From the NCBI GenBank assembly GCA_029863605.1, contig JAOTVB010000001.1, positions 596,187 to 660,186 on the forward strand: a stretch of DNA of 64,000 nt, read 5' to 3'. Source of the DNA: Myxococcales bacterium. GTDB lineage: Bacteria > Myxococcota_A > Polyangia > Polyangiales > Houyiibacteriaceae. The position numbers and the translations under genes were made by a program. The notes beneath the pieces were generated by a model. That model worked only from the letters and a program-made list of their open reading frames with translations, did not search any database and had not been told where the DNA came from. Positions 1-64,000 of the stretch are shown here, piece by piece; positions within the stretch are counted from its first letter, which is position 1; each line of letters opens with the position of its first letter.

Positions 1-2
1 GG

Positions 3-287
3 TTCGCATTCAGCGGCGCCACCGTGCAATCGCAAACCGGTGCCGAATCTTCTCAATGCACGACCTGCGGCAAGGCCAAAGCGTGCCCGCATTGCGCGGC
101 CAAGGGTCATGGCTGGCACCATGCACACAAGTACGAATACAAATGCGTTCATCAAAGCGAGCGGACCAGCAAGAAGGCCGCGGACGCCATGACGGCGCAG
201 TTTAGCGGCCTCGGTGAAGACGGCTGGCGCCTCTCGAAAGCCGACGGCGGCTTCTGGTGCTTCACGAGAGTCAAGAACGCCAAGTAG
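3..287 (+). CDS. Small exported DUF4177-like protein with CxxC pairs (5' partial)
   Basis: The frame is open to the left edge, so the true start probably lies outside the window; the first in-frame start inside is a GTG at 24. The residues before it (FAFSGATVQ) look like the end of a signal peptide. It continues with two CxxC pairs (CTTC and CPHC, a zinc-ribbon or disulfide arrangement), a His-rich stretch (GHGWHHAHK), then a C-terminal part resembling the DUF4177 fold: KYEYKCV near the start and GEDGWRL followed by GGFWCFTR at the end. Function is unknown. The call rests on pattern resemblance and the conserved-looking C-terminus, and the combination of Cys pairs with a DUF4177-like tail is not one I recognise. 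Confidence 0.6.
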   Translation, partial: FAFSGATVQSQTGAESSQCTTCGKAKACPHCAAKGHGWHHAHKYEYKCVHQSERTSKKAADAMTAQFSGLGEDGWRLSKADGGFWCFTRVKNAK

Positions 288-315
288 CCGGCGACAGCCC
301 CGACACACCCGCCGA

Positions 316-1872
316 TCACGCCCTTGCGAGCATCCGGTCCGACAGATAGCTGGCCATCGCGTAGATCGTTTCCTGGGGGTTCACCAGCAGCGTCGTCGGG
401 AACAGGCTCGCGTCGACGACGTAGACATTGTCGAGATCGTGCATCCGGCCGTCTGGGCCGACGACGCTCTTCTTCGGATCTTTCCCCATGCGCATCGTTC
501 CCTGTGGGTGGTATGAGGCGAGCTTGTAGAGGTGCTTCCCGTTTTCGAGTGAGTTGATGACCGAGTCGATCTGATCAGGGCTTTCGATGACCGTGCGGCG
601 AGTCGTCGGTAGGAACACACGCTCGGCACCCGCGGCGAAGTAAATCTTCGCGGCGTTACGAAAGGCCTCCTGAAGACTTGGAAAGTCGCGATCGTCTAGG
701 TCGTAGTCGATGCGCTTGCGCCCGTTCTCCATGTAGACGCGACCGACGTTGTGGTCGTGGATGAGGGTCACCGCAGCCAAGAACCTGTTGCTCTTTTGGA
801 TGAAGTCGGTGTACTCGCGTCCGACTCCCCCACCCGAGCCTGTGGTGAGCGACATCGGTCCGAGGAAACCCGCCTCGAGCAGGAAGCTTCCCTCCTTCGG
901 ATCTTCGATGTTCCCCGCATAGGTCGTGATGGTGGCGCCGAGCCATCCATAGATGTCATCTTTGTGCACCGCAATCATTGCGGTCGAGGGATGGCACGCG
1001 AAGTTGCGCCCGATGAGGCCACTGCTATTGCCGATCGCATTCTTCTGAAAGAGCAGGGGTGTTTGCACTGCGCCCGCGGCGACGACCACCAACCCGGCTT
1101 TTACCGCGACGGGCTTCGTGCTGCCGCTGGCGTCGGTTGCGACCGCGTTGACCTGAGTGACGCGGCCATTGGTCACCTCGAAGGTTTCGGCGCGAGTGCC
1201 GCTCAGAATCGTAGCGCCGAGCTCGCTCGCCCATGGAAGGTACGTCACCAGCATCGATTGCTTGCGATCGGTCTTGCAACCCGACAGGCAATGGCCCGTG
1301 AGCGCGCAATGCGCGATGTTTCGCGAGACGGGGGCAGCAGGGATCCCGACCCTCTTGGCGCCTTCCATGATCAGGCGGCCGTTGAGATTGATCTCATGGG
1401 GGCCGTTCGGGTGGATGCGAAGGTTCTTCTCGACCCGTTCGAAGTACAGCGCCATCGCTTCAGGCGATAGATCGTCGAGGCCGTGGTCCTCTCCCCAGGC
1501 TTCGAGCACTTTGTCGGGCGCCCGAAAGCACACGGCGGCATTGACGACGGTCGAGCCCCCAACGCACTTACCTTGGAGAACAACCAGGTCGCCGCTCTTG
1601 TTGACCTGGTTTCCGCCCTCTTCGTAGAGCGTGTGGAACGCCTCGATCAGGCGCTCGGTGAACTGCTGCGACTTCACGTATGGGCCCGCCTCGAGGACCA
1701 CGACCTTTGCGCCGGCGCGGCTGAGCTCGTAGGCCGCGACCGCGCCACCGGCTCCTGAGCCGATCACCACTGCGTCGGCATCGAGCTTGAGGCCCCGGTC
1801 CGGCATGTCCGCAGGCTGCTGAACCCTGAGCACGGGGACCGGTGGAGGAATGTCGGTCGATGGGTCCGTCAC
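316..1872 (-). CDS. GMC-family FAD-dependent oxidoreductase
   Basis: A 518-residue glucose-methanol-choline family flavoprotein. The Rossmann FAD motif GSGAGG is at residues 38-43, followed by the acidic residue of the ADP-binding fold (VVVLEAG). A Cys-containing central segment (CALTGHCLSGC) is typical of the long-chain-alcohol-oxidase/cholesterol-oxidase-like branch, and the C-terminus carries the catalytic-region motifs YHPQGTMRMG and NPQETIYAMA. It should oxidise an alcohol group of an unknown substrate and pass electrons to a membrane acceptor. Its start overlaps the stop of the upstream subunit-3-like gene by 4 nt, so the two are translationally coupled and probably form one dehydrogenase complex. 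Substrate cannot be deduced. Confidence 0.93.
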   Translation of the reverse strand: MTDPSTDIPPPVPVLRVQQPADMPDRGLKLDADAVVIGSGAGGAVAAYELSRAGAKVVVLEAGPYVKSQQFTERLIEAFHTLYEEGGNQVNKSGDLVVLQGKCVGGSTVVNAAVCFRAPDKVLEAWGEDHGLDDLSPEAMALYFERVEKNLRIHPNGPHEINLNGRLIMEGAKRVGIPAAPVSRNIAHCALTGHCLSGCKTDRKQSMLVTYLPWASELGATILSGTRAETFEVTNGRVTQVNAVATDASGSTKPVAVKAGLVVVAAGAVQTPLLFQKNAIGNSSGLIGRNFACHPSTAMIAVHKDDIYGWLGATITTYAGNIEDPKEGSFLLEAGFLGPMSLTTGSGGGVGREYTDFIQKSNRFLAAVTLIHDHNVGRVYMENGRKRIDYDLDDRDFPSLQEAFRNAAKIYFAAGAERVFLPTTRRTVIESPDQIDSVINSLENGKHLYKLASYHPQGTMRMGKDPKKSVVGPDGRMHDLDNVYVVDASLFPTTLLVNPQETIYAMASYLSDRMLARA

Positions 1873-2435
1873 GGCGCCTCGATATCTTCTGCTATTGCAA
1901 TGGGCATCGGCGCGTTTCCGAGCTTCAAGATCTTCGCTTCATCCGAAACGGGGCCTTGATAGCCGACCCGACGCGCGGCCTCGACGTCTTGCCAGTATCC
2001 CAGAGCAACGAGCTTATCGATCAGGCCGACGATCGCGCGTTGCGTTTCGCCGCCGGCGTACCATCTGCGGATGTACTCCAACCTGTCTTCCGGGCTCAGG
2101 TTGGCGAACCGCGCGAAGTAGAGGCCGACGACGAACGACCCGTAGTCGAAGAGCTTCATTCCCGTGTGAAACTCATCGAGCGTCGGCGCGTCGAGAAAGG
2201 CGAGGATCCGGTCGATGTTATCGAGATAGGGTACCTCGGACAACGGTCTCAGGTTCGTCCCCTCGGTTGGGATGTAGACTTCGGCAAAACGCTCGAAGAT
2301 CATGCGCTCGTTGGGAGAGAGGCGAGCCGCTTCAGTGTGAGTCGGCGGCGGCGAGCCATCGCACGCCGGCAACACCAGTGCTCCCGCTCCGGAAAGAAGA
2401 CTCAGCTTAGAAAACGTTCGACGGTAAAGCTTCAC
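1869..2435 (-). CDS. Gluconate 2-dehydrogenase subunit 3-like protein with Tat/lipoprotein leader
   Basis: A 188-residue protein with a GTG start. The leader (YRRTFSKLSLL, then ALVLPAC) combines a twin-arginine motif with a lipobox ending at about Cys25, so it is likely exported folded and lipidated. The mature part resembles gluconate 2-dehydrogenase subunit 3 (F-x-E-x-YIPTEG near residue 50 and a helical remainder). Subunits of this family accompany a GMC flavoprotein, as here: the stop overlaps the start of the GMC oxidoreductase gene by 4 nt. It probably escorts the flavoprotein through the Tat system and anchors it at the membrane, an inference from the gluconate/fructose dehydrogenase complexes. 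Confidence 0.82.
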   Translation of the reverse strand: MKLYRRTFSKLSLLSGAGALVLPACDGSPPPTHTEAARLSPNERMIFERFAEVYIPTEGTNLRPLSEVPYLDNIDRILAFLDAPTLDEFHTGMKLFDYGSFVVGLYFARFANLSPEDRLEYIRRWYAGGETQRAIVGLIDKLVALGYWQDVEAARRVGYQGPVSDEAKILKLGNAPMPIAIAEDIEAP

Positions 2436-2453
2436 GAATCGTTACCGGGCGGG

Positions 2454-2480
2454 ACTATACCGACTTACTTCGCAGGCTGC
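2454..2480 (-). promoter_or_regulatory. Candidate -10 promoter element for the dehydrogenase operon
   Basis: On the minus strand TATAGT lies at 2459-2454, about 18 nt before the GTG start of the subunit-3-like gene, which would give a very short 5' leader. No good -35 hexamer is visible at the right distance and there is no clear ribosome-binding site, so the call is weak. Confidence 0.25.
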
Positions 2481-2635
2481 TACGGACTTAGCCGCGAGCG
2501 TGGAGACGGTGGGGTGAACGTGCGGGTCCACACTTAGGGATTCCGAGGTCTCCAAAGCCTCCCGGTCAGTTCCCGATCGACACGAGCTCGAGGATGGGTT
2601 GCGGCTCGCGCCGCGCCGGGTGTAGTGTCGGGTTG

Positions 2636-2821
2636 ATGCGCAACGATTTCAAGGCCAAAGTCGGCCACGCTTCCATGTTGCGCTTCTGCGCAACCGGCGA
2701 CGACGAGGACTGCACCTCCGACGACGGCGACGACAGTTCAGTGTACGTCACAGTCGCCGAGGGGCTTGGCAAGGGGTGGCCTATCAACTTAGCCGCACTC
2801 GGAAGTCTGGTGTCCTCATGA
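2636..2821 (+). CDS. Hypothetical small acidic protein
   Basis: A possible 61-residue protein with an Asp-rich middle (GDDEDCTSDDGDDSS) and no recognised domain. Its TGA overlaps the ATG of the next small ORF in the ATGA arrangement common in this genome, which is the main reason to keep it. There is no convincing ribosome-binding site. The stretch 2436-2635 upstream holds nothing else I can identify apart from the divergent candidate promoter. It may equally be non-coding. Confidence 0.25.
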   Translation: MRNDFKAKVGHASMLRFCATGDDEDCTSDDGDDSSVYVTVAEGLGKGWPINLAALGSLVSS

Positions 2822-3012
2822 CTATTCGCGATTTCGCCTCCCGCTTCGTCCGCTTCGCCGCGACGCCGGCATTTGGGGGGATGGCCCTCGTTTGTGCGTT
2901 CGCCCCGCAAGGCCACGCGGGATCACCACTGACCAGTATGTGGGTGATGTACATCCTCATGGCGCTTTTTCATTCGGGGCCGTGGTTGCGGGGACAGGCA
3001 TCCTCGACCTAG
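2818..3012 (+). CDS. Small hypothetical membrane protein
   Basis: A 64-residue protein with an ATG start that overlaps the preceding small ORF by 4 nt. The C-terminal half contains a hydrophobic segment, SMWVMYILMALFHSGPWLR, which resembles a recurrent short-protein family I have seen in Gram-negative environmental genomes (MWLMY..MSAFH..PWL), so it is more likely real than the ORF before it. No function can be assigned. The following 180 bases to the short-chain dehydrogenase gene contain no other gene. Confidence 0.45.
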   Translation: MTIRDFASRFVRFAATPAFGGMALVCAFAPQGHAGSPLTSMWVMYILMALFHSGPWLRGQASST

Positions 3013-3192
3013 TTGCTCGGCGCAGGAGTGGCCCGAGTTGAATCCAATCGCGAACGTTTAGCAGAAACCCTCTATGGAGAGGTGGTGGGTCGAAGTGGGT
3101 TACCCGTTACGATCTGTCATTACAACGCGTTTCGGAGATAATGGCCAGCGACTCGTCTTGGCAGCCAATCGAATCGTGAGGAGGAAGATCCA

Positions 3193-3972
3193 ATGAGCAA
3201 CAGAGAGGTCGCTTTGGTAACCGGTGCGTCGATGGGCATCGGCAGAGAGCTCGCGAAGATCTTTGCAGCGGACGGTCGTGACCTCGTTCTGGTGGCACGA
3301 AGTGAGGACAAGTTGCGAGGCCTGGCAAGCGAGTTGGAAGCCGAATTCGGAATCACGGCGCACGTAGTTCCGGCTGACCTCACGAAGCCGTCGGCCCCCG
3401 CCGCGATCTTCCAATCGCTGCGAAGCAAACGCTTGGAGCTCGACTACCTCGTGAACAACGCCGGCTTTGGAGCGAGGGGCGCGTTTGCGGAGCTTCCGCT
3501 CAGCGGGCAGATGGACATGCTCCACGTGAACATCGATGCCGTCGTGGCGCTCACTCACTTGGCTCTACGGGGCATGTTGGCTCGCAACAAAGGCCGGATC
3601 CTCAACATTGCGTCGACCGCGGGGTTTCTCCCGGGGCCAGACATGTCGGTCTACTATGCGACCAAGTCCTTCGTGATCCTTTTCTCGGAGGGGGTTGCCG
3701 AAGAAGTGAAGGGCTCGGGCGTGACCGTGACCGCCCACTGCCCCGGGGCAACCGCTACCAACTTCGCCGACACCGCTGGGAACGCAAAGAGCCTCTTGTT
3801 CAGGCTCGGCGCTGCCCCGGCAGACAAAGTCGCGCGCCACGCCTACCGGTCGATGATGAAAGGCAAGGTCGTGGCGATCGAGGGGTTCATGAATTGGCTC
3901 TCGGCGTTCACCGTGCGTTTGGGCCCAAGGGCGGTGGTGCGCAAGATCGCCCAATGGCTCAACCAAACGTAG
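3193..3972 (+). CDS. Short-chain dehydrogenase/reductase (SDR)
   Basis: A 259-residue classical SDR. It has the NAD(P)-binding TGASMGIG (residues 10-17), the structural NNAG motif (88-91), a catalytic Ser at about 141 and the YxxxK pair Tyr154/Lys158. The C-terminus and the sequence TAHCPGATATNFAD match the DltE/YdfG-like branch that reduces acyl or sugar carbonyls. Length is normal for the family. A strong AGGAGGA Shine-Dalgarno about 8 nt before the ATG supports the chosen start. It stands alone between small ORFs and a decayed gene, so context does not reveal its substrate. Confidence 0.93.
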   Translation: MSNREVALVTGASMGIGRELAKIFAADGRDLVLVARSEDKLRGLASELEAEFGITAHVVPADLTKPSAPAAIFQSLRSKRLELDYLVNNAGFGARGAFAELPLSGQMDMLHVNIDAVVALTHLALRGMLARNKGRILNIASTAGFLPGPDMSVYYATKSFVILFSEGVAEEVKGSGVTVTAHCPGATATNFADTAGNAKSLLFRLGAAPADKVARHAYRSMMKGKVVAIEGFMNWLSAFTVRLGPRAVVRKIAQWLNQT

Positions 3973-4033
3973 TCGTCACGACGGCTCTACCCCAACTTTG
4001 CGCGTGCCACGTCATCTTCGTTACGGTGAAACC

Positions 4034-4258
4034 ATGGGTTTGGGGACTTCGAGAGGTGCCGCCGCTGCCCTCGCGGCTTTCATATTTGCGGGACTCGGGC
4101 AGCCGTCGATGGTGAGCGCGGAAGTGTTCACCGGTGGACCGGGCGATGATATCGAGGCCACGATCAACACGCTGCAGCCCGGCGACGATCGTGCTTTCGG
4201 GCGGGATGTACACGTTGAGCGAGCGGTTCTCGTCATGCAGCGTCAGGCCCTGCAGTGA
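4034..4258 (+). pseudogene. Remnant of an exported right-handed beta-helix protein
   Basis: The first 52 codons look like the start of a secreted parallel beta-helix protein: a signal peptide (AAAALAAFIFAGLG...VSA), then EVFTGGPGDDIEATINTLQ and PGDD, the usual opening of pectate-lyase-like/beta-helix domains. The expected continuation (VLSGGMYTLSERFS) is present but in another frame, beginning at about 4189, so a frameshift breaks the gene. After about 40 more codons the resemblance vanishes and neither frame continues. Families of this kind are usually several hundred residues long, so most of the gene is lost. A sequencing or assembly error could explain the shift but not the missing remainder. 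Confidence 0.55.
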
Positions 4259-4341
4259 TCAAGCAGGTGATCTCCTAGCCATGATCTGGGTTCTCGGAAT
4301 GCTGGCCAGCCGGCGAAGACGCCGTCATGTAGATTGCTGAC

Positions 4342-4422
4342 ATGAGCAACGTCTACGACTACGGCGACCCCGCCCAAACCCAGTTCGAAGGCATCAACTA
4401 CTCGGTGGAGCGCGTCGAGTAA
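4342..4422 (+). other. Short ORF, possible second fragment of the decayed beta-helix gene
   Basis: A 26-codon ORF (MSNVYDYGDPAQTQFEG... ending in SVERVE) between the beta-helix remnant and trpB. Tyr-Asp-Tyr-Gly-Asp and an internal Asn/Tyr pattern could come from a beta-helix rung, which would make it a second fragment of the same decayed gene. No ribosome-binding site is evident. The whole 525-base gap from 3973 to 4497 otherwise shows no intact gene. Confidence 0.2.
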
Positions 4423-4497
4423 CCCACCGGTACCGACAGTGGCACTGAACCTGTCCAAGGTGCGCTTCCACCCGTCCTGCGCTACGTTCCGCGCCTC

Positions 4498-5688
4498 ATG
4501 CAAACCCCTGAACCAGCTCCCGGGCGTTACGGGCCGTATGGCGGGCGGTATGTGGCGGAGACCCTCATGCCGGCGCTCGATGAGCTCACGCGCGCCTACG
4601 AAGAGTCGCAGCGCGATCCGGCGTTTCAAGCAGAGCTCGACTCATTGCTTCACCACTACGCGGGACGGCCGACTCCGACGTATTTTGCGTCGCGGCTCAC
4701 CGAGGAGGTGGGGCCGCGCATCTGGTTGAAGCGCGAGGACCTGTGCCACACGGGGGCGCACAAGGTAAACAACACCATCGGCCAGATCTTGCTTGCCAAG
4801 CGCATGGGCAAGACCCGCATCATCGCGGAGACAGGCGCCGGCCAGCACGGTGTCGCGACCGCCACGTCATGCGCTCTGATGGGGCTTCCCTGCGAAGTGT
4901 ACATGGGGGCCGAGGACGTTCGACGGCAGGCTCCCAACGTCCGGCGAATGGAGCTCCTCGGCGCTGAAGTGCACTCGGTGAAGTCCGGGTCGGCGACGCT
5001 CAAGGACGCGATGAACGAGGCGTTACGAGACTGGGTCACCAACGTTCGGACGACCCACTATTGCGTGGGGTCCGTCGCCGGTCCACACCCGTATCCTCTA
5101 ATCGTCCGTGACTTTCAGGCGGTTATCGGAAAAGAGGCGCGCGCGCAGATGATCGAGCAGGCCGGCAAGCTCCCCGATGCGGTGGTCGCTTGCGTGGGCG
5201 GGGGCTCGAATGCGATGGGGATCTTTGCGGGTTTCATCGACGACGAGTCGGTGAGGCTCATCGGTGTGGAAGCTGCCGGGGACGGAATCGCTACGGGCCG
5301 CCACGCAGCGCCGCTTTGTGCCGGGGGTGTCGGAGTTCTTCATGGCGCGAAGAGCTATGTGCTCCAAACGGCGGACGGACAGATCGTCGAGGCGCACTCG
5401 ATCAGCGCGGGCCTCGACTACCCCGGCGTCGGCCCCGAGCACGCATGGCTCAAAGACATCGGGCGCGCCACCTACGGTGCGGTCACCGATGCACAGGCGC
5501 TCGACGCGTTCCAGCAACTCTGCCGCACCGAGGGCATCATCCCTGCCCTCGAGACCAGTCATGCGTTTGCGTATCTCCCGACCGTGGCCAAAGAGGTGGG
5601 GGACGATGCGGACATTCTAGTTTGTCTCTCCGGGCGGGGCGACAAGGACCTCGACACCGTGTTGGCACAGTTGAAGAGCAGGAGCTGA
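4498..5688 (+). CDS. trpB: Tryptophan synthase beta chain
   Basis: A 396-residue TrpB that condenses indole and serine to tryptophan with PLP. The opening [19 protein letters not shown], the PLP-lysine motif HKVNN (Lys89), the glycine-rich phosphate loop [10 protein letters not shown], and the C-terminal CLSGRGDKD are all present, so the enzyme looks fully active. Length is standard. No clear Shine-Dalgarno precedes the ATG, but the homology begins right after it. trpA follows 5 nt downstream, as expected for the alpha2-beta2 complex; trpC, trpF, trpD and trpE are not next to it. Confidence 0.97.
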
Positions 5689-5693
5689 GCTTC

Positions 5694-6494
5694 GTGGGTC
5701 GCATTGCCGACGCCTTCGCGAAGGCGAAGAAAGAGAATCGGGCTGCCCTGGTGATCTATGTGTGTGCTGGCGATCCGGATCTTCGCACGACTGAGGATCT
5801 GGTCGTTGCCGCGGCTGAATCCGGAGCCGACGTGATCGAGCTTGGCGTCCCGTTCAGCGACCCGACGGCGGACGGGCCCGCGATTCAGCGAGCGAGCGAG
5901 CGGTCCCTGGCGGCCGGGACGACGCTCGCGAAAGTGCTCGACACCATCGGCGCAATTCGTCGGCGCACCAACGTGCCGATCCTGCTGTTCGGCTACTACA
6001 ACCCGATTTTGTCGTATGGAGAACAGAAATTAGTCGAAGAAACCGCCGCCCGAGGCGCGGATGGTTTTCTCGTGGTCGACTTGCCGCCCGAAGAAAGCGA
6101 CGGCCTACGGCTGCCTGCGATCGAAAAGGGTCTCGACTTCGTCCCGCTCATTGCGCCCACCAGCGACCGAGACCGCGTGACCGAGGCAGCCGCAGCGGCC
6201 ACTTCGTTCCTCTACTATGTGTCCATGACGGGGGTCACGGGTTCGAAGGCCACCGATCTCGCAAGCGCGTCCGAGCGTGCAGGAGCGCTGCAGCGGGAGC
6301 TCAACAGGCCCATCGCGATCGGGTTCGGGGTCAAGACCAAGGAAGACGTCACGACCGTGGCTCGGCATGTCGACGGGGTCGTAGTTGGCAGCGCCGTCGT
6401 GCGCGTGATCGAGGAGGCTGAAAGCTCAGCGGCTGCCCTCTCGGCCGTGCGAACGCTAGTCGCCGAGCTGGCAGCCGGAGCCCGCAGACAATAA
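5694..6494 (+). CDS. trpA: Tryptophan synthase alpha chain
   Basis: A 266-residue TrpA, which cleaves indole-3-glycerol phosphate to indole and glyceraldehyde 3-phosphate. I chose the GTG at 5694, preceded by an AGGAG about 10 nt upstream inside the end of trpB; the same frame is open further upstream but that part runs through trpB in another frame and is not TrpA-like. With this start the catalytic pair falls at Glu49 and Asp60 in ELGVPFSDPTADGPAIQ, exactly the numbering of the well-studied enterobacterial enzyme. The phosphate-binding IGFGVKT and VVVGSAVV motifs are present. Confidence 0.96.
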   Translation: MGRIADAFAKAKKENRAALVIYVCAGDPDLRTTEDLVVAAAESGADVIELGVPFSDPTADGPAIQRASERSLAAGTTLAKVLDTIGAIRRRTNVPILLFGYYNPILSYGEQKLVEETAARGADGFLVVDLPPEESDGLRLPAIEKGLDFVPLIAPTSDRDRVTEAAAAATSFLYYVSMTGVTGSKATDLASASERAGALQRELNRPIAIGFGVKTKEDVTTVARHVDGVVVGSAVVRVIEEAESSAAALSAVRTLVAELAAGARRQ

Positions 6495-6499
6495 TGTCC

Positions 6500-6526
6500 T
6501 TGCTGGGGTCAGCACATGACGATACT
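6500..6526 (+). promoter_or_regulatory. Candidate promoter for the XRE regulator gene (leaderless)
   Basis: TTGCTG at 6500-6505 and GATACT at 6521-6526 are separated by 15 nt, which is short. The ATG of the regulator lies 8 nt beyond the -10 element, so transcription would begin at or next to the start codon. A 4-5-4 inverted repeat (GTCA at 6508-6511, TGAC at 6517-6520) sits in the spacer, where an autorepressor could bind. No Shine-Dalgarno is visible, consistent with a leaderless message. Confidence 0.3.
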
Positions 6527-6534
6527 GTCTCTTT

Positions 6535-6858
6535 ATGGCCAGTATTGATGTCATTTCCGCCAACCTGCCGATTCTCAGGGAGCTCCGCGACCGGATCGGT
6601 CAACACGAGCTCGCCGAGCGTGTGGGTGTTTCACGGAGGACGATCGCCCGGCTTGAGAGCGGGGAGGTCGCCGACCCGGGGGTCGACCTCGTGCACCGGA
6701 TCGCAAGCCAGCTCGGTGTCAGCCTCTCCCACTTGACCGAGACGCGCCTTCGAGCGGTCACGCTTCCGCTGCCGGAAGATATCTGCGCGCGATTCCAGTC
6801 AGAAGACGCGGCACTGATACTTGAAGCGATGGTCCGCGCTGCCCGCGCCCACCGCTAG
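6535..6858 (+). CDS. Small XRE-family helix-turn-helix regulator
   Basis: A 107-residue protein with one Cro/C1-type DNA-binding domain at about residues 10-62 (LRDRIGQHELAERVGVSRRT, recognition helix VSRRTIARLESG). The remaining 45 residues are unassigned and could mediate dimerisation. It follows trpA by 40 nt but has its own candidate promoter, so a role in trp control is not implied. The short size and a single HTH fit an autoregulating repressor of the antitoxin/Cro type, yet no toxin gene lies beside it. Its target is unknown. Confidence 0.85.
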   Translation: MASIDVISANLPILRELRDRIGQHELAERVGVSRRTIARLESGEVADPGVDLVHRIASQLGVSLSHLTETRLRAVTLPLPEDICARFQSEDAALILEAMVRAARAHR

Positions 6859-6899
6859 GGGACTGTCCCGTTTTTGATCCCGGTCGGGCCTGCGGCCCG
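6857..6899. repeat. REP-like palindrome and GC hairpin between convergent genes
   Basis: GGGACTGTCCC is a perfect palindrome with a one-base centre, followed by TTTTT, and then a second inverted repeat CGGGCC-TGC-GGCCCG at 6885-6899 (6 bp stem, 3 nt loop). The region lies between the convergent XRE gene and dciA, so it may act as a bidirectional terminator. The first palindrome with its T-run resembles the GGGGACAGTCCCCGTTTT-type extragenic repeats common in environmental Gram-negative genomes; a related copy occurs at 33120-33138. Confidence 0.4.
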
Positions 6900-6934
6900 G
6901 CAGTCTGTCCTGCCCCACCGCCCCACGCTATCGC

Positions 6935-7417
6935 CTAGGGTTTTTTGCGGGTGCGGGCGAGGCTGATGGTGGCCGCGTCGGTGATGGTCCGTCGGAGGTC
7001 GTCGTCTTGGATGCGGCTCAGCGCACGACCCAGCTCCTCGGGAAGTGCGGCAAGACGGACGGGTTCGGGCGCAGGGGGAGCCGGTCGCGCGCGCTTTGGG
7101 AGGTCGGGGAGGGGGCCTACCTTGAAGCGTAGCTTCTCGATCCCACTGTCAGGCACGTGCTTGCGGATCTGTTGAAGGAGATCTTCGCCGAGGTAGTGGA
7201 GCTCGTTGGCCCAGACCGACGAGCTCACATGCACGATCAAGACACCATGAAAAAGCTTGACTGGCCGCGCATGCTCGAGGACGCGTGGCGGGACGGACCG
7301 ACTCCACCAGGCGAACGCTCTCGCGGCCTCGAGCTGGTCGGGGGCGGGGTAGACACTCTTGAGGAGCTTTCCGAGCGATTCGAGCTTCCCTTTGCGGCGG
7401 CGCTTATGCATCGTCAA
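6935..7417 (-). CDS. dciA: DUF721 protein, DciA-like helicase-loader family
   Basis: A 160-residue protein with the DUF721 domain (about residues 15-100: LESLGKLLKSVYP, W-x2-SVPPRV, HARPVKLFHGVLIVHV, W-x3-LHYLGEDLLQQI). Known DciA proteins load or assist the replicative helicase DnaB. The C-terminal 60 residues are Pro/Arg/Ala-rich and probably disordered. ATG codons at 7417 and 7411 are both possible; either overlaps the end of the upstream alcohol dehydrogenase gene, so dciA is the last gene of a five-gene operon rather than part of a replication locus. Confidence 0.8.
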   Translation of the reverse strand: MTMHKRRRKGKLESLGKLLKSVYPAPDQLEAARAFAWWSRSVPPRVLEHARPVKLFHGVLIVHVSSSVWANELHYLGEDLLQQIRKHVPDSGIEKLRFKVGPLPDLPKRARPAPPAPEPVRLAALPEELGRALSRIQDDDLRRTITDAATISLARTRKKP

Positions 7418-8579
7418 AGCAGGCCTTGTAGAGCGCGAGCAGGTCGTCCTGTGAACAACTCCGAGGGTTTAGATTGTGACACGGGTCTGCGAAAGCCAAT
7501 GCGGCGAGCCGCGGCAGGTCGCTCTCGGCGATGCCCTGGGAACGCAAATCCGAGGGAAGCCCGATGACGCGCCGCAACGCCCGGACCGCGCCGGCGCACT
7601 CGAAGGACAACGTGTTGGCCTCGTCGCTTCGCACGCCGAGATGTCTCGCGATCTCGGCGATGCGGTCCGGAATGACGCTTCGGTTGAAGTCCAGCACGGC
7701 GGGCAGACAAATCGCGTTGGCCAGGCCGTGATGCATCCCGAGCTCGGCGGAGAGTGGATGCGCTAGCGAGTGGCATGCGCCAAGGCCCTTTTGGAAGGCG
7801 ACGGCGCCCATCATGGCGGCTTTCAGCATGTCGCCGCGTGCGCCTAGGTCCGCGCCATCCTCGACGGCGGCGCGGAGCGAGCGATGGCACAGCTGTATCC
7901 CTCCGAGCGCAATCGCATCTGCCATCGGGTGATCACCCGACGAACAATAGGCTTCCACGCAATGCGTAAGAGCGTCCATTCCCGTCGCTGCCGACATCGA
8001 GGGCGGCATCGTTTGGGTCATCCCAGGGTCTAGAATCGCCACGTCAGGAATCAGCAACGGCGAGAAAATGACCGTCTTGCGGTTGGTCGCTTGGATCGTG
8101 ACGACCCCGCTTCGGCCGACTTCGCTCCCAGTGCCCGCGGTCGTCGGGATCGCGATCATCGGTGGCAACGTGCCAACGATTTTTTCGCCTCCACCGATGG
8201 CGTCGTCATATCGAGCCAATGGCGCGGGGTGAGTCACCGCGAGCCGGACGAGCTTGGCAACGTCGAGGACGCTTCCGCCACCAACGCCGATGACGATGTC
8301 TGCTTTGAAGGTGTCGTACACACGTGCTGCGCCAAGCACTTCAGATTCGAGCGGGTTCGACGAAATGTCGAGGACTGACTCGTGAGCGATTCCGGCCGCA
8401 TCGAGAGCGCTGCGAATCGGGTGGAGCAATCCTGCAGCTTCGATGCCCTTGTCGGCGACCAAGAGCGCCCGGTGACCTGCAAGCCGGACGGCCTCCACGC
8501 CGCACTGCCTCGCTGCGCCTCCGCCGAAGACGACCCGGGTCGGAAAGCTCCACAAAACCAGGTTCTCGGTATCCGTCAT
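7404..8579 (-). CDS. Iron-containing (type III) alcohol dehydrogenase
   Basis: A 391-residue Fe-ADH. It has the NAD(P) motif GGGSVLD (about residues 99-105), the TTAGTGSE loop and all four metal ligands: Asp and His in GMDALTHCVE, His in SLAHPL and His in GMHHG. It should interconvert an alcohol and aldehyde using a divalent metal. The 4-nt overlap with the GpsA-like gene upstream and the overlap with dciA downstream place it in the same transcript as a PlsB-like acyltransferase, so a glycerol- or lipid-derived alcohol is a plausible but unproven substrate. Confidence 0.93.
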   Translation of the reverse strand: MTDTENLVLWSFPTRVVFGGGAARQCGVEAVRLAGHRALLVADKGIEAAGLLHPIRSALDAAGIAHESVLDISSNPLESEVLGAARVYDTFKADIVIGVGGGSVLDVAKLVRLAVTHPAPLARYDDAIGGGEKIVGTLPPMIAIPTTAGTGSEVGRSGVVTIQATNRKTVIFSPLLIPDVAILDPGMTQTMPPSMSAATGMDALTHCVEAYCSSGDHPMADAIALGGIQLCHRSLRAAVEDGADLGARGDMLKAAMMGAVAFQKGLGACHSLAHPLSAELGMHHGLANAICLPAVLDFNRSVIPDRIAEIARHLGVRSDEANTLSFECAGAVRALRRVIGLPSDLRSQGIAESDLPRLAALAFADPCHNLNPRSCSQDDLLALYKACFDDA

Positions 8580-9511
8580 TCTGGGCCTACACGCCTCTCC
8601 ATCAGAGCGTGCATTGCGTCTTCGGGGGTCATGCGCCGGCTGGAAATTTCGACGAAGACCGAGGAGATCGGAGTCTCCAAGCCGAGCCTGTGCGCCTGCT
8701 CGATCATGTTCTGGGCGACTTCGATGCCCTCGACGTACGCACCCGCTTCGGCGACCGCGCTCGCGAGCTCTGCACCGCGTGCCAGCGCACGACCGACGAG
8801 GGATTCGGCTCGCTCGTCGCCGGCCACCGCCGCGATCAAGTCACCGAGGCCGGCAAGCCCCATGAAGGTTTCCTCGGATGCACCAAGTGCCTGACCGATG
8901 CGTGAGATTTCGACCATCCCGCGGGTCGCCAAGACGGCCAGGGTGCTTGGCTCGACGCCGGTCTCTTGCGCGTAAGCGAGCACCACCGTCAGAAAGCCGA
9001 CCGTGGCGCTAGCCAGTTGTACGCCCAATACGTCCGTGGTGTCGTAGATTCGGAGATCGGAGCCGCCGATCGCCTCTCGGACCATCTCGGTCACTTCCGG
9101 GAACCTGGTTCCGAGGATGGCGCCGCTCGGTCGTCCCTCCGCAAGCGCGTTGGGTACTAGCGGGCCGGCGAGGGCGCCAAGGCGACGCGCTGCGGTGTGC
9201 TCGCGAAGCACGGTGGTGATGGTTTTGAGCTCCGCACCGATGAGACCGCGACTCACGTGCACGATCAAGTGCCGACCGTCGACGACTTTGCCGAGCTGAT
9301 CGGCAAGACTCGTTGCGTGCCGTGCAGGCGCCGCGAGAAAGATCAGGTCGCGATCTTCCATGTTGTCGATCGCGGTCGACGGCCGGATCGAGTCTGGGAG
9401 CGATCGTTCTCGTCGGCTCCACAGCACGACGTCGTGCCGTTGGCGCACGGCCGCGCTGGCGATCGCCTGTCCAAACCCGCCCGCGCCGACCACGCCGACC
9501 CGTAAGCTCAT
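8576..9511 (-). CDS. GpsA-fold NAD-binding protein lacking the glycerol-3-phosphate dehydrogenase lysines
   Basis: A 311-residue homologue of NAD(P)-dependent glycerol-3-phosphate dehydrogenase. The N-terminal Rossmann motif GAGGFG (residues 9-14) and the family motifs VQLASA, LATRG, FMGLAGLGDL are easy to align. By my hand alignment to E. coli GpsA, the catalytic Lys of GPTFAKELA is Asn121 and the Lys of GGAVKN is Val171; the phosphate-binding SRNRR is DERAES. It therefore should still bind dinucleotide but probably cannot reduce dihydroxyacetone phosphate. It overlaps both neighbours (PlsB-like and alcohol dehydrogenase genes) by 4 nt. Confidence 0.85.
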   Translation of the reverse strand: MSLRVGVVGAGGFGQAIASAAVRQRHDVVLWSRRERSLPDSIRPSTAIDNMEDRDLIFLAAPARHATSLADQLGKVVDGRHLIVHVSRGLIGAELKTITTVLREHTAARRLGALAGPLVPNALAEGRPSGAILGTRFPEVTEMVREAIGGSDLRIYDTTDVLGVQLASATVGFLTVVLAYAQETGVEPSTLAVLATRGMVEISRIGQALGASEETFMGLAGLGDLIAAVAGDERAESLVGRALARGAELASAVAEAGAYVEGIEVAQNMIEQAHRLGLETPISSVFVEISSRRMTPEDAMHALMERRVGPE

Positions 9512-11214
9512 CGGTGAACCCCCAGCGCTTCGATCTCGCAGGCGGCTTCCATCTGATCGGTGTCAGCGATGCGGTCGGCGAAGGACACCATTCTGTTCTG
9601 ATAGTAGAGGAGCAGCGACGGGTCGCAGAGCAGAACGCGATCGCCATCCAAGCTGGCTGCGGTGGAGGTGTGGTAACCGTTCCAGAATTGAAGGGCGGCT
9701 TCGAGCAGCTCGTTTGGCGAATCCTCGCGGACGACGTCGCTGACCCGAACTTCGCCCTTCGCTTCCAGCGCAAGCAGCCTCTCCCGAGCATCACCGAGGT
9801 CCTTGTGAACGACCTCTCGATCGATGCTGACCTCGCTCCGGAGCCGCATGCGACCGAAAAGGTCCATCCCGGGCGTTGCCTGTACGAGATGACGATACAA
9901 AACGTGCGCGACCACCTGCGTGCTCATCAAGACGGTGTCCCGCTCATACCGCTCGGCGAGCACGGTTCCGAGCTCTCGCGTGTAGGCGGCGTCCCGAGTT
10001 GCATCGACGACAGGCGTGCCTCGTCTTTCCACGTACCCGCCTGGATCGATGTTGCGACCTGCTGGGCTGAGCGATGCCCCCTTCTCGTCGATCGCGTTTC
10101 CGAACGGGTCGATCGGTTCACCAAAGCGAATGATGCATGCGCCCCGCATCCCCACCACCTTGCGGAAGAACGCAACCCAACGATCGATCTGGGAGAACTC
10201 ATCGTCTTCGATGATGTAGCGAGTTTGGCCCTCCTCGGTGAGCCAGTCTCGAATGAGCGTCTCCGCTTCGAGCACTAGGGCGTAGTTGATCGTCGTGGGG
10301 ACGAACCATACCGGTCGTTGGACGCGCCGCACGCGATTGGTCGTGAAGGCCTCCACAGCGGAACCGAGTAAGCCGAGCTTCAGATGCCGCTCGATCATTC
10401 CGGAGCGGCTTCGCGTGCCTCCGGGGAAGAAAAGTGAGTGATAGCCTCGCTCGATCATCACCTGGGAGTAGAGAGTCAGCACCTCTTTGTAGAGCCGCAC
10501 ACGGATGCGCCGGTCGACTCGATACGCGCCGAGATTATGCATGAAGAAGCTGATGATCGGATTAGTGAAGAGGTTCTTGCCGGCTCCGTATACGACAGGT
10601 GGCAACCCGGATACCTCGAGCGCTTGGGCCAGCACGATCGAGTCGAGATTCGACGAGTGGGTGGGAACGAAAACGAGGCTCCCTTCGGACTGAAGATATT
10701 GGAGGTGGTCGATGTCTCCCTGGACGCGCAACACTCGGCTGAGCACCTCGGACTGAGGTGCAGTGAAACTGCTGGCGAACCGCCTCGGCTCCATGACCCC
10801 CGCGACCAGTCGTGGTATCGCTTGGCGCGCGAAGCGGTAGACGCGAGGATCGAAGTTGCCTGCCACGTCGTGTGCCATGTTGGACACGATTGTGTGGAGC
10901 GCCTGCCGCTGCTCAGCATCGTCCATCTTGCCTATGCGCCGGATCATCGAACGCCAATACCCGAGCCGGTCTCGCGCTTCTTCGTCGCGTTGGTGCTCGA
11001 GGCGTCGAATCTCGTGAAACGCCGCATCGTTGAGGGCTATCTCGAGCCGTGATCGATCGGTCTCATGCGCACCGCAGATTCGATTGACCACGTCCGAGAC
11101 GATGTCGCCGCGCTCGCTGTTGAACCAGAAGATCGAGGGATCGCTTGGACGCGGAACGTACGGCTTGATGTGAGGCAACCGAAGAGGGCGTTCCGAAAAA
11201 AGGCGTTTCAACAT
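9508..11214 (-). CDS. PlsB-like glycerol-3-phosphate / lysophospholipid acyltransferase
   Basis: A 568-residue acyltransferase from the ATG at 11214, which has a GAGGGA Shine-Dalgarno; a longer open frame reaches 11259 but would run into the preceding gene. The PlsC/PlsB-type blocks are present: block I HSSNLD (HX4D), block II around GAGKNLF and GAYRVDRR, block III FFPGGTRSRSG, and block IV near RPVWFVPTTINYAL. The C-terminal third (VLMSTQVVAHVLY onward) matches the extended PlsB-type proteins. It should transfer an acyl chain to a glycerol phosphate-like acceptor at the inner membrane. The gene lies directly upstream of the GpsA-like gene. Confidence 0.85.
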   Translation of the reverse strand: MLKRLFSERPLRLPHIKPYVPRPSDPSIFWFNSERGDIVSDVVNRICGAHETDRSRLEIALNDAAFHEIRRLEHQRDEEARDRLGYWRSMIRRIGKMDDAEQRQALHTIVSNMAHDVAGNFDPRVYRFARQAIPRLVAGVMEPRRFASSFTAPQSEVLSRVLRVQGDIDHLQYLQSEGSLVFVPTHSSNLDSIVLAQALEVSGLPPVVYGAGKNLFTNPIISFFMHNLGAYRVDRRIRVRLYKEVLTLYSQVMIERGYHSLFFPGGTRSRSGMIERHLKLGLLGSAVEAFTTNRVRRVQRPVWFVPTTINYALVLEAETLIRDWLTEEGQTRYIIEDDEFSQIDRWVAFFRKVVGMRGACIIRFGEPIDPFGNAIDEKGASLSPAGRNIDPGGYVERRGTPVVDATRDAAYTRELGTVLAERYERDTVLMSTQVVAHVLYRHLVQATPGMDLFGRMRLRSEVSIDREVVHKDLGDARERLLALEAKGEVRVSDVVREDSPNELLEAALQFWNGYHTSTAASLDGDRVLLCDPSLLLYYQNRMVSFADRIADTDQMEAACEIEALGVHR

Positions 11215-11225
11215 CGTCTGTCCCT

Positions 11226-12581
11226 CTATGCGGACTCGAAGTACCGGTGGAGCTCCCATTCACTCACGGACTTGCGATACTCGCGGCACTCCCAGTCTCT
11301 GGTGCGGATATAGTGGTCGATGAAATGTTCGCCAAGGACATCGTGGACCGACTGACTCTCGCGGAGCAGGCCGACTGCGGCTTCTAGTGTCGGCGGCAGG
11401 GCGAGTGATGGATCCACCTCTTGGGTTGCGTCGCCCGAGGTCATGCGTGGTGGGGCGATCCCTTGCGCGATGCCGTAGAGCCCGGAGCCGAGACACGTCG
11501 CCATGGCGATGTACGGGTTGATGTCCGCCGCGGTCTGCCGGAACTCGATGCGAGCGGCGTGGTCGCTTGGCCCGAGGATCACCCTTGCCCCGCAAGTGCG
11601 ATTTTCGATTCCCCAAGACGCCGTGAGGGGAGCCCAGACCCCGGGCACGTACCGCTTGTAACTGTTGACGAATGGCGAGTAGAGCGCGGTGAGCTCCGGC
11701 GCCAACGTGACCAGCCCGCCGAGGTAGTGAAGGCCGGTTGCACTCAGCGTGTCACTCCCGGCCGCAGCAAAGAGGTTGATCTGACCGCCCGCGTCCCAGA
11801 GGCTTTGGTGGATGTGCCCGCTCGATCCCGGCAGGTCCGGATTCCATTTCGCCATGAATGTCACGGAGTAACCATGTCGATCGCAGATTTGTTTTAGCGT
11901 GGTCTTGAAGAGCGCTGCTTTGTCTGCGGCGGACACGATGTCGTCGTAGCGTAGAGCGGCTTCCCACACGCCCGGACCCGTCTCAGGGTGGAGACTCTCG
12001 ATGTCGATGTCGTACGTCGCGCATGTGTCCAAGATGTCGTCGACTAGGAGTTGGTTTTGTCCCTGACGCAACCACGAGTAGCCAAACATCCCTGGGCTCA
12101 GGGGCTGCAGGTCGCGAAACCCCTTCTCGTGCAGCGTTTCCGGAGTCTCTTGGAACACCCAAAACTCGAACTCGGCCGAGAACTTGCTGCGAAAGCCGGC
12201 GTCGAGGGCTCTTTGGTTGATCGATTTGAGCAAACCTCGAGGGCAGGCTGGATGGGGTTGGCCTTCCTGTGTGTAGAAGTCGATCAAGAAATCGGCAGTG
12301 TCTGGGGCGTAGGGCAAGACGCGCATCGTGGATGTATCGATGCGGGCAAGCGCGTCCGGGTAGCCCGTGTCCCAGCCAGTGACCTTGGCATTGTCGTACA
12401 GCTGGTCGTTGATGTCCCAGCCGAAGATCACGTCGCAGAACCCGAAGCCCTTCTCTAGGGCCGACCAGAACTTGTCCAAGCTGATGTACTTACCGCGCAG
12501 GACGCCATCGATGTCGAAGCCGCCAACCCTGACCTTCCGGATGCCTTTGTCGTTGAAGTCGCGCCGCAGCTGTTCGCTCAC
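11226..12581 (-). CDS. Glutamine synthetase-family ligase (gamma-glutamyl-amine type)
   Basis: A 451-residue member of the glutamine synthetase superfamily. Metal and substrate motifs are intact: SAEFEFWVF, SLHPETGPGVWE, GSSGHIHQSLWD, FVNSYKRYVPG and the ATP/glutamate motif around ARIEFRQTAADINPY. The GVLRGKY near the N-terminus and overall length fit the group that joins glutamate to an amine (gamma-glutamylpolyamine or related synthetases) better than housekeeping GlnA. It heads the minus-strand operon, 11 nt before the PlsB-like gene. The actual amine is unknown. Confidence 0.88.
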   Translation of the reverse strand: MSEQLRRDFNDKGIRKVRVGGFDIDGVLRGKYISLDKFWSALEKGFGFCDVIFGWDINDQLYDNAKVTGWDTGYPDALARIDTSTMRVLPYAPDTADFLIDFYTQEGQPHPACPRGLLKSINQRALDAGFRSKFSAEFEFWVFQETPETLHEKGFRDLQPLSPGMFGYSWLRQGQNQLLVDDILDTCATYDIDIESLHPETGPGVWEAALRYDDIVSAADKAALFKTTLKQICDRHGYSVTFMAKWNPDLPGSSGHIHQSLWDAGGQINLFAAAGSDTLSATGLHYLGGLVTLAPELTALYSPFVNSYKRYVPGVWAPLTASWGIENRTCGARVILGPSDHAARIEFRQTAADINPYIAMATCLGSGLYGIAQGIAPPRMTSGDATQEVDPSLALPPTLEAAVGLLRESQSVHDVLGEHFIDHYIRTRDWECREYRKSVSEWELHRYFESA

Positions 12582-12647
12582 TGATCCCTCCTCGGGCCAG
12601 GAAGCATAGCCTGTTTTGTGTTCCGGATGGCGAGGAGTCGAATCAAT

Positions 12648-12667
12648 TTCCGTCTATTTAGACGGAA
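12648..12667 (-). terminator. Hairpin overlapping the stop codon of the sigma-factor operon
   Basis: TTCCGTCTA and its exact complement are separated by two bases (12648-12667). Read on the minus strand the stem contains the last codons and the TAG of the membrane-protein gene and is followed by ATTGATT, a weak U-rich tail. It is well placed to end transcription of the pseudokinase-sigma-membrane protein operon before the glutamine-synthetase-like gene. Confidence 0.5.
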
Positions 12668-13382
12668 TCCAGTAGTGAACCAAGCCCAAACCGACGACGA
12701 ACAAAACGGCGACCGAGGCATGCCCGAGAAGCACGTGTCCGGTGGTGTCGATCGCGCAGTGAGCCTTCAGCACGAAGTTCCCCGCGAGGCCTGCAGCCGA
12801 CGCCGCGATCAAGCTACCAAAAGCGTTTCCTCGATCGACCAACCGGAGCAATGCATAGACGGGAACGCCAAGCAGGAGCCCAAAACCCATGCATGCACCC
12901 GCCACCATTCGGCTCGTGTGTTCGTGCGTGATCGCCTGCGCGCCTGCAGCCGGCCAAAAGGCGGCAAGCACAGTGGCCCCAACCGCGACGCAGACGAGGC
13001 ATACGACTTGCCAACGCGGAAGCTCTGGCTGATGTACCGGGCGTGTCACCATGATCATGGCGACGACGAGAAGAATGCAAAAGACCGCGAGCGTTGCGGC
13101 CCAGGGGCCCGTGCGCACGGACTCGTTGACGAGGGGGAAGTTGTACCAGCCGATAACGGCCAAAACCGCAAACACGGCCAAGACGATGAGTCGCCGCACG
13201 TTCGTCGACCGGCTTCGAAAAAACCCCGCGATGGTCTTGTCGCTGTGGCTGCACTGACCCTTCACGTTTTGGAACATCCGATCGATGAGCTCGCGATCGT
13301 TTGCTTCGCTCGCCGAGTCGAGCTCGCGCAGCCGTTCGCCCAGACCGTCGTCCGAACCTGCTCTGTCGCTGCCTTTAGTCAT
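12654..13382 (-). CDS. DUF1109/NrsF-like membrane protein, probable anti-sigma factor
   Basis: A 242-residue protein with an N-terminal cytoplasmic part of about 60 residues and about six membrane segments (from IVLAVFAVLAVIGW to VAVLFVVGLGLVHYW). The end of the protein has HCAIDTTGHVLLGHASV, which resembles the conserved HCP..HLLLGH signature of DUF1109 (NrsF) anti-sigma factors. Its start overlaps the stop of the ECF sigma factor gene by 4 nt, the usual arrangement for a cognate pair. It would hold the sigma factor at the membrane until a signal arrives. The anti-sigma role is inferred from family resemblance and position. Confidence 0.72.
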   Translation of the reverse strand: MTKGSDRAGSDDGLGERLRELDSASEANDRELIDRMFQNVKGQCSHSDKTIAGFFRSRSTNVRRLIVLAVFAVLAVIGWYNFPLVNESVRTGPWAATLAVFCILLVVAMIMVTRPVHQPELPRWQVVCLVCVAVGATVLAAFWPAAGAQAITHEHTSRMVAGACMGFGLLLGVPVYALLRLVDRGNAFGSLIAASAAGLAGNFVLKAHCAIDTTGHVLLGHASVAVLFVVGLGLVHYWIPSK

Positions 13383-13948
13383 TCATCACCACGTATTTCC
13401 GAAACTAGTAATTGTTTCAAAGTTGCGTACGCACGATGTGCGCGGACGCGCACAGCGCCCTCTGAAGTGCCCACGATCGTTGCAACCTCGGCGTAGGGGC
13501 GCTCCTGGAACCAATGGAGCTCGACCACCTCCCGCTGGCTCGTTGGGAGCTTTTCGAGGGCTGCATGCAGGAGCTGCGAGCGCTGCCGAATCTCGAGGGG
13601 CATGAGCTCGGCTTCTGGTGCGGCCTGGGTTTCGACCTCCAGCGAGGTCATTTTGCGACGCTTCTTTCGCCGCCAGTGCTCTCGCACCAGATTCATCGCG
13701 ATGGTCATCACCCAAGGCCTGAGCTTCGAGCCTCGACGAAAGTCGTTGCGGGCTCCGTGGAGTCGAAAAAACGTCTGTTGCACGATCTCCTCGGCGAGCT
13801 CGTCGGACCGGAGATGCCGGCGAGTCAACCGGAGCAGGATCGGCGCGTAACGCTCGAATAAGAGTCGGAACGCCTGATCGTTGCCATCGATGTAGGCATC
13901 CATCAGCTGTTCGTCGGTGGATTGTGGGTCTGGTGGCCTACTCGACAT
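13379..13948 (-). CDS. ECF-type RNA polymerase sigma factor
   Basis: A 189-residue sigma-70 family ECF factor with region 2 at about residues 23-90 (LFERYAPILLRLTRRHLRS, EIVQQTFFRLH, LRPWVMTIAMNLVREHWRR) and region 4 at about 125-180 (LPTSQREVVELHWFQERPY, EVATIVGTSEGAVRVRAHRA). A basic linker (RRKKRRK) joins them. Its start lies 11 nt inside the pseudokinase gene and its end overlaps the membrane-protein gene, so the three are co-expressed. It is expected to direct polymerase to a small regulon controlled by the membrane partner. Confidence 0.93.
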   Translation of the reverse strand: MSSRPPDPQSTDEQLMDAYIDGNDQAFRLLFERYAPILLRLTRRHLRSDELAEEIVQQTFFRLHGARNDFRRGSKLRPWVMTIAMNLVREHWRRKKRRKMTSLEVETQAAPEAELMPLEIRQRSQLLHAALEKLPTSQREVVELHWFQERPYAEVATIVGTSEGAVRVRAHRAYATLKQLLVSEIRGDE

Positions 13949-15098
13949 GTTCCGCCGGGACGAGCTCGGGAGTCAGAGCTTCTTGGTTAGCGCTCCTTTC
14001 CCCATTCCACCAGTAGCCCGAGAACACCAGAGTGCCCAACAGCAAGAGCAGGAGTACGATTCGTACCCAGTGACGGGTGTTCTCCGAGGTCTCGTCCTGC
14101 ACGACGATCGGCGCATTCGGCCTCAGCCGTGGCCCCGAGACACTGAGCACGGTTCCAGCCGGGTGGTTGCTGCTCACGTGTGCGGGGGGCAACGAGGAGG
14201 CCAGGGTCGGAACCGGGATCGACCCGATTCGCGACGACTCCATCCACGGGGCGATGTCCTGGGTCTGTGGGTTTAGTTTGGCGGACTCGACCTCGAGCCA
14301 CCCGAGCGCTGCCAACATGGACGTCGCATCGGGATAGCGGCCCTCGGGGCGTTTGGCCATGGCGCGACGAATCACGTCCGGGAGCCCCGGGATGTCTTCG
14401 AAACCTTCGTCGGTCTCCCAACCGACTGGCGGGGAGCCGAGCACCATGTGGTGTAACAGAGCGCCTACCGAGTAGAGGTCTGCGGAAGGCGGGAAAGCCC
14501 CGGTGCCGATGAGCTCCGGCGCCATGTATGCCACGGCGTGTTTTCCGGAGCCGGTATGCGCGGCATGCGCGCTCGCTTCAGGGCATGCACGGAGCAGGGG
14601 AACGACACCCGTCCCGATCACGCGGGCCCCTAGCGCGCCGTCGCGTTCGCGTGTGATGACGATATTGTCTGGCGTCAGGTCGCCGTGTACGAGGCCCTGG
14701 GCGTGCGTGGCTTCCAGCGCCTCCAGCACGGCGGTCGCGATCCGAAGGACGCCTGCCGAAGGCAACTTGCGGTCGCGCAGTACCTCCGATAGAGGGGTCC
14801 CTCGCGTGTCTTGAAACGCTACGTACGGAACGCCGTCGATGATGCCCGCGTCGAGCACGCGTGGGACCGAGCGGCACCGAGTCCGGCCGAGGCTCTGCGT
14901 GAGCTGCGAGAAAGCGGCCTCTGCGACGCGCGAGCGACTGACATCCATCGGAAAGATGCAGATGATCAGCGGCGTTCCCTCCGCCGATCCGCGGTAATAC
15001 GAGACGAGGCCACCCCACGGCAACTGGCCGTCGACCGCGTAGCGCCCGGCGAAGAGTTCGTCCGGCGGAGGATGAGCGCCACCAGGCGATGGAAACAT
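13938..15098 (-). CDS. Membrane-anchored serine/threonine pseudokinase
   Basis: A 386-residue protein with a protein-kinase fold (about residues 18-260) and one C-terminal membrane segment (about 346-364) close to the end. Fold landmarks include HGDLTPDN (138-145, aligned to HRDLKPEN), MAPELI (192-197) and DLYSVGALLH (207-216, the DxWSxG helix). Catalytic features are missing: the beta-3 lysine position is Cys47 (LIICIF), the glycine loop is degenerate (GQLPWGG) and the DFG triplet is GTG (162-164). It therefore probably senses or scaffolds rather than phosphorylates. It is first in the operon with the sigma factor and its membrane partner. Confidence 0.82.
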   Translation of the reverse strand: MFPSPGGAHPPPDELFAGRYAVDGQLPWGGLVSYYRGSAEGTPLIICIFPMDVSRSRVAEAAFSQLTQSLGRTRCRSVPRVLDAGIIDGVPYVAFQDTRGTPLSEVLRDRKLPSAGVLRIATAVLEALEATHAQGLVHGDLTPDNIVITRERDGALGARVIGTGVVPLLRACPEASAHAAHTGSGKHAVAYMAPELIGTGAFPPSADLYSVGALLHHMVLGSPPVGWETDEGFEDIPGLPDVIRRAMAKRPEGRYPDATSMLAALGWLEVESAKLNPQTQDIAPWMESSRIGSIPVPTLASSLPPAHVSSNHPAGTVLSVSGPRLRPNAPIVVQDETSENTRHWVRIVLLLLLLGTLVFSGYWWNGERSANQEALTPELVPAEHVE

Positions 15099-15138
15099 CG
15101 GAGGTAGGATAGTCGCAATTGGCCGTCGTGACGAGGAT

Positions 15139-15903
15139 CTAGATCAACGCTTGCGACGCGGGACCTTTGCGAATTTGACCTCGGGAATGGACTTGGCCGG
15201 TCTCGGGCTCCGTGAGCTCGAAGGCCCGGGTTTCATCGCCGGTCACCCAAGTTTGCATTCGTACCAGTTGGCCAGCATGCGTCTCGCGGAGGTACTCGAC
15301 CGAAAGCGACTCGAGAGGCCCTTCGATCCCAGCCGCCTCTCCTGCCATCGAGGCGAGCTGTCGCGTGTCGTCGATGTAGTCGACGTAGCGAGCCTGGTTC
15401 ACGTGGCGAAAGCTATCCTGATCGCTCGGTCGAACGATCCACTGTCGGGTCCACGAGGATCGACGCTCGCTTTCCTGCCAGAGGACAGCTGGGGGTACCG
15501 GTTCGTCGAGAACCGTGGACGCCAGGTCTGCGCCGACTGGTGCTGGGCCATCCGGTCCGATGTGCACGACGGTGACCCTCGCTCTGACCGCCACCGCTTG
15601 ATCGCTCAGCCGGCTGATCGCGTGACCGAAGTCGTAACTCGTATTTCCGACCCGGGCGAGCCACGTGGCGATCTCGACTTCGTCGTCCGCCCTAAGGGGT
15701 TCGAGGTATTCGAAGGCGCTAGCCCGTGCGACGCCGCCCACGACCCGGTTGCGAAGGGCGAAAGTCTCGAGCCCGAAGACGGACCAGCGCACGCGTTCGA
15801 GCATTCGCGCGATCCAACCAGGCCCGACCGTCGAGGATGCATCGGTCTCGATGCCGCGGATGGTGTGGTCGATCTTGACGAGCTTCGCGACGGGGTCTGT
15901 CAT
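15139..15903 (-). CDS. Double-hotdog acyl thioesterase-like protein
   Basis: A 254-residue protein from the ATG at 15903; the frame stays open upstream but that part is Arg-rich and antisense to other sequence. Two hotdog halves are visible: residues 1-130 (SAFEYLEPLRADDEVEIATW) and 140-250 (RPSDQDSFRHVNQARYVDYI, containing the catalytic-type Asp and the HVN motif of 4HBT/acyl-ACP thioesterases). It likely hydrolyses an acyl-CoA or acyl-ACP. It is divergent from the enoyl-CoA hydratase gene, with 71 nt between the starts, so the two may share a control region and a lipid pathway. Confidence 0.78.
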   Translation of the reverse strand: MTDPVAKLVKIDHTIRGIETDASSTVGPGWIARMLERVRWSVFGLETFALRNRVVGGVARASAFEYLEPLRADDEVEIATWLARVGNTSYDFGHAISRLSDQAVAVRARVTVVHIGPDGPAPVGADLASTVLDEPVPPAVLWQESERRSSWTRQWIVRPSDQDSFRHVNQARYVDYIDDTRQLASMAGEAAGIEGPLESLSVEYLRETHAGQLVRMQTWVTGDETRAFELTEPETGQVHSRGQIRKGPASQALI

Positions 15904-15974
15904 CAGCGGCGCAGACCGTAGCAGGAGGACTGGGTGGATGACAGCGCATTGCGCGACTGGTAAGGCTGGCGCTG

Positions 15975-16724
15975 ATGAGTGAAGACTTGATAGTCGCGAT
16001 CGCCGACGGCGTCTGCGAGGTGCAGATCGCGCGGCCACAGACCAAGAACTCATTCCTCGCCTCCACGTATGCCGATCTCCGTGCGCTTCTCGAACAGGTC
16101 GACGCCGACGACGCTGTCTCCGTCGTGTTGGTCTATGGGCAAGGTGGAAATTTCTCGAGCGGAAACGAACTGGGAGATTTCCTCGAGAATCCACCGACGA
16201 GCGCACAGAGCATCGCCATTCGGTTCATGCACACGCTCCACAGATTCACCAAGCCCCTCATCGCGGCTGTGGATGGCTTCGCCGTTGGCATTGGCACGAC
16301 GATGTTGCTCCACTGCGACATCGTCTACGCGACCGAAAGTGCCAAGTTCCTCATGCCTTTCGTCAACCTCGCCGTCGTGCCAGAGGCCGCGTCGACGCTG
16401 CTCCTGCCCGAGCGCGCAGGCCTTCGACTTGCGAGCGAGCTCCTCTACTTCGCCGAGGCGTTCGACACGGAAGTTGCCGAACGCGCCGGCTTGGTGAGTC
16501 GCATTGTTCCACGGGACGAGCTTCTGCCATTTGCGAGAAAGCGAGCGGCGCTGCTGGCGTCGAAGCCGGTCGTCGCCGTCCGAGAAACCAAGAAACTCCT
16601 GCGGCAGGATCCAACCGGGGCGATCGCCGAACGGATCGACCAGGAAGCGGAAATCTTCTGCAAGATGCTCCAGGAGCCACCGGCTCAGGCCGCGATTCGC
16701 CGGTTCTTGAACAAGAAGAAGTAG
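15975..16724 (+). CDS. Enoyl-CoA hydratase/isomerase family protein
   Basis: A 249-residue crotonase-fold protein with the oxyanion-hole segments GGNFSSGNEL (about residues 55-64) and AAVDGFAVGIGTTM (96-109). The active-site region reads VNLAVVPEAAST: one Glu (in PEA) and no second catalytic Glu, the pattern of delta3-delta2 enoyl-CoA isomerases (ECI/PECI) rather than classical hydratases. It ends in a basic tail (FLNKKK). It would shift double bonds during oxidation of unsaturated acyl-CoA. The assignment to isomerase is from my reading of the motif. Confidence 0.9.
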   Translation: MSEDLIVAIADGVCEVQIARPQTKNSFLASTYADLRALLEQVDADDAVSVVLVYGQGGNFSSGNELGDFLENPPTSAQSIAIRFMHTLHRFTKPLIAAVDGFAVGIGTTMLLHCDIVYATESAKFLMPFVNLAVVPEAASTLLLPERAGLRLASELLYFAEAFDTEVAERAGLVSRIVPRDELLPFARKRAALLASKPVVAVRETKKLLRQDPTGAIAERIDQEAEIFCKMLQEPPAQAAIRRFLNKKK

Positions 16725-16731
16725 GGAGCTG

Positions 16732-17937
16732 CTAGGCGAAGTTGTTGGGGCGTTCGACGCAGTAGATGCCGCCGGGGGCTTCGATCAGGGTTGCGCATTG
16801 GTTGCAATGACTGCAGCCGTTTTTGTACTCGGGGCGCGCCTGGGCCTGCTTCGGAAAGTCCGGGTCGAAGATCAGGGCGCGACCCAGCTGAATGAAATCG
16901 AAGCCACCGGTCATCACGCGGCGAATGCTGTCGCTCGTGCACACCCCGCCGATGTAGCAAACCCCGCACTGCACCCGATCGCGTATTCGCTGCGCATGCT
17001 CGAGGAAGTACGTCTCCTCGTAGGGATAGTTCTTGAACATCACGGGTGCCGACAGCTTGATGCCGATCTTCATTAGAAGGTTCTTTTCGTGTTTGACGAG
17101 GCCCGGAACGAGACTGTCTCCTCGGAACAGGAGCATGGGATTCATGCTGCTTGTGCCACCGCTGCAAACGATGACGTCCAAACCGCCCGCTTCGAGCATT
17201 GCGGCGATCTCTACGGACTCTTCGTACGTGACGCCGCCCACCACGCCATCGGTCATGCTGATCTTGCCGAGGAGCGGGTAGTCGTCGCCCACGGCTTCTC
17301 GCACGGCCGCCAGGACCTCGAGGCCGAACCGCATTCGGTTCGTTAGCGAGCCACCGTACTCGTCCGTGCGCTTGTTGGTCTTGGGGCTTATGAACTGGCT
17401 GATCCCGTAGCCGTGCCCGAAGTGAATCTCGATGGCGTCGAAGCCCACGGACTTCATGAAGGCGGCTGCGCGGCTGAAGACCTCGACGCGTTCGCCGATC
17501 TGCTGTTTGGTCATCGCGCCGATGCGGGGAAGGCCGTACGCGAGGCCCAGGGCGTTCATCCCTTTTGACGGGCCGAGCGGATGCTTCCCTTGGAACTCTC
17601 GGTTCTTAGTGAAGCCTCCAGCATGGCCGAGCTGGCCTGAAACCCTTGCTCCCGTCGCGTGCACGGTGCGGATGAAATGCTCGAGCTCGGAGCGAATCCC
17701 CTCGTGCATGTACATCATGTTTTCGTGGATGCGCCCGTCCGCCTCGGCAGCGCAGTACGCGATGGTCGTCATTGCGATACCGCCCCGACCGATCCGCTCG
17801 TGGAACTCGGTCAACGCCTTCGTCGGGATGCCACTTGGGCACTTGCCCTCGAAAGTTGCTGCTTTGATCAACCGGTTTCGCAAGGTGAGGCCGTTGATCT
17901 TCGCCTCGGAAAAGCACTTCTCTAGCGGGTCGGTCAT
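16732..17937 (-). CDS. Old yellow enzyme-type NADH:flavin oxidoreductase
   Basis: A 401-residue FMN-dependent TIM-barrel oxidoreductase. Landmarks are NRLIKAATFEG near residue 21, GQLGHAGG (about 100), the active-site HFGHGYGISQFISP, the NKRTDEYGGSLTNR signature, and a C-terminal FMN phosphate-binding part (CYIGGVC, FIQLGRALI). The tail has CSHCNQC, a remnant or version of the 4Fe-4S motif of 2,4-dienoyl-CoA reductase-like members, although the C-terminal FAD domain of that enzyme is absent. A role in reducing unsaturated acyl-CoA or an alpha/beta-unsaturated carbonyl is possible. It lies downstream of the YeiH-type gene on the same strand. Confidence 0.92.
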   Translation of the reverse strand: MTDPLEKCFSEAKINGLTLRNRLIKAATFEGKCPSGIPTKALTEFHERIGRGGIAMTTIAYCAAEADGRIHENMMYMHEGIRSELEHFIRTVHATGARVSGQLGHAGGFTKNREFQGKHPLGPSKGMNALGLAYGLPRIGAMTKQQIGERVEVFSRAAAFMKSVGFDAIEIHFGHGYGISQFISPKTNKRTDEYGGSLTNRMRFGLEVLAAVREAVGDDYPLLGKISMTDGVVGGVTYEESVEIAAMLEAGGLDVIVCSGGTSSMNPMLLFRGDSLVPGLVKHEKNLLMKIGIKLSAPVMFKNYPYEETYFLEHAQRIRDRVQCGVCYIGGVCTSDSIRRVMTGGFDFIQLGRALIFDPDFPKQAQARPEYKNGCSHCNQCATLIEAPGGIYCVERPNNFA

Positions 17938-17988
17938 CGGTCGCTCGGAAGCGTATCACCGGCTCGACTGTTGGCGAGGACCGAAACT

Positions 17989-19260
17989 TCAGCTCGGCGA
18001 GGGGAAGAGGACTCCCCCGAAGGCGAGCCATGCCACCAGTAGAGTCAGGAGGACATTGACCGATTGTCCCGCCGCATAGAGGAGGATCGGTTTGCCCCCG
18101 ACGAGCTGTTCGGTGAGGCGCCGGAAATTCGACTCTAGGCCGATCGAAACGAACGCCATTGCGAACAACCAGCCGCGAAACCCCTTGGTCACCTTCGTGA
18201 TCGCTTCGGTGCTGTCCGACCCCAACAACGGCACGAACACGAACGACGAAAGTGCGGACGCAAGCAGGAACCCCAAAACGAACTTTGGAAAACGCTCCCA
18301 AAGAATGCTGGCCGAAGGGCGCCCGCCCTCGGTGGGTTCGACCTTGGCCACCCAGTAGAGGGCGATCAGGAAGGCGATGCCACCGATCATGGTATTTTGA
18401 ATCATTTTGACGACGGCGGCGACCTGCTCGGCGTCGTCCCCGAGCATTGCGCCGGCAGCGACCACCGCGCCCGTCGAATCGACGGTGCCGCCGATCCATG
18501 CGCCCGCGACCCATGGGTCGAGTCCGAGCGCGCGGCTCAAAGCGGGCATCCCCACCATCATTCCGACCGTGAAGATCATCGTGAGCCCGATGCCCAAGGT
18601 GAGCTCTTCCTTTTTCGCACGGACTGCGGCCGCCACCGCGACAGCCGCGCTCACGCCGCACACCGAAGTCGCGCACGCGATGATGATGGTCAGCGCTTTC
18701 GAGCGCATCTGTAAAACGCGCGTCCCGAAGCTCCACATCAGCAGGATGATCACCGGGGTGACGAGATACGCGACCATCAAACCTGGCCCGCCGAGCTCGA
18801 CGATACGCCCCAAGAGAAGCTCTGCTCCCAGCAACACCAACCCGATCTTGATGAAGAGCTCGGAGCGAGAGCCGGCTTCGAGCCATGGTGGCGCGCCGAT
18901 CGTGTTCGAGATCAGCAGCCCGAGGCCTAAGGCCCAAAGCGCGTACCCGAGCCCCCACGACTTGAGGCCGCTCTGCGCGCCGATCGTTTGCGCCAGCCCC
19001 GCAAGCAAGAACACGACGAGTGCCCCCGGGATATATCGCGCGAGATCGTGGCCCGTGGCTTTGACGGCGACGGAGGTGATCCCGACGAGCATGCCGGCCA
19101 ACCCAAGCAAAGCTCCATACGAGCCGGCCCAGGCCTCGGCGGGATCGGTCGCCCACGACGTCACTTTGGGCACGGCTGCGACCCAACCCGCCGCGACCGC
19201 GACGATGATCGCGAACCCCAACCATACCGACCACCAGTCTTCGGAGCGGAGCGCACGCAT
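17989..19260 (-). CDS. YeiH-family (PF03601) putative membrane transporter
   Basis: A 423-residue integral membrane protein with about ten hydrophobic segments. The family pattern is clear: GLLISNTIGAP, FIKIGLVLLGAELLL, CATSVCGVSAAVAVAAAV, and WIGGTVDSTGAVVAAGAML followed by a VVKMIQN segment. Members are annotated as putative sulfate exporters, but the transported compound is not established. The insertion between the two halves of the family (about residues 300-350) is hydrophilic. The gene starts 6 nt after lhr on the minus strand, so both are probably on one message. Confidence 0.88.
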   Translation of the reverse strand: MRALRSEDWWSVWLGFAIIVAVAAGWVAAVPKVTSWATDPAEAWAGSYGALLGLAGMLVGITSVAVKATGHDLARYIPGALVVFLLAGLAQTIGAQSGLKSWGLGYALWALGLGLLISNTIGAPPWLEAGSRSELFIKIGLVLLGAELLLGRIVELGGPGLMVAYLVTPVIILLMWSFGTRVLQMRSKALTIIIACATSVCGVSAAVAVAAAVRAKKEELTLGIGLTMIFTVGMMVGMPALSRALGLDPWVAGAWIGGTVDSTGAVVAAGAMLGDDAEQVAAVVKMIQNTMIGGIAFLIALYWVAKVEPTEGGRPSASILWERFPKFVLGFLLASALSSFVFVPLLGSDSTEAITKVTKGFRGWLFAMAFVSIGLESNFRRLTEQLVGGKPILLYAAGQSVNVLLTLLVAWLAFGGVLFPSPS

Positions 19261-19266
19261 TGAATG

Positions 19267-22200
19267 CTACGGGCGGCTTCCGAGATACGCCTGGACCGCA
19301 CGCGGAACGGGCTGACGGCGGAGCGCTTGGGTCAGCGACCAACGGTCGTCCTCCGGATCCTCCAAGAAGTGGGTCTCGCTTCCTTCGTGAAAGGCGATCG
19401 GAACGCCGTCTCGAAAGAGGATCCGGTTTTTCGGTGTCGAGGGGACTCGGTGTCCTGGGGTCAAGATGCCGACCAGATTGAGCGGGTCCGCCGCGCTGAT
19501 CGACATGAGCTCACCGGACTTGGGTTTGCGGCGGGACTTGCGCAGCGCAGTGACCGCTTCCGGAAGGGCGTACTGCTCACCTGCAAACCCGGCGACGAAC
19601 CGCCCACCTCGAATGCGGCCCTGCGCCTCCAGACGACGGTAGACGCGAAGGAGGGCATACCACGGAGGCAGATCTCCCTCGCGATCGAGGAGTCGCCGAA
19701 ACACGACGCCCCAACGGCGGAGAAGGGTCCAAGCCACGCTCTCGACATCGTGATCTTCCGGTACATCGGGCAGGACGGTCCACCGACCGGCCGCTTCCAT
19801 GCTGTAGGCTGCTGCCGCGCGCCGGCCTCGCCGTCGTCGTTTCGGATCCGGTGCCAATAGAGCTCGAAGTCCGGTGAAGCCGTCGGCAGTTACCAGCCCG
19901 AGGGAAACGAGCTCGCCGAGCGCTTCTTCTGTTTGTGTCGGGAGGAGCCCCGTTTCGCGCACGATGTCGTCGAAAAAGCTCGCGCCGGCTCGGCGCATCA
20001 TCTCTAGCGTGGTCGTCGCATTGCTCGACGTGGGTTCTTCGCTCACGGGTCGAAAGCGCCAGGTGCGCGCGTGCTCGCGGCGGGAAAACGCGACCGGGCT
20101 GGTCCGGATGGGGCTCGATGCTCGCCCCATGGGAGGCGTGCGACGACTCCACGTCACGCGTCCCGAGATGCACAGACTGTCGAGCCAACTCGGATCGTAG
20201 CCTTCCATCCGTACCGGCAGGATGTCCGATTCCCAAGCTGCGGCCCCCGCTTCGAGGCCCTCGAGCTGCTCCACCAGGACGGCCAGACCTTCGGGCCCAT
20301 CCATGCGGGTGTCGGGGGCTGCATGTTGCCAACTCAGGAGAAAGCGGATGAAGTCCGCGGCGGTGACGGCCTCGATCTCTTTTCGAAGTCGTTTGAGGGT
20401 GTATCGGTGAATTCGGGCCAGCAGGCCGCGCTCGCACCATTCGGTTTCGGTCGACTCGGGTGAGAACATGCCTCGAAGGACGAAGCCCTCGCTTTCGAGC
20501 GCTGCCAGGGCCGCATCAACCAAGTCCGGCTCGAGCCCAAGCAAGCGCGCGAGCGAGCCAGCGCGAACCGGACCCGACGCTTGAAGACGGCCTCGCACGA
20601 CCTCGCGGACCGCTTCGTCTCGAGTCCAGGCTTCCAGCCGGTACCGCTCGGGAACCATCACGTCGGATGAGGAGCTTCCATCGGGCCAGGCAGCCTGCAC
20701 CAACGGGAGTCGCTCGGCAGCAGTCCACAAGGCGCGCTCGCCTGCGATGAAACGGGTTGAGCGTCCCGACGCCGTGAGATCGCGGAGCCAGCCATGCCAT
20801 TCGCCCGTGCCAGCCTCATCGTCGGTGAAGCAGTTATGCATCAGGAGCGCGTCGTGCAACTCGTCCGGGTCACGAGGCTCGGGCCACGCCTCTCCGCGCA
20901 CGCGGTCGATCGCTGCGCGGTCGAGCGCTCCGAGATCCGACGCTTGGGAGGGGTCGAGCCAGCGGCGCGACATCACGGCTTGCGTCCGTCGCTCCTCGAG
21001 GGGGGCGTCGTCGAGGAAAGCATATGGCTTCGCGTTGAGAATCTCCTGCGCGAGGGGCGAGGGTTCGGTCAGATCCCGGGCCAGCAAGGTCAGCTCGCCT
21101 GCCTGCAATCGCTCGAGAAGTGCCTCGAGGCCTTCGATGTCCATGGCCTCGTGAAGACAGTCCTCGATCGTTTGGTGGACCAACGGGTGATCGGGGATTT
21201 CTCGATCACCTGCGACGTTTTCGAGGCAAGCCACTTGGTCGGGGAAGCACAGAGCTAACAAATCGTCGGCTTGCATGCGTTGGAAGGGCGGCGGCACCTT
21301 CTTGCCGCCGCGGAATCGAAGGATTGCCAAGGCCCGCGTCGCGTTCCAACGCCAGCGTGTCTGGAACATCGGGGCGTCTAGCATTGCCTGAATCAACACG
21401 TCGCGAACGTTGTCAGCACGAAGGAAGCGAAATACGTCTTCGAGTGGGAAGCTGTGCGTCGGGCCAAGTGAGAGTACGATCGCATCTTCGGTGGCCGCCG
21501 CTTGAAGCTCGACGTTGAAGCTCCGACAAAAGCGCTTGCGGAGCGAGAGCCCCCAGGCTCGGTTGATTCGACTGCCAAAGGGCGCGTGGACGACGAGGTG
21601 CATGGCGCCGGTTTCGTCGAAAAAACGTTCGAGGATGATCGTGTTGCGGGTGGGCATCGTGCCGAGGGCCGTGCGCGAGGCCAGCAGGTACTCGGCGACC
21701 TGCCTCGAGGCAGATTCCCCGATCGCAGTTTCGTGCTGGAGCCAATCGACCACGGTGGCGAGCTCGTGATTGCGCGCTTCGACGCCTTCGCGCACGGCGT
21801 TGACCGAGGTCGACAAGAGGTCGGCGCGGGAAGGCGCCTCGCCAAACCAAAACGGGAGGCTCGGCGGTTTGCCCCGGGCGTCAGCTACCCGGACCACCCC
21901 CGGCTCGACACGCAGAATCTCGTACGAGACGTTGCCCAACTGGAAGATGTCCCCGGACATACTCTCGATCGCAAAGTCTTCGTTCAACGTGCCCACCCGA
22001 AGTCCCTCGGGCTCCAGCCGCACCTCGTAATCGAACGTGTCGGGGATCGCGCCTCCGTTGGTGATTGCCGTGAGCCGGGCGCTTCGTCGCGGGCGAATCC
22101 GACCGTTGACCTCGTCACGGTGCAAAAAAGCCCCGCGGCGCCCGCGGTTGGTGGCGAAGCCATCGGACAACACCCGAACGACTTGCCCGAAAGTCTCCTC

Positions 22201-23547
22201 GTCGATGGTCCGATAGGGCCAGGCGCGCCGAACCATCGCCAGCAGCGCGTCCTCGCTCCACTCCTCCTTCGCGGCAGCGCTGGCGACGATCTGTTGCGCC
22301 AGAATGTCGAGTGGGCCTTCGGGAATCTCGATTCGATCGAGCTCGCGTCTTTGCACGCAACGCATGAGCGCCGCGCACTCGACGAGATCGTCGCGGCTCA
22401 GCGGGAAGAGCCGGCCTTTAGGTGTTCCGCCGTGCCAGTGGCCCGAGCGCCCCACGCGCTGAAGGAAAGTTGCGACCGAGTGGGGCGACCCAAGTTGGCA
22501 CACGAGGTCCACGTCACCCACGTCGATCCCGAGCTCGAGCGAGGCAGTCGCGACGACGGCCTGAAGCTCTCCCGACTTAAGGCGCCGCTCGGCTTCGAGT
22601 CGGTGCTTGCGGGCCAGACTTCCGTGGTGGGACGTCACGGCATCTTCGCCGAGCAGCTCGCCGAGATGTCGCGTGACCCGTTCGGCAAGTCGGCGTGTGT
22701 TGACGAAGATGAGCGTCGTGTTGTGCGCTTCGACCAGCGCGGCCAGCCGTTGATAGATTTCGTCCCACACCTCGAGCGACATGACCGTCTCGAGAGGCGA
22801 GCCCGGTATCTCGACTGCGACATCCATCTCTCGCTGATGGCCGACATCGACGATGCGGCAGGCCGGCTCATCGTCGTCGGTGGCGCACTGGTTGGCGCCG
22901 ACCAAGAAGTGGGCCACCTGCTCGATCGGGTTTTGCGTCGCGGACAGCCCAATTCGGGTGATGTCGCGACCCACCAGCTCCTGAAGTCGCTCGAGCGACA
23001 GAGACAGATGAGAGCCGCGCTTGTTGCTGACGACTGCGTGGATCTCGTCGACGATCACGGTCTTCACATCGGACAGCATTCGCCGCCCGCCTTCGCTGGT
23101 GAGCAAGATGTACAGCGATTCCGGGGTCGTCACGAAAATGTGGGGTGGCGATTTCACCATCTTCGTTCGTAGGTGTGACGGGGTGTCTCCCGTGCGCACC
23201 GCCGTTCGAATGTCGACATCGCCAAACCCGAGCTCCTCTAGTGTGCCGCGAATGCCCTCGAGGGGGGCCTGCAGGTTGTGCTCGATGTCGTTGCTCAGTG
23301 CCTTGAGCGGGGACACATAGAGGATCTGCACCCGTTCGGGTAACCCTTCTTCGAGACCTTGGCGAACGAGGCCGTCGATCGCGCATAAAAACGCGGCCAG
23401 CGTCTTGCCCGAACCCGTCGGCGAGGCGATCAGCGTGTGCTTTCCCTCCCGAATCGCCGGCCAGCCCTCTACCTGCGGTGGCGTCGGTTCGCCGAAGGTA
23501 CGGTCGAACCAGGTAGCCACGGCAGGGTGAAAGCCGGCAAGGGGCAT
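19267..23547 (-). CDS. lhr: Lhr-family large ATP-dependent helicase
   Basis: A 1426-residue superfamily-2 helicase, close to the usual size of bacterial Lhr. I chose the ATG at 23547 because homology starts with [17 protein letters not shown]; a longer frame reaching 23661 would overlap the divergent gene. Helicase motifs are TPPQ (Q motif), SPTGSGKT (residues 42-49), [17 protein letters not shown] (DEIH box), [15 protein letters not shown] and [10 protein letters not shown] winged-helix and Lhr-core follow, and the C-terminal part contains the conserved [15 protein letters not shown] and [13 protein letters not shown]. Lhr unwinds RNA:DNA hybrids or damaged DNA; the nuclease partner sometimes found nearby is absent. 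Confidence 0.95.
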
Positions 23548-23644
23548 GGGCTCCCATCTAGCACCGCGAGACGAAGGCGGTAGCCCCATGCGTTCGCCTC
23601 GCCGCCCATTGCCAATGAGGCACCGGATCAGGTAACACCGTCCA

Positions 23645-24880
23645 ATGACGTCTGGGGTCACGGCTTGGAGACCGACCTGGCTCTTGGCGCTGCTGGTCGC
23701 CTTTGCGCCGACCGCGCAGGCGGAGGTCGCGCCCGATGATCCCGGACAAGTTACCAGCCTGCCCGAAGCAGTTGGCCCTCACTGGGTGTGGGTTCCGGAC
23801 CGAGCGCTCCGCCGAACCGCTCTGTTTGACGGTGCCGCTGGCGCCATGTTGGGGCTGATCGACAGCGGAATGACGATCACACCCAAAGCGCCCCAGTGGT
23901 CGAAACAGCGGGCGGAGATCTACGCCGTCGACACCATCTACACGCGCGGCCATCACGGTGAGCGCAAAGACTATGTGTTCATCTACGATGCCCGCACCCT
24001 GGAAGTGAAAGGCGAGGTCGAGATCCCGCCGCGCGCCGGCGACACGGGCACTGGGATCGCCCTGGTCGACATGCTCGACGGCGAGCGATTCCTCGTCGTG
24101 CTCAACCAGTCGCCCGGGAGCTCGGTCTCGGTGGTCGACCTCGCGGAGCGAAAATTCATCGGCGAGATTCAAACAGCGGGCTGTGCGGGCGTGTATCCCG
24201 CAGGGCCTCAGCGTTTTGGAATGCTCTGTGGCAACGGGACGGCCGTGTTGGTCATGTTGACGGAACAAGGCGAGCTAGAGCGAATCACGAGGAGCACTCC
24301 CTTCTTCGATGTGGTCGCCGACCCGGTTTCCGAAAAGGGCACCCGCAAGGGAACGAGCTGGCTCTTCAGCAGTTTTGGCGGACAGCTCCACGAGATCGAT
24401 TTCTCGGGGGCCGCGCCTGTGCCCGCTGCGCCGTGGTCGCTCTTCAGCGACAAAGAACGCGCAAACGATTGGCGGGTCGGTGGGGGTCAATATCTCACCT
24501 ACCACCGACCGAGTGGGCGCCTCTACTCGATCGTACACGAAGGCGGTCCTGGCTCGCACAAGGACCCAGGCACCGAGGTCTGGGTCTGGGACGCGGGGAC
24601 GCGCGAAAAGATCGAGACCTTTTCGATGCCCAATGTGCTCGTTCCTTTCATTCGGCCGCAGATGGGCATCGAGGCAGGCGGCTTCGTCGATTGGCTTCTC
24701 CGGGCTCTGCTCCCGAATTTGGGCGTGCACAGCATCGTCGTCACCCAAGACGACCAGCCCCTGCTCTTCGTGCGCCATGCGGATCTCGGAGCGGTCGGCG
24801 TCCTCGATGCCGTGAGTGGCGAGCATCTTCGTGACCTCGAAGAGGTCGGTCTCTCGGGTGTACTCTTGGTGGTGCCATGA
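23645..24880 (+). CDS. mauB: Amine dehydrogenase large (heavy) subunit, MauB/AauB-like
   Basis: A 411-residue periplasmic beta-propeller with a signal peptide ending in APTAQA. The mature part matches methylamine/aromatic amine dehydrogenase heavy chains: PHWVWVPD near the start, the blade sequences [20 protein letters not shown] and [15 protein letters not shown], and [20 protein letters not shown] with [21 protein letters not shown]. It scaffolds the TTQ-bearing light subunit encoded four genes further on. The gene opens the operon and overlaps mauE by 4 nt. Sequence does not show whether the amine is methylamine, an aromatic amine or another. Confidence 0.92.
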
Positions 24881-25401
24881 TCGATCCGGTCGTTTCGGTT
24901 TCGCTTCGCTGTGTGTTGGCGCTCCTCTTCGCAACGGCGGCCTGGCACAAGGTTTCAAACCGCGACCGCTTCGCATCGACGCTCGAAGCGTATCGGTTGC
25001 TCCCGACTTGGCTCGGAAAGGGCGTTGCCAGGGGGCTGCCCGTGCTGGAGATCGCCATCGCGGTCTCGCTTCTCCTTCCCTTGTACCGTCCGGCCGCCCT
25101 CGGAGCCGCGGTACTCCTCGTTCTTTATAGTGTTGCGATCGCGATCAATCTCGCTCGCGGCCGCCGTGACATCGACTGCGGCTGCTTTGGGCGAGCGGCA
25201 CGGGTTCCGCTCAGCGAGACGCTGCTCCTTCGGAATGCTGTCTTTATCGCTGCCGCCGCGGCGGTGCACCTCCCGGTCGGGGCTCGCCCCCTGCTCTGGA
25301 TGGACGGGTTCACGGCCGTCGCAGTCCTGACCGTCACAACGCTTCTCTGGGGCTCGCTTCGACGGCTCGGCGAAATGTCGACGTTAGGGGGGAGCCGATG
25401 A
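24877..25401 (+). CDS. mauE: MauE-like membrane protein for amine dehydrogenase maturation
   Basis: A 174-residue protein with four or five hydrophobic segments and the DoxX-like start LRCVLALLFATAAWHKV. The motif DIDCGCFG, with two Cys, is the hallmark of MauE. Together with the thioredoxin-like MauD it is required for forming the many disulfides in the amine dehydrogenase light chain in known systems; MauE probably passes electrons across the membrane. It overlaps mauB and mauD by 4 nt each. Confidence 0.9.
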   Translation: MIDPVVSVSLRCVLALLFATAAWHKVSNRDRFASTLEAYRLLPTWLGKGVARGLPVLEIAIAVSLLLPLYRPAALGAAVLLVLYSVAIAINLARGRRDIDCGCFGRAARVPLSETLLLRNAVFIAAAAAVHLPVGARPLLWMDGFTAVAVLTVTTLLWGSLRRLGEMSTLGGSR

Positions 25402-25997
25402 TCGACGCTCTCGTCGTCTCGAATATCATTCTTTGGCTGATCGTTGTCGGCCTTGCGGTCACGGTGTTCGCGCTCGTCCGCCAAATCGGCGTGCTCCACG
25501 AGCGCATCACACCAGCAGGTGCGCTTTCGCCCCACGCCAAAATCGAAGTTGGCGAACCGGCTCCCGAGATGGTCCTGACCGACCTGCAAGACCGTTTGGT
25601 CCGAGTGGGAGGGGTCTCGAAAGACGAGACCCAGACTCTATTGTTCTTTCTCTCCCCGAGTTGCCCCGTGTGCAAGACCCTCCTGCCCACCGTCGAGCGC
25701 GTAGCGAGAGCCGAGGTGCCGCGTGTGCGTGTCGTCTTGGCTAGCGACGGCGAGCTCGAAGAGCAGATCGCATTCGCGGACGAGGAGGCGCCGAAGGGCA
25801 TTCCATACGTTCTCTCGACGGAGCTCGGGATGACCTACGGGGTGGGAAAGCTTCCGTACGCGGTGTTGATCGACAAAAACGGCGTCGTTGCTGCGCAGGG
25901 CTTGGTCAACACGCGCGAGCATCTCGAGAGCCTCTTCGAGGCACAACGCTACGGAGTCGCGTCCATTCAGGACTACTTCGAGGAGAAGGCCAAATGA
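25398..25997 (+). CDS. mauD: MauD-like thioredoxin-fold maturation protein
   Basis: A 199-residue protein with one N-terminal membrane segment (about residues 7-27) and a periplasmic thioredoxin-type domain. The active-site CxxC is Cys89-Pro-Val-Cys92 in FFLSPSCPVCKTL, followed by the cis-proline region LPYAVLID. The length and the SPSCPVCK sequence are characteristic of MauD, which is needed for disulfide isomerisation in the light chain. It sits in the fixed mauBEDA order, overlapping both neighbours by 4 nt. Confidence 0.92.
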   Translation: MIDALVVSNIILWLIVVGLAVTVFALVRQIGVLHERITPAGALSPHAKIEVGEPAPEMVLTDLQDRLVRVGGVSKDETQTLLFFLSPSCPVCKTLLPTVERVARAEVPRVRVVLASDGELEEQIAFADEEAPKGIPYVLSTELGMTYGVGKLPYAVLIDKNGVVAAQGLVNTREHLESLFEAQRYGVASIQDYFEEKAK

Positions 25998-26530
25998 GTC
26001 GACTCGACAATTGGTTTGAGGGAATCACGCGAGAATCTGCGCGCCGCGTCTCGCGTCGAAGTTGGGTGTCCCGCTTGGGGGCGGTGCTCGTGGGGGGTGC
26101 CGCCGTGCCGCTGCTCCCGGTTGCCCGCGCCGCCGAGAGGGCAGCATCCCCAGATGGGATCGCCGGGGCCGAAGGAGACCCATCCAGCTGCCAATACTGG
26201 CGTCATTGTGCGATCGATGGGTTTCTCTGCACGTGTTGTGGCGGCTCCCACAGCGCGTGCCCTCCGGGGACCGAGATGTCCCCAGTGACGTGGATCGGCA
26301 CCTGTCGTAATCCGAAAGACGGCCAAGACTACATCATTTCGTACAACGATTGCTGTGGAAAGACGATTTGCGGCCGCTGCCTGTGTAACCGAAACGAAGG
26401 CGAACGGCCGCTCTACCACTGGTATCGCAACAACGACCTCAACTGGTGCGGTGGCGCGAAGCTTCAGACCTACAACTGCTCCACCGCACTCGTGGTGAAA
26501 GTTGCCAAAGAGGCGCAGCCCGAGAAATGA
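25994..26530 (+). CDS. mauA: Amine dehydrogenase light subunit with tryptophan tryptophylquinone site
   Basis: A 178-residue precursor. The unusually long leader contains SRRSWVSRLG (about residues 20-29) and ends in PVARA, so it is a Tat-type signal for an exported, folded subunit. The mature part has 14 cysteines, including CTCCGG, NDCCGK and CGRCLC. The two Trp that would form the TTQ cofactor are Trp100 (PVTWIGTC) and Trp151 (DLNWCGG), 51 residues apart, the same distance as Trp57/Trp108 in Paracoccus methylamine dehydrogenase. The catalytic unit should oxidise a primary amine to aldehyde and ammonia. The gene overlaps the next cytochrome gene by 4 nt. Confidence 0.94.
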   Translation: MSRLDNWFEGITRESARRVSRRSWVSRLGAVLVGGAAVPLLPVARAAERAASPDGIAGAEGDPSSCQYWRHCAIDGFLCTCCGGSHSACPPGTEMSPVTWIGTCRNPKDGQDYIISYNDCCGKTICGRCLCNRNEGERPLYHWYRNNDLNWCGGAKLQTYNCSTALVVKVAKEAQPEK

Positions 26531-26931
26531 AGCGCGTCCGGCTGGCTTTGGTGTTTTGCTTCGCCGCTTCGGGCGCGCAGGCGGACTCGTTAGTGGAACA
26601 CGACTACCTCCTCAACTGTGCGGGTTGCCACCAGCTGAATGGCTCCGGCTCGGTGACCGTGCCTTCGCTTCACGGCATCTCGGGGCTGAGCGATACGAGC
26701 GGGACGCGCGTTTACTTGATTCGGGTCCCAGGCGTTGCGCAAGCCCCGTTGTCGGACGAAAGGCTCGCGGCACTCATGAACTGGCTCCTCGAGCGATTCA
26801 CGGGAAGGGCGCCCATCCCGCGCTACACCGCCAAAGAAGTGTCCCAGCTGCGCAAGAATCCGCTCCTCGACCCCCGCGCCGAACGGGCGCGACTATCACC
26901 CGCGCCGATCTCCGACTCTTCTGAGCGGTAG
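26527..26931 (+). CDS. Small monohaem cytochrome c of the amine dehydrogenase operon
   Basis: A 134-residue exported cytochrome c. I chose the ATG at 26527, which overlaps the mauA stop; the frame is open further upstream inside mauA. A signal peptide (MKRVRLALVFCFAASGAQA) precedes one haem site, CAGCH at residues 31-35, followed by VPSLHGISG and a C-terminal helix LAALMNWLLERF. It is too small for the dihaem MauG. Position suggests it accepts electrons from the TTQ enzyme in place of amicyanin, as a small cytochrome is found in the aromatic amine dehydrogenase (aau) cluster; this role is inferred. Confidence 0.88.
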   Translation: MKRVRLALVFCFAASGAQADSLVEHDYLLNCAGCHQLNGSGSVTVPSLHGISGLSDTSGTRVYLIRVPGVAQAPLSDERLAALMNWLLERFTGRAPIPRYTAKEVSQLRKNPLLDPRAERARLSPAPISDSSER

Positions 26932-26958
26932 ACGCATGCCTGATTGAACAGTAATGGC

Positions 26959-28578
26959 TCAACGCCATCTAGGTGCATGATAGGGACGGATCGCCTCGCC
27001 CAGGATGATCGCCTCTCGAATCGCCCCTGGCTGACGAAGGGACGCGACGAGAGTGTCGCCGATCGCACCGGTTGGAGGGCGGACGGCCTTTGGCTCTTGC
27101 GCGCGTCTTTCTTCGGTTCCGATCCCGATGATCGAAAGGCGTGCAGCCGCGAGGATCGGATCGTGTAAGGCGGGTTGCTCCGCAGCGGCGAGAACTGCGG
27201 CCGCCATGATCCAACGAACGTCGGCGTGAACCGTCTCTCCGCGCGCCAGCTGGGCGCGCAATCGCTGAGTCTCGGCATGCTCGGCGTGCAAGTACGCGAA
27301 CCCAGGGATGTTCATCAGTTGGAAGTCGGCGAGCTCCGGCCACGACTGCCCGAGCAGGGTGTCGACGATCGAGTCGGCGAGTGCGTGCAAGGACTCGTCG
27401 GACAAACCTACCCACCGGCCGGCGAGCGGGAGATAATAAAGACCAACCTCGCCATGCTCGGCTTCCCAACGCGCCCAGAGCGAGTCGCCCTCCTGGTGCC
27501 GGCCCAGGTGGTGTAATACCCGGCTCGCCATGTAGAGGCGCAGGCGTGCAGGGGGGTGCTCGTCGATCCAGCCGTCGCCCGCAAAGATCGCGGAGGTGCG
27601 GTGCGCCGAGTCGGGGTCGCGAAACGCGCGTCGCATGGTCTCGACGTACGCGGGGCCAAGCATGAGCGTGCCCATCGTGTCGGCAAAGACTTCGGCAAGC
27701 CAAGCCCCAAAGAGCTGACGAAGCCACCCCGGATCGATCTCGCGCTCGGAGCTAGGTGCGGAGAGCCGTTGCGGTAGGCCGAGACGGTCATGGAGATCTG
27801 CCTCGAGACCGTCGACGCTGTAGTAGAGGTCATGCGCGATCTCATGAGCGATCGCAGGCCACAACCAGAGGCTACGACCAAAGCCCCTCGGGATTCTCAG
27901 CGGAGCCACACGGGTCGACGCAAAGCGCGGTACGATCGACAAGGCCCAGTCGCCGCTGACCACGACGGGGGTGCTGGTGCGCAAGCCGAGGCCATGCGCG
28001 CTTGCGAGCTCGAGGAGGGGCGCGTAACAGGCGTCCGCCATGGCGTCCGCGTCGCCCAATATCGAAGCCGAGCCGCGCAATCGTTGCTCCGCCATCCGGT
28101 CTAGGTACCGCAGCAGCTGCTGAAGGCCTTGAATCACGGTGGCTTCCTGCATGACGGTCGACACCGTGGGCTTGCCGGCCAAAGACCTGTCGATGGCGGC
28201 GAGCCGGTCGAGTAAGTCGTCGCGGAGCGCTCGAACCAGGCGAATCAAACGCGGGTCGCCCTCGGCGCGCCGGAGCAGGGCCGTGGCTTGCTCCCGAAGC
28301 CGCATTGCCCGTGCCTGGGTCGTCGCGATGATATCGCCTTCGGGTGCGTGAGGCGCCGTTGCTGGCCGAGCGGGGGGAGAAGGAGGAGTGCGAAAAGGAG
28401 GCTCCGGCCTCGAAGGTGCTCTGGGCTTGCGTTGAGGCGCGCTTGCCTCCGCAGGCTCTCGTGGCGCCGAACGCGGTTCGGTCTTCTTTCGTCGATCGAG
28501 CCAGCGTTTCAGCAGCGGATAGAGGAGGTAGACCAGTACCGCAATCGCGCCAATCCAGTCTTTGAAAAGCTCCTCCAT
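26959..28578 (-). CDS. Membrane-anchored predicted zinc metallopeptidase (HExxH)
   Basis: A 539-residue protein I cannot place in a named family. One membrane segment lies near the N-terminus (residues 8-24), followed by a basic patch and a long Pro/Arg/Ala-rich linker (30-80). A helical region (85-170) precedes a probable metalloprotease centre: HEIAHD with His245, Glu246 and His249, and a second Glu at 296 in WLAEVFADTMG, the distance expected for a gluzincin third ligand. The remaining 230 residues are helical repeats without motif. It is last in the NfeD-FloA operon, pointing to a role in membrane protein quality control. Confidence 0.7.
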   Translation of the reverse strand: MEELFKDWIGAIAVLVYLLYPLLKRWLDRRKKTEPRSAPREPAEASAPQRKPRAPSRPEPPFRTPPSPPARPATAPHAPEGDIIATTQARAMRLREQATALLRRAEGDPRLIRLVRALRDDLLDRLAAIDRSLAGKPTVSTVMQEATVIQGLQQLLRYLDRMAEQRLRGSASILGDADAMADACYAPLLELASAHGLGLRTSTPVVVSGDWALSIVPRFASTRVAPLRIPRGFGRSLWLWPAIAHEIAHDLYYSVDGLEADLHDRLGLPQRLSAPSSEREIDPGWLRQLFGAWLAEVFADTMGTLMLGPAYVETMRRAFRDPDSAHRTSAIFAGDGWIDEHPPARLRLYMASRVLHHLGRHQEGDSLWARWEAEHGEVGLYYLPLAGRWVGLSDESLHALADSIVDTLLGQSWPELADFQLMNIPGFAYLHAEHAETQRLRAQLARGETVHADVRWIMAAAVLAAAEQPALHDPILAAARLSIIGIGTEERRAQEPKAVRPPTGAIGDTLVASLRQPGAIREAIILGEAIRPYHAPRWR

Positions 28579-28584
28579 CAGCTT

Positions 28585-28743
28585 TCAGCGCTTGGGGCGC
28601 CTTCCGTAGATCAGCGCCTTCCGTTCCAGCGGACCAGCGCCGCGCTTGGCGAGCAGCTCCGCGAGCACCAGTCGCGCAACGAAACGTCGCGGCTGTGCGA
28701 GCAGCGCCTCCCGGGGGACCGGCGCCCTAGGGCTGACTTTCAT
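28585..28743 (-). CDS. Small basic hypothetical protein in the NfeD-FloA operon
   Basis: A possible 52-residue protein from the ATG at 28743, overlapping the end of floA by 17 nt and ending 6 nt before the metallopeptidase gene. It is Arg/Lys-rich (pI clearly basic) and largely helical ([18 protein letters not shown]), with no known domain. Tight spacing on both sides, as between other genes of this operon, is the main support. A start further upstream would add residues overlapping floA. Confidence 0.45.
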
Positions 28744-29716
28744 CGTCCGGACCTCCGGTCGCCTTACTGATCGCATCCCTCATATCGGTGTCGGCGGCGA
28801 CGTTGCGCAGGTTGTAGTAGTCCATGACTCCGAGGTTGCCCTCCTTGAGCGCGTCGGCCATCGCCTGGGGAATCTTCGCCTCTGCCTCGACGAGGTGCGC
28901 GCGCATCTCTTCGACCTTGGCCCGCATCTCTTGCTCTGCTGCAACGGCGAGAGCCCGTCGACCCTCGGCGCGCGCCTGAGCGACTTGCTTGTCCGCTTCG
29001 GCCTGCTCGGTCATCAGCTTCGCGCCGATGTTCGTGCCGACGTCGACGTCTGCAATGTCGATCGACAGGATGTTGAATGCGGTGCCGCTGTCGAGACCGC
29101 GTGCGAGAACGTTCTTCGAGATCGTGTCGGGGTTCTCGAGGACCTCGGCGTAGTTCGCCGAAGAACCTATCGTCGAAACGATCCCCTCGCCGACGCGTGC
29201 GACGACGGTTTCTTCCGTCGCGCCTCCGACCAGTCGATCGATGTTGGAGCGCACCGTGATCCGGGTCACCACCAGCAGCTGAATGCCGTCTTTGGCCACC
29301 GCGGTGATCTTCGGCGTCGTGATCACGCGCGGATTGACACTCGTCTGTACCGCGTCGAGCACGTCACGACCTGCCAGGTCGATCGCGGCCGCCTGTTGAA
29401 AACCGAGCTTCATGCCAGCCTTGTCAGCGCTGATCAACGCGGTCACGACGCGGTCTACGTTGCCTCCGGCCAGGTAGTGAGATTCCAAGGTGTTGGTCGG
29501 CAGGTCGATCCCCGCTTTCACCGCGGCGATGCGAGGGTTGACGACCTTTCCCGGGGGCACTCGACGCAGCCGCATCCCGATCAGCTCCCCAGGGCCAACC
29601 CACGCGCCGCTCGACCATGCCGCGATCAAGAGACGTATGGGGATCACCCACACGAACAGGAAGAACAGAATGAGGACTGCAACGAAAACGAGGCCGATTA
29701 CTGAGAATGGGACCAT
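28727..29716 (-). CDS. floA: Flotillin-like protein FloA
   Basis: A 329-residue SPFH-superfamily protein. It has an N-terminal hydrophobic hairpin (residues 6-35), the core motifs [26 protein letters not shown]-like [20 protein letters not shown] and [19 protein letters not shown], then an Ala/Glu-rich coiled-coil segment ([20 protein letters not shown]) typical of flotillins. FloA organises functional membrane microdomains. Two NfeD genes lie immediately upstream on the same strand, the known genetic partner of bacterial flotillins. Confidence 0.94.
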
Positions 29717-29728
29717 GGGATTTCCTTC

Positions 29729-30199
29729 CTACGTTGAATCTGGGGTGCGTACGACGACACGTGGGCCTTCCACCGTCATGACTTCGACTTCTCGATTGGA
29801 CTCGACGTATTCGCCTTCGGTCATGACATCGACTTCGTCGTGTCCGAAGCGAACACGACCGATAGGCCGAAGAGGAGTGACTGTGGTGCCGCGACGCCCC
29901 AGGAGATCGCTGCGATCTTCTTGAGACACAGCCTCTGCTTGGCTGTGTTCGAGAACCATCCGCCGTCCGGCTCTGCTCTTGGGGATGACGTAGAGCATCA
30001 CGCCGGCCGCGACGATCGAAACTCCACCAGTCACGGTGCCCCAAAACGGACCGAGCTCCGTCCATGCGGCGATCGCTCCCGCGGCGAGTGCGAGCATCCC
30101 TAAGACGCCCGCGACGCCAAAGCCGGGCACGATAGCGACTTCCGCGAGCAGAAGAAGCAGGCCCAAGACCAGTACGGCGACGACTACAACCGCGGTCAC
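29729..30199 (-). CDS. Short NfeD-type membrane protein (OB-fold tail)
   Basis: A 156-residue protein with about three N-terminal hydrophobic segments (VVVVAVLVLGLLLLLAEVAI, FGVAGVLGMLALAAGA, FWGTVTGGVSIVAAG) and a C-terminal beta-rich OB-fold of about 60 residues (DLLGRRGTTVTPLRPIGRV, ending EVMTVEGPRVVVR). This is the short NfeD class without a protease domain. It is encoded between the long NfeD and FloA, overlapping the long NfeD gene by 4 nt. It probably links FloA oligomers to the membrane. Confidence 0.9.
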   Translation of the reverse strand: MTAVVVVAVLVLGLLLLLAEVAIVPGFGVAGVLGMLALAAGAIAAWTELGPFWGTVTGGVSIVAAGVMLYVIPKSRAGRRMVLEHSQAEAVSQEDRSDLLGRRGTTVTPLRPIGRVRFGHDEVDVMTEGEYVESNREVEVMTVEGPRVVVRTPDST

Positions 30200-31632
30200 G
30201 ACTCATCCTCGGGTCGTACGATCAGCGCCGGCCCGTCCCGCCCGATCACCCGGACACGCGCGCCTCGCGCAATGAACTCACGCTCGCTGGTCGCCTCGTG
30301 ACGCTCCCCCGCGATGGTGACCTTGCCCGCGGGCCGAAGGTCGGTGAGCGCTTCACCGATTTGACCTACCAGATCCGATGCGGTGGGGGCGGAAAGAAAA
30401 CCGGTTTCGGCTTCCTGGAGGACCAGGGCTCGGCCCATCGCGCTTCTCGACAACAAGCGACCGACGACCAGCGCAAGCACGAAGGCGCCCAAGAGCGACA
30501 ACATGACGCGAGTCATCGCGTCGGCGAGTATGCCGGTTCGGAAAGACACGTCGATCGGAATGCCGATCAGGGCGAGCACCAGCGATGCAATGACGAAGAT
30601 GAGACCGAGCACGCCAGGGACGCCGAGGCCGGGCACGAAGAAGATCTCGACGACCACCAACACGACGCCGGCAACGAAGAGGAGCGCCTCTTCCCACCCG
30701 ACGAGATGAACCACTGCGTGGCCACCAAAGAACAACGCGAGTGACAGGAAACCCGCGATGGTGAACGGCCCGACGCTCCGCGTGTAGAACGCGATCATGA
30801 GCCCCAGCATGCCGACCGAAAGAAGCAAACCGCTCACGGTCGGCTCGGTCAGCCACCGTGCGATTTCTTCGCCCCAGTTGAGTTCTACGCGTGCGATCAC
30901 CGGGTCCTTCAGCGTCAGCGCCTCCATGACGGCATCGAGATTGGCCGCCTTGGCATCAGCGATCCCGAGGTCGATCGCCCGGTCCGTGTCGAGGGTCAGG
31001 AGCTTGCCCTCTTTGACGATCCCTTTGATTACGACCTCGCGGTCGACCATCGCTTCGGCGATGTCGCCGCGACGCCCGTTGGCCTCGGCTGTGGAACGCA
31101 TCTCGGCTCGCATGTACGAGACCATTTTCTCGCCGACGGCCTCGGCCTGTCCGCCGCCCGCTTGAATCGGCGTTGCGGCACCGATCGTTCCGCCCTCGCT
31201 GATCAGGACGTTATCACACGCGAGCGCGATGAGAGCGCCTGCGCTAATCGCACGGGGATGTACGTAGGCCACGGTGCGCGGCGCGGCGTCTAGGAGGGCG
31301 TCACGGATTTGAATCGCTGCATCGACACGCCCGCCCAACGTGTTGACGTCGAGGACGATGGCAACGGCATCAGGGTGTGTCTCGATTGCGCGTCGCACGA
31401 AAGCAGCGAGCCCCAGCTCTACAGTGCGATCGATTCCGATGACGACCACTTCGCTGCCGGCTGGCGCCTCGAGCGGGAGTGGCTGAATGTCGCTCGGCAC
31501 ATTCGCGCTCGGCGCCGGTCGGTACCCGGTCGGGCTGGGTTTTTGGCCAAGCGTCACCTGCGCCGTGCACAAGAGCACGCTGGCGACGATGAAGCCGCGA
31601 AAGCTCAACCGAGGGATTCGAACCCACCTCAC
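30196..31632 (-). CDS. nfeD: Long NfeD: ClpP-class membrane serine protease
   Basis: A 478-residue protein starting at a GTG. A signal peptide (VASVLLCTAQVTLGQ) leads to a ClpP/crotonase-fold protease domain (about residues 60-240) with the catalytic Ser130 in PRAISAGALIAL and the probable general-base Lys169 in VGEKMVSYM, the dyad arrangement known for this class. Four or five membrane segments follow (about 265-400), then a C-terminal OB-fold (LVGQIGEALTDLRPAGKVTI). Long NfeD proteases cleave membrane proteins such as stomatin/flotillin-type partners. It is the first gene of the NfeD-FloA operon. Confidence 0.93.
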   Translation of the reverse strand: MRWVRIPRLSFRGFIVASVLLCTAQVTLGQKPSPTGYRPAPSANVPSDIQPLPLEAPAGSEVVVIGIDRTVELGLAAFVRRAIETHPDAVAIVLDVNTLGGRVDAAIQIRDALLDAAPRTVAYVHPRAISAGALIALACDNVLISEGGTIGAATPIQAGGGQAEAVGEKMVSYMRAEMRSTAEANGRRGDIAEAMVDREVVIKGIVKEGKLLTLDTDRAIDLGIADAKAANLDAVMEALTLKDPVIARVELNWGEEIARWLTEPTVSGLLLSVGMLGLMIAFYTRSVGPFTIAGFLSLALFFGGHAVVHLVGWEEALLFVAGVVLVVVEIFFVPGLGVPGVLGLIFVIASLVLALIGIPIDVSFRTGILADAMTRVMLSLLGAFVLALVVGRLLSRSAMGRALVLQEAETGFLSAPTASDLVGQIGEALTDLRPAGKVTIAGERHEATSEREFIARGARVRVIGRDGPALIVRPEDES

Positions 31633-31761
31633 CGGATGAACCTAGCTCCGTTGGGACCCTAGCTCAATGCCATCGAGTCCCTGGCGAGCCAAAGAAGGCA
31701 TCGAGAGCCTGCGGGCCGGGCTGGGCGTGATAGGCTCCGATCCTCAGGAAAGCAAGAACCG

Positions 31762-32814
31762 ATGGCGCCAACGCCCCCCGAGAACACTGGAGCCGTTCGC
31801 GAGGTCCATCGCTTCGACGAAACGCGTCTCGACGTCTGGCTCGGGGAGCACGTGGATGGGTATACGGGCTCGTTGCAGGTGCGTCAGTTCGAGGGCGGTC
31901 AATCGAACCCCACGTATTGGTTGGCTGATCGCGAGCGACAATATGCGCTCCGGAAGAAACCTCCAGGCAAGCTGCTGCCATCGGCACACGCCGTCGACCG
32001 GGAGTTCACGGTGATGCGGGCGCTCGACGAGACGGACGTTCCGACGGCCAAGATGTACGCGCTTTGTGAGGACGACTCGGTGATCGGGACGTCGTTTTTC
32101 GTGATGGAGTTCGTGCCGGGGCGAATTTTTTGGAAAGCGCAGGTGGAAGGGGTCGATCGTGACGAGCGAGCGTCGATCTACGAAGAGCTGATTCGGGTGC
32201 TCGCCGCGATTCACAACGTCGATTTGGAAAAGACTGGGCTTACCGAATACGGACGACACGGCGGGTACGTCGAAAGGCAGGTGAAGCGTTGGACGAAGCA
32301 GTATGTCGCTTCACAGACGGCTGACGTCGGGGCCATGGATCGACTGATTGAATGGTTGTCGGCGAACATTCCAGGTGACGACGCGACCACTCTCGTCCAC
32401 GGTGACTATCGGCTCGACAACATGATCTTCCACCCGACCGAGCCGCGCGCGCTGGCGGTCATCGACTGGGAGTTGTCCACCCTCGGGCATCCACTTTCGG
32501 ATCTGGCCTACATCTGCATGCTGTATGATGTCGTACTTCCGAAGACGGGTGGGCTGTTGGGTGTCGACTTCGACGCGACCGGTATCCCGAGCGAGGAAGC
32601 TTTCGTGGCTCGGTATTGCGAGCTCACCGGGCGCAGCGGCGTACCTGACCTCGCCTACTACAAAGCGTTTTCGCTCTTTCGGCTGGCCGCGATCGCTCAA
32701 GGTGTCTACAAACGTAGCTTGCAAGGGAACGCCAGCTCGGAGACCGCATCGATGTTTGGCGCCGCGGTTCCGCACCTCGCGGGGATCGCCTGTGGTTTGG
32801 TGGGGATCGGGTAG
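31762..32814 (+). CDS. Aminoglycoside-phosphotransferase-type kinase of the ACAD10/11 N-domain group
   Basis: A 350-residue phosphotransferase with a kinase-like fold. Motifs: GGQSNPTYWL near the N-terminus, YALRKKPPGKLLPSAHAVDREF (ATP-binding Lys), the catalytic loop VHGDYRLDN and the metal-binding VIDWELSTLGHPLSDLAY. This subfamily resembles the N-terminal kinase domain of ACAD10/11, which phosphorylates 4-hydroxyacyl-CoA before a dehydrogenase acts. The substrate here is unknown. The next gene, a Dabb protein, starts 3 nt downstream. Confidence 0.88.
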   Translation: MAPTPPENTGAVREVHRFDETRLDVWLGEHVDGYTGSLQVRQFEGGQSNPTYWLADRERQYALRKKPPGKLLPSAHAVDREFTVMRALDETDVPTAKMYALCEDDSVIGTSFFVMEFVPGRIFWKAQVEGVDRDERASIYEELIRVLAAIHNVDLEKTGLTEYGRHGGYVERQVKRWTKQYVASQTADVGAMDRLIEWLSANIPGDDATTLVHGDYRLDNMIFHPTEPRALAVIDWELSTLGHPLSDLAYICMLYDVVLPKTGGLLGVDFDATGIPSEEAFVARYCELTGRSGVPDLAYYKAFSLFRLAAIAQGVYKRSLQGNASSETASMFGAAVPHLAGIACGLVGIG

Positions 32815-32817
32815 AGC

Positions 32818-33117
32818 ATGATCGAGCGAATCGTGTTGTTTAAGTTGAAAAGCGAGTACTGCAACGACGCGGCCCGCGCTGAGATTGCAGAACGCACGCG
32901 AACGGACCTCGGCGCGTTGAAAAGTGTTCGAAGTATCAGCGTTGGCGTCCCCGCGGACGAGCCAGCCGAAAAGAGTTGGGACCTGAGCTTGGTCGTCCGC
33001 TTCGACACTCTCGAAGACGTCGACGCGTACGTGGTCGACCCCGTGCATCGCGCCTACGTCGACGACTACATGCGCGAGCGAATCGAGCTCCTCAAAGCCT
33101 GGAACTTCCGCGTCTAA
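32818..33117 (+). CDS. Dabb (stress-responsive A/B barrel) family protein
   Basis: A 99-residue single-domain protein of the dimeric alpha/beta barrel type. The pattern IVLFKLK at the start, LGALKSVRSISVGVPADEP in the middle and LVVRFDTLEDVDAYVVDPVHRAYV at the end is typical of the Dabb family. Members act in small-molecule metabolism or stress, mostly without known reaction. It begins 3 nt after the phosphotransferase gene and is probably co-transcribed. Confidence 0.88.
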   Translation: MIERIVLFKLKSEYCNDAARAEIAERTRTDLGALKSVRSISVGVPADEPAEKSWDLSLVVRFDTLEDVDAYVVDPVHRAYVDDYMRERIELLKAWNFRV

Positions 33118-33119
33118 AG

Positions 33120-33138
33120 AAAGGGGACAGTCTCCGTT
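33120..33138. repeat. REP-like palindrome before purB
   Basis: GGGGACAGTCTCC followed by GTTTTG, an imperfect palindrome (one G.T position) with a single-base centre. It is a variant of the palindrome at 6858-6868, which is also followed by a T-run. It lies in the 85-nt gap between the Dabb gene and purB, so it may end transcription from the former. Confidence 0.35.
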
Positions 33139-33202
33139 TTGCACGGGTTAACCGAACCCGGTCGCATGCGGGCTTGGGGTCTGCTAGTTTCCGCGCGCCG
33201 AC

Positions 33203-34504
33203 ATGATTCCCCGCTATACACCGTCCGATTTTCGAGGTCTTTGGTCGTCCAGACGCAAGTACGAGGCGTGGTTCGACGTCGAGGTCGCCGCCTGCCGCGC
33301 CATGGAGAGCGCCGGGATCGTGCCTGCCGGAACAGCCGACCAGGTCAGCGGTTTTCGAGACCAGATCGACCCCGCTGCGATCGACGAGATCGAGAAAGTC
33401 ACACGGCACGACGTCATCGCCTTCCTGACTCATGTCGAGGGCTTGGCGGGTGAGCCCGCGCGCTGGCTGCATCGCGGAATGACCTCGTCGGACGTGCTCG
33501 ATTCGTCGCTTGCGCTCTTGCTCGTCGAGGCGACCGACAAGCTCCTCGGACGCGTGGACGCCGTCCTCGAGGCCCTTCGCGGTCGAATCGAGGAGCACCG
33601 AAGGACCCCCGCCATCGGACGCTCGCACGGGATTCATGCCGAACCCGTGACCTTTGGTCTCATCTTGGCAGGGCACTACGCCGAGCTTCGACGCGGACGG
33701 GCTCGGCTCATGGTGGCGCGCGAAGAGATCGCCGTCGGGAAGATCGCCGGTGCCGTCGGGACTTATGCGCACCTCACTCCCGCCATCGAAGCCGAGGCGC
33801 TCAGTTCGCTCGGATTGCGGCCGGAGACAGCTGCGACTCAGGTGGTGGCCCGCGATCGTCACGCGGCGTACGTGTCTGCGCTAGGCGTCATCGCAGCCGG
33901 CATCGAACGCTTTTCCACCAACGTCCGTCATTGGCAGCGGACCGAGGTCGGGGAGGCCGAGGAGCACTTCAAAAAGGGCCAAAAGGGGTCGAGCGCGATG
34001 CCGCACAAGCGAAACCCCGTCCTCACCGAGAATCTATCCGGCCTCGGACGCGTGGTGCGGGCTGCCGTCGTGCCTAGTTTGGAGAATGTGGCGCTCTGGC
34101 ACGAGCGCGACATTAGCCACTCGTCGGTCGAACGGATGATGCTCCCCGACGCAACCTCGACCCTCGGCTTCATGCTCGATCGGGTTCGGGGTGTGATCGC
34201 CGACCTCGTCGTGTACCCCGAGCGGCTTCAGCAAAACCTCGACGAAACCGGAGGGCTCTGGGCGAGCGAGGGCATTCTCCTCGCGCTGGTCGACAAGGGC
34301 CTCGGGCGACAAGACGCGTACGTCCTCGTCCAGCGCAACGCGATGAAGGCCTTCGAAGAGCAGGGGGAGTTTCGAGAGCTCCTCCACGCCGACACCGAAA
34401 TCGGGAAGCATCTCACCGCAGAAGACATCGACCGGGAGTTCGACTTGGACCGCGCCTTGGCGCACGTAGACACGATCATCGATCGCGTCTTGGGAGGGGA
34501 CTGA
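33203..34504 (+). CDS. purB: Adenylosuccinate lyase
   Basis: A 433-residue PurB of the fumarase/aspartase superfamily, acting twice in purine synthesis (SAICAR cleavage and adenylosuccinate to AMP). The opening [20 protein letters not shown], the [12 protein letters not shown] and [15 protein letters not shown] segments and the signature [11 protein letters not shown] are present. Length is standard for the bacterial type. It is followed 1 nt later by purC, so purine genes are co-expressed here. No unusual features. Confidence 0.97.
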
Positions 34505-34505
34505 G

Positions 34506-35477
34506 ATGACCGTATCGATCGAGACTCTACGAGAGGGCCTTTCGAGAACCCTGGACGGAACGAACTTCGAAGGCTTGGGGCACCGATACGAAGGAAAGGT
34601 CCGCGACAACTACACGAAGGACGGGAAGCGCACCATCGTCGTCACCGATCGGATCAGCGCGTTCGACCGGGTGCTCGGAACGCTCCCCTACAAGGGTCAG
34701 GTGCTCAACTCGTTAGCCGCTTGGTGGTTTGATGAGACCGCCAGCGTCGTGCCAAACCACGTCATCGATGTGCCGGATCCGAACGTGATGGTGGGCATCG
34801 AATGCGAGCCGCTTCCAGTCGAATACGTCGTCCGCGCCTACATCACCGGCGTGACCTCGACCAGCATTTGGACGCACTACAGCAAAGGAACCCGCGTGTT
34901 TTGCGGTCACGAGCTGCCCGACGGTCTGAAAAAGCACCAAAAACTCCCAGACCCGATTCTCACGCCGAGCACCAAAGCCGAACACGGAGACCATGACGTG
35001 TCGGTGTCGCGCGAGGAAATCCTCGCCATGGGTCGCATCAGCGAAGCCGATTTCGATGAGGCTGCTGGTTACGCGATGGCGTTGTTCGCGCACGGCCAGA
35101 AAGTCTGCGCCGAGCGGGGTCTGATCTTGGTCGATACGAAATACGAGTTCGGCAAGACGCCTGACGGCAAGATCGTCGTCATAGACGAGATCCACACCCC
35201 GGATTCGTCCCGCTTTTGGTACGCGAATAGCTACCGAGCGCGCTTCGATGCCGGCGAAGACCCTGAGAGCTTCGACAAGGAATACGTCCGCCGCTGGCTC
35301 GCAGGGAAGGGCTATAAAGGCGACGGCCCGGTTCCGACGATTCCCGATGAAGTTCGCGTCGAGGCGTCACGTCGCTACATCCAGGCTTGCGACGAGATCC
35401 GTGGCGTCCCCTTCGAGCCGGATACGACCGACCCACTTGCGCGCATCGCGAAGAACCTCGGTTTGGAGACAGCATGA
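34506..35477 (+). CDS. purC: Phosphoribosylaminoimidazole-succinocarboxamide synthase (SAICAR synthetase)
   Basis: A 323-residue PurC of the longer, eukaryote-like type. The ATP-binding start is [21 protein letters not shown] and [13 protein letters not shown]-like [31 protein letters not shown] and the C-terminal [16 protein letters not shown] with [11 protein letters not shown] follow. It joins aspartate to CAIR using ATP. The start lies 1 nt after purB, and the stop overlaps the ATG of purS by 4 nt. Confidence 0.96.
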
Positions 35478-35716
35478 AGGCCAATATCTACGTGACCCTC
35501 AAGCGGGAGGTCCTCGACCCACAGGGCGATGCAGTCCGACGCTCGCTCCGCTCGCTCGGCTTCGAAGAAGTGAAGTCCGCTCGCGTGGGTAAGCTCATCG
35601 AGCTGGAGCTTCACGGTGATGACCGAGAGTCCGCCGAATCCCACATCCAATCCATGTGTGAAAAACTCCTCGCCAATCCCGTCATCGAAGACTTCCGCTA
35701 CGAAATCCTCGACTAG
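35474..35716 (+). CDS. purS: Phosphoribosylformylglycinamidine synthase subunit PurS
   Basis: An 80-residue protein. The ATG at 35474 overlaps the purC stop, and homology starts there ([20 protein letters not shown]). [20 protein letters not shown] and [10 protein letters not shown] complete the PurS pattern. PurS bridges PurQ and the small-type PurL in the FGAM synthase complex. Neither purQ nor purL follows: a Nudix gene comes next, so those subunits must be encoded elsewhere. Confidence 0.93.
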
Positions 35717-35756
35717 AGGCGGGGTCGTTGACGTGGATGGGGGGTAGGGCTAGCGA

Positions 35757-36344
35757 ATGAGGGTGACGGTTCTTGGGTTGCCAGATGTGCGGACTGTGCT
35801 CGAGGAACGCGCGCCGAAGGAGTTGCCGGAGCACGACAAGTGGGCTGCGGTAGCGGTGCTCTTGCGCGACGCGAGTGAGGGCCCGGAGCTGCTTTTCATA
35901 AGGCGAGCGGAGCATCCGAGTGATCCTTGGTCCGGCCATATGGCCTTTCCGGGAGGCCGGCAGCAGTCCGAGGATGCGTCGTTGCTCGACACTGCGATAC
36001 GCGAAACGCGCGAAGAGGTCGGGCTCGACCTCGCCATCGGGGCCAACCACATCGGTCAACTCGATGACCTCCAGGCCATCGCGCGAGGCAAGCCACAGGA
36101 AACCGTGATCCGCCCGTTCGTGTTTGAGGTTCATCGCGAGTACCCCCTGCGTGTCGACGATCGCGAGGTTGCCGAGGCGCTCTGGACGCCGCTACTTCCG
36201 TTGTACCGAGGCGAAGTGGATGCTGTGCGGCCTTACGAGTGGCACGGGACGCACATCGACTTCCCTGCCTATGACGTAGACGGGCGCCTGGTGTGGGGGC
36301 TCACTTATCAGATGTTGCGTTCCTTCTTTCGGATTCTGGGGTAG
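35757..36344 (+). CDS. Nudix hydrolase (CoA pyrophosphatase-like)
   Basis: A 195-residue Nudix protein. The segment WSGHMAFPGGRQQ leads into the Nudix box, G-x5-E-x7-REx2EExGx: ...DTAIRETREEVGLDL, with all acidic metal ligands. The sequence before the box and the following FVFEV-type strand resemble NUDT7/CoaSE-like CoA pyrophosphatases. Start is ATG; the ribosome-binding site is not obvious but GGGGGGTAGGG lies before it. The substrate remains a guess. Confidence 0.9.
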   Translation: MRVTVLGLPDVRTVLEERAPKELPEHDKWAAVAVLLRDASEGPELLFIRRAEHPSDPWSGHMAFPGGRQQSEDASLLDTAIRETREEVGLDLAIGANHIGQLDDLQAIARGKPQETVIRPFVFEVHREYPLRVDDREVAEALWTPLLPLYRGEVDAVRPYEWHGTHIDFPAYDVDGRLVWGLTYQMLRSFFRILG

Positions 36345-36383
36345 CCACCGCGCGCGCCGGTGCTAGGTTCCGTCGGAGAAACC

Positions 36384-36674
36384 ATGCCCGAAGCGGATCC
36401 CAATCGCCTAGTCCACTGCATCAAGCTCGACCGTGAGCTCCCCGGCCTCGCGCGGCCGCCTTTCCCGAACGAGCTCGGCCAGTTCATCTACGAGAAGGTC
36501 TCGAAAGAGGGTTGGGACCAGTGGCTGCAAGAGAGCGTTCGCTACATCAATACCTATCGCGTCGACCTCTCCTCCCGAGAGGGCACCGAGTTCATGATGA
36601 AGCAGCTTCGGATTTGGCTAGGTCTCGAAGAGGGAGACCTAGCCGCTACCGCGTGGTCGCCCCCCACCGAGTAG
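36384..36674 (+). CDS. yggX: YggX-type Fe(II)-trafficking protein
   Basis: A 96-residue protein starting at ATG 36384; an upstream in-frame start at 36360 lacks homology. The family pattern is clear: the conserved Cys early in the chain (VHCIKLDRELPGLARPPFP), NELGQFIYEKVSKEGWDQWL and a helical end MMKQLRIWLGL. YggX protects iron-sulfur clusters from oxidative damage and handles labile iron. It stands on its own between a Nudix gene and the convergent CAP gene. Confidence 0.9.
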   Translation: MPEADPNRLVHCIKLDRELPGLARPPFPNELGQFIYEKVSKEGWDQWLQESVRYINTYRVDLSSREGTEFMMKQLRIWLGLEEGDLAATAWSPPTE

Positions 36675-36686
36675 TTCGCCGAGTCG

Positions 36687-37256
36687 CTACTGGAAGTTCT
36701 GGACCGCCCAGACGTCGCCGCTTCCCGTCTCGTAGAATCCGCAGGCGACCATGCTGTAGTCCGGATTGGTCATGTTGATGTAGTGCCCGTGGTCTGGGCC
36801 CCATGGACCGGGTCCCTCGTTCCACATCGCCTGTAAGCAGCCAGACACCACCTGTGCGACCGAGCCCCAACCCGGGCACTCATTCTGTGCCCAACCGCCC
36901 GGCGAGCAGATTTGATCGACGAAGCCAGCGTGCGCGTTTCGCGTGCTGTCATACTCGGCATGTTGGTTCGCGCAGCTCTCCGCTTCGGTCCAGCGCTGAA
37001 GCGGTGGCAAGCACTGACACTCCCACCGAAGTTGGTTGACGCGATTGACGCAGTCGAGCGCCGGATCGCCCGTGCTCTCGAGCATTTCGGGGGCGCAATT
37101 CGCGAGCGGAGCGTCGAGCGGGCCATCGCTGCAATCCGCCTCGAAAGTCGGGTTGCGGCCCGCTCCCCCGGTTTCACCCCGGATATCCCCGAACACGTCA
37201 CCGCCACACGCAACAACCAAAACGCAAAGGGGAAGCAACACTCTGGCAAAAGACAT
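36687..37256 (-). CDS. CAP/SCP-domain exported lipoprotein (copy A)
   Basis: A 189-residue protein with a lipobox-type leader (PLCVLVVACGGD, probable lipidated Cys). The mature part is a CAP domain: CVNRVNQLRWECQ, WTEAESCANQHAEYDS, NECPGWGSVAQVVSGCLQAMW and GHYINMTNPDYSMVACGF. Eight or more Cys suggest disulfide bonding outside the cytoplasm. CAP proteins bind lipids or act as extracellular effectors or inhibitors; function here is unknown. The next gene upstream encodes a paralogue, 9 nt away. Confidence 0.88.
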   Translation of the reverse strand: MSFARVLLPLCVLVVACGGDVFGDIRGETGGAGRNPTFEADCSDGPLDAPLANCAPEMLESTGDPALDCVNRVNQLRWECQCLPPLQRWTEAESCANQHAEYDSTRNAHAGFVDQICSPGGWAQNECPGWGSVAQVVSGCLQAMWNEGPGPWGPDHGHYINMTNPDYSMVACGFYETGSGDVWAVQNFQ

Positions 37257-37265
37257 TAAAGCTCC

Positions 37266-37922
37266 TCAGTCGAAGTTCTGAACGCCCCACACCTGACCGC
37301 CCGGCGTGGTGTAGAAGCCACAAGCGACTTGGGTGAACGACGTGGATGACATGCTCATGTAGTGGCCGTTGACTGTGTTCGGGTCGCCATCTTCGGGGCC
37401 TTCATCCCACATCAACTGGAGGCAGCCGTCGATGACCTGTTCGTTGGAGGCCCAGCCTGGACACTCGTTTTGAGCTCGCCCGCCTGAGCCACAGGGCTGA
37501 TCGGTGAAGCTCGCGTGTGGTCCGTTGATGCTGTCGTATTCGGCATTGCCATCTGCGCAGGCTTCCCCATCCTCCCATCGCGCGAGAGGCGGCAAGCACT
37601 GGCAGTCCCACCTGAACTGATTGATCCGCGCCACGCAGTCCGCATGCGAGTCGCCCGTGTTCGGGACAGGCGTCGGCTGGCAGTTGGGCAGCGGAGTCGC
37701 AAACGGACCATTCGCGCAGGGCCCTGCGTCCGGGTTCATTCCCGCGTCCGGATTCATCCCTGCATCCATCGGCGGCTCGATGCTGGCATCTGGCAGGTCG
37801 ATCGGTGGCACCCCAGCGTCGACGGAGCGCGGCTCGCCCGTCAGCTCCTTTGTCCCGATCGCGCCCTCGCACCCCATCGCGATCGCCAAGACCGCGAAAA
37901 GCCAAGTAACCCAAGCCCTCAT
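37266..37922 (-). CDS. CAP/SCP-domain exported lipoprotein (copy B) with PDAG repeats
   Basis: A 218-residue paralogue of the downstream gene. I chose the ATG at 37922 (MRAWVTWLFAVLAIAMGC; lipobox Cys at about 18). A low-complexity linker MDAGMNPDAGMNPDAGP follows, a linker style common in Myxococcota secreted proteins. The CAP domain has the same Cys spacing (CQCLPPLARWEDGEACADGN, NECPGWASNEQVIDGCLQLMW, GHYMSMSSTSFTQVACGF). Both copies probably come from a tandem duplication. Confidence 0.88.
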   Translation of the reverse strand: MRAWVTWLFAVLAIAMGCEGAIGTKELTGEPRSVDAGVPPIDLPDASIEPPMDAGMNPDAGMNPDAGPCANGPFATPLPNCQPTPVPNTGDSHADCVARINQFRWDCQCLPPLARWEDGEACADGNAEYDSINGPHASFTDQPCGSGGRAQNECPGWASNEQVIDGCLQLMWDEGPEDGDPNTVNGHYMSMSSTSFTQVACGFYTTPGGQVWGVQNFD

Positions 37923-38004
37923 ATCCCAACAAGGTAGCAATGGGGAGCATGACACCCAAATGGGTGAGAGAGATCCTTACATGGGGAGCCCCTCAGGCTA
38001 TCGG

Positions 38005-38412
38005 CTACGGCAAAAAGCGGGCTCGGTGTTCGGGGGGTGGCAGCGGGCATTGGTCGTACTTTCCGAACACCCGGTAGCGACTCTTGGCGAGGAGTCCGTA
38101 GAAGAAATCGGTCAGCCACACCGGGAGCACCCGAAGCCATGAGAGGGCCTTCCAAGGGTAGGGGACCTCTCGCATCGCCTCGAACGCGCCTCGGGATCGC
38201 AAAAACACGTCGCCGTCACGCACGTAGACCATGGTTTCGAGCTCGCCAGGGATGTCGGGGTGCGCCTTTCTGGCTTCGTCGGCGGTCTCGCTTTGAAGTG
38301 AGGCGAAACGGAACACGCGCGCGTCGTCGATGCGCAGCATCCACTTCACGATCCCATTACACATGGCACACACGCCATCGTAGAAGACCAACCGCGACGG
38401 AAGCTCAATCAC
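38005..38412 (-). CDS. DCC-type (DUF393) thiol-disulfide oxidoreductase-like protein
   Basis: A 135-residue thioredoxin-like protein with the DxxCxxC-type signature FYDGVCAMCNGIVKWM near residue 10 and FRFASLQSETADE after it, ending in RYRVFGK and a Cys (DQCPLPPP). Proteins of this family are predicted redox enzymes; the reaction is not known. It overlaps the end of the upstream beta-propeller gene by 4 nt, so the two are probably co-expressed. Confidence 0.88.
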   Translation of the reverse strand: MIELPSRLVFYDGVCAMCNGIVKWMLRIDDARVFRFASLQSETADEARKAHPDIPGELETMVYVRDGDVFLRSRGAFEAMREVPYPWKALSWLRVLPVWLTDFFYGLLAKSRYRVFGKYDQCPLPPPEHRARFLP

Positions 38413-40028
38413 CTCGGCTTCAATAGCAGAAGTCCGGCCTTTGGCGGCCCGGCGACTTTGAGCTCTTCCGGCAGGATGCGATTGACCGTGTGGTAGAAGA
38501 TCGAGCTGATCGCGCCCGAGGTCGTGACCGCTGCGTTTCGGTTGGTGAGGGGTGTGATGAAGCCCTCGCTCGTTTCAGGCAGCACGATCGGCTCTCCAAC
38601 GACCGTACCATCGGCGAGATCGAACGTCACGAACAGCGACTCTCGAGGGACCGGCACCCGGGTACGTTCGCTTCGGGACAAAATCTTCGGCAGGTGATAA
38701 CCGCAGACGACGTTCATCCACCCGCTACGTGGTCCAACCGTGAGAATGCTGTCGATGAACGCTACCGGTTCCGAGAAGACGAAACGCCAGACACCACCCA
38801 ACTTCGGCAGGCGCTCTTTGCAGATGTCGCTGTAGCTCTTTTCCCACCGAACCGTGCCGTCCTGCGTGAACGCCGTGATGCGGTCTTGATAGGGGGTGTA
38901 GATCGTCTCGTCCGCGCCGACACTAGGAGATGCTGAGCCGCCTCCACCTTCGTCGCTTTGCCATTGCCGCTTTCCGGTGTGGGCGTCGATTGAGATCATT
39001 CTCCCGAGCTCGTCGACCGCGTAGACCGAGTTGCCATCGTGCGAAATTGCCGGCCTCGTCCCGCTTCCGCCACCCATTGGCGCTTGAAATGCGATCGTGA
39101 GCGCATCGTCGGTGATGTCGATTCCGTAGAGAATGCCCGCGTCGGGTGTCTTCCCGGCGGCGGTGATGTAAAGGCGGCCGGTCTCCGGATGAAGCGCGGG
39201 TGTGTTCGCGACCTCGAGCTCCCAACCTTGAATCAGGTTGAACAGAAATGGGATCAGGTCCGGATCCATCAAACCTTTCCAGAGGCCGTCGGGCGCTTCG
39301 TCCTCAGGTGCAGGGCCCGCGCCGCCCGGGAGGTCGAGCGGGGGCATTGCGAGCGCGCCATCGTGCGACCAGAAGAACAACACCTTACCGTTGGTCGTCA
39401 CGCCGCCGACATAGTTCTGCCGACTGATCACTACGGTCATGAAGCCCCAATCGACGCCATGGGGCTCGAGGTCTACGACCCACTTCACGTCGCCGCTGGG
39501 CTTGAACGCCCAGAGCTGGTTGCGATCCCCGACGTACAGATCCCCTGCCGCATCGATGGTGGGTGCGTTCATGATGGCGAACGAGTCCAGGTCCGCAAGC
39601 GACTCCTGAGGCGGAGCCGACCACAGGATTTCGCCGTCCGGGGAAATCGCGAAAAGGTGGCTGCTCCCGGGCGGCGCCCCCGTGACGACGTAAGAGGTTC
39701 CGTCGATCCCGATCGTCGGGGCCCAGAAGATTGGATGGCCCTCGAGTACGTGTTTGTCGAGCTGGTAGTCGCTTCGAAGAGTCGTCGGAACGAAGTCGGT
39801 GTTGGCGCTATCGCGATGCCCCGCCGGCCACATGCTCTGCATGTACTGAGGGCTCAAGCCCAGCTCGGTTTTCGACTGGCGAAAGGCGGGAGGGCCTTTG
39901 GCCAAGACCGCGGGTGGCAGAGGTCCTGGCGCTTTCTGGGTCTGCCGACTGCTTACCATCCAGATCGCAACGACCGCCAGGGCCAGTGGCACAGCCCAAC
40001 GCACCCAACGTCTCTTTACCCTGCTCAT
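38409..40028 (-). CDS. Membrane-anchored PQQ-type beta-propeller protein
   Basis: A 539-residue protein with an N-terminal signal anchor (AVPLALAVVAIWMV) and a periplasmic region with PQQ-like propeller blades: LFAISPDGEILWSAPP, YVGDRNQLWAFKPSGDVKW, ILYGIDITDD, MISIDAHTGKRQWQSDEGG and ITAFTQDGTVRWEK. The blades bear Asp-Gly-x-x-x-Trp motifs but the Trp-docking set and Ca/PQQ residues of a true quinoprotein dehydrogenase are not evident, so it may be a scaffold or binding protein rather than an enzyme. It heads a two-gene operon with the DCC protein. Confidence 0.8.
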   Translation of the reverse strand: MSRVKRRWVRWAVPLALAVVAIWMVSSRQTQKAPGPLPPAVLAKGPPAFRQSKTELGLSPQYMQSMWPAGHRDSANTDFVPTTLRSDYQLDKHVLEGHPIFWAPTIGIDGTSYVVTGAPPGSSHLFAISPDGEILWSAPPQESLADLDSFAIMNAPTIDAAGDLYVGDRNQLWAFKPSGDVKWVVDLEPHGVDWGFMTVVISRQNYVGGVTTNGKVLFFWSHDGALAMPPLDLPGGAGPAPEDEAPDGLWKGLMDPDLIPFLFNLIQGWELEVANTPALHPETGRLYITAAGKTPDAGILYGIDITDDALTIAFQAPMGGGSGTRPAISHDGNSVYAVDELGRMISIDAHTGKRQWQSDEGGGGSASPSVGADETIYTPYQDRITAFTQDGTVRWEKSYSDICKERLPKLGGVWRFVFSEPVAFIDSILTVGPRSGWMNVVCGYHLPKILSRSERTRVPVPRESLFVTFDLADGTVVGEPIVLPETSEGFITPLTNRNAAVTTSGAISSIFYHTVNRILPEELKVAGPPKAGLLLLKPR

Positions 40029-40075
40029 GGTTGCGTGCTACCACGCCGCCGCGCCGCAGAGTCAAGCGCGAAGTC

Positions 40076-41320
40076 ATGCCGCTCCCCCCACGCCATCGTC
40101 CACTCGGGATCCGAGCCCTCAATCGCGTTGGCAGCGGCTTCAAAGCCCTGGGCATGAAGTGGCCCTCGCTCGACGAGAGTAACCTCCTCAGCACCGCGAT
40201 TCGTCGTGCCGGATCCGACGACTTTGGGGGCGAGGGCTTTCGCGAAGGGATGTCGGTCCTGCTCGATTCGCTCGAATGCGAAGCCGAGCTCACCACACTC
40301 GGTCGTTTGAGCTGTCGGGAGACGCTTCTCGGTTATCTCGAGAACAGGCTGCGCCTACAGCAGTATCGTCTGGCGCACCCGGAGCTCGACCAGGAGGTCA
40401 TCGAACGACCGGTCTTCATCGTGGGGCTCCCCCGGACCGGAACGACGATCTTGTTCAACCTGCTTTCGCAGGATGCGCGCAATCGCCCGCCGTTGAGTTG
40501 GGAGGTGCAGTGGCCGGTCCCTCCGCCGGAGGCTGCTACGTACGACACGGACCCGCGAATCCAAGACGCGGTCAAGGTCTTCAAGAATCTCGACCGCCTG
40601 CTTCCGACCCTGCCCGCGATTCACGAGTTCGGTGCGTCGCTACCGCAAGAGTGTGTGCCGATTCGAGCCCACGAATTCCTGAGCGTGCAGTTTCAATCGA
40701 CCTTCAACGTCCCGGGCTACCAGGCTTGGTTCGAGCGACAAGACGTTCTGCCAGCATACGCGTTTCACAAGCGATTTCTTCAGCACCTGCAGAGTAAGTA
40801 CATGAAGGATCGTTGGGTCCTCAAGAGCCCGGCTCACCTCGCCGCGATCGACGAAATTCTCGAGACTTATCCAGATGCCCAGATCATCCATACGCACCGG
40901 GATCCTGCCAAGGTCGTGCCCTCCCTTGCGAGCCTCCTCTACACCTTTCGGTCGATGAACTCGGACTCGCTCGATCCCAAACGGATCGGTCGGCAGGTCA
41001 TGGACATGTGGACGCTTGCGTTGCAGCGCGCGACCGAAGCAAGGCGGCGGCATCGTGATAAACCGACCCAGTTCTTCGACGCCTATTTCGAAGACACTCT
41101 CGCCGACCCGGTCGATCTCCTTCGGCGAGCGTACGACAGTTTCGGCCTTGACTTCACCGACGAGACTCGCGACCGGATGGCTACCTTTTTGGCAGCAAAT
41201 CCTCGAGGAAGCCGGGGCGTGCATCGGTACGTGCTTGGGGACTTCGATCTCGACCTCGGCGAGATCCGCGAGCGTTTCTCGGAATACTGCACCCAATTCG
41301 GCGTCCCTCTTTCCGCCTGA
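40076..41320 (+). CDS. Sulfotransferase family protein
   Basis: A 414-residue protein from the ATG at 40076; the frame is open far upstream but that part is antisense to the propeller gene. The PAPS-binding P-loop-like motif is VGLPRTGTTILFNLL at about residues 120-135; IHTHRDPAKVVPSLASL is the 3'-phosphate-binding region; WVLKSPAHLAAIDEI is also conserved. The fold is widespread in Myxococcota and actinobacteria with uncertain substrate. It is encoded 47 nt from the divergent propeller gene. Confidence 0.88.
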   Translation: MPLPPRHRPLGIRALNRVGSGFKALGMKWPSLDESNLLSTAIRRAGSDDFGGEGFREGMSVLLDSLECEAELTTLGRLSCRETLLGYLENRLRLQQYRLAHPELDQEVIERPVFIVGLPRTGTTILFNLLSQDARNRPPLSWEVQWPVPPPEAATYDTDPRIQDAVKVFKNLDRLLPTLPAIHEFGASLPQECVPIRAHEFLSVQFQSTFNVPGYQAWFERQDVLPAYAFHKRFLQHLQSKYMKDRWVLKSPAHLAAIDEILETYPDAQIIHTHRDPAKVVPSLASLLYTFRSMNSDSLDPKRIGRQVMDMWTLALQRATEARRRHRDKPTQFFDAYFEDTLADPVDLLRRAYDSFGLDFTDETRDRMATFLAANPRGSRGVHRYVLGDFDLDLGEIRERFSEYCTQFGVPLSA

Positions 41321-41431
41321 GCGCTTGCAGGGCCCCCGGCCCAATCGCAGGTGGATTGTGGCTTACGCTTCAGGAACGCAACGACTAGAATCTTCATTCG
41401 CCGCCTCATCCATTCACGAGAAAGGTTTCCT

Positions 41432-43708
41432 ATGGCCGGGTCCTGGGAGAAAACGGCCTGCATTCTGTGCGAGTGCAACTGCGGCCTCGAGGTTCAACTG
41501 GGGGGCGAAGGGGGGCGGCACTTCACGCGCATCCGCGGCGACAAAGCACATCCGGCTTCTCAAGGATACGCTTGCGAGAAGCCGCACCGACTCGACTACT
41601 ACCAAAATGGGCCCGACAGGGTCACCTCGCCGCTTCGACGGAAGCCCGACGGGACATTCGAAGAGATCGATTGGGACACCGCGATTCGGGAGGTGGCGCA
41701 GAGGCTGTCTGCCGTGCGTGATCAGCACGGTGGCGATACGATCTTTTACTATGGTGGCGGCGGGCAGGGTAACCATCTTCCAGCGGCCTACTCCGCGGCA
41801 ACGCGGCGAGCCATGGGTTCGCGGTATCGGTCTAACGCGCTTGCCCAAGAGAAGACCGGCGAGTTCTGGGTCAATGGTCGGTTGATGGGGACTGCGGTTC
41901 GAGGCGACTTCGAGCATTGCGAGGTCGCGCTGTTCGTCGGGAAGAATCCTTGGCAGTCTCACAGCATCCCGCGCGCGCGCGTCACGCTCAAGGCGATCGC
42001 CAAGGATCCCAAGCGCGCGATGATCGTGATCGATCCGCGTCGCACCGAAACGGCCGAGCTCGCCGACATCCACCTCCAGGTCAAGCCTGGGACCGACGCA
42101 TGGCTCCTCGCGGCTCTGGGAGCGGTGCTCGTCGAAGAGGATCTCATCGCGTCCAGATGGCTCGAAGAGCACGTCGACGACCACGAACCCGTATTGGCGG
42201 CGCTTGGGGAAGTGCCGATCTCGGAATATTGCGAGAGGTCGGGCGTCCCCGAGGCACTGGTGCGCGAAGCGGCGCGACGGATTGGCAAGGCCGAGAGCTT
42301 GGCGGTCTTCGAGGACCTCGGCATCCAAATGAACCGGCACTCCACGTTGAGCAGTTACCTCAACAAGCTCTTGTGGCTTCTCACGGGGAACTTCGGGAAG
42401 AAGGGCGCCCAGTACGTTCCAGCACCCCTGGTCAGCCTCGCGGGCGGCCTCGAAAAGATCGCGGGCCCTTCACCGAAAGACAAGGTCACGCCGGTCGTCG
42501 GTGCTCGCGTCATTTCCGGTTTGGTCCCCTGCAACGTGATCGCCGACGAGATCTTGACCGATCATCCCAAACGATACCGCGCGATGATCGTCGAGAGTGC
42601 GAACCCTGCCCATTCACTGGCCGACAGCCGCCGCATGCGTGAGGCGCTGAGCACGCTCGATACTCTCGTCGTGATCGACATCGCGATGACCGAAACCGCC
42701 CGGCTGGCCGACTACGTATTGCCAACGCCCACCCAGTACGAAAAAGCTGAGGCAACCTTTTTCAATTTCGAGTTTCCGGAGAACTACTTTCACTTGAGGC
42801 ATCCGCTTTTCGACCCACCCGATGGCGTCTTGTCCGAGCCGGAGATTCATGCGCGACTGTGTGAGGCACTTGGTGCGTACACTGAAGAAGACCTTGCCCC
42901 ATTGCACGAAGCGGCCGCGCAAAGCCGTGAAGCTTTCATCCCGGTCTTCTTTGGTACCGTGCTCACCAATCCAAAGCTTGCGCCTTATGCGCCGGTGATC
43001 CTCTATCGAACGCTCGGTCCGCGTCTTCCGAAAGGTCTAGAGCCGGGAGCGGTCGTCTGGGGCCTCGCGCATCGGTTTGCGGCCGCGTATCCAGATTCGC
43101 TTCGGCGCGCCGGCTTCGAAGGAAAAGGATTCGAGGCACCAGAACGACTCTTTGATGCCATCCTCGAGAGTCCTTCAGGGATCGTCTACTCGGTGGATGG
43201 ATACGATGAGAGCTGGAAGCGCATCAAAACCGCGGGCGGGAAGTTCCATGCCGCCATTCCCGAGCTGCTCGACGCGCTCGGCTCGCTTCGCACTCAGGAA
43301 GCCGGTACTGGCGATGACGCTTTTCCGTTCGTATTGTCCGCGGGGGAGCGTCGGTCGTTCACCGCGAACACGATCTTGCGCAACCCCGCCTGGCGAAAGA
43401 AAGACGCCCAAGGTTCGCTCCGCATGAGCCCCAACGATGCCGTGCAACTCGGCGTGACCGACGGCGATCGGGTTCGACTTACCACCAAGCGGGCGTCCGT
43501 GGAGGTGCCCGTCGAGGTGTCCGGGATGATGCAACCAGGCCACGTATCACTTCCGAATGGGCTTGGCCTCGACCACCCTGACGACGGGGGGGAGCGGGTT
43601 CAGACCGGAATCGCGCCCAATGAGCTCACCGCGAGCGAGGATCGGGATTGGCTTGCGGGGACACCCTGGCACAAGCACGTGCCTGCCCGCATCGAAGCCG
43701 TACAATAG
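41432..43708 (+). CDS. Molybdopterin-dependent oxidoreductase (FdhA/bisMGD family)
   Basis: A 758-residue enzyme from the ATG at 41432, preceded by GAGAAAGG. Four N-terminal Cys for a 4Fe-4S cluster are seen: C-ILC-ECNC and GYACEKPHRL. Bis-MGD binding motifs include VALFVGKNPWQSHSIPRA and VIDPRRTETAELADIHLQVKPGTDAWLLAALG. The molybdopterin dinucleotide-binding tail (GDRVRLTTKRASVEVPVEVS) closes the protein. No separate iron-sulfur or cytochrome subunit is encoded next to it, unlike classical formate dehydrogenases, so the electron partner and substrate are unknown. Confidence 0.9.
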   Translation: MAGSWEKTACILCECNCGLEVQLGGEGGRHFTRIRGDKAHPASQGYACEKPHRLDYYQNGPDRVTSPLRRKPDGTFEEIDWDTAIREVAQRLSAVRDQHGGDTIFYYGGGGQGNHLPAAYSAATRRAMGSRYRSNALAQEKTGEFWVNGRLMGTAVRGDFEHCEVALFVGKNPWQSHSIPRARVTLKAIAKDPKRAMIVIDPRRTETAELADIHLQVKPGTDAWLLAALGAVLVEEDLIASRWLEEHVDDHEPVLAALGEVPISEYCERSGVPEALVREAARRIGKAESLAVFEDLGIQMNRHSTLSSYLNKLLWLLTGNFGKKGAQYVPAPLVSLAGGLEKIAGPSPKDKVTPVVGARVISGLVPCNVIADEILTDHPKRYRAMIVESANPAHSLADSRRMREALSTLDTLVVIDIAMTETARLADYVLPTPTQYEKAEATFFNFEFPENYFHLRHPLFDPPDGVLSEPEIHARLCEALGAYTEEDLAPLHEAAAQSREAFIPVFFGTVLTNPKLAPYAPVILYRTLGPRLPKGLEPGAVVWGLAHRFAAAYPDSLRRAGFEGKGFEAPERLFDAILESPSGIVYSVDGYDESWKRIKTAGGKFHAAIPELLDALGSLRTQEAGTGDDAFPFVLSAGERRSFTANTILRNPAWRKKDAQGSLRMSPNDAVQLGVTDGDRVRLTTKRASVEVPVEVSGMMQPGHVSLPNGLGLDHPDDGGERVQTGIAPNELTASEDRDWLAGTPWHKHVPARIEAVQ

Positions 43709-43721
43709 GCGCCACCGCGCC

Positions 43722-44804
43722 GTGTACAAAAACCTCACTGCCCAGACAATTCACTATTTCGCGAGGCCGCAGGTAGGCGTTCTGCGCGAGCCGTTGTCCA
43801 TTGGGGCTGCATGGAGGGGCAGTGAGATGGCACGTCGTGACGACTGGCGCGAGCGACTTACCGAAGCCGACGTCGCCGAGCTGGACGCTGCACTCGCGAC
43901 CAGCAGGCGCAGCGGCAAAGCGACACGGGAGCTATCCCGGGAGGACTTTCCGCTTCCGACATTGACGCACAAGATCGATCGCTGGCGTGGCGAGGTCGCG
44001 ACGGGGCGCGGCTTTCAAGTCTTGAGCGGTGTGCCGGTCACCCGGTGGTCACAGCACGACGCCGAAACGTTCTTTTGGTGCTTTGGGCTTCACTTTGGCA
44101 CTCCTGGGGCTCAAAACCCGCAAGGCGATCTTCTCGGGCACGTCATCGACACCGGGGAGAGCCCGGAGTTGGTGCGCCACTATCGCACTCGCGTCAACAT
44201 CAATTTCCATTGCGATGCCGCCGATGTGGTTGGGCTTCTTTGCCTCCAAAAGGCCAAACGAGGAGGGCAAAGCCGCATCGTCAGCTCGGTATCGGTCTAC
44301 AACGAGCTGGTTCGTCGCCGGCCCAATGCGGTGGATCGTCTGTACCAGCCGTTCATGATGGACACCAAGGGAGAAGGGGGTGTGCAGTACCTCCCCGTTC
44401 GGCCCTGCCGTTACGACGGCGACCACTTGCGAACTTTCTATCACACCGACTACTTTCGTTCCGCCGTCGGATTCCGCGGACAGCCCCTGTTGTCCTTGGA
44501 AGACCGCATCATCCTCGACCTCTACAACGAGATCGCCGGGTCGTCCGACCTCTACCTCGACATGGATCTGCAGCCTGGGGATATCCAGCTCCTATCCAAT
44601 CACACCATCCTCCACGCGCGAACCGACTACGAGGACTTCCCCGAGCCCGAGCGAAAAAGGCACTTGCTCCGACTGTGGATCTCGCTTCCGGCGCGTACGC
44701 CGCTGGCCACCCGATTGCGGACTCACCGCAGCCGCCTCGGGGTGGCCGCCACCGCCGCAGGCTTCAAGCTAGGGCATGCGATCCGCCGCGCCACTGGCGG
44801 CTAG
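43722..44804 (+). CDS. TauD/TfdA-family Fe(II)/2-oxoglutarate dioxygenase
   Basis: A 360-residue protein if the GTG at 43722 is the start; an ATG at 43827 with a better ribosome-binding site (GGAGGGG) gives 325 residues. I prefer the longer form because IGAAWRGSEMARRDDW resembles the N-terminus of family members. Fe ligands are the HxD pair in INFHCDAADVVGLL and the distal His in SNHTILHARTDYEDF; the Arg for 2-oxoglutarate is in RKRHLLRLW. It follows the molybdoenzyme by 13 nt, so the two may act in one pathway. Substrate is unknown. Confidence 0.85.
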   Translation: MYKNLTAQTIHYFARPQVGVLREPLSIGAAWRGSEMARRDDWRERLTEADVAELDAALATSRRSGKATRELSREDFPLPTLTHKIDRWRGEVATGRGFQVLSGVPVTRWSQHDAETFFWCFGLHFGTPGAQNPQGDLLGHVIDTGESPELVRHYRTRVNINFHCDAADVVGLLCLQKAKRGGQSRIVSSVSVYNELVRRRPNAVDRLYQPFMMDTKGEGGVQYLPVRPCRYDGDHLRTFYHTDYFRSAVGFRGQPLLSLEDRIILDLYNEIAGSSDLYLDMDLQPGDIQLLSNHTILHARTDYEDFPEPERKRHLLRLWISLPARTPLATRLRTHRSRLGVAATAAGFKLGHAIRRATGG

Positions 44805-44812
44805 TGTGCGGA

Positions 44813-45496
44813 TCAGAGGCTAGACGCCTCGGGGATTCGGGCGGCGATTGCGTACTGGTAGGGGAGTGACTCGCCGAGCAACTCGGTGGAGAGCCCTGCC
44901 GACTCGAGCTCCGTGACCACGGTGCTGGGCGACAGTCGCAGCTCGACGGGCGGCCCCTCCGGGCTATTTTCGTCGAAGTCGACGACGAGCACCAGACCGC
45001 CCGGACGTAAGGCCTCGAGGAGCTTCTTGGCGTAGGCCACACGGTCGGTCAGGTGATGCCACGTGTTCACGACCAGCACTCGATCGACCGACCGCGGAGT
45101 GAGGGCGGGATCGTCAGGGTGCACCAGCCGAGGGCTCACGTTGAAAAGACGCTCACGCTCGACGCGTCGGAAGATGATATCGACCATCGACCGCTCGACA
45201 TCGAGCGCGAGGACCCGGCCACTTCGCCCTACGGCGCTAGACAAATACGGCAGAAAGTAGCCCGTCCCGGCGCCGAGATCGACCACGGTCATGCCGGGCG
45301 CGCACCGGAGGAGCTCGACCACCCGTTCGGGTTGTTGCCACCAGTACCGCTCCTTGGCGTCCATCCTGGCGGCGTAGGTTTGGGGATCGGGCAGCCCCGA
45401 CGGAGGCGGGGTGACCGAATGTCGCGAGGATGATCCTCCGCAGGCCGAGCCGAAGGCCGTCAGCACGACGATTAAGGGAATAGCTCGAAGGTTCAT
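44813..45496 (-). CDS. SAM-dependent methyltransferase with lipoprotein signal
   Basis: A 227-residue protein. From the ATG at 45496 it begins with a lipoprotein signal (IPLIVVLTAFGSACGGSSS, lipobox Cys near residue 18). The mature domain is a class I methyltransferase: VVDLGAGTGYFLPYLSSAVG (motif I), VLALDVE (acidic loop), VDRVLVVNTWHHL and LRPGGLVLVVDFDENS. SAM is not known to be present in the periplasm, so either export is wrong or this family works in an unusual way. It is divergent from the pal operon. Confidence 0.8.
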   Translation of the reverse strand: MNLRAIPLIVVLTAFGSACGGSSSRHSVTPPPSGLPDPQTYAARMDAKERYWWQQPERVVELLRCAPGMTVVDLGAGTGYFLPYLSSAVGRSGRVLALDVERSMVDIIFRRVERERLFNVSPRLVHPDDPALTPRSVDRVLVVNTWHHLTDRVAYAKKLLEALRPGGLVLVVDFDENSPEGPPVELRLSPSTVVTELESAGLSTELLGESLPYQYAIAARIPEASSL

Positions 45497-45613
45497 TCGG
45501 TTTAGGCTAGACGCGAGCCTTACAATTGGCGACATGTTTGACCGCGGCAAATGACTTCGCGTATTTAGGGCAGGAAAAAGTAAGCCGTTTAACCCCGCGC
45601 AGTCACTCGAAAA

Positions 45614-45641
45614 TTGCGCGGTTTCAAGCGGCGACTAGACT
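45614..45641 (+). promoter_or_regulatory. Candidate promoter of the pal-tol operon
   Basis: TTGCGC at 45614-45619 and TAGACT at 45636-45641 are separated by 16 nt, giving a plausible sigma-70-type promoter 43 nt before the ATG of the pal-like gene. It lies in the 188-nt divergent gap after the methyltransferase gene. Confidence 0.35.
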
Positions 45642-45684
45642 GGCGCTCGTAACCTCTGTGCGCAGGGGAAGGGGAAGAAACTCC

Positions 45685-46182
45685 ATGAAGAGACAACTGA
45701 ATTCACCTCTGATGGCCGTGCTGTGCCTCACCCTTTTTGCGGTGCTGGTAGTCGGCTGCAAGAAGGACGCTGAGGAACCAGAAGTCGAAGACACGACCGG
45801 CTCTGAAATGCCCGAGCCTGAGCCCGAAGTCGAGGTCGAGCCCATCGAAGAGCCGTGCGCCTTCGAGACGGTCTACTTCGAATTCGATTCAGCCGAGCTC
45901 GACAGTGCCTCGCGCACTTCGATCCAAGAGGCGGTCGAATGCTATCGAGGGCAGAACACCAACGTGAGCCTTCTTCTCACTGGCGCCGCCGATCCGCGTG
46001 GCACCGAAGAGTACAACATCGCCCTCGGTGAACGTCGTGGCCAGGCGGTCCGTGGGTATCTGGTCTCGCTGGGGCTGGACGGAAGCCGGATCTCGGTCAC
46101 CTCGGTCGGTGAAGAGATGGCGACCGGCACCGACGAGGCTGGCTGGGCGCGAGACCGGAACGTTAGCGCTTCTGAAAACTGA
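45685..46182 (+). CDS. pal: Peptidoglycan-associated lipoprotein (Pal/OmpA domain)
   Basis: A 165-residue lipoprotein from the ATG at 45685. The leader VLCLTLFAVLVVGC places the lipidated Cys at residue 25. A Glu/Pro-rich spacer (PEVEDTTGSEMPEPEPEVEV) is followed by the OmpA-like peptidoglycan-binding domain: ETVYFEFDSAELDS, GAADPRGTEEYNIALGERR and AVRGYLVSLGLDGSRI. The last residues (WARDRNVSASEN) deviate from the usual RRV end. Pal tethers the outer membrane to peptidoglycan and binds TolB. It precedes tolQ by 31 nt rather than following tolB. Confidence 0.9.
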   Translation: MKRQLNSPLMAVLCLTLFAVLVVGCKKDAEEPEVEDTTGSEMPEPEPEVEVEPIEEPCAFETVYFEFDSAELDSASRTSIQEAVECYRGQNTNVSLLLTGAADPRGTEEYNIALGERRGQAVRGYLVSLGLDGSRISVTSVGEEMATGTDEAGWARDRNVSASEN

Positions 46183-46213
46183 GTCGCCGGGGGGCGCTCG
46201 TGGGGGATAACCG

Positions 46214-46936
46214 TTGATGCTTTCAGTGTTCCTCCAGGCGAGCGCACCAGAGTCACTCAATCCATGGCAGCTCATAATCGGCGCTTCGCCGGTCGTGCAG
46301 CTCGTCATGGTCATTCTCGTCTTCATGGCGGTGATGTGCCTCTACATCATCGGCGCGAAGTGGATCCGCCTGAAGCAGGTCACCGATCAGAGCCGCAGCT
46401 TTCTCGAGCTATTCTGGTCGGAGGAAAAGGCTCGCAATTGGAACGCGAAGTCGCTGAACGAGATCCACGGGCGCTCCGCACAATACACTCGTTCGCCCAT
46501 TGCAACCGTGTTTCGCGCGGGATACCGCGAGCTCGCGCGCATCGCGCGGACGGGGCGCCCCGGCAAAGCCGACGTCGACAACGTGGAACGCGCTCTTCGG
46601 CGAGCCCAGAGCGCCGAATTAACGCGCCTCGAGAACAAAGTGTCTTTCCTGGCGACGACGGCGTCCACCGCGCCCTTCATCGGCCTATTCGGAACCGTTT
46701 GGGGCGTCATGAATTCCTTCATCGCGATTCATGGTCAGAAGAGCGCAGGTCTCGATGTCGTCGCGCCAGGCATCGCTGAGGCGCTCATTGCGACGGCCCT
46801 CGGCCTCGCTGCCGCCATTCCTGCGGTGATGGCATACAACTACTTCGTTCGACGCATCCGTGTCGTCGATAGCGAGACGGCGGCTTTCGCGAGCGACTAC
46901 CTCAACATCATCCGCAGGCATCTGCTGGTGGAGTAG
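46214..46936 (+). CDS. tolQ: TolQ proton channel
   Basis: A 240-residue inner membrane protein of the MotA/TolQ/ExbB family. Three membrane segments are seen: [22 protein letters not shown], then after a cytoplasmic loop the pair [21 protein letters not shown] and [21 protein letters not shown], with the conserved Thr and [10 protein letters not shown]. It forms the channel with TolR that energises TolA. The gene is followed by tolR after 3 nt. Confidence 0.95.
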
Positions 46937-46939
46937 AGA

Positions 46940-47365
46940 ATGTCGTTTTCGAACAACAACGGGGGCACGGGAAGCGCGCTCAGCGAAATCAACGTGACCC
47001 CCCTGGTGGACGTCATGCTCGTGCTCCTGATCATCTTCATGATTGCGGCGCCCATGCTCACCACCGGTGTCGATGTCGAGCTGCCCAAGGCCGAAGCGCC
47101 CCGAATGGACATCGACGAAGAGGTCCCGCTGATCACGGTGCAACGCGATCAGCGGATCTTCCTTTTTGAAGAAGAGGTCTCGCTCGACGTCTTGAAAGAA
47201 CGACTCGCAACCGACGAACGCGTTCGAAGCGTTGATGAAGTCTTCGTCCAGGCCGACGAGCAGGTACCGTACGGTGTGGTCGCGCAGGTCCTTGCACTCG
47301 TGCGCCAGGCTGGGATCGGGAAAATGGGTCTCGTCACCGATCCCGTAAACCGAAGGCCGAGATAG
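46940..47365 (+). CDS. tolR: TolR protein
   Basis: A 141-residue protein with a single N-terminal transmembrane helix containing the critical Asp ([19 protein letters not shown]) and the family consensus [11 protein letters not shown]. The periplasmic part ([20 protein letters not shown] and [10 protein letters not shown] at the end) is typical of TolR/ExbD, including the C-terminal amphipathic region. It partners TolQ. It lies 3 nt after tolQ and 1 nt before the TolA-like gene. Confidence 0.94.
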
Positions 47366-47366
47366 G

Positions 47367-48191
47367 ATGGCCACCGCTGGAGCGACCGACTGGCGGACCC
47401 TCTGTCTTTTCGAGACCGAGCGGCCCACCTTCATCGAAATCGTGGGCGGGGTTGGTTTTGCGTTTGGTGCGTTCGTAGCGATCCCGTTGCTCGCGCTGTT
47501 GAGCGCCCTTCTGCTCGGGGCGATGCAATCGGTCTTCGGCACGTCCACGGCTGAGCTACCCCCTCCACCGATCGAGGTCATGGAGACGCGGTTCGTTCGG
47601 CTCGGGAAGAAGAAGCCGCCGCGCGCACTTCCGAGCAAAGAGATCCCGGAGGCTCCCCAGCAAGCCCCCGTTCCCGAAGCGCCAAAGTCCGATCCGGTAG
47701 CACCGGTGCCCATCGGCAAAGCGGAAAAGGGCATGACCAAGCCGAAAGACAAGCGCGACAAACCACAAGACGATCTTCTCTCGCAACTTGGCCAGCGCGC
47801 GGGCGCGATCTCTGATCTATCGAAGGGCCCGGAGCTCGAAGGTGACCCGGAGGGCATCGCGGAAGGGACGATGGCGACCGGCACCGATCGGGAGATCTAC
47901 ATCGGCAAGCTCTACTCGTACTTCCGCCGGGGCTTTCGAACCCCCACGAGCATTCCGACCGAGGAGCTCCAGAAGCTCACCTGCGTCCTCGAGCTTTCGA
48001 TCACAGAAGACGGACGGGTCGAGGGCTACGAAATCACACGGCCGAGCGGGAATGAATCCTTCGATGCTGCCGTTCGTCGCAGGGTGGATGACGCTGAAGG
48101 CGCCGAGCTCCCCACTCCACCCGCGTCGATCGCGAAACAGGTTCTTGGAAATACGATCTCGTTGCGTTTTTTCGGACGTCATTTTCAATGA
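47367..48191 (+). CDS. tolA: TolA-like energy transducer with TonB/TolA C-terminal domain
   Basis: A 274-residue protein with one N-terminal transmembrane segment (FGAFVAIPLLALLSALLLGAM), a Pro/Lys-rich spacer (KKPPRALPSKEIPEAPQQAP and KPKDKRDKPQDD) and a C-terminal TolA/TonB-type domain (residues 170-270: YIGKLYSYFRRGFRTPTSIP, VLELSITEDGRVEGYEI, SFDAAVRRRVDDAEG). The spacer is short compared with enterobacterial TolA. It spans the periplasm and transmits proton-motive energy from TolQR to TolB/Pal. Position in the tol operon supports the call. Confidence 0.9.
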   Translation: MATAGATDWRTLCLFETERPTFIEIVGGVGFAFGAFVAIPLLALLSALLLGAMQSVFGTSTAELPPPPIEVMETRFVRLGKKKPPRALPSKEIPEAPQQAPVPEAPKSDPVAPVPIGKAEKGMTKPKDKRDKPQDDLLSQLGQRAGAISDLSKGPELEGDPEGIAEGTMATGTDREIYIGKLYSYFRRGFRTPTSIPTEELQKLTCVLELSITEDGRVEGYEITRPSGNESFDAAVRRRVDDAEGAELPTPPASIAKQVLGNTISLRFFGRHFQ

Positions 48192-48200
48192 GGGAGAAGC

Positions 48201-49517
48201 ATGGCTTTGACAGCATCGGCACATAGAAGGTTTCGGGGGTCATTGCTCTGTGCGCTCGTGCTCATGCCCGTCGTCTTTGCCGCGATGCCCGCGGCGAGCG
48301 AGGATGACGCGCCGCCGCTTCCAGAAGACAAAATCGTCGTCGATATCGACGCCGCTGATGAAGAGGTTTTCCGAATCGGCATTCCCGATCTGGTCGGTGA
48401 ACCCGCCATTCATGCGGTCGGCGGTGCCGACGTGCTTCGCAACGACTTCCGTTTGATGCCAGGCTTCCGCGTCATCGGTCCAGGTGCGATCCGTCACGAC
48501 TTCGTCAGCAGAGGCATCGCCATCGATCTCGACTCTTGGTCGGTGCTCGGTGCCAACGGCGTCATCAAGGGCACGATCTCCAGCAGGCGCTCGAACGTCA
48601 TCGTCGAGCTTCGTTTCTACCAATCGACCGGCGCGGGAACGGCAGCCCTGCGGAAAACCTACCAAGGCAGCCCTGACGAAATCCGCAAGTGGATGCACGA
48701 CTTTGCCAATGAGGTGATCGGGATCGTCACCGGAATCCGCGGCCCCTTTGGGACGGAGATCGCCTTTGCGCGCAAGCTCGGGCTCGGGAGGAAGAGCGTT
48801 TACGCCGCCGGCATGGATGGCTACGGTGTTCGGCGCGTTTCGAGCGGCGGCGGGGTGTCGATGCTTCCGTCCTTTGGTGCGGGCACCATCTGGTACACAC
48901 GGCTCTCTACCAAAGGTATGTTCATCACCAACGCGCGGGCCGGCGGAAGGCGCGTGATCGGCGGCAAAGGGATCAACATGGCGCCGGCGATCTGTGGTGA
49001 CCGGGTCTATTTCACGTCTTCGCGGCAGGGAAACTCGGAGATCTACAGCGCGAATCTCGATGGAAGCGCCGTGCGACGGCTGACCAAGAGCCGCGGGATC
49101 GACGTGAGCCCAACCTGCGGTCCGGGGAGCAAGCTGGCGTTCGTGTCGAACCGCCACGGGAGCCCACAAGTCTTCACCATGAATCGCGATGGCAGTGACG
49201 TGAAGCGGGTGACGTTCCGTGGAGGCCACAACCAGACCCCGGTCTGGTGCATGGACCCGAAGCAGCCCCTCATCGCGTTCAGCGGTCGCGATGCGAATTT
49301 CGATATCTTCATCGTCGACATCGAGACCCAGGAATATCGGCGGCTTACCCAGGGGCAGGGTGACAACAAAGACCCCGCTTTTTCGCCTGATTGTCGACTC
49401 ATCGCGTTCACCTCGAACCGTCGGGGCGGCTCGGGAGTCTACCTGTCCGGCCAGGATGGGCTCGACCAGAATCAGGTGATCTCGGGCGGCGCCGAGACTG
49501 TTCGCTGGCACCGGTAG
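48201..49517 (+). CDS. tolB: TolB periplasmic beta-propeller
   Basis: A 438-residue protein with a signal peptide (LLCALVLMPVVFAAMPAASE), an N-terminal alpha/beta domain (residues 40-160; DLVGEPAIHAVGGADVLRND, VLGANGVIKGTISS) and a WD40/PD40-type propeller. Repeats such as SRQGNSEIYSANLDGSAVRR, SNRHGSPQVFTMNRDGSDVK and FDIFIVDIETQEYRRLT are distinctive TolB blades. It binds Pal and TolA to constrict the outer membrane during division. A GC-rich hairpin follows the stop. Confidence 0.95.
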   Translation: MALTASAHRRFRGSLLCALVLMPVVFAAMPAASEDDAPPLPEDKIVVDIDAADEEVFRIGIPDLVGEPAIHAVGGADVLRNDFRLMPGFRVIGPGAIRHDFVSRGIAIDLDSWSVLGANGVIKGTISSRRSNVIVELRFYQSTGAGTAALRKTYQGSPDEIRKWMHDFANEVIGIVTGIRGPFGTEIAFARKLGLGRKSVYAAGMDGYGVRRVSSGGGVSMLPSFGAGTIWYTRLSTKGMFITNARAGGRRVIGGKGINMAPAICGDRVYFTSSRQGNSEIYSANLDGSAVRRLTKSRGIDVSPTCGPGSKLAFVSNRHGSPQVFTMNRDGSDVKRVTFRGGHNQTPVWCMDPKQPLIAFSGRDANFDIFIVDIETQEYRRLTQGQGDNKDPAFSPDCRLIAFTSNRRGGSGVYLSGQDGLDQNQVISGGAETVRWHR

Positions 49518-49519
49518 CT

Positions 49520-49547
49520 GCTCTTCGCGCCTGTTGGCGGGAAGAGC
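49520..49547 (+). terminator. Hairpin terminator after tolB
   Basis: GCTCTTC at 49520-49526 pairs with GAAGAGC at 49541-49547; inside it CGCC and GGCG pair around a TGTT loop, with one mismatch between stems. It begins 3 nt after the tolB stop and precedes the DUF3604 gene by 24 nt. The downstream T-run is weak (TTCGCGCTTT). Confidence 0.5.
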
Positions 49548-49571
49548 TTCGCGCTTTATGCTGCCGGCTTC

Positions 49572-51755
49572 ATGGTTATTCTAAAGCGCGCGTTGTTGGG
49601 CGCGATCCTCATTGTAGGATTGCTGGTGTTCGTGTTGTGGTTCGTATTGTGGCGCGGTCATCTTCAGGTCGATGGCGATGTCACTCCAGCACCCTTGGAT
49701 CCCGACATCGTAGCTGCGCGGGATCGCAACTCAGGCGACTCCGGGGGCAGAATTCTCTTTGGCGACCTTCACGTGCACACGACCCTGTCGGTCGATGCGT
49801 TTCAGTGGAGCTTGCCCCTCATGGGTGGAGAGGGCGTTCATCCCCCTGCCGACGCGTGTGATTTCGCCCGCTTTTGCTCTCAGCTCGATTTCTACGCGCT
49901 TACCGACCACGCCGAGGCGCTCACCCGGCGCACGTGGGCCATGGGCAAGGAGTCGATTCGCCAGTGCAATGGGGTAGACGACAGCGAGCAACCTGACCTA
50001 GTCGCGTTCACAGGGTTCGAGTGGACTCAGATCGGACTGACGCCCGAGGACCACTACGGACACAAGAACGTGATCTTCAAGGAAACCAGCGACGGCCAAC
50101 TTCCCGCTCGGCCGATCGCAGCCCCTGGTCTTGCCTCGCGCGCCTTCAGCGACTTGAAAACACTCCTCGTCAACGCGCGCGTTCCATTTCGCGCCTTCCC
50201 AAATCAGCAGCCTTACAACGATGTGACGGTGCATGTTCGCGAGATCGCTTCGGTGCCGGACTGTCCCCAAGGTGTCCCCTCTCCCGAGTTGCCGCCTGAC
50301 TGTCGTGAATTCGCCAGGACGCCGGAGGTTCTTTTTCACAAGCTCGACGAATGGGCGTCCGAGGCGATGGTAATTCCACACGGCACGACTTGGGGATTCT
50401 ATACGCCCCGCGGTTACGTCTGGGACAAGCAGCTGGCGCCGGCGCAAGATGATCGGAGGTGGCAACGCCTGGTCGAGGTCTTTTCCGGGCACGGCAACTC
50501 CGAAGAGTACCGCCCATTCCGCGCGGTTGAGCAGGGTACGGAGGGCACGGTTTGCCCTGCACCGACGGAAGATTTCGAGGCTTGTTGTTGGCGGGCGGGT
50601 GAGATCGTGCGCAGCCGTTGTGAGGAGCCTTCTTCTGAGCAATGCGAGGGCCGCGTGAAAGCCGCCCGGCGTAACTACCTCAACGCGGGGACGGCCGGAC
50701 ACGTGACGTTGCCGGGGACCGACCTCGCCGAGTGGGGCAACTGCGGACAATGCACCGACTGTTTCAATCCGAGCTTCCTCTACCGGCCCGGCGGCGCGGT
50801 CCAGTACATCCTGGCGCGGGGCAATTTCGACGACCCTGATTCACCGCGGCACACTACCCTCGGCTTCATCGCGTCGAGCGACAACCACTCGGCCCGACCG
50901 GGCACCGGCTACAAAGAGCTCGAGCGGCGTAAGATGAGCGATGCCCGGGGACCGGTGAGCGAGGAATGGGAGCGACTGGTCTTTGGCGCCCCCGAAAAGA
51001 CGGTCGAGTCCGTGGCGGTTACTGCCCAAGACATCGCGTCAAAGCCGCCGTTTCAAGCGGTGTGGCTCGAACGCCAAGCGTCGTTTTTCCTGACCGGCGG
51101 TTTGGTAGCGGTCCATGCGCCCGAGCGCACCCGAGATGCGATTTGGAACGCCATTTCGGCTCGCGAGGTCTACGGCACCTCGGGCGATCGGATCCTGCTG
51201 TGGTTCGATCTGATCAACGCCGGTGACGAGCGGGTCCCGATGGGGAGTCAGCTCGCTTTCGAGGGGACACCGAAGTTTCGGGTGAGGGCTGCCGGGGCCT
51301 TTCAGCAGGTGCCGGGTTGTCCGGATAGTGTCGTCGAGGCGCTCGGCAACGACCGTGTCCAACAGATCTGTGCGGGCGAGTGCTACAACCCGTCGGACAA
51401 CCGCAGAAGAATCACCCGCATCGAGGTCGTTCGGATAGGCCGCCAGATGGGAGAAGCGGAGTCCGTCGAAGACCTGATCCAGGACCCGTGGCTCACCATC
51501 CCTTGCCCACTAGGCGCCGACGTTTGTGAGGTCGAGTTCGAAGATCCGCAGTACGGCGTATCAGGACGTGAGCTCCTGTACTACGTGCGTGCGATCCAAG
51601 AACCGACCCCGGCCGTGAACGCGGGTCTCCTGCGCTGTAAAGACGGTGCGTGCAAACCCTGCTTCGGGGGCTACCAAACCGCCCTCGATGACGACTGCCT
51701 CTCCGTGAACGAGGAGCGCGCGTGGTCTTCCCCGATCTATTTGACAGGTAGGTGA
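49572..51755 (+). CDS. DUF3604 (PHP-like) exported protein with Cys-rich periplasmic domain
   Basis: A 727-residue protein with one N-terminal membrane anchor (ALLGAILIVGLLVFVLWFVLW). The following domain has the PHP-type metal-binding opening FGDLHVHTTLSVDAFQW and YALTDHAEAL, then KNVIF and SSDNHSARPGTGYKEL, typical of DUF3604 proteins, which are predicted phosphohydrolase-like enzymes. Many Cys (for example CDFARFCSQ, CCWRAGEIVRSRCEE, CGQCTDC and CKDGACKPC) suggest a disulfide-rich periplasmic location. Function is unknown. It sits between tolB and cpoB but has a terminator before it, so it is not clearly part of the Tol operon. Confidence 0.88.
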   Translation: MVILKRALLGAILIVGLLVFVLWFVLWRGHLQVDGDVTPAPLDPDIVAARDRNSGDSGGRILFGDLHVHTTLSVDAFQWSLPLMGGEGVHPPADACDFARFCSQLDFYALTDHAEALTRRTWAMGKESIRQCNGVDDSEQPDLVAFTGFEWTQIGLTPEDHYGHKNVIFKETSDGQLPARPIAAPGLASRAFSDLKTLLVNARVPFRAFPNQQPYNDVTVHVREIASVPDCPQGVPSPELPPDCREFARTPEVLFHKLDEWASEAMVIPHGTTWGFYTPRGYVWDKQLAPAQDDRRWQRLVEVFSGHGNSEEYRPFRAVEQGTEGTVCPAPTEDFEACCWRAGEIVRSRCEEPSSEQCEGRVKAARRNYLNAGTAGHVTLPGTDLAEWGNCGQCTDCFNPSFLYRPGGAVQYILARGNFDDPDSPRHTTLGFIASSDNHSARPGTGYKELERRKMSDARGPVSEEWERLVFGAPEKTVESVAVTAQDIASKPPFQAVWLERQASFFLTGGLVAVHAPERTRDAIWNAISAREVYGTSGDRILLWFDLINAGDERVPMGSQLAFEGTPKFRVRAAGAFQQVPGCPDSVVEALGNDRVQQICAGECYNPSDNRRRITRIEVVRIGRQMGEAESVEDLIQDPWLTIPCPLGADVCEVEFEDPQYGVSGRELLYYVRAIQEPTPAVNAGLLRCKDGACKPCFGGYQTALDDDCLSVNEERAWSSPIYLTGR

Positions 51756-51805
51756 CGGCGGTGGGGTAAGCCCGAGGCCGCAGGCCCGCCAGCACGCTTC
51801 CGACG

Positions 51806-52633
51806 TTAGCGATCGGCGCACTCGGCACGGCCCATTTCGCGGACCGCACGAAGTTGCTTTCTGGCCTTCGGAAACAGTGGCGATTTCTTGTGGTTCTTGA
51901 GTAGCGCCTTGAGGGCGGTCTCGGCGTCGTTGCACGACCTCACTTGGAGGAATGCCTGCGCCATGTCGTAGAGGGTCTGGTCGAGGACGTCGCCCTTACG
52001 ATAGGTCGAGATCACTTTTCGAAACTCGCCGAGCGCGGCCGCAGGCTGCCCTTGCCTCAAGTAGCTCGAGCCAACCATGTACTGCGCGTCGTCGGCGTTG
52101 CGGTCATTGGGATAGCGCTCGACGTACGCCCGAAGCAGTGCTCGCGCATACGAATGATCGTTGATTCGATGGGCCTTGACCGCCGCTTCCCAGTGTTTCT
52201 TCTTGTTGTCCGGGATTTGGCTCGATTCGAGAGGCACGTCCATGCCAGCGGCGCGCGCGATCTCGCTGAGCTTTCGCTGAAGCTCGGCTTGTTTCGCCAG
52301 CTGTTCCTGCGATAGACCGCTGCTTTCCATTCGAAGCTCGGCGATCTCCCCCTCCATGACCGCGAGCCGATCGATGATCTCTTCGATCTGCAAACCTTGG
52401 TCGGCGCTGTTACGGCGCAAGATGCGGCTCGCTTCCTCGAGGGCTTCCTCGAGCTCTTTGCGCTTCGCTTCGAGATCAGCCTCGAGCGAGTCGAGGCGTT
52501 CCTGGTTGGCCTTGATGTCTGCCTGCATCTGGCTGATACAACCCGACGAGGTTGCGATCAGTACTGAAAGCGCCACCCCCCAAGCACAGAGGCGCGAGCG
52601 CGACCGGCTCGTCAGTGCGAATGTCCCCATCAC
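51806..52633 (-). CDS. cpoB: CpoB/YbgF-type Tol-Pal coordinator lipoprotein
   Basis: A 275-residue protein with a lipoprotein leader (VALSVLIATSSGC). Residues 35-130 form a predicted coiled coil (QERLDSLEADLEAKRKELEE), and the C-terminal half has TPR-like repeats (SYARALLRAYVERYPNDRNA, AQYMVGSSYLRQGQPAAALG, DQTLYDMAQAFLQVRSCNDA). This is the CpoB layout, except that most CpoB proteins are soluble after signal cleavage. CpoB coordinates Tol energy and peptidoglycan synthesis in E. coli. It is opposite in direction to the tol operon with the DUF3604 gene in between. Confidence 0.88.
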   Translation of the reverse strand: MMGTFALTSRSRSRLCAWGVALSVLIATSSGCISQMQADIKANQERLDSLEADLEAKRKELEEALEEASRILRRNSADQGLQIEEIIDRLAVMEGEIAELRMESSGLSQEQLAKQAELQRKLSEIARAAGMDVPLESSQIPDNKKKHWEAAVKAHRINDHSYARALLRAYVERYPNDRNADDAQYMVGSSYLRQGQPAAALGEFRKVISTYRKGDVLDQTLYDMAQAFLQVRSCNDAETALKALLKNHKKSPLFPKARKQLRAVREMGRAECADR

Positions 52634-52668
52634 TTCGAGACGTAGTATAGATGGGTTATCGTGGCCAA

Positions 52669-53283
52669 CTAAGAATCCGGCTCAAGAAGGCCGTTGGCAG
52701 CCACGATCTTCTGGAGCTCCGTGAGTCCTTGCTGAAGCTTCGCGAAAAACGAAGTCGAATGCGGAACGAAGCAAAAATTCGAGTGTTTTGACCAAAGCTG
52801 GCGAAGGTGGACATCGAGTCGGCGTGCTTCGGCGTTGTCTTCCGTGCGCGTGGGATTACCCCCTTCGACCTGAATATCGCCCACTGCGGCCGACTCGAAG
52901 AAGAGGACAGCGTCGTAGCGGGCCAGCTCGGCTTCGAGTGTCGTGCCAACGCTCTCGAAGAAGCCGACCGGTGTGCTTTCCGGCCAATAGGCCGCGCCAT
53001 CGATGGTGCCGCGATCGCAAAGCAGGATGCGCCCAGGGTAAAGCGCGCTTTGAATGTCCTCGAGGGCGCGCTGGGCGTGAAAAATCGCTCCCTGCGTGGC
53101 CAAACGGGCCCGTGGTTCGTCCACCCTTGGAAACCCCCCGGCGAAGAGCATGGTTGCCGTCTCCGGCACGATGACCACGCGCTCCCCGATCTCTCGTCGA
53201 AAGAGGTCCGCCGCGGTGGTCTTGCCGCCACCCGGCCCGCCCGTGAGTACGATTCGAAAGTGATCTCGCGTCGCGGTGCTCAT
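52669..53283 (-). CDS. AAA_28-type small ATPase
   Basis: A 204-residue P-loop NTPase from the ATG at 53283. GGPGGGKTT at residues 15-23 is the Walker A motif; LLCDRGTIDGAAYWP contains the DRG motif typical of AAA_28 domains, and VPETATML and DAVLFFE match the same family. Proteins of this group are predicted nucleoside/nucleotide kinases or ATPases with unknown substrate. An upstream in-frame extension exists but overlaps the divergent deacylase region. Confidence 0.85.
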   Translation of the reverse strand: MSTATRDHFRIVLTGGPGGGKTTAADLFRREIGERVVIVPETATMLFAGGFPRVDEPRARLATQGAIFHAQRALEDIQSALYPGRILLCDRGTIDGAAYWPESTPVGFFESVGTTLEAELARYDAVLFFESAAVGDIQVEGGNPTRTEDNAEARRLDVHLRQLWSKHSNFCFVPHSTSFFAKLQQGLTELQKIVAANGLLEPDS

Positions 53284-53377
53284 GACGCGAGGACGATAGC
53301 CAGGGCGGCGCCGGCACGCACGGCGAAAGGCTTTGAGGGCGGAAGGTCTTTGGGGTAACGATCCCGGTCGACTCGGC

Positions 53378-54991
53378 ATGCAGCGCACCGGCGCCACATA
53401 CTTGCTTTCGGGGGGTCTCGTCGTCGACGGGACCGGAGCGGGCCCTCGGCCCGGCAGCATTCTGATTGCAGACGGGAAGATCCAAACGATCGGAGCGGTG
53501 TCGCCAATCGGACCAGAAGAGATCGACTGCACGGGCAAAGTCATTGCACCGGGGTTCATCGATGCTCACTCACATATGGACTTCTTCTCTGCGAGCGACG
53601 ATCCACATCACTTCGACTCATTCGTTGCTCAGGGGGTGACCACCTTCGTGGCCGGCAACTGTGGCTTCAGCCCTTTCGGATTCGCGCCGACCTCGCCGCA
53701 CCGGCATCTGATCGAAAACTCACTCTTCAAAGCCGGACGGGGCTCGCGCGGTTGGAACAGCTTTGCGGAGTACCGCAGCGTCCTCGAGGAGTTGGGACTG
53801 ACCCAGAACTTCCTCCACCTCGTGGGTCATGGGGCGGCGCGCACTTCGTTATCCGGGTTCGAGGCCAGACCCCTGTCCCCCGAAGAATGCGAGCAGATGC
53901 TGGGCCTACTCGACGATGCGATGACCGAAGGGGCTGCGGGGGTGTCGCTCGGCCTTCAGTACAAGCCTGGGGTGTTCGCGAAGGTGGACGAGCTCGACGA
54001 GGTCGCGCGCTTGGTGAAGGGACACGACAAATTGCTCAGCGTACACGCCAAGGCCTACTCCTCGTTTTCGGGCACGTATCCGATGATCCCATTCGGGCGT
54101 CCGCACAACCTCAAGGCGATCGAGGACATGTTGGGCGTGGCACGTCGCACAGGCGTGAGGCTTCAGTTTTCGCATCTCATCTTCGTCGGCTCGCAGGCCT
54201 GGAAAACGGTAGATGACGCGATCAGCCTCTTCGATGAGGCCATCGCCGACGGGGTCGACGTCAAGTTCGACATGTTTCCGTACTCTTGCGGGGCAACCCT
54301 GCTCAACACCCTCCTGCCGGAGTGGTTCATGGCGCGCATGCCCGGCTCGCTTCACGAGGTCGGATCGCGGGCGCGACTTCGCTTCGAGGCTACGGTTGGC
54401 TTTCGACTCGCCGGTTTTGGCTATCCGCAGATTCAGATCACCAACGCCTGTTGCTCCGAGTACGACCCGTACAACGGGATGTACCTCCCTGACATTGCCT
54501 CACGGGTCGAAAAATCGCCGTTCGAGGTCATGCTCGACATCCTCGACAAGAGTCACGCCGAAGCGCGGGTGCTCTTTCACGACTACTACAACGAGGAAAT
54601 CGTCGAAAGGCTCATGCGGCACCCGGCCGCCATCTTTGCGAGCGATTCATGGCCAGAGCCTGGGGGCCACCAGAATCCCGCGGCGTACGGGACCTTTCCG
54701 CGCTTCCTTCGGAACGCGAGAGAGCGGAAGGGCTTATCGCTCGAGGCCGCCGTCTACAAGATGACGGGCGCGGCGGCCGATCGTTTTCGGCTCGCCGAGC
54801 GAGGGCTCTTGAGAGAAGGATATGCCGCCGATGCGGTGGTGTTCGACTGGGACGAGATACGAGACCGTCCCGGCGAGGCCGGAACCGGGGCTCCCGCTGG
54901 AATCGAGCATGTCTTCGTCAACGGTTCACCTGTGTTTTCCTTTGGAAAGGTTTGCGCTAAGAGGGGGGTCGGCCGGTTTCTTCTTTCGTGA
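53378..54991 (+). CDS. N-acyl-D-amino-acid deacylase-type amidohydrolase
   Basis: A 537-residue amidohydrolase from the ATG at 53378 (an earlier in-frame start is unlikely). It begins with the strand pattern LLSGGLVVDGTGAGPRPGSI, then the metal-binding IAPGFIDAHSHMD. VAGNCGFSPFGFAP is the D-aminoacylase-type metal segment with a Cys ligand, and YKPGVFAKVDELDEVARLV, VHAKAYSS, FSHLI and ASDSWPEPGGH are also conserved. It would hydrolyse an N-acylated amino acid or related amide. It is next to a hormone-sensitive-lipase-like gene. Confidence 0.9.
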   Translation: MQRTGATYLLSGGLVVDGTGAGPRPGSILIADGKIQTIGAVSPIGPEEIDCTGKVIAPGFIDAHSHMDFFSASDDPHHFDSFVAQGVTTFVAGNCGFSPFGFAPTSPHRHLIENSLFKAGRGSRGWNSFAEYRSVLEELGLTQNFLHLVGHGAARTSLSGFEARPLSPEECEQMLGLLDDAMTEGAAGVSLGLQYKPGVFAKVDELDEVARLVKGHDKLLSVHAKAYSSFSGTYPMIPFGRPHNLKAIEDMLGVARRTGVRLQFSHLIFVGSQAWKTVDDAISLFDEAIADGVDVKFDMFPYSCGATLLNTLLPEWFMARMPGSLHEVGSRARLRFEATVGFRLAGFGYPQIQITNACCSEYDPYNGMYLPDIASRVEKSPFEVMLDILDKSHAEARVLFHDYYNEEIVERLMRHPAAIFASDSWPEPGGHQNPAAYGTFPRFLRNARERKGLSLEAAVYKMTGAAADRFRLAERGLLREGYAADAVVFDWDEIRDRPGEAGTGAPAGIEHVFVNGSPVFSFGKVCAKRGVGRFLLS

Positions 54992-55023
54992 GGGGCAGCG
55001 CGAGCCAAGAGAACAGAAAGTCA

Positions 55024-55920
55024 ATGAGAATTTCCTCCGCCATGCTTCGCACCGCGACGCGTTACGGCCTGAAGCCGTTCCTCGGGCCACCATGGCCCGT
55101 CGTGTTTCAACGTGCATGGCTGCGCTTGGTCGCCAACGTTAACTCCCCGTCACCCGACGCCGAGACCGAATGGATCTCGATGGGTGACGTCCGAGCCCTG
55201 GTGGCGCGGCCCCGAGGTGAACGACCCACACGATCGGTGTTGTACATGCATGGCGGCGGATATTGTGTTGGCAGCCCGTCGACTCACAAGGGCCTCGTGA
55301 CGCATCTGGCCGTAGCCGCCGGAGCCTCGGTGTACGTGCCCGACTACCGTTTGGCACCCGAGCATCCTCATCCAGCCGCCCTCGAGGATGGGCTCAACGC
55401 ATATCGGTGGATGCTTGACCATCAATCGTCACCCAAGCGAATCGCGCTCGCGGGAGACTCCGCCGGCGGCGGCCTGGCGCTCGCGACCGCGCTTGCGATT
55501 CGAGACGAAGCGTTGCCCCAACCGGTTGCGGTGGTCCTGATTTCACCGTGGACCGATCTGAATTGCAACTCGCCTTCGCGCACGGACAACGCGAAAATTG
55601 ACCCGATGATACGGACGAGTTGGAGCAAGCGATGCGCCGCTTTCTACTTGGATGGTCGGCCCCTCGACGATCCTGCATGCTCGCCCTTGTTCGCGGATCA
55701 CAAAGGTTTGCCTGCGATGCTCATCCAGGTGGGAACCGACGAAGTCCTCATCGACGACGCGACCGCGCTCGCCGACCAATGCCAAGCGGCCGGCGTCGAC
55801 GTGACACTCGAGATTTACGACGGAATGTGGCACGTCTTCCAGAGCAGCGTCGGCGCCATCGAGGAAGCGGATCAGGCGATCGAAAAGATCGCGAATTTCC
55901 TGGGGTCCCGCTGGAGCTGA
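55024..55920 (+). CDS. HSL-family alpha/beta hydrolase
   Basis: A 298-residue esterase/lipase from the ATG at 55024 (GTG at 54988 also in frame). The oxyanion motif HGGGYCVGSPSTH is at about residues 75-87; the nucleophile is in ALAGDSAGGGLALA; the catalytic Asp and His are in GTDEVLIDDA and DGMWHVFQSSV. This is the hormone-sensitive lipase branch, acting on short-chain or steroid/lipid esters. It starts 32 nt after the deacylase stop. Confidence 0.92.
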   Translation: MRISSAMLRTATRYGLKPFLGPPWPVVFQRAWLRLVANVNSPSPDAETEWISMGDVRALVARPRGERPTRSVLYMHGGGYCVGSPSTHKGLVTHLAVAAGASVYVPDYRLAPEHPHPAALEDGLNAYRWMLDHQSSPKRIALAGDSAGGGLALATALAIRDEALPQPVAVVLISPWTDLNCNSPSRTDNAKIDPMIRTSWSKRCAAFYLDGRPLDDPACSPLFADHKGLPAMLIQVGTDEVLIDDATALADQCQAAGVDVTLEIYDGMWHVFQSSVGAIEEADQAIEKIANFLGSRWS

Positions 55921-55963
55921 CGACGGGAACGCGTTAGGCTACGCACGAACCCGGGAGGTATCG

Positions 55964-56392
55964 ATGGGTCCAGACGAGAGTGTGGCATATGCCACCGCGA
56001 CTTGGGGTCGCTTCAACGCAACCGTTTCGGGTGATCTTCTTCGCGCGCTGTCAGGGGCCTTTGCGTTGGTGGCCACCGCGGACGGTGAGCTTGCGAGATC
56101 CGAGGTCGCGGCTTTTGTCGAGCTCCTTCGAAGCAAGGCAGACGTCTTCTCCGGCATCGACTTCAATGCCCTCGAGACTACCTTTCGCGACTTGACCGAG
56201 TCGCTCATCGCCGACCCCGAAGGTGGCCGACTCCAAGCCCTCGATTGCGTGGCTAAGGTCAAGGGCAACGCGGAGCAGTGTGCCCTCGTTCGGAGCGGAG
56301 CCGAGATCGCCATTGCGGCGGATGGCCGGGTGCGGACACAGGAAGCTGCCGTTCTGGAGCAGATCTGCCAGGCGCTAGGGCTCAAGAGCTAG
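55964..56392 (+). CDS. TerB-domain protein
   Basis: A 142-residue single-domain protein resembling TerB (tellurite-resistance/DjlA-type helical domain): LRALSGAFALVATADGELAR and SEVAAFVELLR in the first half, then ALDCVAKVKGNAEQCALV and RSGAEIAIAADGRVRTQEAA in the second. The acidic ADGE and ADGR loops are the metal-binding-type motifs of the family. Its role is uncertain. It lies 27 nt before the MscS gene and is likely co-transcribed. Confidence 0.85.
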   Translation: MGPDESVAYATATWGRFNATVSGDLLRALSGAFALVATADGELARSEVAAFVELLRSKADVFSGIDFNALETTFRDLTESLIADPEGGRLQALDCVAKVKGNAEQCALVRSGAEIAIAADGRVRTQEAAVLEQICQALGLKS

Positions 56393-56419
56393 CGGCTCGC
56401 CAACCTCCGACAACTCGCG

Positions 56420-57334
56420 TTGAACGCGACATGCCAGTACGCTGCTCCGGTGGAAGACTTCTTAACTGAAGGCCGAGTGTGGCTCGGGATGATGCCGGCG
56501 ACGCAGCTGAAGCTGCTGGGCACGCTGCTCGTGGTGCTCGCCTTCTTGTTGATCCGCTCGGTCGTCCTCCGGCTGATTCGAAAGAATGTCACCGACGTCG
56601 CTCAGCGCTATCGATGGAGCCGTGGCTTCACGACCGCGGTCGGCGTGCTGATGCTTCTCGTCCTGGTTCCCATGTGGTTTTCGGGGCTGGAATCGCTCGC
56701 GACATTCGCGGGCATTCTGGGCGCGGGTCTGGCCGTCGCGTTGCACGACACGGTGGCCAACATCGCTGGCTTCTTCTTCATCGTGTTTCGCCGTCCCTTC
56801 GAGGTCGGAGATCGCATTGAAATCGACGGCACCGCGGGTGATGTCATCGATATTCGCTTGTTTCAATTCAGCTTGCTGGAGATCGGGAACTGGGTGGACG
56901 CCGATCAGAGCACGGGTCGGATCATGCACGTTCCGAACGGCAAGGTCTTGCGCGAACGCACCGCGAGCTTTACTCGCGGATTCGAGTACATTTGGCACGA
57001 GATCCCCGTTCTGATCACTTTTGAAAGCGATTGGAAAGCAGCGAAGTCGATCCTCGAAGAGATCATCAATGCCGAAGCTTTCACCGTCGGCGAAGAGGCG
57101 GCGCGGCAGGTCCGCCGAGCGGCCTCACGCTATCTGATCTATTCGGGAAAGATGACGCCGATCGTCTACACGTCGGTTCGCGAGAGTGGGGTCTTGTTGA
57201 CGATCCGCTACATGACGAAGCCAAAAACGCGCCGCGGGACGGAGCAGCAGATTTGGGAGGACATCCTCGAACGTTTTGCAGCGAACGACTCGATCGGCCT
57301 GGCGTACCCCACGGTCAGGTACTACGAGGAGTAA
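56420..57334 (+). CDS. MscS-family mechanosensitive channel
   Basis: A 304-residue inner membrane channel. The start is uncertain: TTG at 56420 and GTG at 56450 are both in frame, with no ATG nearby except internally (MMPATQLK). Three membrane helices are visible (LLGTLLVVLAFLLIRSVV, TTAVGVLMLLVLVPMW, LATFAGILGAGLAVALHDTVANIAGFFF), the last being the pore-lining helix TM3 region. The beta domain follows with RRPFEVGDRIEIDGTAGDV and HVPNGKVL. It releases osmolytes on hypo-osmotic shock. Confidence 0.9.
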   Translation: MNATCQYAAPVEDFLTEGRVWLGMMPATQLKLLGTLLVVLAFLLIRSVVLRLIRKNVTDVAQRYRWSRGFTTAVGVLMLLVLVPMWFSGLESLATFAGILGAGLAVALHDTVANIAGFFFIVFRRPFEVGDRIEIDGTAGDVIDIRLFQFSLLEIGNWVDADQSTGRIMHVPNGKVLRERTASFTRGFEYIWHEIPVLITFESDWKAAKSILEEIINAEAFTVGEEAARQVRRAASRYLIYSGKMTPIVYTSVRESGVLLTIRYMTKPKTRRGTEQQIWEDILERFAANDSIGLAYPTVRYYEE

Positions 57335-58213
57335 GTGGAAGGGTTCAGCGACAGTGTCACCGCTACTGCCAGCGACAGGGGCAGCGATGGGGCCAGTGTC
57401 CGCGCCAATGCCCTGACTGGGACTGAGCCTCGCCTTGCCTATCGGGTCTTTGGACGCCGGGGGACGCCGGTCTTATTCGTGATGGGCTTTGGGATGTCGG
57501 GACGCGTGTGGGCGCCGCAGGTGGATGAGTTGCAGCGCGATCATCTGTGTTGCCACTACGACCATCTCGGTGTCGGTGACAGTGAGCGAGGCCCGCTCTT
57601 TCCGACGATTCGGTCGATGGCGGGCGACGGGCTCCGAATCATGGATGACCTCTCTTGGGATCGCGCACATGTTGTCGGTGTGTCGATGGGCGGGATGATC
57701 GCGCAAGAGCTCGCGCTGTCGGCGGCGGACCGATGTCGGACGCTCACGCTGATCGCGACCCATGGAGGCGTGCCATTCGGGTCACTTCCCACCCTCGCGG
57801 GCATGTGGCTGTTCCTGCGGGGCCTCTTCGGAGGTAAGGAGACCCGTCTACGATCGGTGCCCCGACTCTTGTACCCCGACGACTATCTGAGAAGCATCGA
57901 CCCGGTCGCGTTCAAAGCCCACATGAACGAGCGCTTCGGAAAGCCTGCTTCGCTGCGAACCATACTTGGCCACCTTCAGGCGGTGTGGCGGCATCGCACC
58001 GAATCCCGGCTTTCGCAGATCGATCTGCCAACGCTGTTGGTGCGTCCGGGCAAAGACATCTTGATCCGGCCAACCCAAACCGATCGATTGGCCAAGCGCA
58101 TTCCTCACGCCGAAGTGCTGCGATTCGACGATGCGGGTCACGGGGTCACGTTCCAAGAAGCCGCGGAGCTCAACGCGGCGCTCCGCGACCATTTTCAACG
58201 CAGTGAGAGCTAG
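57335..58213 (+). CDS. Alpha/beta-hydrolase family protein
   Basis: A 292-residue protein if the GTG directly after the MscS stop (57335) is used. The first 30 residues are Ser/Ala-rich and probably disordered, so the true start may be slightly later. The core has the pattern PRLAYRVFGRRGTPVLFVMG, YDHLGVGDSERGPL, nucleophile elbow VGVSMGGM (G-x-S-x-G) and the C-terminal His in DDAGHGVTFQEA. It should hydrolyse an ester or similar bond. It is read with the TerB and MscS genes. Confidence 0.88.
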   Translation: MEGFSDSVTATASDRGSDGASVRANALTGTEPRLAYRVFGRRGTPVLFVMGFGMSGRVWAPQVDELQRDHLCCHYDHLGVGDSERGPLFPTIRSMAGDGLRIMDDLSWDRAHVVGVSMGGMIAQELALSAADRCRTLTLIATHGGVPFGSLPTLAGMWLFLRGLFGGKETRLRSVPRLLYPDDYLRSIDPVAFKAHMNERFGKPASLRTILGHLQAVWRHRTESRLSQIDLPTLLVRPGKDILIRPTQTDRLAKRIPHAEVLRFDDAGHGVTFQEAAELNAALRDHFQRSES

Positions 58214-58261
58214 AAGGCGGGCCAGTGACACCGGGATTTCACCGGGGTAGGGTGATGGTTC

Positions 58262-59188
58262 ATGACGCGGATCAGGTTCGTTGCGACTCTCCTGCTGACG
58301 CTTTCGTTGGCATGCAGCGGAGATGGGCCGCCGCCGACAAAGCACGCCCTCGTGATCGGCGTCGATGGTGTCCGCGTCGATGCCCTCCGCGAAGCTTCTA
58401 CGCCAAATATCGACGCTCTCAGCGCTGAGGGGGCGGTCAGTTATGACGCGTTTGCCGGCGGCGAGCTCGGCACCTCCAATGAGCAAGTTACGTTTAGCGG
58501 GCCGGGATGGAGCAGCATTCTTGCGGGCGTCTGGATCGACAAGCATGGAGTTGCTGGCAACACCTCCAGCGCCTTCGATGATTCGCGGTTCGACGAGTAT
58601 CCACATTTCTTTCGCCGTATCCGCGAGCAGATGCCAGACGCGTATCTGTCGTCGTTTGTGACCTGGGGTCCGATCAACGAACACATCGTGGCTCCCGGGG
58701 ACGCGGACGAGGAGTTTTCGCCCGAGGCGAATGACTCCTTCGAGGGCGACGCAATGGTCACGGACGCGGTCGTGGACCATCTTTCGGCGCAGACACCCGA
58801 TGTCGTGTTCATCCATCTCGATAATCCCGACTTTCAAGGGCACCTCCACGGCTTCTCGCCGATGGTTCCGGAGTATGTGCAAGCGGTCGAGACAGTCGAC
58901 GCCCAGATCGGCCAGGTGCTCGATGCCGTCCGAGCACGACCCACGTACGCGCGCGAGGACTGGCTGGTCGTCGTCACTACTGACCACGGCGGGATCGAGC
59001 AAATGCACGGGGGCCAGAGCGCTGAAGAGCGGACGATCCCCTTCATCGTGTCCGGCGGTGCCACGCAAAGAGGGGCCACGATTTCTCCAGGCCCCGGGCA
59101 CACCGCCGTGCCACCGACCGTCCTTCGGCATCTAGGCATCGCGATCAATGCGTCATGGGGATGGGAGAGCGAACCTTTCGGCTTTTGA
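58262..59188 (+). CDS. Alkaline-phosphatase/nucleotide-pyrophosphatase-like lipoprotein
   Basis: A 308-residue protein with a lipoprotein leader (FVATLLLTLSLAC, lipidated Cys at residue 18). The mature part has the metal-site pattern of the NPP branch: VIGVDGVRVDALREASTPN, TFSGPGWSSILAGVW with the likely nucleophile Thr/Ser, HLDNPDFQGHLHGF and VTTDHGGIEQMHGG. It would hydrolyse a phosphodiester or phosphate at the cell surface or periplasm. It starts 48 nt after the preceding hydrolase gene. Confidence 0.88.
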   Translation: MTRIRFVATLLLTLSLACSGDGPPPTKHALVIGVDGVRVDALREASTPNIDALSAEGAVSYDAFAGGELGTSNEQVTFSGPGWSSILAGVWIDKHGVAGNTSSAFDDSRFDEYPHFFRRIREQMPDAYLSSFVTWGPINEHIVAPGDADEEFSPEANDSFEGDAMVTDAVVDHLSAQTPDVVFIHLDNPDFQGHLHGFSPMVPEYVQAVETVDAQIGQVLDAVRARPTYAREDWLVVVTTDHGGIEQMHGGQSAEERTIPFIVSGGATQRGATISPGPGHTAVPPTVLRHLGIAINASWGWESEPFGF

Positions 59189-59193
59189 CGAAG

Positions 59194-59691
59194 CTAACCG
59201 CGCTTCTTTGGTACCCAAGCCCAGGTCATCTCGCATTGGATAGGTTCGACCCCAGCCTCGTCGGTAACCCGGCACTGAACCAAGACATCACCCTTGGGCT
59301 CGGTCGCGATCGACCGGCGTTGCTCTTCGGTCAAAGTGGCTTCTGCTCGGAGTCCACCGGAGGCGCGCTTGACATACTCGATCTTCATCGTCTTGATCAC
59401 GGGCACCGCCGAGTCGGGGATGTTCATTCCGACCACGAACCCCGTTGCGCTCTCGGCGAGCAGCGCCATGGCGCATGCATGGACACCGCCGATGTGGTTC
59501 TGGACTCTCTTGCGGTTCGCCACACTGACCACCGCGCGTTCCGCAGACAGCTCTTCGACGCGTAGTCCGGCCGTTCCGACGAATTTCACTGTGCGTCCGA
59601 GCGCAATGGTCACGGCTGCCGAACGAAAGGGTCCGGCGACTTGCTCGATCTTATCGATAGTGCGGCTTAGACGGTTGGCAGGCTGTTCCAT
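59194..59691 (-). CDS. DUF4442 hotdog-fold thioesterase-like protein
   Basis: A 165-residue protein of the DUF4442 hotdog family. RTVKFVGTAGLRVEELSAER and NHIGGVHACAMALLAESATGFVVG include the substrate-binding helix with the conserved HACA. Members are related to acyl-CoA thioesterases. The gene converges with the phosphatase-like gene, 5 nt apart, and probably contributes to acyl-CoA turnover with the neighbouring dehydrogenases. Confidence 0.85.
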   Translation of the reverse strand: MEQPANRLSRTIDKIEQVAGPFRSAAVTIALGRTVKFVGTAGLRVEELSAERAVVSVANRKRVQNHIGGVHACAMALLAESATGFVVGMNIPDSAVPVIKTMKIEYVKRASGGLRAEATLTEEQRRSIATEPKGDVLVQCRVTDEAGVEPIQCEMTWAWVPKKRG

Positions 59692-59750
59692 GAGGTGGGG
59701 CTACGACAATCCGTCAGTCCTGGTCAAGGGTAGGACGCCGAAAGAACCGG

Positions 59751-60830
59751 CTACGGCCCAGTGGTCTCAGGATAGAGGCGGTCGACGAAGCGACGGAGGT
59801 GGCCGACCGCGCCTAGCACGTACGGGATGAAACCCATGTGGCTGGTCGGGTACCAGTGGATTTCTGGCTTGCCCCACTGCTCCCACATTCGTTCGACGAT
59901 CGAGCTCAGGAAGAAGTGATCGTCACGCGCCGCGACCAGCATGATCCGTTCGCTCGGAATCACGGACTTCAACTCATCCCAGCCGATCTTGGTGAAGAAC
60001 TTCCCGAAGTCTTCATGGGTCCAACCAAAGTGCGCGAGGTCTTTTCGCATTGCGCCGAGCACGGGCGCGTCCCGAAGTAGCGCACCCATGTCCATGTGGC
60101 CGATGATCGGAGCCGAGAAATCGAAACGAGACTCCATGCACGTCAACATCGCAGCGAGCGATCCCCCGAGCGACAAACCCGCAATGCCGACCGGCCCGTC
60201 TTTCTCAGATTGCATGACCGAGAGCAGAGTCCGCGCGTCAAACAGCGTCTGGCGGATCGCCTCGACGCTGCGCACCACGTCGGCCGTCCAATAGAGCTCT
60301 CCCGAATAGGGCGAGCCTCGCGGTTTGCGGCGCCCGTGGTACGGCGGCTGCAGTTGGATAATCTCGACATTCAGCATGCGGGCCATGGTCGTAACGAGCC
60401 CCACTTCCTCGAACAAGGACTCGGGCTGCATGTAGCCGTGGATGTAGAGCACGCGAGGTCGCCCGGAAGTGTTGTCCGGATGGATGCGTCGCGCGTAGAC
60501 GGTTTGGATGCGTCGCTTCCGGCGGTGGTAGTGTTCTCTGAAGTGGCGCTCGATCGGTTCGTAGAGCGAGTCGAAGATGAGATCCTCGCTCTCGACGCCC
60601 GGCAAGCGCCATCGCCTTTCGGTGCGAACCACCGGAACCTCGGCAGGTGCGGGAAAGAGATCTTCTATGGCGAGATCCTCGTAGGCTCCGAGTCGGTCGA
60701 GCGTATTGTGCGGCCGCGACCGTAGGAGCTGCGGCAGGCGTACGACCTTTCCAGTGATATCATCGAGATGGGGCACGGCTCGGAGCGACAATATCCTCTG
60801 GGCGGCCGCATGGCGACGGACAGCAGACAC
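59751..60830 (-). CDS. ABHD18-like (DUF2048) alpha/beta hydrolase
   Basis: A 359-residue protein. HRRKRRIQTVYARRI, PRVLYIHGYMQPESL (oxyanion region) and the nucleophile elbow VGIAGLSLGGSLAAML are seen, followed by RIMLVAARDDHFF (Asp) and PTSHMGFIPYV (His). The layout resembles DUF2048/ABHD18 proteins. The first 20-25 residues (Arg/Ala-rich) are less certain because several in-frame starts exist. It is divergent from the acyl-CoA dehydrogenase operon. Substrate unknown. Confidence 0.78.
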   Translation of the reverse strand: MSAVRRHAAAQRILSLRAVPHLDDITGKVVRLPQLLRSRPHNTLDRLGAYEDLAIEDLFPAPAEVPVVRTERRWRLPGVESEDLIFDSLYEPIERHFREHYHRRKRRIQTVYARRIHPDNTSGRPRVLYIHGYMQPESLFEEVGLVTTMARMLNVEIIQLQPPYHGRRKPRGSPYSGELYWTADVVRSVEAIRQTLFDARTLLSVMQSEKDGPVGIAGLSLGGSLAAMLTCMESRFDFSAPIIGHMDMGALLRDAPVLGAMRKDLAHFGWTHEDFGKFFTKIGWDELKSVIPSERIMLVAARDDHFFLSSIVERMWEQWGKPEIHWYPTSHMGFIPYVLGAVGHLRRFVDRLYPETTGP

Positions 60831-60917
60831 ACCGGTCGCCTACGCTGCTACTTCGCAGCCCCTCCCGGCGCGCCAGCACTGTGGTGCGGGGCCCGACTTC
60901 GTGTCAGTGATATAGGT

Positions 60918-62096
60918 ATGAATCTGACGTTTACCGAGGAAGAAGAAGCGTTTCGTGAGGAGGTTCGCACCTGGATTCAGGCGGCGATGCCCGAGGAGAT
61001 GCGCGAGAAGGCAGACGGGGAGGGGCATTTCACTCCAGAAGACTCGGCGGAGTGGCACCGGATCCTCTACGAGAAGGGCTGGGTCGCCCCCCACTGGCCG
61101 AAGGAGTTCGGGGGCACCGGCTGGGATGCCGCGCGGCGTTTCATCTTCAGTGAGGAGATGGAAATGGCTGGGGCGCCGCAACTTTCGTCGTTTGGCCTCT
61201 CGATGGTCGGTCCGCTGATCATCAATCACGGCACCGACGCGCAAAAGAAGCGGTTCCTCCCGAAGATCCTCAGCGCGGAGGAGTTCTGGTGCCAGGGATA
61301 CTCGGAGCCGAGCTCTGGAAGTGACCTCGCATCGTTACGGACCACCGCCGAAGATGCCGGAGATCACTTCATCGTCAACGGCCAAAAGACTTGGACCAGT
61401 TATGCGCAGTTCGCTGACTGGATCTTCTGCCTCGTACGTACCGATCCATCGGTGAAGAAGCAGGCGGGGATCACCTTTATGCTGATCGACCTCAAGAGCC
61501 CGGGAGTAGAGGTCAAGCCGATGCTCACCCTGGGTCACACCCCAGCTTTCTGTGACACGTTCTTCGACAACGTGAAGGTGCCGAAGGAAAACGTTGTCGG
61601 TGGGATCAACAACGGCTGGACCATGGCCAAGGCGCTGCTAGGCCATGAGCGGACGCTACTTGCGATGATCGGGCCCTCTCGGCACACCCTGGTCAAGCTG
61701 AAAAGGATCGCCGCTACCAGGCTGGTCAACGGACGCCCCATGCTCGAAGACCCCGTATGGCGTGCCAAGATCGCCCGCCTCGAAATGCGGTTCCGGGCAC
61801 ACTTGATGGTCAGCTACCGCGCACTCGCCGAGCAGCAGAAAGGTCGAATGCCCGGCCCCGAGTCTTCGATCCTGAAGCTCGTAGGGACGAAGCTCATCCA
61901 GGAGATCACCGAGCTCTGCATGGAAGTGATGGGTGAGAATTCGCTCACTTGGTACAACCACGACGTGGTGCCGGCGGTCGAAGAATCGATCGGGCCGTAC
62001 TTCTGCTACGAGCGCGCCGCGACGATCTACGGTGGGTCCAACGAGATTCAGCGTAACGTCATCGCGAAGATGATCCTTCAGCTTCCCAGCAGCTGA
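60918..62096 (+). CDS. Acyl-CoA dehydrogenase (first of a pair)
   Basis: A 392-residue flavoprotein from the ATG at 60918, which is the first residue of the family homology (MNLTFTEEEEAFREEVRTW); an earlier start at 60768 is not supported. GYSEPSSGSDLASLRTTA (FAD and substrate loop), YAQFADWIFCLVRTD, and the C-terminal AATIYGGSNEIQRNVIAKMI are typical. This resembles the long-chain/steroid-side-chain acyl-CoA dehydrogenase group whose active enzymes can be heteromers, consistent with a second dehydrogenase gene 29 nt downstream. Confidence 0.93.
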   Translation: MNLTFTEEEEAFREEVRTWIQAAMPEEMREKADGEGHFTPEDSAEWHRILYEKGWVAPHWPKEFGGTGWDAARRFIFSEEMEMAGAPQLSSFGLSMVGPLIINHGTDAQKKRFLPKILSAEEFWCQGYSEPSSGSDLASLRTTAEDAGDHFIVNGQKTWTSYAQFADWIFCLVRTDPSVKKQAGITFMLIDLKSPGVEVKPMLTLGHTPAFCDTFFDNVKVPKENVVGGINNGWTMAKALLGHERTLLAMIGPSRHTLVKLKRIAATRLVNGRPMLEDPVWRAKIARLEMRFRAHLMVSYRALAEQQKGRMPGPESSILKLVGTKLIQEITELCMEVMGENSLTWYNHDVVPAVEESIGPYFCYERAATIYGGSNEIQRNVIAKMILQLPSS

Positions 62097-62125
62097 GAAC
62101 CCCGAACTTCAGGAGAGTTTCCCAA

Positions 62126-63262
62126 ATGGATTTCGAGCTCGATCAAGATCAGCAAATGCTTGCCAAGACGGTGGCGGACTTCGCGAAGAACGAGTCCCCC
62201 GTCGAGCGCTTTCGTAAGCTTCGCGACGATGATGTCGGTTACGACTCCGCGGTCTGGACGCACATGGGCGAGCTCGGTTGGCTCGGCGTACCGTTTCCCG
62301 AATCGGTTGGCGGCTTTGGCGGCGGCTTCGTCGAATGCGCGATCGTGCTGGAGAAGCTAGCCACCACCCTCGTGCCTGAGCCTTACCTCGCCTCGGTGGT
62401 TCTCGGGGGACTGACCCTCCTTCGCGCAGGAAACGACGCGCAGCACGCAGCATACCTCACGCCCATGATCGAGGGCGACACGACCCTGGCGCTGGCATAT
62501 TCGGAAGCGCAGAGCCGGCACGACGTCACCGCAGTCGGGACCACCGCGACCCCCGACGCACGGGGCTATAGGCTCTCGGGCAAAAAGGTCTGGGTGCTCA
62601 ACGGTCACAACGCCGACCACCTGATCGTCTCCGCCAAGGCGCCCGGTGGTGTGACGCTCTTCGTCGTGCCCCGCGACGCAAAGGGGTTGACTGTGACCGT
62701 CGCCAAGACAATCGACGGCCACAAGGCTGCATTCGTCGAGCTTCAGGACGTCATCGTCACGGAAGACGCGCGTCTCGGCGCGGAGGGATCGGGCGCCGCG
62801 GTGCTGGACAGGACGATCGACTATGCCGCCGCAGGAGCCGTCGCCGAGGCCGTCGGCATCACAACCACTATGCTCCACATGACGATCGACTACCTCGGCA
62901 CACGTGAGCAGTTCGGCGCCAAGATCGGGTCATTTCAAGCCTTGCAACACCGAGCGGTCGACATGTACGCCGAGGTCGAGCTCCTTCGTTCGATCTCGAT
63001 GGCCTCGATGGTGCGCGCCGACGACGACGACGACGACGCCCGCCGCAGCGATGTCTCGGCTGCCAAATACCAGCTCGCCACCGGCGGTATCTGGGTCGCC
63101 CAGCAATCGCTGCAGCTGCACGGGGGCATCGGCGCTACCGACGAGCACGACATCGGCCTCTACTTCAAACGAATGTACGCGCTGAACGCCCTTTTCGGCG
63201 ACGAGGAACACCACGTTGCCCGCTTTGCCGCCGACCCGTCATTCGTCGAAGCCTACACCTAA
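62126..63262 (+). CDS. Acyl-CoA dehydrogenase (second of a pair)
   Basis: A 378-residue acyl-CoA dehydrogenase homologue starting with MDFELDQDQQMLAKTVADFA. The FAD site YSEAQSRHDVTAVGTTAT and YRLSGKKVWVLNGHNADHLI are present but somewhat divergent from the first gene. A run of six Asp (residues about 299-304) from a (GAC)6 stretch sits in a surface loop. The C-terminal ELHGGIG-type motif (LQLHGGIGATDEHDIG) is present. The two genes probably form a heteromeric dehydrogenase, as in steroid and long-chain degradation clusters. Confidence 0.92.
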   Translation: MDFELDQDQQMLAKTVADFAKNESPVERFRKLRDDDVGYDSAVWTHMGELGWLGVPFPESVGGFGGGFVECAIVLEKLATTLVPEPYLASVVLGGLTLLRAGNDAQHAAYLTPMIEGDTTLALAYSEAQSRHDVTAVGTTATPDARGYRLSGKKVWVLNGHNADHLIVSAKAPGGVTLFVVPRDAKGLTVTVAKTIDGHKAAFVELQDVIVTEDARLGAEGSGAAVLDRTIDYAAAGAVAEAVGITTTMLHMTIDYLGTREQFGAKIGSFQALQHRAVDMYAEVELLRSISMASMVRADDDDDDARRSDVSAAKYQLATGGIWVAQQSLQLHGGIGATDEHDIGLYFKRMYALNALFGDEEHHVARFAADPSFVEAYT

Positions 63263-63264
63263 AC

Positions 63265-63897
63265 TCAACCCTTCGAAAAAGGGAACAGCGCCCTCTTTAG
63301 TGCGGCATGGCCTCGGATGATGGGTTCGATCGAGAGCTCGAAGCCTAGACACTGAAAGTCGAGCACTTCGAAGTAGACGCCGTGCTCCTGACGGGCATCG
63401 AAGTACCGAAAGTCGATCTTGAAGGCGGGGTCGAGCGAAACTCCACCGCGAACCACGGTTCGATACCCTGCATCTTCCAGCGAGTCGGAGATCCGCTCCA
63501 TGCCTTTCTGGTAGATGCCCACGTGATGGAAGGCGACATCAGTGTTCACCAGCGCGCGCGCGTAGTGTTCGGTACCCTCGCCGGGCCCCAAGAACTCGAT
63601 CTGCGTGTCACCGGCGTAGCCGAGCGCGAACTCGAGCCTGCAATCGCGGCGGAGCTCACCTTCTTCGATCCAGTTCGGAGCAGCCAACGTGGCATGGAGG
63701 AAGGGCCCGGCCCCGAGCTCCTCCGCCCTTCGGACACAGGCCGCCACGTCGCGGCAGGCGATTGCGTACTGCTGTGGAAATTTGAGCCCCAAACCGTAGA
63801 AGAAATCGCGAGGCAGCCGCTCTTCGATGCGCGGGATGGAAAAGTCATCGAGGACTCGGTCGAGAACGTGATGGGTGGTGAGAGCTTCTGCGTCCAT
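63265..63897 (-). CDS. VOC-superfamily (glyoxalase-like) protein
   Basis: A 210-residue protein with two beta-alpha-beta-beta-beta units of the vicinal oxygen chelate fold: QYAIACRDVAACVRRAEELG and FLHATLAAPNWIEEGEL first, then FHHVGIYQKGMERISDSLED and HGVYFEVLDF. The HH...E metal ligands are partly present (His in FHHVG, Glu in VYFEV). It may isomerise or cleave a substrate of the adjacent acyl-CoA pathway. It converges with the dehydrogenase gene, 2 nt apart. Confidence 0.8.
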   Translation of the reverse strand: MDAEALTTHHVLDRVLDDFSIPRIEERLPRDFFYGLGLKFPQQYAIACRDVAACVRRAEELGAGPFLHATLAAPNWIEEGELRRDCRLEFALGYAGDTQIEFLGPGEGTEHYARALVNTDVAFHHVGIYQKGMERISDSLEDAGYRTVVRGGVSLDPAFKIDFRYFDARQEHGVYFEVLDFQCLGFELSIEPIIRGHAALKRALFPFSKG

Positions 63898-63901
63898 GAT
63901 G

Positions 63902-64000
63902 TCAGAGGTAGTTCTTGGCTGCCCGGAGGCCTCGGCGAATCGTGGTCATCGCTCGGTACGCGTCGGGCAGGCGGGCTGGCTTTCCTTCAACGGTGGCCTG
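63902..64000 (-). CDS. C-terminal end of a gene that continues beyond the window
   Basis: An open frame runs from the right edge to a stop at 63902, giving the 32-residue tail QATVEGKPARLPDAYRAMTT then a basic end finishing KNYL. It ends 4 nt before the VOC gene start, so it is probably the upstream gene of the same operon. I do not recognise the family from the tail alone. Confidence 0.5.
   Translation of the reverse strand, partial: QATVEGKPARLPDAYRAMTTIRRGLRAAKNYL

Follow-up and report, generated by a model that had tools for sequence, protein, structure and literature searches.

A myxobacterial operon links a pseudokinase, dead by motif, to an ECF sigma factor and an NrsF-family protein, with a probable scaffold or switch role for the pseudokinase in gene control

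Two types of described ECF sigma factor systems are closest to the locus analyzed here. In Caulobacter SigF-NrsF and Bradyrhizobium EcfF-OsrA (ECF16), the ECF gene is followed by a gene encoding a protein of the DUF1109/NrsF family with six transmembrane (TM) helices. NrsF and OsrA contain two conserved Cys residues (C131/C181 and C129/C179, respectively) and are established anti-sigma factors in which these residues matter for holding and release of the sigma factor (PMC3511200, PMC3420878). In EcfP-PknT and EcfK-PknS (ECF43), a membrane protein with a kinase fold is encoded beside the ECF; both kinases, PknT and PknS, are active, and their substrates are ECFs without the acidic DAED motif (PMC8999054), in agreement with the original prediction that the known ECF-linked kinases are active enzymes (PMC8999054, PMC13147305). 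Bacterial pseudokinases with a Hanks-type fold that lost the ATP- and metal-binding motifs were described as ActPs1-3, GLW, CP1, DYD, and DLHK in a review, the text of which mentions neither Myxococcota nor sigma factors (PMC12599244). In those parts of the open literature that were accessible to the search, pseudokinases and ECF or anti-sigma factors were linked by co-mentions only.

The locus resembling both types derives from a myxobacterial genome, the relatives of which are mostly metagenome-assembled genomes named 'Myxococcales bacterium' or 'Deltaproteobacteria bacterium'. It is located in a stretch of 64,000 nucleotides (the window). The original prediction of three overlapping minus-strand genes at 12654-15098 was correct in coordinates and gene content. 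Unlike in SigF-NrsF and EcfF-OsrA, a pseudokinase (PK) gene precedes the ECF gene, and the two overlap by 11 nt; the ECF and NrsF-like genes overlap by 4 nt (ATGA). The features of the operon are as follows.

13938..15098, minus strand: PK (386 amino acids), with a predicted kinase fold at about residues 14-268, a disordered linker, a TM helix at about 340-366 (about 336-371 in the AlphaFold model), and a tail of about 20 amino acids
13379..13948, minus strand: ECF sigma factor (189 amino acids), with LAEE at the DAED position in region 2.2
12654..13382, minus strand: NrsF-family membrane protein (242 amino acids), with a predicted N-terminal helix and six TM helices; C164, C209, H216, and H221 conserved
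14946..14975, minus strand: beta-3 strand TPLIICIFPM of PK (residues 42-51), with Cys47 at the ATP-binding Lys site, from sequence and alignments
14664..14687, minus strand: catalytic loop HGDLTPDN of PK (residues 138-145), with HxD and Asn kept
14607..14615, minus strand: GTG of PK (residues 162-164) at the DFG site; G-x-G invariant in ECF-linked homologues
14199..14291, minus strand: juxtamembrane linker VESAKLNPQTQDIAPWMESSRIGSIPVPTLA of PK (residues ~270-300), constrained; low pLDDT from residue 277
15099..15139, minus strand: gap upstream of PK with a TATCCT −10-like box ~9-12 nt 5' of the PK ATG, a candidate promoter

PK matched the Pfam family Pkinase (2.6e-15). The Lys-to-Cys (Cys47) and DFG-to-GTG (G162-T-G164) exchanges named in the original prediction were both seen in the sequence and in the alignments. 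It had not listed that the alpha-C Glu is also gone, with Leu66 in its place, and that the Gly-loop (LPWGGLVSY) lost its first and third Gly. The N-lobe (residues 14-110) of the window protein contains no Lys; that of the homologues contains none or one, located just before the alpha-C region. Still present are H138-G-D140, N145, APE, and the alpha-F Asp. The AlphaFold model showed a kinase fold, with most of residues 11-276 at pLDDT 70-96, a low-confidence linker, and one TM helix. The best matches among solved structures were PknA (Z = 25.6) and PknS (9eed, Z = 25.4), the latter being the kinase of the ECF43-type system. The kinase domain is presumably cytoplasmic. Judged by these motifs, PK is dead in the window and in every intact homologue, which bears out its description as kinase-dead. 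PK had further been called a receptor and suggested to be the signal sensor or an anti-sigma release factor. With only about 20 residues beyond the single TM helix, an ectodomain receptor was rejected on predicted topology, and a better sensor candidate is the set of Cys and His residues conserved in the NrsF-like protein; PK may still be an anti-sigma release factor.

Thirteen further genomes of the genus encode PK homologues that are complete or almost so, and one homologue was identified in a genome of another genus (G026, 41% PK identity); in addition, contig-edge fragments were found in G009 and, as a second copy, in G005. The original prediction had asked whether close relatives keep the Lys and DFG, and whether the gene order holds. 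No intact homologue keeps these motifs: the beta-3 Lys and DFG Asp are gone and the HxD Asp is kept in 14 of 14 rows of the alignment and in one truncated copy (L032), with G-x-G at the DFG site in all homologues. The Lys position is occupied by Cys, Ser, or Ala, so that Cys47 was rejected as a conserved redox sensor. The PK-ECF-NrsF order is conserved wherever contigs reach, both in the genus and in G026. Two further genomes (G010, G018) contained the downstream part only, at a contig edge, and in two genus members (G012, 79% complete; G015, 66% complete) none of the three genes was found. Median dN/dS values, which are approximate because dS was near 1.2, were 0.125 for the kinase domain of PK, 0.088 for residues 269-305, and 0.29 for the rest of the linker, the TM helix, and the tail, compared with 0.083 for the ECF and 0.154 for the NrsF-like protein. 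Because the same losses and the same order are found in all intact homologues and the kinase domain is under such constraint (dN/dS 0.125), the arrangement is, at the sequence level, not due to chance.

In an unrooted tree with a small outgroup, built with the catalytic columns removed, the ECF-linked copies formed one clade (100/96) and nine sister pseudokinases from other genera formed another (97/88); together, they split from eight sampled VAIK/HRD/DFG kinases (100/99). The sister pseudokinases are the nearest homologues, and K-to-A/S and DFG-to-GxG exchanges are common to them; none was beside an ECF where an ECF of the same genome was located. The next matches examined in the same family have canonical motifs, except one with an unclear DFG by simple pattern reading. 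PK belongs to a well-supported pseudokinase clade, and no pseudokinase of its kind was found outside the order in a phylum-wide sample of 377 genomes. Recent decay of PK was rejected, given that the gene is under purifying selection and that the pseudokinase clade is older. Beyond the TM helix, unlinked sisters (L037 4867-6732, L039 7010-8734, L040 7804-9543) contain long acidic repeats of low complexity, which in some of them end in a helical, TPR-like tail. A kinase-like gene in G264 (L253 1-1159), without beta-3 Lys or HRD by simple pattern, is possibly an unrelated pseudokinase.

ECF-NrsF pairs without an adjacent kinase were found across the class. Because this pair is so widespread without a kinase, PK is best read as an added third component of ECF-NrsF, with loss in relatives as the alternative. 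The original prediction had also asked whether the pseudokinase is always next to this sigma type; the sister pseudokinases are located elsewhere, and most ECF-NrsF pairs of the class have no PK. In the family outside the genus, seven genomes contained both pseudokinase and ECF, one and one contained a single one of them, and five neither (Fisher 0.016, phylogeny ignored). A kinase-less ECF-NrsF pair (L056 247-6250) adjoins the same glnA-plsB-gpsA trio that is located 3' of the window operon (8576-12581). In G023 (L182 18-671), a contig breaks off within a kinase-like gene that lies ~131 bp upstream of an ECF gene; only its 3' part is present, which apparently encodes a TM helix and a PPC-like tail.

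The juxtamembrane linker of PK (residues 270-300) is constrained about as much as the ECF although it is mostly predicted to be disordered. Its TQDI (TLDI in one row) and GSIPV (GSVPV in one row) segments were found in ECF-linked copies only and in none of the nine sister pseudokinases; a short PLW-like core is common to G026 and three of the sisters. The linker is inferred to dock on either the ECF or the cytoplasmic helix of the NrsF-like protein; the constraint could also reflect another binding partner.

The ECF matched Sigma70_r2 (1e-15) and r4_2 (1.1e-14) in Pfam and thus contains regions 2 and 4 only. It has LAEE at the DAED position, and the Glu at the last position (E54) is invariant across the ECF-linked set. 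Whereas the phosphorylation-activated ECF43 factors have no acidic DAED motif (PMC8999054), with uncharged residues that can be phosphorylated in its place, and are encoded with active kinases, the ECF studied here keeps acidic residues and has a putative anti-sigma factor, and its linked kinase is dead by motif. Control of the ECF43 type was rejected on the grounds of these acidic residues and of the missing catalytic residues; LAEE would fit control without phosphorylation.

The NrsF-like protein of the window matched Pfam NrsF (PF06532) with E = 0.0049, under the family cut-off, and in this divergence it differs from NrsF and OsrA. In an alignment of the window protein with 19 class-wide homologues (A5), 10 of the 20 proteins matched PF06532 independently (best 8e-10), and for this reason the third protein is classified as a divergent member of the NrsF family. 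Its model showed six long membrane-type helices (pLDDT 72). Cys164 and Cys209, two conserved Cys residues as in NrsF and OsrA, were invariant in three alignments (A3, A5, A6), with one row gapped over Cys209 in another alignment, and are conserved in the homologues together with His216 and His221. In the model, the four residues are placed near one membrane face, which would be periplasmic if the N-terminus is inside. The NrsF-like protein is the likely sensor. The pattern C-x6-H-x4-H (C209, H216, H221) with C164 as second Cys was seen in class-wide NrsF-family proteins (window 12654-13382, A5, L182-L220) and is a possible periplasm-side metal or redox site.

In most relatives, and in G026 as well, the PK start is preceded by a TAT[CT]CT box at a distance of ~9-12 nt, and the TATCCT box of the window is a candidate promoter of a leaderless, or nearly leaderless, transcript. 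In most relatives, a separate TATGCT box was present 5' of the downstream glnA-like gene; the two boxes suggest that PK-ECF-NrsF is a transcription unit of its own. Unlike in SigF-NrsF and EcfF-OsrA, no GTAAC-type promoter was found upstream: the ECF16-type autoregulated motif GTAAC[GC]-N14-16-CG[TA]A was absent from both strands of the window. Thus, self-activation of the window ECF may have been lost or changed. In kinase-less relatives, GTAAC-N15/17-CGTA, which resembles SigF promoters, was located upstream of the ECF in 4 of 37 cases versus 0.003 expected from shuffles, an excess that is somewhat optimistic because the sequences used for counting were those in which the motif had first been noticed by eye. 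GTAAC[GC]-N15-CGTA was observed in L056 and L057 (~4850-5010) and upstream of the ECF in L185, L187, L188, and L219, and in none of the pseudokinase-linked operons examined. A regulon search in six genomes with GTAACG-N15/16-CGTA gave no excess over the reversed-pattern control.

Of the described pseudokinases, DLHK resembles PK in keeping the HxD Asp and the catalytic-loop Asn. PK was nevertheless rejected as a DLHK pseudokinase, since its sequence contains a long hydrophobic stretch rich in leucine and its model a TM helix at about 336-371; neither DLHK nor CP1 has a TM segment, and both frequently carry fused helicase or ATPase domains (PMC12599244). Unlike PK, GLW loses HRD, ActPs1 and ActPs2 are actinobacterial, and DYD has a beta-3 Arg (PMC12599244). 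EcpK-EpsV of Myxococcus xanthus is comparable in that EcpK is a dead myxobacterial kinase, for which a scaffold role on a membrane protein from its own pathway was proposed; unlike PK, EcpK is a Walker-type tyrosine pseudokinase with an unrelated fold that functions in polysaccharide synthesis (PMC12004946).

Because relatives keep the dead kinase together with the stress-type sigma factor and its putative membrane anti-sigma factor, PK probably takes part in gene control not as an enzyme but as a scaffold or switch. We consider it moderately probable that PK was added to an ECF and its NrsF-family anti-sigma factor and that it serves sigma release as a membrane scaffold or switch without catalysis, perhaps via linker 270-300. 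In resting cells, the NrsF-like protein would hold the ECF at the inner membrane, and an oxidant or metal acting on the putative periplasm-side residues Cys164/Cys209/His216/His221 would release it. PK would be made just before the ECF and the NrsF-like protein by overlapping translation and be anchored in the same membrane. Its binding partner would be the ECF, the N-terminal helix of the NrsF-like protein on the cytoplasmic side, or both, and neither would be phosphorylated by PK. Such binding, probably via linker 270-300 and the kinase fold, would set a threshold or a partner exchange. For the more specific proposal that PK directly regulates the ECF and the NrsF-type anti-sigma factor without phosphotransfer, e.g., by docking of the linker on sigma, and represents a pseudokinase family absent from PMC12599244, we regard the case as evenly balanced.

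PK might instead have a membrane function of its own, as the unlinked sister pseudokinases must have, and merely be co-expressed with ECF-NrsF. The location of the sisters away from ECFs and the lack of a kinase in most ECF-NrsF pairs would fit; we consider it fairly unlikely in view of overlapping start/stop signals and a gene order common to the genus and to G026, where PK identity is 41%, of linker segments confined to ECF-linked copies, and of the finding that pseudokinase and ECF, where unlinked, co-occur in genomes of the family. Part of the role of PK may still be ECF-independent, given that no ECF adjoins its sisters in related genera. Eukaryotic pseudokinases often serve as allosteric partners or docking platforms for active kinases. 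PK could act likewise on an active Ser/Thr kinase encoded elsewhere that phosphorylates the NrsF-like protein or the ECF; there are about 30 kinase-like loci in the genome, and PknB-dependent phosphorylation of anti-sigma factors is known (PMC8999054). This appears quite unlikely, as neither an active kinase gene linked to the operon nor a phospho-acceptor signature was found, and the ECF keeps its acidic residues at the DAED position.

Residual nucleotide binding or some unusual chemistry might explain why HxD and Asn are invariant, and DLHK, a predicted ATP binder, keeps the same two residues (PMC12599244). Activity of PK by a WNK-like displaced Lys, metal-independent ATP use, or AMP transfer is, however, highly unlikely: the alpha-C Glu, the Gly-loop glycines, and the DFG Asp are all gone, and the WNK-like rescue was rejected for want of any N-lobe Lys in the window PK, with none consistently placed in the homologues. 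The beta-2 Arg36, although invariant, is not special, since a beta-2 Arg is also found in several of the active kinases compared.

Little is known of what bacterial pseudokinases do, and the control of ECFs by linked kinases has so far been described as phosphorylation. In the conserved operon, a dead kinase is tied to one specific pair of sigma and anti-sigma factor; its likely partners are thereby named, which makes a direct test possible. If the proposed role is true, a phosphorylation-free layer of control would be added to a widespread stress-signalling module.
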